A stretch of DNA of 34,791 nt from Acidobacteriota bacterium (GTDB lineage Bacteria > Acidobacteriota > Blastocatellia > Pyrinomonadales > Pyrinomonadaceae), in assembly GCA_021323895.1 (NCBI GenBank), contig JAJPKD010000167.1:1-34791 (forward strand), written 5' to 3'. The notes under the pieces are model-generated. The model saw only the letters and a list, made by a program, of their open reading frames with translations, did not search any database and was not told the DNA's origin. The position numbers and the translations under genes were made by a program. Shown piece by piece: positions 1 through 34,791 of the stretch. The stretch's first letter is position 1. The number at the start of each line of letters is the position of its first letter.

Positions 1-625
1 CCAAGCTCTGACTGATAATTTTGGCCAAACCAAAGTCGCCGACCTTGACAAAGTCATCCCCGGCGACGGTGCCGTCTTTTTTCTTTCGTTGAATGATGAA
101 GACGTTGGCCGGTTTGAGATCGCGATGGAGAATGCCTTCATCATGCGCGGCTTCGACGCCCGCGCTGATCTGCTTGAGCAGATTGTGAGCGCGCTGCACC
201 GTCAACGTTCCTTCGCGGCGCAACAGTTGGTAAAGCGATTCACCGTCGACGAATTCCATCACCAAAAAAAAGACGCCTTCTTCGCTTTTGCCGAAATCAG
301 TGACCCCGATAATGTTTGGATGCTGGATTGACGCTGCCGTGCGGGCTTCGCGTTCAAACCGCGCGATGGCCTCGCCTTCCTGCAAGTCTTCGTCTGAGAG
401 CACGTCCGGGCGAATCGTCTTAACCGCCACTCGCCGCGTGAGCAGATTCTGATCCCGAGCCAGATAAACCTGGCCCATCGCGCCGCGGCCTAACCGCTTG
501 TCCAAACGATAACGGGCGTTCAGCAAAGTCGTACCGGGAAGCGTCGACTTGGTTTTGGTCTGATCGTCCGGACAGAGAACGGCGTCGTCTTCAAGGCACC
601 GTTCGCAACGTGGACATTCGCGCAT
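1..625 (-). CDS. Serine/threonine protein kinase, partial (3' end outside window)
   Basis: Only the first 208 residues are present; the reading frame is open to the left edge. Residues 1-20 hold a Cys-rich cluster (MRECPRCERC, then LCPDD) that looks like a small zinc ribbon. The Hanks-type kinase domain starts near residue 39. A Gly-rich loop (LGRGAMGQVYLA, about 45-56) is followed by the ATP-binding Lys69 in VAVK. The catalytic loop HRDLKPAN has Asp169 and the DFG motif lies at 197-199, so all catalytic residues visible here are intact. In this family the kinase domain is usually followed by a transmembrane segment and a sensory or TPR region, which cannot be seen. The ATG at 625-623 directly precedes the Cys cluster and no in-frame alternative was preferred. 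The substrate is unknown. Confidence 0.93.
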   Translation of the reverse strand, partial: MRECPRCERCLEDDAVLCPDDQTKTKSTLPGTTLLNARYRLDKRLGRGAMGQVYLARDQNLLTRRVAVKTIRPDVLSDEDLQEGEAIARFEREARTAASIQHPNIIGVTDFGKSEEGVFFLVMEFVDGESLYQLLRREGTLTVQRAHNLLKQISAGVEAAHDEGILHRDLKPANVFIIQRKKKDGTVAGDDFVKVGDFGLAKIISQSL

Positions 626-733
626 GATTAGGGGAAAAGCTGACGCTGAAGAATAAGGTGTTGCCAGGGCAGGGTCAATTAGGTCGCAACCTGCGGCGTC
701 TTGAACAGATTCGTCCTCAATGACAAAGGCGCG

Positions 734-2272
734 CTACTTGAGAGCGAAGAAGTTCCGAATGCGCTGCAACAGATCGCCCTGGTGATCGCGCATGCGCGCG
801 CGCTTAGCTTCTTCGCTCAGGTCTTCGCGCGCGGCTTCGAGTTCAGCGCGGCGGCGGGCGAGCACCTGCGAAATATCTTCGGCAAGCTCAGGCCGCTTAC
901 GCAAAATTTCTTGAAACGAATCTTTATCAACGCGATAGCACTCCACATCAGTCAGCGCGATCACATCGGCCGAACGACGTTCGCCGGTCATCATCCCTCG
1001 CTCGCCAAAAAAGTCGCCGGGATGCAGCGTGGCCACATGCTCGCTCTTTCCGTCTAACGTAAAGCGCACTTCAGCATCGCCCCGCGTGATGATGTACAGC
1101 CAGTGCGCCTCAGCGCCTTGTTTGGTCATCACCTCGCCACGCACAAAGGGCGCCATGCGCAGGCGCGGCGCCAGTTCGCGCAGTTCTTCATCAGTTAGCG
1201 ATTGGAACAACTCAACGTGCTTGAGCGCATCGGCGCGTTTCTGGGTTTCTTGAGTCCGTTTTCGTTCGGCGCGCTCCTGCTCTTCCTCGGTCACGAACAG
1301 AGCCTGCGCCGGAATCGAGAGCGGAATGTTCGCGCGGCGCAAGGCAAAGTAGATTCGCGTGCGTACAACGGAATTGGTGGGATCGTCCACCGCCATATCC
1401 GTCAGCCAGTAACGCACCGCATAGCTGCAATAGCTTTCTTTGAAATCCATCAGCACGCAATTCGGCGGGGGCGTCGTCGCCACGTTGGCGATCGGCTCTG
1501 CGCATAGCGCTGTCTGAACGATATCGATCACTTCCGCCGGCGAGTAGCGGAAATCAACGTTGAAATACACCCATTGGCGATGCTGCCGCGGCTGACCAGC
1601 GCGGCGGCCCAGTACAATAACGTGCGACTTCATCAGTGCGCTGTTGGGAATGACGATCGTGTCCCAGTTCCGCGTCTCGATCGAGGTGTGCCGCCAGCGA
1701 ATTTCTTTGACCATGCCTTCCTGATTATCGATTCGAATCCAATCGCCGATAGAGATCGCGCGCTCCATCTGCAACGCCATGCCGCCCATCATGTTGCCCA
1801 GCGTGTCCTGGAACGACAGGCCGATGACGGCGGTGAGCACTGCGGAGGTAGCGATGATGCCGGTGAGATCAACCTCTTTAGAAAGACTCATGATCGCCAC
1901 GACAACGTAAGCCAGCGCCCGCAAAAGGTCGCGCATGATCCGGGGTGGCTTGAGCCGAAGCGGTTCAAGTAGTGCGTCAAAGATGACGACTGCCACCACG
2001 TTGACGATGGCAAATCCTTGAAAGATGCGCGCGGCCCACCGCGTCCACTTGAAAGCAATATTCGTCTGCGGCAATCCGTACGAGAGCAACGCCGTCGCAG
2101 CGAGGAACGCGACGATCGACAGCGCAAACAGCAGCAGCGCCGTGCGAATCCGCAATCGCTCCTCAGGCTTCGTGGCGAGTAAGAGAATGGCGACGAGAAC
2201 AAAGGCGAGCACCACCCATGGGTAGGCTCTCCCCATCTCGGTTACGGAAAGGATTTGTTGCCAGAGGGTCAT
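734..2272 (-). CDS. MscS-family mechanosensitive channel with C-terminal cyclic-nucleotide-binding domain
   Basis: This 512-residue inner-membrane protein begins with about four or five hydrophobic helices (roughly 18-35, 44-68, 84-105, 115-131, 137-160). The MscS pore and beta domain follow: the stretch around GLSFQDTLGNMMGGM and SIGDWIRI (about 152-180) is typical of the MscS TM3/beta region. A charged linker near 335-360 leads into a cNMP-binding fold (about 365-470). Its phosphate-binding cassette has the expected FGE and, ten residues on, an RRSA motif, so nucleotide binding is plausible. MscS proteins release solutes on osmotic downshock; fusions with a cNMP domain may be gated by a nucleotide instead of, or as well as, tension. 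It lies just downstream of hemH, 21 bases away on the same strand, but has no obvious link to heme. The ligand cannot be deduced. Confidence 0.9.
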   Translation of the reverse strand: MTLWQQILSVTEMGRAYPWVVLAFVLVAILLLATKPEERLRIRTALLLFALSIVAFLAATALLSYGLPQTNIAFKWTRWAARIFQGFAIVNVVAVVIFDALLEPLRLKPPRIMRDLLRALAYVVVAIMSLSKEVDLTGIIATSAVLTAVIGLSFQDTLGNMMGGMALQMERAISIGDWIRIDNQEGMVKEIRWRHTSIETRNWDTIVIPNSALMKSHVIVLGRRAGQPRQHRQWVYFNVDFRYSPAEVIDIVQTALCAEPIANVATTPPPNCVLMDFKESYCSYAVRYWLTDMAVDDPTNSVVRTRIYFALRRANIPLSIPAQALFVTEEEQERAERKRTQETQKRADALKHVELFQSLTDEELRELAPRLRMAPFVRGEVMTKQGAEAHWLYIITRGDAEVRFTLDGKSEHVATLHPGDFFGERGMMTGERRSADVIALTDVECYRVDKDSFQEILRKRPELAEDISQVLARRRAELEAAREDLSEEAKRARMRDHQGDLLQRIRNFFALK

Positions 2273-2293
2273 CGGCTTGCGGCGCGAATTCTA

Positions 2294-3343
2294 TCACGCG
2301 TTGCTGGGAGTCGCTGCGACAGAATGAGCGGTGGCGGTCGCACGTATAGACTTTACGACCGCTTCGGCGAATTGAGGCTGGGAATTCAGTGATGGAATCA
2401 ACTGAAGTGATTGGCCACCGGCGGCGAGGAAAGTTTCTTTTCCGCGCATGCCGATCTCTTCCAACGTCTCCAGACAATCGCAAACGAATGAAGGACACGC
2501 GACAGCAATGCGCTTCACGCCGCGCTGGGCGAGATTTTGAAAGACGTCGACAGTGTTAGGGCTAATCCACTCGGCGCGGCCAAGCCGCGATTGAAACGAG
2601 ACCGTGTAATCGTCAGGGTGCAGTTCAAGTTGAGCCGCGATCGCACGCGCCGTGGCGAAGCACTGCGCGCGATAACAGTTTTGATTTGTCGAGTTAATCT
2701 CAGTGCAGCATTCAGCCGAAGGCGGCTGGTTATCGGCGTGAAACTTCGTCAAGTGACGCACCGGCAAGCCATGAAAGCTGAAGACGAGATGATCGGTAGT
2801 GTGCGGGTCGATCGAGCCGCGAATCCGGTCAGTCCAGGCGTTGATGAAGCCGGGGTCGCTATAGAAGGGCGGCAGAAAAGTCAGCAGCTCTTCGCAGCCG
2901 TGTTCGTGCGCGGTTCTCTTTGTTTCCACGACCGCAGTTTCGAAACTCGATTCGGCGTACTGCGGATAAAGGGGCACCACGATGATGCGCGAGACGCCGC
3001 TCGATTGCAGTTTCTCCAGTGCCGACTTGATCGACGGATTGCCGTAACGCATGCCGAACTCGACGACGTAATCCTCGCCAAGACTCTGCGCAACTCTATT
3101 TGCGAGCGCGCGGGTGTGCACGAGCAAAGGCGACCCTTCCGGCGTTTGAATCTTCTGATAGGCCTCAGCGGATTGATATTTTCGCCGCGGCACGATCGCG
3201 ATATTCACGAGTAGCCAGCGGAGCGGCGCAGGCATATCGATCACGAATGGATCCATCAGGAACTCGCGCAGGTAACGCCCGACCGCATCCGGCGTGGGCG
3301 CGTCGGGCGTGCCGAGGTTGATAAGAAGTACGCCTGTGGTCAT
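2294..3343 (-). CDS. hemH: Ferrochelatase
   Basis: The last step of heme synthesis inserts Fe2+ into protoporphyrin IX. The 349-residue protein starts with the family signature GVLLINLGTPDAP. It has the catalytic His191 in FSFHGLP, the SFQSRLGRAEW block (about 249-259) and the DCLETLEEI block (about 289-297) with the conserved acidic residues. Between the catalytic His and the SFQSR block is an insertion with Cys212, Cys213, Cys223 and Cys228. Some bacterial ferrochelatases carry Cys-rich insertions and [2Fe-2S] clusters, but whether these Cys residues bind a cluster is not shown. The gene is the last of the heme operon, separated from hemG by about 96 bases that hold an inverted-repeat element. 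With HemN upstream, the protoporphyrin-dependent route is the natural reading, rather than the coproporphyrin route. Confidence 0.96.
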   Translation of the reverse strand: MTTGVLLINLGTPDAPTPDAVGRYLREFLMDPFVIDMPAPLRWLLVNIAIVPRRKYQSAEAYQKIQTPEGSPLLVHTRALANRVAQSLGEDYVVEFGMRYGNPSIKSALEKLQSSGVSRIIVVPLYPQYAESSFETAVVETKRTAHEHGCEELLTFLPPFYSDPGFINAWTDRIRGSIDPHTTDHLVFSFHGLPVRHLTKFHADNQPPSAECCTEINSTNQNCYRAQCFATARAIAAQLELHPDDYTVSFQSRLGRAEWISPNTVDVFQNLAQRGVKRIAVACPSFVCDCLETLEEIGMRGKETFLAAGGQSLQLIPSLNSQPQFAEAVVKSIRATATAHSVAATPSNA

Positions 3344-3351
3344 GATCTATG

Positions 3352-3449
3352 TCTCTCTGAGCTCTGTGGGTTCTCGGTTCTTTGTGGTGGATTCTGACTA
3401 ACTAAATGTTCACCACAGAGACACGGAGGCCGCACAGAGTTACGGAGAG
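3352..3449. repeat. Inverted-repeat element, CTCTGTG / CACAGAG family
   Basis: The left arm (3352-3389, ending TTTGTGGTG) and right arm (3411-3449, starting CACCACAGAG) are imperfect inverted copies separated by about 21 bases. The element fills the hemG-hemH gap, and its right arm supplies the last codons and TAA stop (3442-3440) of hemG. The transcript could fold into a long imperfect hairpin, so it may modulate hemH expression or stabilise the upstream mRNA. No poly-T run marks it as a classical terminator. Confidence 0.75.
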
Positions 3450-4657
3450 TTTCTGAAGTGCTCCGCTACTACCGCCGCGCGCTCGATCAATTTCGCCAAC
3501 CCAATCCGGCCGAGGTAGTTTCCCACAACTACGATGTTCGGGGGCGGCGCAGGCAGATTCGTCAAGCTTCGCTCCAACTCGATCGTGTAATGCGGAATTG
3601 CGCTGGGTCGTCGATTGACGTAAAGCGCCAACGACTCGTCACGCTTACCGTAAAACCTTTCGCGCTCGGCCGCGATCAGTTCATGAAAATGATCATCGCC
3701 CAACTCAATAATATCCGGGTCAAGCGCGCCCCCAAAGATCCATGTCTCGGAATGCGCCGGGCCGCGGCCTTCGAAGATCGAATTGTTAAAGAGCACTCCG
3801 CGCGCGCGAAATCCCTGATCCCGTGGAAACAAACAACCAAAGCCGTTCAGAGTTGCCGCATCTTCCCGATAGAAAGCCGTCACAGTCACCAGCGCCAGCA
3901 TCTCAATTGCGCTTAAGGCGTCACTGATTGCCGGCGCGGCTTCGCGCAGATAGTCAGCAGCCGCGTTTGCTGAAAGACAGATCGCGATCGGATCGTTCGC
4001 TCCGATATCGACCGAGTCAGTGTTAAAGACAAAGTCAACGCCCGCGCTTTCGAGCCACGCGCGCAAGCCATCAGTCAACTGCTGCATACCCTTCGGCGGT
4101 GCGACCGTGCCGTGCAGCTTTCCCTTCTCAGGTTTGTTGCTGCGCAAGTGATCCGGCAGCGTCGCCTTGCCGAAGATCAGTGACGCGCTCAGTCGATCTG
4201 GATCGCCCGCGTAGATGCCGCCGAGCGCGGGCGCCAAAAGATAATCGGTCGCGGCGCCTCCGCCGACACGTTTTCCCCATTCGCTGTTCGACTCGAACGG
4301 CCGCGGCGATAGACTCGTCGCATGTGTTGCCATGCGCGCGCCAGTCTTGAACATCTCAAACATGTTGAGCGGGAGTTGTCTCGGTTTTCCGCGATAGATG
4401 AATCGCTTGCGACCTTCGTGACGAGTCGTAATCAGAGGCACACCGACGTCATCCGCGATCGCTTCCAGCTTCGCGGAGCTGAGGATTCCGTTCGCGGCTT
4501 TCTCAACCATGCCGTACTCAGTCTGAATCGTTTCGATTAATCCCCCGACGCGACTGCTCTTTTCGACGACGCGAACCTTGCAGCCGCGTTTGATGAGGAA
4601 ATACGCAGTCGTCAGTCCCGAGAATCCTGCGCCGACGACTGTGATAATTCCTGTCAT
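3440..4657 (-). CDS. hemG: Protoporphyrinogen oxidase, HemY-type (FAD)
   Basis: This enzyme oxidises protoporphyrinogen IX to protoporphyrin IX using FAD and oxygen or another acceptor. The N-terminus has the dinucleotide-binding motif VVGAGFSGLTTAYFL (about 7-21), then the FAD-contacting VVEKSSRVGG stretch. The C-terminus carries the second FAD-binding block VVVGNYLGRIGLAKLIE (about 375-391), typical of HemY-type PPO. At 405 residues it is shorter than the usual 450-480, the shortening being in the middle. The catalytic type is HemY, not the flavodoxin-like HemG of E. coli; the symbol hemG follows the naming used for the equivalent Leptospira operon. The position between hemN and hemH fits the pathway order. 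A four-copy repeat cluster occupies the 246-base gap to hemN. Confidence 0.93.
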   Translation of the reverse strand: MTGIITVVGAGFSGLTTAYFLIKRGCKVRVVEKSSRVGGLIETIQTEYGMVEKAANGILSSAKLEAIADDVGVPLITTRHEGRKRFIYRGKPRQLPLNMFEMFKTGARMATHATSLSPRPFESNSEWGKRVGGGAATDYLLAPALGGIYAGDPDRLSASLIFGKATLPDHLRSNKPEKGKLHGTVAPPKGMQQLTDGLRAWLESAGVDFVFNTDSVDIGANDPIAICLSANAAADYLREAAPAISDALSAIEMLALVTVTAFYREDAATLNGFGCLFPRDQGFRARGVLFNNSIFEGRGPAHSETWIFGGALDPDIIELGDDHFHELIAAERERFYGKRDESLALYVNRRPSAIPHYTIELERSLTNLPAPPPNIVVVGNYLGRIGLAKLIERAAVVAEHFRNSP

Positions 4658-4663
4658 AAAAAT

Positions 4664-4832
4664 AGCTCCGTTAGGAGCGACATATTTGTAGTTACGAGAC
4701 TCGTTTTGTATTCAAAGCTCCGTAGGAGCGACATAGGTGCATAACGTGATCACAAAATGCATATGTCGCTCCTACGGAGCTCAGCGCATTCATAGAACGC
4801 GGGTTCTATAAATATGTCGTCCCTACGGGACT
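4664..4832. repeat. Four-copy palindromic repeat cluster, AGCTCCGTAGGAGCGACAT family
   Basis: Two copies lie on the + strand (4664-4687, with one extra T, and 4716-4735) and two on the - strand (4762-4781 and 4812-4832, the last diverged to CCCTACGGGACT). Each unit contains the small palindrome CTCC-GTA-GGAG. Copies facing each other can form long hairpins, like a REP/BIME in enterobacteria. The cluster fills most of the gap between hemN and hemG. No transposase that could move it is present in the window. Confidence 0.85.
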
Positions 4833-4903
4833 CAAAAATCTTCCACGCTCGCACTCAATAATCATCTGAACCCTTTACCGTCACCATGCGGAAGGGGAAC
4901 ACG

Positions 4904-6247
4904 CTACAACGCCTGCGAAAACATCTGCGGCTTCTGTTCCTGACGCCGCAATCGCTGGTCGAAGAACATGCACGCGTTACGCAGGAAAGGCGTTCCCTTC
5001 TCAGTCAATTGCAGCGTATCGTTCGACACTTCGACTAAGCGGTCTTCGATCATCGGTCGCAAAAATTCGCGCGCGTCAGCGGCCTGATCGTCAGACAGAC
5101 GCACTTTGAACTTCGTCATGAATTGCAGAACCTGCTCGCGCAACCTCCGATCCTCTTCATTCAGCAAATGTCCGCGCAGCGTTGGTATCTCTTGATTGCG
5201 AACGCGGCGTTCATAAACCGGATAGGCCTTTTCATTCTGATGAAAGCAAGTGGGCGTTTCCGAAATCGCGCTCACTCCCAAACCAAGCAACACAGTTGTG
5301 CGCGTCTCTGTGTAGCCTTGAAAATTTCGATGCAGCGTTCCGTTGCGCTGCGCTTCCGCCATGCCGTCATGCGGGAGCGCAAAGTGATCCATGCCGATTT
5401 CAACATAGCCCGCGCGGGCAAGCATCTCGCGCCCGATTTCATAAAGCTCGCGCTTCTCGCCGGCGACGGGAATATCTTCGTCTTTGTAGCTGCGCTGCGC
5501 CGGTTTGATCCAAGGCACGCGGGCGAAGCTGTAGAGCGCGATGCGATCAGGACGCAATTCGATCGTCTTCTCGACAGACTGTCGAAAGCGTTCCGGCATC
5601 TGCCGCGGTAATCAGTAAATAAGATCGTAATTCACTGACGTGTATCCAAGCTCACGCGCGGCATCGGTGATCGATTTGGTAACTTCGTACGGCTGATGAC
5701 GATTGACGAGCTTCTGTACTTCCGGATCGAAATCCTGCACGCCGATCGAGATGCGCGTGAAGCCGAGTCCGTGAAGCATTTCAAGCTGTTCGCGCGTCGT
5801 ATGGCCCGGATGAACTTCGACTGAAGCTTCGAAGCGATCCTTGTCCACGCGCGTGCTGTCGAGTATCGGTTTCAGAATTCGTTCGAGATTTTCCGCAGAG
5901 AAAAACGTCGGCGTGCCACCGCCAAGGTGAAGTCCGGTCAGCGACCGCTCACGCAACCCGGCAACGCGCGCGACGTAAAGATTCCACTCGGTTGAAAGCA
6001 GATCGACGTAGGTTTCTTCGCGTTTGTGATCGCGCGTGATGACCGTGTTGCACGCGCAGAACGTGCACAACGACTCGCAGAAGGGCAGATGAAAATATAG
6101 CGACCAGGTCGCCGCCTCATCAGCAAATGCCTGATTCAGTGAATCGATCCATTGATCGGTTGTCGGCGAATCGGTCCAGAACGGGACCGTCGGGTAGCTG
6201 GTGTAGCGGGGCGCCGGGACATCGTACTTGGCGAACAAATTAGTCAC
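4904..6247 (-). pseudogene. hemN: Oxygen-independent coproporphyrinogen III dehydrogenase, interrupted by in-frame TGA
   Basis: HemN is a radical-SAM enzyme that converts coproporphyrinogen III to protoporphyrinogen IX. The N-terminal part (211 codons, 6247-5615) has the cluster motif with Cys57, Cys61, Cys64 and Cys66 in PFCESLCTFCAC, and the SAM-binding GGGTPTF motif. At 5614-5612 the codon is TGA. The same frame continues without a shift (LPRQMPERFRQSVEKTIEL) to the true stop at 4904. The protein then has the HemN C-terminal features GMDHFALPHDGMA, HRNFQGYTE and the end FDQRLRR. The expected sequence at the break is YGLP, so TGA replaces GGA (Gly), one base change. The full span of 447 residues is near the 457 of E. 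coli HemN. This could be a real nonsense mutation, a sequence error or readthrough; the rest of the gene shows no decay. Confidence 0.9.
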
Positions 6248-6283
6248 TGCATTACCTCTGGGTGCGCGCCTCTGGCGTGCATG

Positions 6284-7297
6284 TCATTTGAGTGTTTCCC
6301 TGACCGTGTCAACAAACAATCTCACATTGTCTTCCGGCGTGCCCGGCAATACGCCATGACCAAGGCCGCAAATCCAACCGGGCCATTCGCGATCCTTCAT
6401 CGTTTCCAAATAGCGATTAAGGTGCTTCTTCAAGTCCTCGCGCGTCGCGTGCAACAAAGCCTGATCGAAGTTACCCTGAACGAAACCGTGGGACGCAATA
6501 TCGAACGCGTGGCGGAGATCCCACGTGTGATCGACGCCGATACCCAAGAATTCGGTTCCGATAAACCCGTTCTCCAGATGGGCCGGTTGCGTTCCTTTTG
6601 AGTAATAGCCGGTTCGTGCTGGAGACGCGTGGGCGAGGGTCATGAGCTGTGGCACAACCGCTGACTCGAAGAGCTGCGGCGAAAGTTCACCCGCAGCCGT
6701 GTCGAAGATCATCACTACTTCAGCGCCATTGTTGAGCTGAAGCTCGATGTTACGCTCAAGCAGTGGGACGATCGTCTCGCAGAATTGTGCAAACAAAGGA
6801 AGCAGCCGTTTCGAATTCGTCAGCGATCCTTTGTGCGTCCCTTCGACCGCATAGACGAACAGCGTCCACGGCCCACCAACGAAACCGATCAGACTGCGAT
6901 CACTCGGAATTCGTTCGCGTGTCGCGCGCATCGCCTCACCTTGAAAGAGCAAGTGCGGCCACGCGTCATCGATCGATCGCAGATGCGAGATCGAATTCTC
7001 CTCAAGTTTCCATCCTAGTTGAGGTCCGCCGTCCGTGTACTCCAAACCCATTCCAAGGGCTTCAAGTGGAAACAGAAGATCGCTGAAGAGAATCGCCGCA
7101 TCGAAACCAAAATCCATGACTGGCCCGAGCGCGACTTCAGCCGCCAGCTCCGGCTGCTTGCACAAGTCGACGAATGAATGCTTCGCGCGCAGCGCCTGAT
7201 AATGTTTGTGGTAGCGCCCCGCCTGTCGCATCAGCCAAATCGGCGGCGTGCGTTGGGGAACACGGGCGAGCGCGTTTTGGAAACGCGTGTTGCCCAT
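6284..7297 (-). CDS. hemE: Uroporphyrinogen III decarboxylase
   Basis: This cytosolic enzyme removes four carboxyl groups from uroporphyrinogen III to give coproporphyrinogen III. The start signature RTPPIWLMRQAGRYHKHYQ and the ILFSDLLFPLEALGMG block with the catalytic Asp are intact, and the C-terminus has the GLGHGVLPGTPEDNV block. The frame is open up to 7405, but residues 1-36 of that longer form are unlike the family and partly encoded by an inverted-repeat element. The ATG at 7297-7295 (MGNTRFQNAL) starts just where family similarity begins and gives 337 residues, close to the usual 340-355. An ATG at 7372 is another option. None of the starts has a clear Shine-Dalgarno sequence. It follows the response regulator in the operon. 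Confidence 0.93.
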   Translation of the reverse strand: MGNTRFQNALARVPQRTPPIWLMRQAGRYHKHYQALRAKHSFVDLCKQPELAAEVALGPVMDFGFDAAILFSDLLFPLEALGMGLEYTDGGPQLGWKLEENSISHLRSIDDAWPHLLFQGEAMRATRERIPSDRSLIGFVGGPWTLFVYAVEGTHKGSLTNSKRLLPLFAQFCETIVPLLERNIELQLNNGAEVVMIFDTAAGELSPQLFESAVVPQLMTLAHASPARTGYYSKGTQPAHLENGFIGTEFLGIGVDHTWDLRHAFDIASHGFVQGNFDQALLHATREDLKKHLNRYLETMKDREWPGWICGLGHGVLPGTPEDNVRLFVDTVRETLK

Positions 7298-7298
7298 C

Positions 7299-7410
7299 TT
7301 GGAGCGCGGCGGCCTGACGCCGCTTTCAAACTCCGTCTGGACAATTGCTGGCTGTGTTGATTCTGAACTCATGAACAATTTCAAAGCGGCGTCAAGCCGC
7401 CGCACTCCAA
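7299..7410. repeat. Inverted-repeat element, GGAGTGCGGCGGCTTGACGCCGC family, copy 1
   Basis: The arms at 7299-7330 and 7380-7410 are inverted copies of about 31 bases that differ at only a few positions, separated by about 49 bases. Each arm contains an internal GCGGC/GCCGC palindrome. The element spans the junction between the response regulator (stop at 7414-7412) and the probable start of hemE at 7297. A second element of the same family lies at 31148-31240. Confidence 0.88.
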
Positions 7411-7411
7411 A

Positions 7412-8083
7412 TTACTCATCTCCACACCATTGATATCCCACGCCGCGCACCGATCGGATGCATGTGCTGTCCGCATCGCCGAGCGTCTGTCGCAAACGCA
7501 CAATCATGTTATCGATGGTGCGTTGGTTCGCCGCCAGCTTGTCCTCGCCCCAAAGCGAATCGAGAATCTGATTCCGACTGATCACGCGTGGGCTGCTCGT
7601 CACCAACAGTTGCAGCAAATCAAAATCCTTCGCCGCCGGATGCTCCCGTTCTCCGCTGGGCTGCACGATTGCTCGATTGTCCAAATCGATGGTGCGACCG
7701 TGGCAATTCACCTGATGCAGCACCGGGTGACTGTCCAGTACGTGCTGCACGCGCAGCAGCAATTCGCGCAGATGGAAAGGCTTTGGCAGAAACTCTTCCG
7801 CGCCGATTTCAAACCCTTCGAGTCGATGCTCGGCGGTGCTCAATGCAGTCATGAACATGATCGGCAGGGATGTGTTCTGTTTGATATGCCTCGCCAGCTC
7901 AAACCCCGAACCGTCAGGCAAACCAATGTCGAGAATCACTAAATCCCAAAGACCTTCCGAAAGCTTCTTCAGCGCGCGCTGCTGCGTCTCGGCCCAATAG
8001 ACCTCATACTTCTCACGTTCGAGGCGTTCAGCCAAAGTCGCGCCGAGCGAACGATCATCTTCGACCAGTAACAGTCGCTTCAT
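7412..8083 (-). CDS. hemR: OmpR/PhoB-type response regulator of the heme operon (HemR-like)
   Basis: The 223-residue protein has a receiver domain (1-115) with acidic residues Glu8, Asp9 and Asp10, phosphoacceptor Asp52, Thr79 and Lys101. A winged-helix DNA-binding domain follows (about 125-220), ending in the family signature TIDNMIVRLRQTLGD...IRSVRGVGYQW. The gene overlaps the 3' end of the sensor kinase by 29 bases and precedes hemE. Its location between hemL and hemE matches Leptospira hemR, whose product controls heme biosynthesis genes by binding a TGACA-N6-TGACA box. Such a box lies upstream of hemA here (13755-13770), which supports autoregulation of the whole operon. The assignment as HemR orthologue is an inference from order, family and site. 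Confidence 0.9.
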   Translation of the reverse strand: MKRLLLVEDDRSLGATLAERLEREKYEVYWAETQQRALKKLSEGLWDLVILDIGLPDGSGFELARHIKQNTSLPIMFMTALSTAEHRLEGFEIGAEEFLPKPFHLRELLLRVQHVLDSHPVLHQVNCHGRTIDLDNRAIVQPSGEREHPAAKDFDLLQLLVTSSPRVISRNQILDSLWGEDKLAANQRTIDNMIVRLRQTLGDADSTCIRSVRGVGYQWCGDE

Positions 8084-9023
8084 TAGTACGCACGCGTCCC
8101 GCGTGCTGGTTTTCAGAAATCACGCCGGCAGCGTGCCTACTCCGAGCTTCCGGCAAAACCAGTTCTGCGACGAAGCCGCTCTCTTCGCCACTGCAAAATT
8201 CAATCGTGCCGTTCATCGCTTTCGCCAATTGCCGCACGATGTAAAGCCCGACGCCACTGCCGCTGCTGCGCGCATGACGCACGAACAAGCTGCCGAGTTG
8301 GCTTAAGTCGCCTTTGAACCCCTGTCCGTTATCAACCACGGTCACACTCACGCGCCCGTCGCGCCGCTGCACTTTGATGTCAACTTCGGTTGCATGCCCG
8401 TGAATAACTGAGTTCTGTACCAGATTAGTCATCACGCTTTCCAAAGCGCGCGCGTCGGCCATCACTTCCGCATCGCCCGTCAGAGTGATCGTCACGTCCG
8501 GCCAATTCATCTGTAATGCATCGATGCGATCGCTCAACTTGAGTGGCTGCAAGAAGAATTTGCCGCGCGGCAGGTTCACTAAGAAAAGCGAATTCTCCAA
8601 CTGAAGTTGCAGACGCAGCGTGTCGCCAAGCAAACGCTCGAGCAAAGGGTTCGCTTCCGACTGCGCGTAATCCTCGCGCAAACTTTCTGCCTGCAAGCGC
8701 AAACTCGCGAGCGCCGTTTTTGCATCATGAGTGAAAGCTGCAAAGAATTCTTCGACCTGCGCATGCCGCCTTTGCTCACGCTTCGCATAATAAAAAAGCG
8801 CGAGGCCGCCGCCGATGAGCGAAGCGATCAGGATGCCGCCCTCCCACATCAGCATCGTGTAGTAGCGATGCAGGTCCTGAGCGCCGGCCACACTCAGGCT
8901 CTTAATGAGATCGAGTTGCCGCAAACCGAAGACAAGCCACCACGCTGCCAGCGTCACGGTAAAGATGACCCAGACCGCGACAAGGGCGATGGCTAAAGAC
9001 CTGCGTTTGCGTTCAGCACTCAT
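8055..9023 (-). CDS. Membrane sensor histidine kinase of the heme operon (HemK-like, HemKR system)
   Basis: This 322-residue kinase has two transmembrane helices (about 9-34 and 60-80) with only about 25 residues between them, so little can be outside the membrane. It has no clear HAMP or other sensor domain. The phosphoacceptor is His99 in [13 protein letters not shown]. The ATPase domain has the N-box ([11 protein letters not shown]), the G1 box (VVDNGQGF) and the G2 box ([12 protein letters not shown]), so it looks catalytically complete. It starts with an ATGA overlap with the hemL stop and overlaps the regulator downstream. The last 20 or so residues are encoded by an inverted-repeat element at 8086-8140 and are unlikely to be functional. 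The Leptospira partner is called HemK; the symbol is left blank because hemK also means the glutamine methyltransferase prmC. The signal is unknown; heme status is the natural guess. Confidence 0.9.
8086..8140. repeat. Inverted-repeat element within the sensor kinase 3' end
   Basis: The arms 8086-8105 (GTACGCACGCGTCCCGCGTG) and 8121-8140 (its near reverse complement) match at about 17 of 20 positions and flank 15 bases. The element is wholly inside the last codons of the kinase gene and ends three bases before the start codon of the response regulator gene. Confidence 0.75.
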
Positions 9024-10330
9024 CTCGAGATCTGTTCGACCGCATTGATTAACGTCGTGTGCGCTCGTTCCAACACTTCCTCCGTATGCGCCAGCGAAAC
9101 GAAGTTCACCTCGTAGCCACTCGGCGATAAGTAAGCTCCGCCATCGAGCGCTGCATGAAATACTTTCGCGAACGCCGTGGCGTTCTGCGCAGGGATCTGT
9201 TCGATTCGGCGAATCGGCTGATCGGTTGCGGAATGCAGCCAGAAGATCGAAGCCGTCTGCGTGATTTGAAACGGCAAGCCATTCGTTTTGAATTCTGAAT
9301 TCAGCCGATCGCAGAATTGCGACGTTCGCTTTTCAAGTTGATCGTAAACATTAACGCTCTCGGCTTTTTGCAGAGTCGCGAGGCCCGCGCGCATGCCCAC
9401 CGGATTCGCGCTCAGCGTGCCGGCTTGATAGACCGGGCCAACCGGCGCAACGAGTTCCATCAAATCTTTTCGCCCGCCATAAGCCGCGACCGGAAATCCG
9501 CCGCCAATTACTTTGCCGTACGTCACCAGATCAGGACGAATGCCAAGCACTTGCGCCATCCCGCCCAGCGCTACGCGAAATCCGGAAATGACTTCATCAA
9601 AGATCACCAGCGCACCGTTTGCGCGCGCGAGCCTGATCACTTCATCGATAAACTCACGTCGTTGAACCAGCAAGCCGTAGTTCGCCGGCAACGGCTCAAG
9701 AATAACCGCGGCGATTTCGTCTGCGTGCTCATTGAAGATATCGCGGACTGAATCTTCATCGTCGAGCGAAGCAACGAGCGTGTCGCTCGCGACTTGATCA
9801 GAAACGCCTGCGCTCGAACTAGCGGCCTCGCCCGCCAAACCGCTGCCTGCTTTGACGAGCAACGGATCGGAATGGCCGTGATAGCAGCCTTCAAATTTGA
9901 GAATGCGATTGCGGCTCGTCGCTGCGCGAGCGACACGCAGCGCGCTCATCACGGCTTCAGTTCCTGAAGAGACAAAGCGCAGCATCTCGACCCACGGGAG
10001 GCGCGAGGTTATCCACTCAGCCAGTTCAAGCGAATAAGGTTCGCACGCGCCAAAGCTCCACGCGGTATCGACCGCTTCGCGCACAGCCGCGCTCACGTCC
10101 GGGTCGCGATGTCCAAGAATCAGTGGACCAAAGCTCTGACAGAAATCGATGTACTCCTTACCATCAACGGAAGTCATCGTCGCGCCTTGTGCGCTTTTGA
10201 AAAAGATCGGCGTGCCGCCCACGCCTTTGAACGCGCGCACCGGACTATGCACGCCGCCGGGCGTGAGGCGGGTGGCGCGTTGGAAGAGTTCGCAAGAGAG
10301 ATTCTGTTTGGCTGCGACTTGCTCACTCAT
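9020..10330 (-). CDS. hemL: Glutamate-1-semialdehyde 2,1-aminomutase
   Basis: This PLP enzyme converts glutamate-1-semialdehyde to 5-aminolevulinate, the second step of the C5 pathway. The 436-residue protein has the N-terminal [12 protein letters not shown] motif of GSA aminomutases, which separates it from other class III aminotransferases. PLP is bound by Lys273 in [11 protein letters not shown], with Asp245 in [10 protein letters not shown]. The length is normal. Start and stop both overlap neighbours by four bases (ATGA) with hemB upstream and the sensor kinase downstream, a sign of tight translational coupling. With hemA it shows that the organism makes ALA from glutamyl-tRNA. Confidence 0.97.
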
Positions 10331-11283
10331 CTTCCAATCCCCAATTGCTTCGCGTAACGCGCGCCGTACGTGATGATGTATTGCGCGCCGGCGCGTTTGA
10401 AAACGTGCCAGGTTTCCATCAATGCTTCTTCAAATTTGATTAATCCCTGCTCAGCCAAAACCGAGATACCACCGTATTCGCCGCTAACTTGGTATGCTCC
10501 GCACTGCAACCCAGTCGCTTCAGAAATCGGTCTAATTAGATCGAGCGAAGTCAGTCCCGGTTTCACCATCAAAATATCCGCGCCCTCTTCCGCGCAGCGC
10601 ACGCTGGCTGCGATCGCGCCGCTTCGATCCCGTACGTCGAGTTGATAACCGCGACGATCGCCAAACTGCGGCGCCGAATCGGCGGCATTGCGAAACGGGC
10701 CATAGAAGTTACTCGCGAACTTCGTGCTGTAGCTCATCACCGGCGTCAGATTGAAGGCGTGCTCATCGAGCGCCGCGCGAATGCGCGCGACGCGACCGTC
10801 CATCATGTCGCTGGGACTGATACCGTCAGCGCCGGCTTCCGCAAACGCAACGGCTGAATTCGCAAGTTCTTTCAAAGTCTCGTCGAGCTTAATTCCCTTT
10901 CCATCCAACACCGCGCAGTGCCCGTGCGTCGTGTACGAGCAGAGACAGGTATCAATCCAAAGGCACAAGCTGCCGCCGAACTGCTTCTTAATTTCAGAGA
11001 CCGTTTTCTGCGTCGCGTCGTGCGAGAAACCGCTTTCTTTCTTCTCCGCCGGAACTGGAAACAAAAGAAATTGAGTAACGCCCGCGGACAAATCCTGCTC
11101 GATCATCTTCAGGGCCGACGGGATGTTGTGGCGCACGTTTCCGCGCAGTCCGGGAATTGGCTCTTCGTGCGCGAGGCCTTCAACCACAAAGAATGGTTGA
11201 ATTAGTTGCGCGCGGTTGAATTCAGTTTCAGCGCACAAGTCGCGCAGATGTTGCGAGGCGCGTAAGCGCATCAAACGCTTCAT
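10327..11283 (-). CDS. hemB: Delta-aminolevulinic acid dehydratase (porphobilinogen synthase)
   Basis: HemB joins two 5-aminolevulinates into porphobilinogen. The Schiff-base lysines are Lys188 ([15 protein letters not shown]) and Lys241 (ILMVKPG). The metal site is the Cys-rich type [13 protein letters not shown] with Cys113, Cys115 and Cys123, so a zinc-dependent enzyme is expected. The frame is open to 11304, but the ATG at 11283-11281 is preferred. It overlaps the hemC-D stop as ATGA, and a strong GGAGGAG Shine-Dalgarno sequence stands 8 bases upstream. That gives 318 residues and a start [10 protein letters not shown] typical of the family. Confidence 0.97.
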
Positions 11284-12815
11284 TGAGACATCTCCTCCAG
11301 CCACTGTTCATGATCGAGGAACACTGTCGGCTCAACTCCATGCTTGCGCAATATTCGCTGCGTGTTTCCGGGGCCGCAATAATGCATCATTTCCTGCAGC
11401 CATGGATTCTGCGATAGAGCGTATTCGAAACTCGATCCACTCTTCCAAAAGAAGTGCTTGCGCCCGGTCAAATCGAGTCCGCCATCACGCGGCACTAAAC
11501 GATACGTTGCCAGCGTTGGGATGTCACCATCGTAGCCGCGGTCGTGGGTCAGCTTCAGCCATTTTATTTCGGAACTTGCGAGTGTTTCGATGCGCGCAGA
11601 TTCTTGTTCGCCCAGACTTTCCGCGGAGCCGTTAACCCACACGCCGCGTTTGGCCAGACGTTTCCAAGTCTGCAAGCCGCTTGTCCAAATAATCTGCCGA
11701 TCGCCCATCTTCCAGTCGTCGGGGAGAGCATCCGCCTTCGCAATCCAAAATGATAGCGCGTCGGCCGGCTGCCGGATCTCTATTCTTTCTGACCAGAAGA
11801 GACGTGCTTCCGACGCATCGAGCGGCCACAACTGCTCTCTTGGAATTTTATTTATTCCTGCTCTCGGCGTTTCAATCGAACGCGAATCCAACACAACCCC
11901 GTCATCGGTTAAGCCACGTAGGAAAGTCACTTCGCCGAATGGGCGGCGTACGACGCTGACTCCGATCTTTTGATGACAGCCGCCGCCATAACTACGCAGA
12001 ATCGCGCGCTCGTGCTCGACCGCCGTGAATGTGTCGATACAGTTGAGAGGCGCGATCAACTGTCGGATGTCGCCGCGCTTACGCGAAATCTCAATTGCCA
12101 GCGCGCCTTGCGCTGGAGCGGATGGATTCGCGGACAGCGGTAGCACCATCCAACGACATTGCGATAGAGCCTCGCGCAGAAAGTCGCGCGTTTTTGCGAA
12201 CTCGTCAAACGCAGCGCAAGCGGGCCCGACCGCTACCGCAGGCGGTTCTGACACACGTGCTGACAGCAGACGATCCATCGCCGCCTTCGCGACGATCAAT
12301 CCATCGACATCCTGCTCGAGCATTTTCCGCACGCGCGTCTGAACGTTGCCGCGCACGTTCTCAAATCTCAGTTCGTGGATCTTCGACGGAAGTGCATCAC
12401 GCAGAAACGACTCAAGGTTGTAAGCTCGGCGCGGCGATGAAGTCAGAATCGACATCAAGCCGGTGCGCTCAACTTCCTCCCAGCGATCGCGCCTTACCAG
12501 CAAAAGATCGCGCGCGTCGGCACGCGGCAGAGTTGCGACAATCTCAGTTTCCGGATCGACTTCAATCGCCAGGTCTTTCCACGAGTGCACCACCAGATCG
12601 AAATCTCCGCGCAACAGTCCTTCGCGAAAATCCTGTGTAAAGACGCCCTTCTCGGGCATCTTCCACAGCGGGTCGGTCAGATTCTTGTCGCCGAGAGATT
12701 CGTGAAAGGAATAGTTGATTTCGATTTGAGGATGGGTGGCGCGGAGAGCCTCGCCAACTTGATACGCCTGAATCCGTGCCAAGTCACTGCGACGCGACGC
12801 AATGGTCACGCGCAT
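11280..12815 (-). CDS. hemC: Hydroxymethylbilane synthase fused to a HemD-like (uroporphyrinogen III synthase) domain
   Basis: The 511-residue protein is about 200 residues longer than HemC alone (about 310). Residues 1-315 are hydroxymethylbilane synthase: RRSDLARIQA at the start, Asp81 in HSWKDL (usually HSLKDV), PAQGALAIE, and Cys280 in GGGCHQKIG, which carries the dipyrromethane cofactor. From about residue 335 to the end there is a domain with features of HemD: IIWTSGLQTW and later FFWKSGSSFEYAL resemble its repeated TS-x-x-A strands, and CGPGNTQRILRKHG resembles its IGxxTxxxLxxxG motif. It is shorter than a free HemD (about 250). No separate hemD is in the operon. In Leptospira a similar fusion does both steps. 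The start at 12815 has GGAAG four bases upstream; a GTG at 12827 is the alternative. It overlaps hemA by 10 bases. Confidence 0.9.
   Translation of the reverse strand: MRVTIASRRSDLARIQAYQVGEALRATHPQIEINYSFHESLGDKNLTDPLWKMPEKGVFTQDFREGLLRGDFDLVVHSWKDLAIEVDPETEIVATLPRADARDLLLVRRDRWEEVERTGLMSILTSSPRRAYNLESFLRDALPSKIHELRFENVRGNVQTRVRKMLEQDVDGLIVAKAAMDRLLSARVSEPPAVAVGPACAAFDEFAKTRDFLREALSQCRWMVLPLSANPSAPAQGALAIEISRKRGDIRQLIAPLNCIDTFTAVEHERAILRSYGGGCHQKIGVSVVRRPFGEVTFLRGLTDDGVVLDSRSIETPRAGINKIPREQLWPLDASEARLFWSERIEIRQPADALSFWIAKADALPDDWKMGDRQIIWTSGLQTWKRLAKRGVWVNGSAESLGEQESARIETLASSEIKWLKLTHDRGYDGDIPTLATYRLVPRDGGLDLTGRKHFFWKSGSSFEYALSQNPWLQEMMHYCGPGNTQRILRKHGVEPTVFLDHEQWLEEMSQ
11292..11298 (-). promoter_or_regulatory. 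Ribosome binding site of hemB
   Basis: On the - strand GGAGGAG lies 8 bases before the ATG at 11283. It is the strongest Shine-Dalgarno sequence noted in the heme operon and decides the hemB start against the upstream in-frame start at 11304. It lies within the last codons of the hemC-D fusion. Confidence 0.75.
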
Positions 12816-13723
12816 AAATCTTCCCACCCGAACGGACGGAATTGCGCCTGCTGGGATTGGCGCTGCACTAGTTGCTTGATTTCGCTACGCGCGGCTTCGA
12901 CGTGAACTTCCAGACGTTCACGCTCCGACCGCAGTGCCTCGAAAAGTTCGTTAAGCTTAATCACGTCGCCCGCAGATGATACCGGATCACTCTGCGCATC
13001 GCCACGAAGGTCCAGGCATTTGCCGAACGTAGTGCTTTGCGAATCAGACCAACGGGAAACTTCGTCGGCGCTCAAAGGAGCCGCAATCACCAACGCGGCT
13101 TCACTTTCCTGCCATTGTGCATCGCCCGAGTACTTCACCAGATCAATTTCCGGATAACTTTCGAGCAAGTCCTTTGCACGATCGAAGTTGCGATAGAAGA
13201 CGCGAACTTTGGTTTTGCCGATCAGCCACGGCAAAATCTCGCGCGCGAGCTTGCCGGCGCCGAGTACCGCCACCGCCGGCATTCCCTTCACATGTTGCCG
13301 AACAAGACTGCCGTAAGACTGGCTGCCGATGCCTTGCAAGTGCTCGTGACGGATCTGCTTCGCATCAATCATCAAGCTGGTCGCGAGCCGGCGCAAAAAC
13401 GACCCCCAATGATTCTTCGGAAACTTAGCTTTGAGCAGGAATTCCTTGAACTGTCCCATCACCGCGGTCTCGCCAACAATCGGTGAGTGCAATCCGCAGA
13501 TCGTTTCGAGGAGGAAGCGATAGGCGTTCTGACCTTTGAAAACTTCGACAGTTGCCAGCGGCAGCTTGCCGTTTTCAATTTCGGCAATCGTCGCCGCGCT
13601 TTCATTTGCATTGAGAAACAAAATCCGGCGGAGGCAGGTTTGCCATTCGATGCCGTTGAGCACGGCGGGCATCTTCTCGCGCGCCTCGTGTCGAAGGTTA
13701 ACTATGACCAGTTGGTCAATCAC
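12806..13723 (-). CDS. hemA: Glutamyl-tRNA reductase, compact and divergent
   Basis: GluTR reduces glutamyl-tRNA(Glu) to glutamate-1-semialdehyde, the first committed step of C5 heme synthesis. The catalytic Cys30 lies in WQTCLRRI, equivalent to the usual STCNRTE. The block FLLETICGLHSPIVGETAVMG (about 70-90) matches the conserved GLDSLVLGEPQILGQ. The NADPH site is VAVLGAGKLA. At 305 residues it is more than 100 shorter than typical GluTR (about 420): it ends after a short charged helix (about 270-292), so the usual C-terminal dimerisation domain is missing. The N-terminus cannot be extended, since a TAG stands four codons upstream of the GTG start at 13723-13721. No Shine-Dalgarno sequence is seen. 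It is the first gene of the operon and carries a hem-box-like site upstream. Confidence 0.85.
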   Translation of the reverse strand: MIDQLVIVNLRHEAREKMPAVLNGIEWQTCLRRILFLNANESAATIAEIENGKLPLATVEVFKGQNAYRFLLETICGLHSPIVGETAVMGQFKEFLLKAKFPKNHWGSFLRRLATSLMIDAKQIRHEHLQGIGSQSYGSLVRQHVKGMPAVAVLGAGKLAREILPWLIGKTKVRVFYRNFDRAKDLLESYPEIDLVKYSGDAQWQESEAALVIAAPLSADEVSRWSDSQSTTFGKCLDLRGDAQSDPVSSAGDVIKLNELFEALRSERERLEVHVEAARSEIKQLVQRQSQQAQFRPFGWEDLCA

Positions 13724-13729
13724 GCGGAT

Positions 13730-13760
13730 ATTCTAGAAATCCGGTGATTTCGATTGTCAT
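13730..13760 (-). promoter_or_regulatory. Possible hem operon promoter (leaderless hemA?)
   Basis: On the - strand a -10-like TAGAAT (13735-13730) stands six bases before the GTG start of hemA. The -35-like ATGACA (13760-13755) is 19 bases further upstream and is part of the hem-box. Transcription would begin at or next to the start codon, which would fit the lack of a ribosome binding site. The spacing is longer than ideal, as expected of an activator-dependent promoter. This is by eye only. Confidence 0.4.
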
Positions 13761-13771
13761 CGGTTTGTCAT
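13754..13771 (-). promoter_or_regulatory. Hem-box-like direct repeat, TGACA-N6-TGACA
   Basis: The - strand reads ATGACAA, four bases, ATGACAA: two perfect 7-base direct repeats with an 11-base period. Within it is TGACA-N6-TGACA (13770-13755), the form of the hem-box bound by HemR of Leptospira and close to the PhoB-type spacing. It lies about 30-50 bases upstream of the hemA start, in the operon that encodes an OmpR/PhoB-type regulator. Binding is inferred. Confidence 0.65.
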
Positions 13772-13810
13772 GAGATCGAGGAAAATCCCGCAGAAATGTG
13801 ACGGGGATCA

Positions 13811-13914
13811 CACTGGAGCGCGGGCATCCTGCCCGCAGTTCCTCGCAACGTGGCTCGCCAAAGAAACAAGCTGCTTTGCAAGCTCTGCCGACAAGAATGT
13901 CCGCGCTCCAACAA
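13811..13914. repeat. Inverted-repeat element, GGAGCGCGGGCATCCTGCCCGC family
   Basis: The left end (13811-13836) contains TGGAGCGCGGGCATC and the small palindrome GCGGGC-ATCCT-GCCCGC. The right end (13894-13914) has GATGTCCGCGCTCCA-like sequence (AATGTCCGCGCTCCAAC), the inverse of the left. The element fills the gap between the serine hydrolase gene and the hem-box upstream of hemA. Confidence 0.72.
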
Positions 13915-13934
13915 TGCGGCGCACTGCTGCTGCC

Positions 13935-15344
13935 CTAATTCTGCGGCGCGACCTGATACTGCTCGAGTTTTCCGTCCGGCATCTCGTAGGTCCAAGCGCG
14001 GAGAACTCGCTGCGGAAAGCGCACGATGTAAACGCGCAGAGTCATGCCGCCCCGGAGTCCCTGGCTGACTTGAGTGAATGCTTGCGGCTCTCCCAAAGGT
14101 CCGAGGGTGCTCGCAAAATCCTTCAACGCCTGATCGCTAAAGTAGAAGTTCGCGTTGTCAGTGAAAAGTGAGCGATCAATCTTGCCCTGCTGAAGATCAG
14201 CGAAGATCCTCTTGGCTTGGTCGAGTTTCGCTGGCGTGGCCGAGTCGCTGGTTGCGAACAACAAAGGCGCGATGCCGCTCGCGCTCGGACCCGCGGCGCT
14301 CGATGCGTCCTGATTCGTCAGCACCACGATTGCCGCGCGGTCATCAGGAAAGATGATGTTTTGCGCGGTGAAGCCTGAAACTTCTCCGCCGTGCGAGAGC
14401 GCGCGATGGCCGCCCTGGTTGTTGATGCTGACACCCAAACCATAGTTCGTCGCTAATCCGTTTTTGAGTCCAACATCGCTTCCCAACTCCCGATAGGACG
14501 CGGGCTTAAGCAACTTCTGATCGATGATGGAGATGTCCCACTTGGCGAGATCAGAAGCCGGCATTGCGAGTTCACCCGCCGCGAACAGCCAACCTTTCCC
14601 TTCCTTCGGCGCCGGCCGCAAAGGCCCGAGTCCGTAGCGCAAGTAACCAATCGGATCGGTGTCGCCCAGTTTGCTTTGATCCGTATCCATGACACTCGTC
14701 ATGCCGAGCGGCGTGAAAACTTTCTGCTGGAGAAACTGAAGCAAAGGCATGTGGGCGACCTTCTCAATAATCATGCCCGCGATCACGTAGTTGGTGTTGC
14801 TGTACTGCCACTTGGTGCCCGGTTAGAAATCGAGCGGCTTCTTGGCCCACGTCTCCGTGATCTTCTGCGCGGTCGTCGCCTGCAGCATGCCCGGCATTAC
14901 GTAATCCTGCGGCCAGTAATCCTGATAACCCGACGTGTGCGACAGCAGTTGCCGAATCGTCACCTCGTTAGCGCGCGTCAGTTCCGGGATGTACTTCGAG
15001 ACTTTGTCATCGAGCGAGAGCTTGCCCTGCTCCTGCAAAAGCAGGATCGCCGCCGCCGTAAACTGCTTGCTGATCGAGCCGATGCTGTAACGCATCTGCG
15101 GCGTCGCCGGCGTTTTTGGCTCGAGCGTCGCGTCGCCATACGCTTTCAAGTAAACAATTTGCCCATCCTTGACGATCGCGACTGAAGCGCTCGGGACGCC
15201 CGTGCGCGCCAGAGTATCGGTAGCGACCTTGTCGATCTTTTCCGCCAGATCGGGGGGCAGTTGGTTTTGCGCGAGCGCCAACGAGGAGGTGAACGTAAAG
15301 AAAATGAAAGCTGCGAAACTGGCGGCAATTTTTGAGCGATGCAC
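13935..15344 (-). pseudogene. Secreted serine hydrolase (beta-lactamase family), interrupted by in-frame TAA
   Basis: This would be a 469-residue exported hydrolase of the class C beta-lactamase/penicillin-binding-protein-like family. A signal peptide ends near LALAQ (about residue 26). The SxxK nucleophile motif is SISK. After 173 codons (KKPLDF) a TAA stands at 14825-14823, and the same frame runs on with PGTKWQYSNTNY, which holds the second catalytic motif YSN. The third motif HGG occurs in SHGGEVSGF, and the C-terminal extension is intact to 13935. The position before PGTKW is usually a polar or charged residue, so a single base change from CAA, AAA or GAA would restore it. There is no other damage. 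The truncated product would lack the catalytic Tyr. The substrate of such proteins cannot be read from sequence. Confidence 0.88.
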
Positions 15345-15451
15345 AGGAATCTCCTTGGAATTCTTCTTCGAAAAACAATGCGTGATTATAGCGCAGGGTT
15401 GCGGTAGAATCGCCCTCCCCCAAAACTAAAGTTCCACGAAAGGATACGTCC

Positions 15452-17158
15452 ATGAGAATTGCCCGATTCGTCTTTGGCGCGCTTATCGTTTGCTCGACCA
15501 TCATCGGTTTTCAGGAAATGACTCTTGCTCAAGAGCAGAAGTCACCGATGGGCCACGTTCACTACAAAGAACCGGCACAGCAGACTGTTTCACCGACGGG
15601 CGCCATCGCGCCGCGTTTGCAGAAGCTCGGTGATCACAAGTTTCCGGTCTCAACGAAGAACGCGCAGGCGCAGCTCTTTATGAATCAAGGACTGAACCTC
15701 TCGTATGCATTCAATCACGCGGAAGCAGGCCGCGCGTATCGCGAAGCGGAGCGTCTCGATCCGAATCTGGCGATTGCTTACTGGGGTGAAGCGCTGGCGC
15801 TTGGGCCAAACATTAATGCCCCGATGTCGCCAGACAGCGAGGCGCCCGCACTCGCAGCAATCAACAAAGCGATTGCTTTGAAGGCGAAGGCTCTGCCGCG
15901 CGAGCAAGCTCTGATCGATGCTTTGAAGTTTCGCTACACAGGCAAGGCCGAAGAGCGGCGCGCGAATGATGTTGCTTATGCTGACGCGATGCGCAAAGTC
16001 CATCTGCAATTTCCGGATGACGATGATATCTCGATGCTCTACGTCGAATCGGTGATGGACTTGCGGCCGTGGGGTTATTGGACGCGTGACGGCAATCCGT
16101 ATGACCGGACGGCGGAGATTGTCGCGCTCACCGAAAAAGTCATCGCCAAGAATCCGAATCATCCGGGCGCGCTGCATCTCTACATTCACCTGATGGAAGC
16201 CTTCCAGGCAGATAAGGCTGAGGCTGCTGCCGATCGGCTGCTGACATTGATGCCTGCCGCCGGCCACATGGTCCACATGCCCGCGCACATCTATCAGCGA
16301 GTCGGCCGCTACGCGGATGCTGAGAAGAGCAACGTGATGGCGATCGCCGCCGATGAGGATTACATCTCGCAGTGCCGCGCGCAGGGCCTCTATCCGATGG
16401 CCTACTATCCGCATAACCTGCACTTCCTTTGGTTCGCAGCGACCGCGGAAGGAAACAGCAAAGTCGCTATCGAGGCAGCGCGCAAAGCGGCTTCACAAGT
16501 CAGCGATGATGTTTTGAAAGCAGTTCCCTTGCTCGCCGGATTTCGCGTCGTGCCTTACTACGCGCTGACGCGTTTTGGAAAATGGGACGAGATGCTGCGC
16601 GAGCCTGAGCCACCGGCGACCAGCGTTTACATGCAGGGCATGTGGCACTACGCGCGCGGCACCGCGTTCCTCGGCAAGAATCAGACGAGCGACGCCGAAG
16701 CTGAGCTTGCGAAGCTGAACGCGTTGATGCCCGACAAGTCACTCGACGGCCCGCTGTTTTCGCCGAACACGGCGCGGGCAATCTTAACGATCGGTCAGGA
16801 AGTGCTGAGCGGCGAAATCGCGTCAGCGAAAAAGAATTACGATGCGGCGATCGCGCACCTTGAACGGGCGGTCCGTTTGGAAGACGCGTTGGTTTACACC
16901 GAGCCGGCGGAGTTTCACTTTCCACCGCGCCAAGCGCTCGGTGCAATCTTGTTGGAAGCCGGACGGCCGGCTGAAGCCGAAACAGTTTACTGGGAAGACT
17001 TGAGACGCAATCGTGAGAACGGCTGGTCGCTGTACGGTTTGACGCAGGCGCTGAAGGCGCAAGGCAAAAACGATGACGCCGCCATGGTTGAGGCGCGTTT
17101 CAAGAAAGCCTGGGCGAAGGCGGATGTGACGTTGAGTAATTCGAGATTCGGACGATGA
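15452..17158 (+). CDS. Secreted TPR-repeat protein
   Basis: This 568-residue protein starts with a signal peptide (about 1-27, MRIARFVFGALIVCSTIIG) and then helical repeats. TPR-like units are visible around 66-100 (AEAGRAYREAERLDPNLAIAYWGEAL), 250-290 (DADKAEAAADRLL region and AHIYQRVGRYADAEKSN) and 455-545 (YDAAIAHLERAVRLE, GRPAEAETVYWEDL). Several His residues cluster at LHLYIHLME and GHMVHMPAHIY (about 245-280), a pattern that recurs in such proteins, but no metal site can be claimed. An AAGGA ribosome binding site lies 7 bases before the ATG. It is transcribed divergently from the serine hydrolase. It is likely periplasmic and a binding scaffold; the partner is unknown. Confidence 0.88.
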   Translation: MRIARFVFGALIVCSTIIGFQEMTLAQEQKSPMGHVHYKEPAQQTVSPTGAIAPRLQKLGDHKFPVSTKNAQAQLFMNQGLNLSYAFNHAEAGRAYREAERLDPNLAIAYWGEALALGPNINAPMSPDSEAPALAAINKAIALKAKALPREQALIDALKFRYTGKAEERRANDVAYADAMRKVHLQFPDDDDISMLYVESVMDLRPWGYWTRDGNPYDRTAEIVALTEKVIAKNPNHPGALHLYIHLMEAFQADKAEAAADRLLTLMPAAGHMVHMPAHIYQRVGRYADAEKSNVMAIAADEDYISQCRAQGLYPMAYYPHNLHFLWFAATAEGNSKVAIEAARKAASQVSDDVLKAVPLLAGFRVVPYYALTRFGKWDEMLREPEPPATSVYMQGMWHYARGTAFLGKNQTSDAEAELAKLNALMPDKSLDGPLFSPNTARAILTIGQEVLSGEIASAKKNYDAAIAHLERAVRLEDALVYTEPAEFHFPPRQALGAILLEAGRPAEAETVYWEDLRRNRENGWSLYGLTQALKAQGKNDDAAMVEARFKKAWAKADVTLSNSRFGR

Positions 17159-17167
17159 CTTTTAGTT

Positions 17168-17262
17168 AATCCGCAGATTACACAGATTACGCAGAAACGG
17201 CTTATTGAGGACGCGGACTCGTTTGTTTTTCCAATCTGTCGAATCTGCGTAATCTGTGGATA
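17168..17262. repeat. Inverted-repeat element, ATCCGCAGATTACACAGATTACG family, copy 1
   Basis: The left arm 17168-17195 and right arm 17231-17262 (ending AATCTGTGGAT) are imperfect inverted copies with about 35 bases between. It lies between two convergent genes, the TPR protein and the CocE-type hydrolase, where a hairpin could act as a two-way transcription barrier. A second copy is at 29757-29845. Confidence 0.85.
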
Positions 17263-17270
17263 GATTTCTC

Positions 17271-19286
17271 CTACCGCTTCAAAATCGGCAACACAATCCG
17301 CGATGGATACTGCGCTGAGTGGTACACACGGTCGGTCGCTTTCTGAAAATCTGCGTCGGTGCCGAGTTTGTAATTTGCCATGAACTTTTGCGGATTGCGC
17401 GCGACCAGCGGAAACCAGGTGCTCTGAATCTGCACCATGATGCGATGGCCTTTCTTGAACGTGTGCGTGATGCCTGGCATGACGAACGAAAGTTTCGTCG
17501 GCACGTTCGGGCGCAACCCCTCTGGTCTTTCGAAGCTGTTGCGGAAGCGCGCGGGCATCGGCTCGCCGCGCAGAAGCATTTCATATCCGTTCGTGCTCAG
17601 GATGTTGGCGGGCGAATTGTCGGGCGGCTTCGCGCCTTCGGGATATTTGTAATCATCGGGGAAAACATCAATCAGCTTCACAATGAAATCTGAATCAGTG
17701 CCGCTCGATGAAATGAAGAGTTCCGGCTTGATGCTGCCGGCGACCGTAACGTCTTCTGCCAGCGGTTCGGTTTGATATGTGAGCACGTCCGGTCGCGTCG
17801 CGGCGAATCGCTGATCCTCAGTCATGAAGTCGCGCGGATAGCGAATCGTCTCGGCGTTTCGCTTTTCCGTGTTTGGCACAGGATTCCACGGATCGCTGAT
17901 GTATTCATCGTAGGCGACATTTCCTGCCGCGCCTCCGCCAGCCTTCGGTCGCGAGCCTCCAGTCGGCGGCACTCGACCAAGTGTTCCATCTCCAAAATGC
18001 ACTTCGCCGGTTTCTCGGTTCAGATAAAAGGCTGTGTCAGTCGAAACACTCGGCGACCAATTCGGCAACTCGCGCCATTCATTAGCGCCGGTGTCGAAGA
18101 CGTTCACTTCTTTGATTTGCGAGATTTCGCCTTTGTCTTTCAGAAAATAATTGAAGAAAGGCAGTTCGAAATGTTCGCGATAATAAATGCCGGTCTTGCT
18201 GCCGAAGTAAGCCATGCCCAGCCAATCGCCGTCAGTGCGCGCCCAACATCCATGACACCAAGGGCCCATCACCAGGACGTTGTAGATTCCGGGATTCTGC
18301 TTCTCGATCGCCTCATAAGTTCCGAGCGCGCCGAACAGATCTTCATTGTCGTACCAGCCACCAACGGTCATCACCGCCGCGTGAATGTTCTTCAGATTCG
18401 GAAATATGTTTCGCTCTTTCCAGAACTGATCGTAGTTCGGGTGCTCCATCATCTCGTCCCAGAACTTGATGCGAAAGCCGAACTGCTTCTGATAAATGTC
18501 GCCGGCGTTCTTCATCCCGCCCATGTCGAGATAAAACTTGTAGCCATCCTGCGTGCCGTAATTGAACGGCTTCACATAGTTATTGTTTGAGGTCGGTGTA
18601 GGCCGCGGCTGGCCAAATCCGGTGAAGAACGAAAAGTTCTGCGCCAGGAAGAGCGCGCCGTTGTGATGATTGTCGTCGCCGTGAAACCAGTCGGACACGG
18701 GCGCCTGGGGCGAGATCGCTTTGATCGCCGGATGTCCGTCGATGCCGGCCATTGAAGTATAGAAGCCGGGATACGAGATGCCATAGACACCCACGCGACC
18801 GTTGTTGTTCGGGACGTTCTTGATCAGCCAATCGACTGTGTCGTACGTGTCGGTCGTTTCGTCGATCTGATTCGGCTTCTTGTTGGGAATGTACGGCCGC
18901 ACGTCTTCATACTCACCTTCACTCATGTAGCGGCCGCGCACGTCGCCGTAAACAAAGATGTAGCCTTCGCGCGCAAACAACTCATCGGGCCCGAGCGAAG
19001 TCTTGTAATTGTCCGGGCCGTAAGGACCGACGCTGTACGGCGTGCGATCGAACATGATCGGATACTTCTGCTTCTTATCTTTTGGTTCATAGATGCAGAC
19101 GAAGAGCTTCACGCCATCGCGCATTGGGATCATGACTTCGCTCTTCGTGTAGTGACTCTTGATGTAGTCGGCGAGTTCGCGCTGCTCTCTGGTTAACTGG
19201 CCGTTGGGTTGAGCGAATGCGTTAAGTGAGAAAATGACTATCAGAGAAAGGGCGAAGAAATACTTCAGAAAGCGATCGATTGTCAT
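17271..19286 (-). CDS. Secreted CocE/NonD family hydrolase (X-Pro dipeptidyl-peptidase S15-like)
   Basis: The 671-residue protein has a signal peptide (MTIDRFLKYFFALSLIVIFSLNAFAQ cut short here as residues 1-26). The alpha/beta-hydrolase domain has PMRDGVKLFV near residue 55, RTPYSVGPYG, and the nucleophile Ser171 in the GxSYxG motif GISYPG. A C-terminal beta-sandwich of the PepX_C type follows (about 480-671). Enzymes of this group cleave amide or ester bonds, such as X-Pro peptides, cocaine esters or antibiotic esters; the substrate here is unknown. The start at 19286 is chosen because GGAG lies 5 bases upstream and the signal peptide begins there; the frame is open to 19322. Confidence 0.9.
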   Translation of the reverse strand: MTIDRFLKYFFALSLIVIFSLNAFAQPNGQLTREQRELADYIKSHYTKSEVMIPMRDGVKLFVCIYEPKDKKQKYPIMFDRTPYSVGPYGPDNYKTSLGPDELFAREGYIFVYGDVRGRYMSEGEYEDVRPYIPNKKPNQIDETTDTYDTVDWLIKNVPNNNGRVGVYGISYPGFYTSMAGIDGHPAIKAISPQAPVSDWFHGDDNHHNGALFLAQNFSFFTGFGQPRPTPTSNNNYVKPFNYGTQDGYKFYLDMGGMKNAGDIYQKQFGFRIKFWDEMMEHPNYDQFWKERNIFPNLKNIHAAVMTVGGWYDNEDLFGALGTYEAIEKQNPGIYNVLVMGPWCHGCWARTDGDWLGMAYFGSKTGIYYREHFELPFFNYFLKDKGEISQIKEVNVFDTGANEWRELPNWSPSVSTDTAFYLNRETGEVHFGDGTLGRVPPTGGSRPKAGGGAAGNVAYDEYISDPWNPVPNTEKRNAETIRYPRDFMTEDQRFAATRPDVLTYQTEPLAEDVTVAGSIKPELFISSSGTDSDFIVKLIDVFPDDYKYPEGAKPPDNSPANILSTNGYEMLLRGEPMPARFRNSFERPEGLRPNVPTKLSFVMPGITHTFKKGHRIMVQIQSTWFPLVARNPQKFMANYKLGTDADFQKATDRVYHSAQYPSRIVLPILKR

Positions 19287-19349
19287 AGCGACTCCGAATT
19301 GATTTCTAAACGCAGTGAGCATTTACGGTACTGCGCTCGATGGAACGAA

Positions 19350-20264
19350 TTAGTGGAGGCCTGCCTGCGCCAGCAAGTCCAGAAATTGCTTCTGCGTGCG
19401 CATGTCGATTGATTGCGCGACCAGCTTTCCGTCGCGATCGTAAACAAAAGTTTTGGGGATGCCGTCGATGCGAAAAGTCTCGTTAACCTTGCGGCCCGGG
19501 TCGAGGAGAATTGGATAGGTCACATGATTCTCAGCCAGTAATTGGTTAACCTTAGGGGCTTCTTCATCAGAGATTCCGAGGATCACAAATCCCTGGCTCT
19601 GGAATCGTTTGTAGAGCGCATCAAGGTCAGGCATTTCACGGCGACACGGTTGACACCAGGTGGCCCAAAAATTTACAAGGACCACTTTGCCCTTCAACTC
19701 TCGCAACGTCCAACTCTTTCCCTGCAAATCATTCAACGTAAAGTCTGCCTGCGCACGCGCCGAATCATCTTCCTCAAGCTTCTTCATGGCTGCGGCGAAT
19801 TGCGGATCGTCGCTGGCACCGCGCATCTTTTCATAACGCACGAGCATCGCGAGCTGTACATACGGATACGCCGGGTCAGTGCCATTCATTTTTTGCGGTT
19901 GTTCGCGGAGGGCTTGTGCCAGGGTCGTAGTGACCTCCTGCAAAGTGTCCCGGCCAAAGTCTCCTTCAGTTGAATAATTCGCGAGGCCGCTGGCCAGATT
20001 CAGCTTGTTTGCGGACGACGGCAACTTGCGAATATCCAATGCAAGCTGCTTAGTTGTCTTTGCGCGAACGTCGTCCGGCAGACTGCGCAATGTTTTGATC
20101 TGGTCTGCAATCGCCTTCTCCTTGGGCGGCATCGCGGGCTTTGCGGTTTGGGATCTGACAAGGCCGCTGGAGCAGGAAACGAGAACGGCGACCAGAACGC
20201 GGAGCGAACTTCCGAACGTAAATTTTGAAATCATTTGGCGCGATTTAATCACTATTTTTTCCAT
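19350..20264 (-). CDS. TlpA/ResA-like thioredoxin-fold protein, probably membrane-anchored
   Basis: The 304-residue protein has a hydrophobic N-terminus (about 20-32) that ends LVSC, a possible lipobox, so it may be a lipoprotein facing the periplasm. Residues 45-165 are a helical region without a recognised domain. From about 170 a thioredoxin-like domain of the AhpC/TSA-Redoxin type begins: FTLNDLQGKSWTLRELKGKVVLVNFWATW, the redox pair Cys204 and Cys207 in WCQPC, and cis-Pro in GIPKTF. Proteins of this kind reduce disulfides outside the cytoplasm, for example in cytochrome c maturation, which would use heme; no direct link is shown here. An ATG at 20234 is an alternative start. It lies 27 bases upstream of the CocE-type gene. 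Confidence 0.88.
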   Translation of the reverse strand: MEKIVIKSRQMISKFTFGSSLRVLVAVLVSCSSGLVRSQTAKPAMPPKEKAIADQIKTLRSLPDDVRAKTTKQLALDIRKLPSSANKLNLASGLANYSTEGDFGRDTLQEVTTTLAQALREQPQKMNGTDPAYPYVQLAMLVRYEKMRGASDDPQFAAAMKKLEEDDSARAQADFTLNDLQGKSWTLRELKGKVVLVNFWATWCQPCRREMPDLDALYKRFQSQGFVILGISDEEAPKVNQLLAENHVTYPILLDPGRKVNETFRIDGIPKTFVYDRDGKLVAQSIDMRTQKQFLDLLAQAGLH

Positions 20265-20286
20265 CTCGCAAAGGAGAGGTTATACT
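20258..20286 (+). promoter_or_regulatory. Possible sigma-70 promoter
   Basis: A -35-like TTTCCA (20258-20263) and -10-like TATACT (20281-20286) are separated by exactly 17 bases. Transcription would start about 23 bases before the flavin-type oxidoreductase gene at 20316. The element overlaps the start of the divergent TlpA-like gene. Confidence 0.45.
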
Positions 20287-20315
20287 GGCGTCACTCGGGA
20301 AATGATTGAATACAA

Positions 20316-20750
20316 ATGCTAAAAGTTGAAGACATGTCACCGGCTGAGATGCACGCGCTGCTCCAGCGGGAGAAATTTGGTCACCTTGGTTGCTCGCGCG
20401 ACGGCCGGCCTTACGTCGTGCCCATGCACTATGCCTATGACGGCAAGGAATTCTATTTCTTCACGACGCAGGGCATGAAGACGCAGTTCATTGATGCGAA
20501 TCCGCAGGTCTGTCTTCAAGTCGAAGAAATTCAGGACACCACGCATTGGCGTAGCGTCATGGTTGTCGGCAAAGCGACCGAAATAACCCAGCCCGACGAA
20601 ATGCAGCGCGCAATGAAACTTATCACTGAAAATAATCCTTCGCTCACGCCGGCGATCAGCGCGACTCAACTCGATTCCCTGGGCCGCGCCGTCGATATCG
20701 CGCTGTATTGCATCACGCCTGAACTGATCGATGGGCGCAAGACAGTCTAA
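20316..20750 (+). CDS. Pyridoxamine 5'-phosphate oxidase-like flavin-binding protein
   Basis: This 144-residue single-domain protein has the split-barrel fold of PNPOx-like FMN proteins. The pattern GHLGCSRDGRPYVVPMHYAYDGKEFYFFTTQGMKTQFI (residues 22-59, quoted only in part: LGCSRDGRPYVVPMHY) is typical of the Nim/FMN-binding group. It is followed by VCLQVEEI and SVMVVGKATEI strands. Such proteins bind FMN, F420 or heme and reduce small substrates; the substrate is unknown. The start codon is an ATG with no strong ribosome binding site. Confidence 0.88.
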   Translation: MLKVEDMSPAEMHALLQREKFGHLGCSRDGRPYVVPMHYAYDGKEFYFFTTQGMKTQFIDANPQVCLQVEEIQDTTHWRSVMVVGKATEITQPDEMQRAMKLITENNPSLTPAISATQLDSLGRAVDIALYCITPELIDGRKTV

Positions 20751-20876
20751 GCGAGCGCGCACTCAATTAGTTGCAAGCGCACTCGAGGGAGGCCATCGCT
20801 ACCGCACCTGCGAATCAGCTAACAAAATGCGTGGCGCGGGAGGCAAGAGCCGCCGAGATAGACGCAACAAAATATT

Positions 20877-20896
20877 GACAGATATCGTATACTGTC
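20877..20896 (+). promoter_or_regulatory. Possible operator / promoter upstream of the caspase-like gene
   Basis: GACAG and CTGTC form a perfect inverted repeat around ten mostly AT bases, and a -10-like TATACT (20888-20893) lies inside it. It is 66 bases before the gene start at 20962. It could be a repressor site over a promoter, but no -35 of good quality was found. Confidence 0.35.
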
Positions 20897-20961
20897 CCGG
20901 TCTTACTCTCCTGGAAGTTCGCTCTCTCCGCTTTACCATCTCAGTTCCTGAGGAATTTCAG

Positions 20962-22122
20962 ATGAAAATGAACTCGACTCGCGCACTCAAAGCGTTTTGG
21001 GTGGCGCTCCTCATTGTCTTCAGCAGCATCGCGGCTCACGCGACGGCAGTCGCAGGGAGCGATTGGCAGCCGCAACGCACCTGGGTTTACGTCGTCGGTG
21101 TATTGAAGTGGCAACATCGCGACATGTTCAATTCGTTTCCGCAAACAAACCGGCGCGACGCGCAACTGGTGGAATTCTTCCGGCAACAGGGAGTACCGGA
21201 CGAGCAGATAATTTTTCTGAAAGATACACAGGCCACAACCCGCCGCGTCAACAACACGTTTCCTGAGTTTTTGTCCAAGGCTCGGCCCGACGATATGCTG
21301 TTCTTCTATTACACCGGTCACGGTTACAAGTCCGACGACGAGCGCACCACGTACTTCGCGACATACGATGCCGGTGACGATGTCGATGGCTGGGCCACCG
21401 ACTCGATTGTGCGAGACATCGAGCAAAACTTCCGCGGTTCGCGCGCGATGCTGGTCGCTGACACCTGCTATTCGGGAAGCCTGGCTGCGGAGACAGAACG
21501 GCTGGGCCGGCGAGTCTCGTACGCAACGCTTACTTCGTCTTCGGCCAATCGCGAATCCACCGAAAACTGGACGTTCACGGAAATGCTGCTGGCCGGTTTC
21601 CAGGGCCAGTCCTTCGCCGATATCAACGGCGATGGCGAAATCACTCTGTCAGAGTTGGCGGCAGACATCCGAGACGACATGTCGTTTGCCGAAGGGCAGC
21701 GGTCGGTTTTTGTAACTACCGGAAATTTTCCCGCGACGATGCTGATTGGTCCGGCGCAACGCAAGATTAATCCGCAGGTCAGTCGTCGCGTCGACGTCCG
21801 GTCTGAAGGTGACTGGTACAAAGCGCGCATCGTCGATGTGAACGGCGGCAGCTATCACGTGCACTACTTCGGCTTTGAAGACAGTGATGACGAATGGGTT
21901 TCTTCCCGACAGATTCGTTCCGTCAGCGGACTGACCGCAGCCGCGGGAAACGCAGAGGCGCTTTCTGCCGAGGATCAACCGAGCGCGGGTTGGAATCGCC
22001 CCGTCGCCAGGAAACAAACGCGGCAAGACGACGGTGACGCCAACGAATGGCGACCAAGACGGCCCGTCAAGCAAGACTGGAGCCAGGAAAACCAATCGTC
22101 ATCCAAACACAACTGGAATTGA
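20962..22122 (+). CDS. Secreted caspase-like (C14) protein with EF-hand and Tudor-like domain
   Basis: The 386-residue protein starts with a signal peptide (about 1-29) and has a caspase fold: the His dyad residue His120 in YYTGHGYKS and the Cys nucleophile Cys169 in ADTCYSGSL. An EF-hand loop DINGDGEITLSE (220-231) follows and suggests calcium control. Residues about 275-320 (VRSEGDWYKARIVDV...YHVHYFGFEDSDDEWV) resemble a Tudor/chromo-barrel ('knot') fold. The tail is polar and rich in Gln, Asp and Arg. The open frame begins at 20731, but the ATG at 20962 is chosen because GAGGA lies 7 bases upstream and the signal peptide starts there. Bacterial caspase homologues cut after Arg/Lys (metacaspases) or act in defence; the role here is unknown. 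Confidence 0.88.
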   Translation: MKMNSTRALKAFWVALLIVFSSIAAHATAVAGSDWQPQRTWVYVVGVLKWQHRDMFNSFPQTNRRDAQLVEFFRQQGVPDEQIIFLKDTQATTRRVNNTFPEFLSKARPDDMLFFYYTGHGYKSDDERTTYFATYDAGDDVDGWATDSIVRDIEQNFRGSRAMLVADTCYSGSLAAETERLGRRVSYATLTSSSANRESTENWTFTEMLLAGFQGQSFADINGDGEITLSELAADIRDDMSFAEGQRSVFVTTGNFPATMLIGPAQRKINPQVSRRVDVRSEGDWYKARIVDVNGGSYHVHYFGFEDSDDEWVSSRQIRSVSGLTAAAGNAEALSAEDQPSAGWNRPVARKQTRQDDGDANEWRPRRPVKQDWSQENQSSSKHNWN

Positions 22123-22153
22123 CAGAACAATGGATTGAGTCGAGAGTACCGCC

Positions 22154-23755
22154 GTGCGATCACAATCGACGCGGCGGTCGACTCAACTTTCTCTGCTCAT
22201 CTTATTAATCTTCGGCGCGCTCGTCGCGTATTCGCTTAACCTCACCAACTATTTTCTCTCGGACGACTTCGTTCAGATCGGAAAAGTTCTGAACGGCGAC
22301 TATTCTGTGGTGTGGGGTCGCGAGACTGGCGGCTTCTTTCGTCCGCTCTTTATTTGGAGTTACGTCAGCGACAGTTTGATATGGGGAGCCCGCCCGTTTG
22401 GTTATCACCTCACGAACGTTCTGCTTCATGGGTTGAATTCGTTTCTGATTTTTCGCTTAGGCCGCGAACTATTTTCTGAGGCTGCGAAAGATGCCGCGAT
22501 CGCGGCCGCCATCCTGTTCCTCCTGCACCCTTCGCACACGGAAGCAGTTAGCTGGATTTCGGGACGAGCGGACCTGATCGCGACGTGCTTCGTGCTATTT
22601 GCGCTGACATCGTTTTTGATTTACTTGCGAGAGCGCCGCAACGCGCAAATGTGGGTCGCGCTGATAGCCTTTCTGATGGCGCTGCTGGCGAAGGAATCAG
22701 CGATTTGCCTGCCTTTAGTCGCTATTGTCCTGGCTTGTAGGCGGAAAAGCGAGACACCCTTGAAAACCGGCGTCTTGCTCAAGTCGTTCAGTTACTTCGT
22801 GGTATTGCTTGCGGCTTTCATTGGAATGCGCGCCTATTTCATCGGCGCCATCGTTGGCGGGTACGGCACTTCGCAGCATTTGAATTTTGCGCCCGGTTGG
22901 ATCCGCGATCGACTGCTTGAAGCGGCGATCAGATCAGTTCTCCCAGCGTTGCCCGAAAGCTGGTCCACCGTTCTTTTCAAGCCGCTGCAGTCCGGAATGT
23001 TCTATCTGATCGTTTTGCTTTGTCTGGGCAGCGTTGCCGCGGCGGTGATCGCGAGACGAAAGCAACATGACGCTACCAGCCGCGCAACACAGAACCGTTT
23101 GCTGTTAATGCTGGTGTTGTCATTTCTGTTCGCGCTCTTGCCGGTTATTAGTTTGCGATTGAGTCTCTATGAAACTCTTGGCGAGCGTTTTCTTTATCTA
23201 CCCACGATCTTTTCATGCTTGCTGCTCGGTTACTTGATTGTGATTCTGATCCGCAATCGCACAGTTCGTGTCCTGCTCTTAACTGCCGTCGCCTGTTTCT
23301 ATTCAATTAACGTGTATCGCACGACGCGCGTTTGGCGAGAAGCTGCCCAACTCACACAGCGTATTCAGAACGAGCTGCTCACATCGGGACAGAGTAATCA
23401 CCTTACGATTCTCAACGCGCCGGACAATTTGCGAGGAGTGCCGCTCTTTCACAATGGATTACCTGAGGCGTTGAATTTCGTGCCGAGCGGGAAGCCAGTT
23501 CCGCGCGTTGACATTGTCTCGTTTCAAAACCTGCGAAAAACATCCGATCACAAAGAAGTTAATTCCAGCAGTGGTCTGATTACTCTTCGCTCAGCCGACA
23601 ATTTCGATCGATTCGACCGAATCATGAGCACCGCATGTGTTGAGGTCGTCAGCAGCGAACCGAACACTCTCCAACTACAACTGAAACCATGTGACTCCAT
23701 GGCAGATGTTTACTTCTTCAGCGATGGACGGGTGAATAAGCTGCCACAAAATTAA
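22154..23755 (+). CDS. Polytopic membrane protein, GT-C glycosyltransferase-like (TMTC/PMT type)
   Basis: The 533-residue protein has about ten hydrophobic helices. After the first helix (about 12-27) comes a loop with acidic residues FLSDDFVQ, as in GT-C enzymes that use a polyprenyl-phosphate sugar. The block LLHPSHTEAVSWISGRADLIAT (about 123-144, quoted in part: HPSHTEAVSWISGRAD) is characteristic of the O-mannosyltransferase-like TMTC group, although the usual C-terminal TPRs are absent. A soluble C-terminal part (about 410-533) follows the last helix. It starts with GTG and has no strong ribosome binding site. It lies 31 bases downstream of the caspase-like gene on the same strand, so it may be cotranscribed. 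Sugar donor and acceptor are unknown. Confidence 0.75.
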   Translation: MRSQSTRRSTQLSLLILLIFGALVAYSLNLTNYFLSDDFVQIGKVLNGDYSVVWGRETGGFFRPLFIWSYVSDSLIWGARPFGYHLTNVLLHGLNSFLIFRLGRELFSEAAKDAAIAAAILFLLHPSHTEAVSWISGRADLIATCFVLFALTSFLIYLRERRNAQMWVALIAFLMALLAKESAICLPLVAIVLACRRKSETPLKTGVLLKSFSYFVVLLAAFIGMRAYFIGAIVGGYGTSQHLNFAPGWIRDRLLEAAIRSVLPALPESWSTVLFKPLQSGMFYLIVLLCLGSVAAAVIARRKQHDATSRATQNRLLLMLVLSFLFALLPVISLRLSLYETLGERFLYLPTIFSCLLLGYLIVILIRNRTVRVLLLTAVACFYSINVYRTTRVWREAAQLTQRIQNELLTSGQSNHLTILNAPDNLRGVPLFHNGLPEALNFVPSGKPVPRVDIVSFQNLRKTSDHKEVNSSSGLITLRSADNFDRFDRIMSTACVEVVSSEPNTLQLQLKPCDSMADVYFFSDGRVNKLPQN

Positions 23756-23764
23756 AAACGGCCT

Positions 23765-24064
23765 TTATTGCTTCAATTCGCCCTTACGCAGAGATTCGAG
23801 CAGATGATTTACCGACTCGAGCAGCGCGCGGGCATTGCGCTCCATGCGATCAACCGCGTCGCGATGCATGGGTGCAAGCGGCGTCTTGCGATCTCGTTCG
23901 AGGAATTGGCAGATACCAATGATTACATTGAGTGGAGTCCGCAATTCATGGCTCATGGCTTTGGTAAAATCCGTTGTGCCCCGATTTTGATTGATCACAT
24001 CGTCATCAAGAAACGAACCGTTCCGTGGGATATTGATTGAGGACTTCACCTTTTTCGCTGTCAC
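23765..24064 (-). CDS. Small solo HisKA (dimerisation/phosphoacceptor) domain protein
   Basis: The 99-residue protein holds a histidine kinase DHp domain only: the H-box with His39 in AMSHELRTPLNVI and the second helix to about residue 90. No ATPase domain, sensor or membrane helix is present, and the frame ends at a TAA 27 bases later than the DHp fold. It starts with GTG; an ATG at residue 37 would cut the H-box, so it is unlikely. It lies about 190 bases downstream of a receiver-only gene on the same strand. It may be a phosphotransfer module, a kinase remnant or an inhibitor of kinase dimers; none is shown. Confidence 0.65.
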   Translation of the reverse strand: MTAKKVKSSINIPRNGSFLDDDVINQNRGTTDFTKAMSHELRTPLNVIIGICQFLERDRKTPLAPMHRDAVDRMERNARALLESVNHLLESLRKGELKQ

Positions 24065-24257
24065 ACGAACTCAACCCATCAGGTTCGAGTTTCTGGACCC
24101 TCCGTCATGATTGATAGTCAATTCATGTGCCCTCACGTGATCGCGAAGATACGTTGATCTTATCGCAGTGAGATTTTGACGGACAGCAGTTTATGGTCCA
24201 AGTTATGCCCCGTTATGGAGCGATCTCCGGGCGATTCTCGGACAGAGAGGTAAGAAC

Positions 24258-24638
24258 CTACTTGTCGGGCAAGAATTCGGCAATCAGCTCGTTGAGCCGA
24301 TCGAAGTCGATCGGTTTAGTGACGTATTCGTTGCAGCCTGCATCCAGCGCCTCAGCACGCGATTCGGTCGAGTCGTGCGCTGAGACCGCAACGATTGGGA
24401 CTCGCTTCATCCCTCTTTTTTGGCGGATGCTTCGGGTCGCGGCGAGACCATCCATCTTCGGCAGGCTTAGATCCATCAGGATTAGGGCCGGTCGAGTCTC
24501 CACCGCCAACTTTACTGCTTGTTCTCCGTCCGTCGCTTCGACAACGGAGTATCCCGCCATCTCAAGCAACCGTCTCATCATGAAACGGCTGTCCTCAAAA
24601 TCTTCCACCACCAGGAATTTTTTCTTGTCTCGCTTCAT
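24258..24638 (-). CDS. Receiver-only response regulator (CheY/DivK-like)
   Basis: The 126-residue protein is one receiver domain. Glu12 and Asp13 form the acidic pocket, the phosphoacceptor is the Asp in LILMDLSLPKMDG (about Asp56), and the domain ends with the conserved Lys in YVTKPID. There is no output domain, so it probably acts by phosphotransfer or by binding a partner. It is divergently transcribed from the degenerate kinase gene at 24797, with about 160 bases between, and upstream of the solo HisKA gene. Confidence 0.92.
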   Translation of the reverse strand: MKRDKKKFLVVEDFEDSRFMMRRLLEMAGYSVVEATDGEQAVKLAVETRPALILMDLSLPKMDGLAATRSIRQKRGMKRVPIVAVSAHDSTESRAEALDAGCNEYVTKPIDFDRLNELIAEFLPDK

Positions 24639-24796
24639 GTCTGACCGCTTTGCATCCGCCTAAATTCAACTTCAGATCGCATGGCTAGCGTACGGCTCGG
24701 GTCGTCTGCTACGATAACGCATCGAAACGCGACACAGAAAGGTGAAACAATCGCGTTTATTTCGTACATCTCTCTCCCTATGATTTCGCGCTAACG

Positions 24797-25495
24797 ATGA
24801 CGCCGGCACCAGCCAAGAGTACGGAGTCCGCAGCCCTGGAAGAACTGGGGCGCGCGACGCTGCAAATCGTTCACGATCTCAAGAATCAACTTAATGGACT
24901 CAAATTGTACGCCACATTTCTGCGGAAGCGGCTTGAGGCCACAGATCAATCGATCGAAGAGCGCGAAACTTTAGCGAAACTGATTGCCGGATTGGATCGT
25001 GCGGCCAAGGATATGACTGCTCTCGTACGCTACGCGCGACCTTCGGACTTGCATACGCAAGAGGGCCTTGATTTGCGAAAAATTCTTTCTGATGTCGTTG
25101 CCGAAGCGGCGACGCGCGAGACGGGCGGGTTACCGCGCACACAGATCAATGCAGAGATTGAAGACACACCCATGTTAGGTGAATTCGATCCCACCGCTTT
25201 GATCGAGGCGCTCAAAGCTGTCACGGACGATGTCCGTGCCGCCGTGCCGCAGAAAGGCGCGAACACCATTTCATTGACGGCGCGCCGAGATCCAAAGGCG
25301 GCCACGCCGACGGTCATGATTCAATGGAGCGGCGTTCGATTCAAGCACCGAAACAATCCTTTCAAAGACTCAGGCTGCGGCACCGTGCATACGGCGCTCG
25401 CGGCCAGGATCATCGAAGCGCATCAAGGCCGTCTGGAGTGTGAAGCAGATGTCATTCGGGCATGGTTGCCGCTATCGACCAGGGAACAAATCTAA
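24797..25495 (+). CDS. Cytoplasmic histidine kinase-like protein with degenerate ATPase domain
   Basis: The 232-residue protein has an H-box His26 in QIVHDLKNQLNGL, followed by a helix pair (to about 90). The C-terminal part resembles a HATPase domain, but key residues are missing: the N-box Asn is replaced (EALKAVTDDVRAAV) and no DxGxG is seen. The G2 box is partly kept (DSGCGTVHTALAARIIEAHQGRLE). No transmembrane helix is present. It precedes the NtrC-type regulator by three bases, so the two are very likely a pair. ATP binding is doubtful; it may act as a phosphatase, phosphotransferase or need another kinase. Confidence 0.75.
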   Translation: MTPAPAKSTESAALEELGRATLQIVHDLKNQLNGLKLYATFLRKRLEATDQSIEERETLAKLIAGLDRAAKDMTALVRYARPSDLHTQEGLDLRKILSDVVAEAATRETGGLPRTQINAEIEDTPMLGEFDPTALIEALKAVTDDVRAAVPQKGANTISLTARRDPKAATPTVMIQWSGVRFKHRNNPFKDSGCGTVHTALAARIIEAHQGRLECEADVIRAWLPLSTREQI

Positions 25496-25498
25496 ACG

Positions 25499-26893
25499 AT
25501 GGGAAAATCGAAGTCTCAGGACATAAGAATTTTGGTTATCGATGACGAGCCGATGATGAGCGGCTCGTTGCGTCAACATCTGGTTGAGGAAGGCTATGCG
25601 GTTGATACCGCGGCCAGCGGCGCCGAAGCTATCGATCTGTTCGACGGCGGCGCTCATCACCTGGCGATTTGCGATCTGCAACTGCCGGATATGGACGGGC
25701 TGACCTTGCTGCGTCACATGAAAGACGCCAAGCCCAATACCGAAGTAATCGTCGTCACCGGTTATGGCTCAGTCCAGACTGCGGTTGAAGCAACGAAGGC
25801 CGGCGCGTTTTATTTTGTCGAGAAGCCTTTCGATTTTGAGGAGTTACTGCCGCTGGTCGAGAAAGCTCTCGAACGTCGCGAGTTAGTGGCCGAAACGGCC
25901 AACATGCTCCGCCAACTTTCGACGCGCTCTGAATATTTCAACATCATCGGCTCGTCGAAAGAGATGCAGACGATCTATGAAACGATTGAATCGGTAGCGA
26001 AATCCGATGCGAACGTTTTGATCGTCGGCGAGTCGGGCACCGGCAAGGAACTGATCGCGAACGCGATCCATTACAACTCGCTGCGCGCGAAGAAACCTTT
26101 TATCAAAGTGAATTGCGCCGCGTTGCCGAAAGAACTGATCGAATCTGAATTGTTCGGGCATACGAAAGGCGCGTTCACCGGCGCGCACGCAGACAAAGAA
26201 GGGTTGGTGCAACACGCGGCCGGTGGTTCTTTGATGCTTGATGAAATCGCCGAAATGGCGATCGAGTTGCAGCCAAAACTGTTGCGTGTCTTGCAGGAAC
26301 GTACCTGTCGGAAGATCGGCTCAGAGAAAAGTTACCCGGTTGATTTTCGGCTGATCACATCGACTAATCGCATGCCTGCCGATGCTATTCGCGACGGGCT
26401 GTTGCGCGACGATCTGTTTTATCGCATCTCGACAATTACCATTCATGTGCCGCCGCTGCGCGAGCGCATGGAAGACATTCAGTTACTCACCGACCACTTC
26501 CTCAGTCAATACGCTGAAAAATACGATCGGCCGATCGTCGGCGTCTCACAGTCGGCGTATCAAAGATTGTTTGCTCATCCCTGGCCCGGTAACGTGCGCG
26601 AACTTCAGAATGTAATCGAACGCGCGGTATTGCTGGCCAAGGGCGAGCGCATCGAACCGATCGATCTGCCTTTCGACAATGGAACTGCGAGCGCGTCGGC
26701 GCCAACTTTGTCATGGGATGTGCCGCCGAACATGACGCTGGAAGACATTGAGAAATTCGTCATCGAGCGCACGCTGCAACGCACGGGCGGCAACAAACAA
26801 AAGGCCGCGAACATGCTCGGAATTTACCGGCCGCGGCTCTACAGCAAAATCAAGAAGTATAAGATTGGCTTGGAGAGCGTCAGCCCGAACTGA
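25499..26893 (+). CDS. NtrC-family sigma-54-dependent response regulator
   Basis: The 464-residue protein has all three domains of the family. The receiver (8-125) has Asp59 as phosphoacceptor in ICDLQLPD and Lys109. The AAA+ domain (about 147-375) has Walker A GESGTGKE (177-184), the sigma-54-contacting GAFTGA (224-229), Walker B LMLDEI (245-250) and an R-finger region. A Fis-type helix-turn-helix closes the protein (about 420-460, GGNKQKAANMLGIYRPRLYSK). It should activate sigma-54 promoters after phosphorylation. Its targets are unknown; no obvious -24/-12 element was found in the window. It is coupled to the kinase-like gene upstream. Confidence 0.96.
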   Translation: MGKSKSQDIRILVIDDEPMMSGSLRQHLVEEGYAVDTAASGAEAIDLFDGGAHHLAICDLQLPDMDGLTLLRHMKDAKPNTEVIVVTGYGSVQTAVEATKAGAFYFVEKPFDFEELLPLVEKALERRELVAETANMLRQLSTRSEYFNIIGSSKEMQTIYETIESVAKSDANVLIVGESGTGKELIANAIHYNSLRAKKPFIKVNCAALPKELIESELFGHTKGAFTGAHADKEGLVQHAAGGSLMLDEIAEMAIELQPKLLRVLQERTCRKIGSEKSYPVDFRLITSTNRMPADAIRDGLLRDDLFYRISTITIHVPPLRERMEDIQLLTDHFLSQYAEKYDRPIVGVSQSAYQRLFAHPWPGNVRELQNVIERAVLLAKGERIEPIDLPFDNGTASASAPTLSWDVPPNMTLEDIEKFVIERTLQRTGGNKQKAANMLGIYRPRLYSKIKKYKIGLESVSPN

Positions 26894-26932
26894 TCAGCTT
26901 CAATCACAACTCAGCACGCGAAGGATTAAATC

Positions 26933-27328
26933 GTGTCGTCATATCCCGAAGACCGCCGCCAGTCTCCACGACTAGATGCGAAGCTCCAGGCCCGCCTGGA
27001 GTTCAGCGTCCTTTTGCGCGAAGCCGACACGAGCGATAGCGGCGTGCAGCATTTGCGCGCCGTTGCGGGTCACACGCTCAATCTCAGCGACAGCGGCTTG
27101 GCGGTGATGCTCCACGCAACGAACATCGACGAAGAGTATTTGATGGGCGGTGAAGGCTCGATGGCCATCGAACTCGATTTGCCGAACGGTCTGGCCATCG
27201 AAATTCAGGCGACGCCCGTGCGGTATGAGAAACTAGCCGAAGGCTACCTCATCGGCGCGCGCATCAGTCGCATGAAAGATCGCGATCGCGAGTTGTACGA
27301 AGAGTATCTGCGCGAGATTGGGGAGTAG
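26933..27328 (+). CDS. PilZ-domain protein (putative c-di-GMP receptor)
   Basis: The 131-residue protein has the PilZ pattern: an arginine motif RRQSPR near the start and LNLSDSGLAV (D/NxSxxG) after about 45 residues, the two sites that grip cyclic di-GMP. It has no other domain. It starts with GTG at 26933, with GAAGGA about 6 bases upstream. It is 39 bases downstream of the NtrC-type gene on the same strand. A role in motility, adhesion or exopolysaccharide control is usual in the family but not shown here. Confidence 0.85.
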   Translation: MSSYPEDRRQSPRLDAKLQARLEFSVLLREADTSDSGVQHLRAVAGHTLNLSDSGLAVMLHATNIDEEYLMGGEGSMAIELDLPNGLAIEIQATPVRYEKLAEGYLIGARISRMKDRDRELYEEYLREIGE

Positions 27329-27333
27329 CTGTG

Positions 27334-27717
27334 TCAGTCAACCTGGTAGGTCGCCACGCTCGTCGGCGTCTCGAAACATCTCACCTTGTAGATCTGCACG
27401 CGGTCGTCATTAATCTTCGCCGCTAACTGCTCGAGACAATATCGCGCGACATTCTCGGCCGAAGGATTCTGCTCTTCGACAAAGGGTTCCAACTCGTTAA
27501 GGTTCTTGTGGTCTAGATATGTGACCAATTCATCCGCCGCGTCCTTCAACTCCACAAAATCAACCAGCAAACCAATGTTATTTAGCTCACTCCCGCGCGC
27601 ATAAATTTCGATTTTGTAGTTGTGGCCGTGCAGGTTCTCGCACTTTCCCCGGTAACCGCGCAGCTGATGCGCGCTGGAAAAGTTGCGCTCAATCATGACT
27701 TCAAATTGTCCGGGCAT
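27334..27717 (-). CDS. queD: 6-carboxy-tetrahydropterin synthase / 6-pyruvoyl-tetrahydropterin synthase family
   Basis: The 127-residue protein has the zinc ligands His17, His30 and His32 and the catalytic Cys26 in GKCENLHGHNY, plus the C-terminal CFETPTS with the conserved Glu. QueD makes 6-carboxy-5,6,7,8-tetrahydropterin for queuosine; related enzymes make pyruvoyl-tetrahydropterin. No other queuosine gene is in the window, so the branch is not settled. The frame is open to 27900, but the first 61 residues of that form are the reversed overlap of the dinG end and repeat sequence; family similarity begins at the ATG 27717. An ATG at 27696 is another option. Confidence 0.9.
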   Translation of the reverse strand: MPGQFEVMIERNFSSAHQLRGYRGKCENLHGHNYKIEIYARGSELNNIGLLVDFVELKDAADELVTYLDHKNLNELEPFVEEQNPSAENVARYCLEQLAAKINDDRVQIYKVRCFETPTSVATYQVD

Positions 27718-27723
27718 GCAGAT

Positions 27724-27757
27724 AGTTTCAGGTTTCAGGTTCGAAGTTTCAAGTTGA
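27724..27757. repeat. Short tandem-like repeat, GTTTCAGGTTTCAGGTTCGAAG
   Basis: Variants of the unit TTTCA(G/A)G follow one another here: AGTTTCAGG, TTTCAGG, then AGTTTCAAG. The run lies between queD and dinG and provides the dinG stop codon (27751-27749). It is too short to call an array. Confidence 0.5.
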
Positions 27758-29749
27758 GGCGGTTGCCGCTGATTCCGCCAAGAAGAAACGATGAAGATCC
27801 TCAACATCCGAAGTAATCCGGCACGGTGGCAAACTCTGCACGAACGTCTTGCCGTACATCTTTGTGCGCAGACGCGGATCCAAGACAGCGAGCACTCCAC
27901 GATCCGTCGTGCTGCGAATCAATCGGCCTAGCCCTTGCTTCAAACTAATAATCGCTTGCGGCACGCTGTATTCGTAGAAACTCGATCCTCCCTGCTCCTC
28001 GATGTGGCGTTGCCGCGCCGCGATGATTGGATCGCTGGGGACAGCGAATGGCAGCTTGTCGATAATTACGCACGACAATTGTTCGCCGCGCACATCGACG
28101 CCTTGCCAGAAACTCGAGGTGGCAAACAGCACCGCGTTCGGCGTCGATCGAAACTTCTTCAGCAGCTCGCCCTTTGACGCCGAACCTTGCACGAAACATG
28201 GATAGTCGATCTGTGAAGCGACGCGCTCAAACATCTCGTTCATGCCCGCGTTGCTGGTTGAGAGCACAAACGCCCGGCCGGCGGTCGCGTTGATGATCTT
28301 GATGACTTCGTCAGCGGCGGCGCACCCCCACTCCGGCGAACGCGGATCGGGCATCTTCGGCGGCAGATACAGCACGGCCTGCTCATGAAAGTCGAAGATC
28401 GATTCCGCAATCATCTCTTCGCCCTGGTCCACGCCTAATCGTTCGCGAATGAAGCGGAAGTTGCCGGCGCTGGAAAGCGTCGCTGACGTGAGAACCACCG
28501 TCGGCACTTTCTCAAACAGCTTGTCCTGCAGCAGACCAGAAACATCGATCGGCGAAGCGCGCAGAAGTGTTCCGCGACCGCGCCGCTCCAACCAATAAAC
28601 GAATTGTTTGTCTTCCGCTTTGACGATGAAATTCAGTTCGAAGCGAAGCTGGCGCACCCGCCGTAGAATATTGTCTGCATCCGCCGGCGCGTCTTTCAAA
28701 ATCGCCAGCGTCGTCTCGAGACGATTCAGCGCACTGTCGAGCGGAGCGCCCGCATTCTTGTAGCGCAAATTGTCAATTTGCGAGTCTTCATCTGCATCGT
28801 CAGCGGACCGCAAGTTGCCAACTTGCGCTACTTGCTTCGCCAGCGTGAACCTTCCTTCCAAGCCACGCCCTTCGCGAAACGAAATCCAAAACTGCTCGGC
28901 AAAGCGCTGAATGCGCGCGCAGATTTGCCTCAGCTCACGATCCGCTTCGCGATCTTCGATCTTCAAGTAGCTGACATCGCGGAGCAGATCGTCGATCTGA
29001 TAATTGGAAACTCCCATGCCAAAATATTCAGACGCAACGTCTTCGATCTGGTGCGCTTCATCGAGGATCACCGCCGCGTAATCCGGCAACACAGCGCCAT
29101 ACGCGCCATTGCGCAACGCCAAGTCGGCAAAGAACAGATGATGATTCACGACGATAATGTCCGCGTCGATCGCGCGCTGACGCATGCGCGTGAGGAAGCA
29201 TGGATCGTAGTCAGGACATTTCTGGCCGAGGCAGGTATCGGACCGCGCATCGATGTGTCGCCAGAACGGCAAATTCTCCGGAAGATTCGAAAGCTCCGCA
29301 CGATCCCCGGTTTCCGTTTTCGTCACCCAGTGAAAGACTTCATCAAACTGATCGATTTGATCGAGGCCTTCGAGCACCGGCGTCGTCTCCGCGCGCTTGA
29401 TTCGATGCAGGCATGCGTAGTTGTTCCGGCCCTTCATCACCGCGGCACGAAACTTGGCGGGCAAGATCTCCTGAAGGAATGGAATGTCTTTGTCCATTAA
29501 CTGTTCTTGCAGATTCTTGGTGCCGGTGGAGATGACGACGCGCGCGCCGCTGCCACACGCGGCGGCAATCGCCGGCACCAGATAAGCGAGCGTCTTACCG
29601 GTGCCGGTACCGGCCTCGACGATCAGATGTTGCTTCTGCTCGAACGCGCGCAGCACCGCTTCAGCCATATCAATCTGGCCGGGCCGATGTTCGTACTCAG
29701 GATGAGCTTTGGCGATGAGGCCGTCAGGGCCGAAGATCGATTGCATCAT
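27749..29749 (-). CDS. dinG: DinG-family ATP-dependent DNA helicase (XPD-like, Fe-S)
   Basis: The 666-residue protein has helicase motif I AGTGTGKT (46-53), the iron-sulfur Cys residues 113, 173, 178 and 184, DEAH at 230-233, and the C-terminal motifs SFWQGVDVRGEQL and QGLGRLIRS. DinG-type helicases unwind DNA with 5'-3' polarity and deal with R-loops and damaged forks. Residues 306-331 (QVAQVGNLRSADDADEDSQ...) are encoded by an inverted-repeat element and are not expected in the family, yet the frame is intact. The stop codon lies in another repeat. The gene is 102 bases downstream of glyA on the same strand and separated from it by a repeat. Confidence 0.93.
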   Translation of the reverse strand: MMQSIFGPDGLIAKAHPEYEHRPGQIDMAEAVLRAFEQKQHLIVEAGTGTGKTLAYLVPAIAAACGSGARVVISTGTKNLQEQLMDKDIPFLQEILPAKFRAAVMKGRNNYACLHRIKRAETTPVLEGLDQIDQFDEVFHWVTKTETGDRAELSNLPENLPFWRHIDARSDTCLGQKCPDYDPCFLTRMRQRAIDADIIVVNHHLFFADLALRNGAYGAVLPDYAAVILDEAHQIEDVASEYFGMGVSNYQIDDLLRDVSYLKIEDREADRELRQICARIQRFAEQFWISFREGRGLEGRFTLAKQVAQVGNLRSADDADEDSQIDNLRYKNAGAPLDSALNRLETTLAILKDAPADADNILRRVRQLRFELNFIVKAEDKQFVYWLERRGRGTLLRASPIDVSGLLQDKLFEKVPTVVLTSATLSSAGNFRFIRERLGVDQGEEMIAESIFDFHEQAVLYLPPKMPDPRSPEWGCAAADEVIKIINATAGRAFVLSTSNAGMNEMFERVASQIDYPCFVQGSASKGELLKKFRSTPNAVLFATSSFWQGVDVRGEQLSCVIIDKLPFAVPSDPIIAARQRHIEEQGGSSFYEYSVPQAIISLKQGLGRLIRSTTDRGVLAVLDPRLRTKMYGKTFVQSLPPCRITSDVEDLHRFFLAESAATAST
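28757..28834. repeat. In-frame inverted-repeat element inside dinG, TAGCGCAAGTTGGCAACTTGCG family
   Basis: The left copy (28757-28785, TAGCGCAAATTGTCAATTTG then CG) and the right copy (28805-28834, inverse of TAGCGCAAGTTGGCAACTTG then CG) face each other over about 20 bases. Each contains its own small palindrome. The total of 78 bases equals 26 codons, so it lies in the dinG frame without a shift. Confidence 0.85.
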
Positions 29750-29756
29750 TGGGAGT

Positions 29757-29845
29757 ATATCCGCAGATTACACGGATTACACAGATTGGTAAGACAAAAA
29801 ATGTGCGCGGAATTCCGTTCTGCGTAATCTGCGAAATCTGCGAAT
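29757..29845. repeat. Inverted-repeat element, ATCCGCAGATTACAC family, copy 2
   Basis: The left arm 29757-29790 and right arm 29818-29845 are inverted imperfect copies. The left arm shares ATCCGCAGATTACAC and ACAGATT with the copy at 17168. It fills the gap between glyA and dinG. Confidence 0.85.
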
Positions 29846-29851
29846 GAATTC

Positions 29852-31135
29852 TTACGCGATTGCGCTGCGCTTCAACCGCTTCGCGTACAACGGAAACTTG
29901 GCGGTCAATTCTGCTACGCTACGTGTCACCTTCTCACGCACTTCTTCTGACTGCGGTTCGCGAACGATCGCTGCGATCATCTGACCGATTTCGCGCATCT
30001 CGGGTTCCTTCATGCCGCGCGTGGTCACCGCGGGTGTGCCGATGCGCAGGCCCGACGCGACGAAAGGTTTGTTTTGATCGAAAGGAATCGTGTTCTTGTT
30101 GACCGTGATGTGCGCGGCTTCGAGAGCTTTCTCGGCATCCTTGCCGGTGATTCCCTTCCCGTCCATCCACACATCGACCAGCATGAGGTGATTGTCGGTG
30201 CCGCCCGAAACGATGCGTAGTCCCTGCTCCTGTAATTCAGTGCAGAGCGCTTTCGCGTTTGCGAGAATTTGCCGCTGATATTCTTTGAAGTCATCGCGCA
30301 ATGCTTCGCCGAACGCCACCGCTTTCGCCGCGATGATGTGCACGAGCGGGCCGCCCTGCACGCCGGGAAACAAGCGTCGATCGATTTCCTTCGCGTGCTC
30401 TTCTTTGCAAAGGATCAATCCGCCGCGCGGGCCGCGCAGAGTCTTGTGCGTCGTCGTCGTCACATAATCAGCGTGCGGGACCGGCGAAGGATGCAGTCCC
30501 GCGACGATCGGCCCGGCGATGTGCGCGATGTCGGCGAACATGCGCGCGCCGACGCTTTGAGCAATCTCACTGATGCGTTTGAAATCGATGATGCGCGGGT
30601 AAGCTGACGCGCCACAGACGACTAACTTTGGCTTGTGTTCTTCGGCGAGGCGTTGCAATTCGTCATAATCGATGGTCTCGGTCTCGCGCGACACGCCATA
30701 ATCGGCGACCTTGTAACTCAAACCGGAAAAGTTCAGCGGATGCCCGTGCGTCAAATGCCCTCCGTGCGAGAGATTCATTCCAAGAATCTGATCGCCATAT
30801 TGAATCGCCGCGAGATAAACGGACATGTTCGCTTGCGCGCCGCTGTGCGGCTGCACATTCGCATGGTCAGCGCCGAACAACTCTTTCGCGCGATCGATAG
30901 CCGTCTGCTCGACGACATCGGTCCATTCGCAACCGCCATAGTAGCGCTTGCCGGGATAACCTTCGGCGTACTTGTTCGTGAATACCGAACCGGCGGCTTC
31001 GAGCAAGGCTTCGCTCACAAAATTCTCGGACGCGATCAGTTCAAGGCCGTTCGCCTGGCGCGCGACTTCGTTATCGATGGCGTTGGCGATGACGGGATCG
31101 GTTGCGGCGAGAGGTAGATTTAGAAGGTTGTTCAT
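29852..31135 (-). CDS. glyA: Serine hydroxymethyltransferase
   Basis: GlyA interconverts serine and glycine with transfer of a one-carbon unit to tetrahydrofolate. The 427-residue PLP enzyme has the N-terminal [11 protein letters not shown], the [11 protein letters not shown] block, and Lys231 in [14 protein letters not shown] binding PLP. The length is normal. It lies in a same-strand series rpiB-glyA-dinG-queD, with repeat elements in the gaps, so cotranscription is uncertain. Confidence 0.97.
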
Positions 31136-31147
31136 CGGCGTCTCCGG

Positions 31148-31240
31148 TGTGGAGTGCGGCGGCTTGACGCCGCTTTAATTTAGCTTTGGTTGAGCTTCCC
31201 CCGCGAATTACAAGGCGCCGTCAAGCCGGCGCAGTCCAAA
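31148..31240. repeat. Inverted-repeat element, GGAGTGCGGCGGCTTGACGCCGC family, copy 2
   Basis: The left arm 31148-31182 is nearly the same as the hemE-linked copy at 7299-7410. The right arm 31206-31240 (AAGGCGCCGTCAAGCCGGCG) is its diverged inverse. It fills the gap between rpiB and glyA. Confidence 0.85.
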
Positions 31241-31243
31241 AGA

Positions 31244-31717
31244 CTATTTCGTCGCGTGATGCGCCAATTCTTCCTGCTCAATTTCGCGAATCTTTTCCAC
31301 GCGCCGCGCATGGCGGCCACCGTCGAAACTTGCGGCAAACCACGCGCGCAGGATCTTTTCGTTCTCATCGGGTGATGTGTAGCGCGCTGCCAGCGAAAGT
31401 ATGTTCGCGTCGTTGTGTTCGCGCGCGAGTCGCGCGATCTCTTCGGTCCACGCGGCAGCTGCGCGCACCCCCGGAACTTTGTTCGCGGCGATCGCCATGC
31501 CCGTCCCCGAACCGCAGACGAGCACGCCTTGATCGACTCTTCCTAAGGCAACTTCCTCGGCAACCTTTTGCGCGAAGTCGGGATAATCCACCGACTCAGT
31601 CGATTGCGTGCCCAGGTCTTCGTACTGAATTCCGAGCTGATCGAGCACTGGCTTCAGACGTTCCTTCTCTTCGTATCCGGCATGATCAGCCGCGATCGCT
31701 ATCTTCATTTTCGACAA
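31244..31717 (-). CDS. rpiB: Ribose-5-phosphate isomerase B
   Basis: RpiB interconverts ribose 5-phosphate and ribulose 5-phosphate. The 157-residue protein has the start [11 protein letters not shown], the catalytic Cys68 in [21 protein letters not shown] and His101 in REHNDANIL. An ATG at 31708 is an alternative start. The final 15 or so residues are charged and extend a little past the usual end. Confidence 0.95.
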
Positions 31718-31820
31718 CTCACTTTATTGGATTTGGTTCGATGGTACATCACGCCTGGTGACGCCGCAAAGCCGCACAATTTCTGTGGTGGGCCGGCTTC
31801 GAAGGCGCTTTGGATTGTCG

Positions 31821-31870
31821 TTTAGATGCCGGACTTGCCCGGCATGGTCGGGACAAGTCCCGACTCTAAA
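31821..31870. repeat. Inverted-repeat element flanked by TTTAGA / TCTAAA, double hairpin
   Basis: Two adjacent small hairpins (ATGCCGG-N6-CCGGCAT and GTCGGGA-N4-TCCCGAC) sit between TTTAGA and TCTAAA. The hairpins share the core GGACTTGCC / GGACAAGTCC in inverted form. The element is upstream of proS and inside an open frame that precedes the true start. Confidence 0.8.
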
Positions 31871-31928
31871 CCTTCACCGAGTAACGCCAGTTGCGTTTGT
31901 CTCTATCGCTAAGCGAGAATGCCTTTCT

Positions 31929-33677
31929 ATGCGCTGGTCACAATATTTCATACCTACTCTGCGCGAAGACCCGGCTGACGCCGAGGTCATTTCGCACAAG
32001 CTGCTGCTGCGCGCGGGCGTCGTGCGCCAACTTTCAGCCGGAATTTATTCATACTTGCCGCTGGGCCAACGCATCGCTCTTAAAGTGATGCAGATTCTGC
32101 GCGAAGAGATGAATGCCGTTGGCGGCCAGGAATTCTATCTGCCGGCGTTGCATCCGGCCGAAATTTGGCAGGAGTCGGGGCGCTGGAGCGCAATCGGCGA
32201 CGAGATGTTTCGGTTAAAAGATCGCAAGGGCATGGACATGTGCCTTGGCATGACGCACGAAGAAGTGTTCACTGCGATTGCGCGCAACGAACTGCGTTCA
32301 TACAAACAGCTGCCACAGGTTTGGTATCAGATTCAGATTAAGTTCCGCGACGAGCCGCGTCCTAAATCGGGCCTCATGCGGCTGCGCACTTTCATCATGA
32401 AAGATGCGTACACATTCGATGTTGATTGGGAAGGCCTAGACAAGTCCTTCATCGACCAGCGCGAAGCTTATAAGAAGATTTTCGCGCGTTGCGGAGTTCA
32501 GTTTTCGATAGTCGAAGCGTCGTCCGGATCGATGGGTGGATCGGAATCGAATGAATTCGTCGCGCGGACTGATGCCGGCGAAGATTTCATCGCGACGTGC
32601 ACGTCGTGCGATTACGCTGCGAATCTGGAAAAGGCGACCTCGCGCCTGCCGAAGATCGAAGACGAGACCGGACCTGACGCGCCGGAAGAATTTCCCACTC
32701 CGGGAGTGAGGACGATTGAAGATTTGGCGCGCGCGCCGTATCTCGTCGCCGCCAATCAGCAGATCAAGACGCTGGTTTACGTCGCAACGATCGAAGGCGA
32801 GTCGCGTCCGGTGCTGGCGTTGCTAAGAGGCGATCATCCGCTCCATGAAGTGAAGTTTGCTGATGCAATAGGCGCTACCGCGGTGCGACCTGCGCATCCC
32901 GAAGAGATTCGCGATTTGCTTGGCGCGAGCGCCGGCAGCCTCGGTGCGGTTAATGCGAAAGAAAATGCGCGCGCGACTAAGCAGCAACTCATAATCGTCG
33001 CCGATCAAGGTCTGAAAGACCGTCGCAACATGACCACCGGCGCGAATAAAGATGACCATCACATTCGCGGCGTTAACCTCGAACGCGACATCGAAGTCGA
33101 TCAATGGGCTGATCTGCGCACTGTCGAATCGGGCGAAGCTTGTCCACGTTGCGACTCGGGCACACTCGAAGTTTTCAAAGCCATGGAGATTGGCCACATC
33201 TTCAAACTAGGCACGAAGTATTCTGATTCGATGGGCGCGCACGTGCTGACGGCCGACGGCAAGTCCGTGCCGATCGTGATGGGCAGTTACGGCATCGGCG
33301 TTGAGCGAATCATCACGGCCGCGATCGAGCAGAACCACGACGCCGATGGAATCATTTGGCCGAAGTCGATCACGCCGTTCGATGTGATCGTCACCATCAC
33401 CAATATCAAAGACGAGAAGCTGCGCGAAGCTGGTGAAAAGCTCTATCAGGATTTGCAACGCGCGGGATTGGAAGTTTTGCTGGACGATCGCGATGAGCGT
33501 GCCGGCGTGAAATTCAAAGACGCCGATCTGATCGGCATTCCCTATCGCATCACAGTCGGCAAGAAGATTGCCGACGAAACGGTCGAATTGTTCGACCGCC
33601 GCGCAAAGCAGAGCGAAGACGTGAAGCTGGTCGATATTGTGAAGCGCGTTCAGACTTTGGCGTTGTCACAACCGTAG
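31929..33677 (+). CDS. proS: Prolyl-tRNA synthetase, bacterial type
   Basis: ProS charges tRNA(Pro) with proline. The 582-residue protein has the bacterial-type start [19 protein letters not shown], class II motif 2 [13 protein letters not shown], an inserted YbaK-like editing domain (about 225-400), and motif 3 [11 protein letters not shown]. The anticodon-binding domain closes the protein, with [16 protein letters not shown] and [20 protein letters not shown]. The frame is open from 31758, but that extension of 57 codons is encoded by a repeat and is unlike the family. The ATG at 31929 is preferred, although its ribosome binding site is weak. Confidence 0.96.
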
Positions 33678-33686
33678 AAAGTAAAC

Positions 33687-33757
33687 GTTTAGAGGCGGGC
33701 TACGGCCCGCCAGATCCTCGACGAACCAAAGAGGCGGGCACCAACCCGCCTCTAAAC
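33687..33757. repeat. Inverted-repeat element flanked by TTTAGA / TCTAAA, GAGGCGGGC family
   Basis: The left half is GTTTAGAGGCGGGC-TACG-GCCCGCC (33687-33712), a hairpin in itself. The right half is GAGGCGGGCACCAACCCGCCTCTAAAC (33731-33757, quoted in part GAGGCGGGC...CCCGCCTC), also a hairpin. The ends are TTTAGAGGCGGG and CCCGCCTCTAAA. It lies between proS and the protease gene and may serve as a terminator for proS. Confidence 0.82.
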
Positions 33758-33783
33758 ATGATCGGGGTTATACTAGTCGGGAA

Positions 33784-34791
33784 ATGCCTACTGGTCCTTC
33801 GCCCATCCGCGCAACTTCGATTTTTTACCTGTTGTGCTTGTGTTTCTTTGCAGTTGGCAAGATCCACTCCCAGGACGAACTCCCCGACCTTGTTCGTCGC
33901 ATCAAGCCCTCGGCGGTCGCCATCGAAACGTTCGATGCGCGCGGCGAAAAGCTTTCGCGCGGCAGCGGCTTCTTCATCGACAAAGATCGAGTCGTTACTA
34001 ACCGTCACGTGATCGATGGAGCGTATCGTGCTGAAGTCCACCTGAATTCCGGCAACAACTATCCGGTCAAAAGTGTGATCGCCGTGGATGCGGAAGGCGA
34101 CGTCGCCTTATTGAAAGTCGAGCCGCCACCGAATCTCGTGCGGGCTCTGTCGCTCGATCGCACTTCGCCGCAGGAAGGCGAAAGTATCGTGGTCATCGGT
34201 AATCCGTTTGGTTTGGAGGGTAGCGTGACGAACGGAATTGTTTCCGCGGTGCGCGACATTCCCGGCTTTGGCCGCATCATTCAAATCACCGCGCCCATCT
34301 CGCCGGGTTCCAGCGGCAGTCCGGTCGTCAACATGCAGGGCCAGGTGATCGGCGTAGCGACTTTGCAAATCACCGGCGGCCAGAGTGTCAACTTCGCAAT
34401 TCCGTCTGAGCGCATCGCGCAACTCGATCGCAACGCGCAATCAGACAGTTCACAGCAAACTTCGCTCGGCGAATTGGTGGCCGCAACCAGCAGAAACAAA
34501 CGCGCGAAGGCCGTCGAGTATTTTCGCGATGGCCTTAGTTTTCTTTCGAAAGACGACTGCCAGAGCGCGCTGCCTTACTTTCAAAAGGCAACCGACTCAG
34601 ACGGCGCTTACGGCGAGGCGTGGGCGCAGGCCGGCTTCTGCAACGAAAAGCTCGGCCGTCATGCCGAAGCAGTCGAAGCCTCGAAGAAAGCTGTCGCAAT
34701 TCGTCCTTCGGCGGAATCTTTTTTCAACATCGGGCTGGCGAATTACTATTTGAAAAATTATCGCGATTCGGAAGCCGCTTATCGACAGGCG
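33784..34791 (+). CDS. HtrA/trypsin-like serine protease with C-terminal TPRs, partial (3' end outside window)
   Basis: The visible 336 residues start with a signal peptide (about 1-29, ...FFAVGKIHSQ). A trypsin-like domain of the HtrA type follows: His75 in TNRHVIDGA, Asp106 in AEGDVALLK and Ser177 in SPGSSGSPVV form a complete catalytic triad. No PDZ domain appears after it. Instead, TPR units begin near residue 241 (AKAVEYFRDGLSFLSK, then YGEAWAQAGFCNEKLGRHAEAVEASKKA and FNIGLANYYLKNYRDSEAAY). The frame is open to the right edge. It would be exported to the periplasm and is likely a quality-control or processing protease, using TPRs in place of PDZ to contact partners. A -10-like TATACT (33769-33774) lies ten bases before the ATG. 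Confidence 0.92.
   Translation, partial: MPTGPSPIRATSIFYLLCLCFFAVGKIHSQDELPDLVRRIKPSAVAIETFDARGEKLSRGSGFFIDKDRVVTNRHVIDGAYRAEVHLNSGNNYPVKSVIAVDAEGDVALLKVEPPPNLVRALSLDRTSPQEGESIVVIGNPFGLEGSVTNGIVSAVRDIPGFGRIIQITAPISPGSSGSPVVNMQGQVIGVATLQITGGQSVNFAIPSERIAQLDRNAQSDSSQQTSLGELVAATSRNKRAKAVEYFRDGLSFLSKDDCQSALPYFQKATDSDGAYGEAWAQAGFCNEKLGRHAEAVEASKKAVAIRPSAESFFNIGLANYYLKNYRDSEAAYRQA

Follow-up and report, generated by a model that had tools for sequence, protein, structure and literature searches.

A TGACA-N6-TGACA repeat conserved upstream of hemA is the predicted operator of a HemKR-type heme switch in Acidobacteriota

Which protein reads the direct repeat that lies immediately upstream of hemA in this acidobacterial genome, and what does it do there? 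In the window, by which we mean the whole 34,791-nucleotide stretch of DNA that was analysed, the preliminary description had pointed to two perfect minus-strand ATGACAA repeats with an 11-base period containing TGACA-N6-TGACA, had likened them to the HemR binding site of Leptospira and had placed a HemR-like regulator of the OmpR/PhoB family in the operon that follows. The sequence is exactly so: the minus strand from 13771 to 13754 reads ATGACAAACCGATGACAA, that is ATGACAA-ACCG-ATGACAA, with the TGACA-N6-TGACA core at 13755-13770 and the whole element about 31-47 nt upstream of the hemA GTG (13723). In Leptospira biflexa the hem-box is defined as TGACA[N6]TGACA, which the repeat matches, and is bound by phosphorylated HemR (PMC11426443). 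HemR has been proposed to activate hemA and to repress hmuO in that organism; ALA leads to dephosphorylation of HemR and to a decrease in hemA expression, while under iron shortage deletion of hemKR raises expression of the hem operon, the sign of hemA control being mixed and condition-dependent (PMC11426443). Our search of the literature, which covered open-licence papers only, revealed no earlier report of HemKR or a hem-box in Acidobacteriota and no study of either outside Leptospira. We consider it highly probable, on comparative sequence evidence, that the repeat serves as operator in a heme switch of the HemKR type, through which HemR controls its own operon.

The genes downstream of the repeat are ordered hemA-CD-B-L-HK-RR-E-N-G-H on the minus strand, hemKR being located between hemL and hemE of a hemACBL-EN-G operon. 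The elements of the locus, in the direction of transcription, are:

13797..13812, unstranded: CRP/FNR-type dyad TGTGA-N6-TCACA, some 26 nt 5' of the hem-box (sequence reading and alignment)
13754..13771, minus strand: hem-box ATGACAA-N4-ATGACAA, predicted HemR operator (sequence, conservation and spacing)
13730..13735, minus strand: -10-like hexamer TAGAAT, 19 nt 3' of the hem-box and 6 nt before the GTG
12806..13723, minus strand: hemA, short Leptospira-type glutamyl-tRNA reductase without a GlutR dimerisation domain
11280..12827, minus strand: hemC/hemD fusion, porphobilinogen deaminase (annotated as bifunctional in Leptospira)
10327..11304, minus strand: hemB, porphobilinogen synthase
9020..10330, minus strand: hemL, glutamate-1-semialdehyde aminomutase
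8055..9023, minus strand: HemK-like (HemKR) sensor kinase with H-box THDAKT; two transmembrane segments seen by inspection
7412..8083, minus strand: HemR, OmpR/PhoB-family response regulator, orthologue of Leptospira HemR
6284..7405, minus strand: hemE, uroporphyrinogen decarboxylase
4904..6247, minus strand: hemN, oxygen-independent coproporphyrinogen oxidase with one in-frame TGA
3440..4657, minus strand: protoporphyrinogen oxidase, flavin type (hemG in Leptospira)
2294..3343, minus strand: hemH, ferrochelatase

A record of L. interrogans carries hemA, hemCD, hemB, hemL, kinase, regulator, hemE, hemN and hemG in the identical order, with protein identities to the window of 34% (HemA), 37% (HemCD), 52% (HemB), 62% (HemL), 34% (kinase), 51% (regulator), 52% (HemE), 50-53% (HemN) and 35% (HemG). 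Among named contigs, close relatives of the window hemA were found in Blastocatellia / Acidobacteria group 4 MAGs; Blastocatellia is the class to which the window genome belongs. Several features set the window apart from the Leptospira system: its genus belongs to a different phylum, the repeat is extended to ATGACAA throughout the genus, and hemH joins the operon. In addition, the window genome has no match to a heme oxygenase gene (PF01126) and therefore no hmuO as a second target, a difference in the breadth of the regulon that leaves the core circuit unaffected. In other bacteria, hemA is subject to heme feedback on HemA or to FnrL- or Fur-type control. The target is the same here, the first committed step of the C5 pathway, but the locus differs in having a two-component regulator inside the operon and a short HemA devoid of the GlutR dimerisation domain. 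This domain is present in 37 of 60 genomes and absent from the whole genome of every genus member searched; genus members therefore seem to obtain HemA from this operon alone.

Two irregularities were observed at and beside the operon. The TGA within hemN, at 5612-5614, stands where four relatives encode glycine (DLIYGLPRQ), and is probably due either to an error in sequencing or to a nonsense mutation of recent origin. Upstream of the operon, a gene of the beta-lactamase family (PF00144; 13935-15344) is divided into two open reading frames, 13935-14786 and 14823-15344, and is probably broken or mis-assembled.

By phylogeny and sequence signature, the window regulator is an orthologue of HemR and not a generic PhoB. 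When 13 HemRs were placed in a tree with 14 paralogous OmpR/PhoB regulators from the same genomes and from a genome of another family of the class (G072, see below), a branch supported at 100/100 separated all the HemRs, including that of Leptospira, from the paralogues, so that the HemR-like regulator of the preliminary description proved to be the Leptospira orthologue. The HemR recognition helix follows the pattern R-[TA]-[IV]-D-N-x-I-[VL]-[RH]-[LI]-R-Q (in short R-x-x-D-N-x-I-[VL]-x-x-R-Q) and the wing reads IRSVRG[VI]GY[QK]W; both signatures are missing in the paralogues, whose recognition helix mostly has D-T/V-H-I. The best PDB match of the window protein was 4q7e, which we take to be the receiver domain of L. 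biflexa HemR. The kinase is likewise of the Leptospira type: it has two transmembrane segments, the first sharing the motif W-x2-x-T-V-x-L-x2-WW with the Leptospira kinase, and it retains the H-box histidine and, at H+4, the phosphatase threonine (the window reads THDAKT and Leptospira THEMKT). In Leptospira HemK this threonine, T102, is required for ALA-triggered dephosphorylation (PMC11426443).

Taken alone, the occurrence of the repeat says little. One match to TGACA-N6-TGACA was observed in the window against 0.08 expected from shuffles, and the exact pattern was found five times in the whole 4.4-Mb genome. The four sites away from hemA lie within genes or at their 3' ends, none of them before a heme gene; the raw count is therefore unremarkable, and position and conservation constitute the evidence. 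Genomes of the genus each hold 5-12 copies of the pattern, mostly without any sign of conservation. Only the hemA site and one small-RNA-like locus are genus-conserved among the five exact sites of the window genome, and by this measure no broad HemR regulon was found in it. The search of the genome and of relatives that the preliminary description had proposed thus confirmed the hemA box, while in the window genome it yielded neither another site at a heme gene nor a heme oxygenase. When the 150-165 nt before hemA were examined at nine loci, between 0 and 16 of 4000 dinucleotide shuffles gave as good a best match at each locus.

Conservation was surveyed in Acidobacteriota genomes and in the one L. 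interrogans record, which came from a plasmid collection and stands for Leptospira. The Leptospira-type HemA was detected in 10 of the 396 Acidobacteriota genomes sampled across the phylum; outside the class, the 396 genomes yielded five with this HemA (G174, G223, G312, G319 and G416), all five with HemK and HemR inside the hem operon. The exact hem-box was found in all seven genus members, in G072 and G174, which represent two further families of Acidobacteriota, and in L. interrogans, where it reads TGACACTTCTTTGACA; G223, G312, G416 and G319 each depart from it by a single base, the first. The boxes outside the class are:

G174: TGACAAAGCAATGACA
G223: GGACAAAACCGTGACA
G312: CGACAAAACCGTGACA
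G319: GGACAATCCGATGACA
G416: CGACAAAATCATGACA

Across the 14 loci, nine of the ten hem-box positions are invariant and the sole variable one is the first T. The GACA of the first half-site never changes and the 11-nt period is fixed, whereas the bases between the repeats vary. Every locus (14/14) has a -10-like hexamer (TAGAAT, TAAAAT, TATAAT, TATAGT, TAAGAT or TATATT) 19-20 nt after the box; in the genus the box stands 47 nt from the start codon, or 44 nt in G006, whose start is called slightly differently. The tightened pattern GACAA-N4-R-TGACA has a single match in each of the whole genomes of G223 and G416, the one at hemA. The preliminary description had made its reading depend on conservation of the repeat in relatives with the same operon, and every HemKR-containing hem operon in the relatives was found to carry the box, exact or with a single base changed, with the same spacing to the -10, as did L. 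interrogans, where that spacing is 19 nt. None of 14 regions upstream of canonical hemA genes without HemKR scored above 7/10, that is, none has a hem-box. Comparative evidence of this kind gives good support to the hem-box as a conserved operator and to its assignment to HemR.

The mechanism that we propose starts with HemK, encoded in the same operon, which would phosphorylate HemR. Phosphorylated HemR would then bind as a tandem dimer, two neighbouring molecules each on one ATGACAA half-site and both on the same face of the helix, and control the hemA promoter, whose -10 is located 19-20 nt downstream. Regulators of the OmpR/PhoB family recognise direct repeats in the form of tandem dimers; in the case of Mycobacterium tuberculosis PhoP the motifs are 7 bp long and 4 bp apart (PMC4832192), exactly the geometry of ATGACAA-N4-ATGACAA. 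Phosphorylated HemR is most likely an activator, because the second half-site occupies the -35 position with an over-long spacer to the -10; the 19-20 nt gap itself suggests an activator-dependent promoter. Build-up of a tetrapyrrole precursor would turn HemK into a phosphatase and so switch off both heme synthesis and the hemKR genes. Phosphorylation-dependent binding to the hem-box and the response to ALA are carried over from the L. biflexa work; binding of HemR to the hem-box in the window organism, the sign of control and autoregulation are our inferences. As the GTG starts 6 nt after the -10, the hemA mRNA is probably leaderless in the genus. Further upstream, the near-perfect CRP/FNR-type dyad is kept in six of the seven genus members and absent in G006, G072 and L. 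interrogans, another departure from the Leptospira promoter and one hinting at a second regulatory input.

A variant contained within the HemKR explanation reverses the sign, HemR repressing hemA by covering the -35 and dephosphorylation inducing it. The box does overlap the expected -35 position, and the higher hem expression of the L. biflexa hemKR deletion strain under iron shortage would agree with repression (PMC11426443). Against this, ALA dephosphorylates HemR and hemA expression falls in L. biflexa (PMC11426443), and the gap from TGACA to the -10 appears too long for a strong unaided promoter; we regard repression as rather unlikely.

Decidedly less probable is that the repeat is a site of the PHO-box class, read by PhoB or another OmpR/PhoB regulator and not by HemR. 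The plus-strand reading of the repeat, TTGTCAT-N4-TTGTCAT, differs from the E. coli pho box, CTGTCAT-N4-CTGTCAT, by a single base in each half-site (PMC4832192). A regulator on contig C226 of the window genome has a PhoB-like recognition helix, RTLDVHIRRLRQKL, and the hem-box is retained in G072, which lacks HemR. The likeness to E. coli PhoB and M. tuberculosis PhoP also extends to the regulator family, the 7-bp direct repeats, the 4-bp spacer and the period of 11, and a tandem dimer is expected in each case. There are also differences: the genes concern heme, not phosphate, and phylogeny identifies the regulator as HemR, whose recognition helix has DN-x-I instead of DVHI. Against a PHO box, the half-site is reversed relative to the gene, an orientation to the promoter opposite to that of the classical PHO box, and none of the five exact genome sites adjoins a recognisable phosphate gene at the loci examined. 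Moreover, the box tracks the HemKR operon in five further Acidobacteriota genomes and in Leptospira, and is missing before hemA genes without HemKR. Since its reverse complement is nearly a pho box, cross-talk with PhoB-like regulators is plausible.

We find it very improbable that the second half-site works alone as a plain -35 element and that the first is coincidental: TGACA does resemble the -35 consensus TTGACA and is followed by a -10-like hexamer, but 19-20 nt is a poor spacing for sigma-70 and the GACA of the first half-site is invariant over 14 loci at a fixed 11-nt period. That the repeat arose by chance in an intergenic stretch, as the scattered and mostly unconserved copies in the genus might suggest, is contradicted by the retention of position, sequence and spacing in 14 loci of two phyla and can be dismissed with near certainty.

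The locus of G072, which belongs to another family of the same class, keeps the hem-box and a TATAAT. From its hem operon hemK, hemR and hemE are missing. No HemR orthologue was found in the genome, whose best regulators share only 33-44% identity with HemR; some other protein may therefore bind the box in this organism. Two histories would account for this: a takeover of the box after the loss of HemKR, or a box that is read by a different protein. A two-transmembrane kinase and regulator pair on contig C99 of this genome (L120, 2865-4570) has a recognition helix, RAIDNFIVRLRR, resembling that of HemR. We rejected the pair as a displaced HemKR, as the helix is similar but the regulator falls outside the HemR branch; it is a candidate reader of the orphan box.

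The system described here is of a known kind, now found in several families of Acidobacteriota, and the circuit is thus no peculiarity of spirochetes. The 13 natural variants of the box region in soil bacteria define GACA...TGACA as the essential bases. With an orthologous regulator and a near-invariant site in two phyla, the locus offers a clean case in which to ask whether a regulator and its operator travel together. The patchy distribution of the operon (10/396) fits either transfer between phyla or repeated loss. As a speculation to which we attach limited weight, the hem-box may belong to an ancient mobile unit in which operon, kinase, regulator and operator moved or stayed together across phyla, the box then spreading to further promoters, such as, in the genus, that of a small RNA which other genera of the family also have.

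This second genus-conserved TGACA-N6-TGACA lies at L023 (G000:C138, approximately 1-360), the same locus being recognised in L084, L082, L075, L121, L122 and L123. On the other strand the site precedes a promoter-like TTGAC-N17/18 sequence and a conserved stretch of about 200 nt ending in a G+C hairpin. A fabG-like gene flanks the element on one side and, on the other, a gene whose protein product starts with STNPVVRSIISGNAPPAARSAAARG. The element has the look of a small RNA not yet described. Comparison with Rfam gave no hit at gathering cut-offs and only sub-threshold hits when these were relaxed, and matches to the element were found in 11 of 60 relatives. The repeat at this locus is perfect in five of the seven genus members and has one mismatch in the other two; outside the genus, four relatives from four genera without this HemA and hem operon have at most one half-site.

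In three of the genomes outside the class (G223, G319 and G174), hemH is divergent from hemA and the hem-box lies in between. In G319 (L137, approximately 847-881) a row of GGACAA repeats, GGACAAAGCCCGGACAATCGGACAATCCGATGACA, was observed between the divergent genes, which suggests that more than one HemR dimer could bind the shared hemH/hemA promoter region. Finally, G312 has a second site, GTGACAAAACCGTGACA (L150, G312:C12:47119-47133), with the same core as its hemA box, about 50 nt before a gene whose product resembles, by sequence, an efflux membrane-fusion protein of the MacA/HlyD type; control of this possible exporter by HemR is conceivable.
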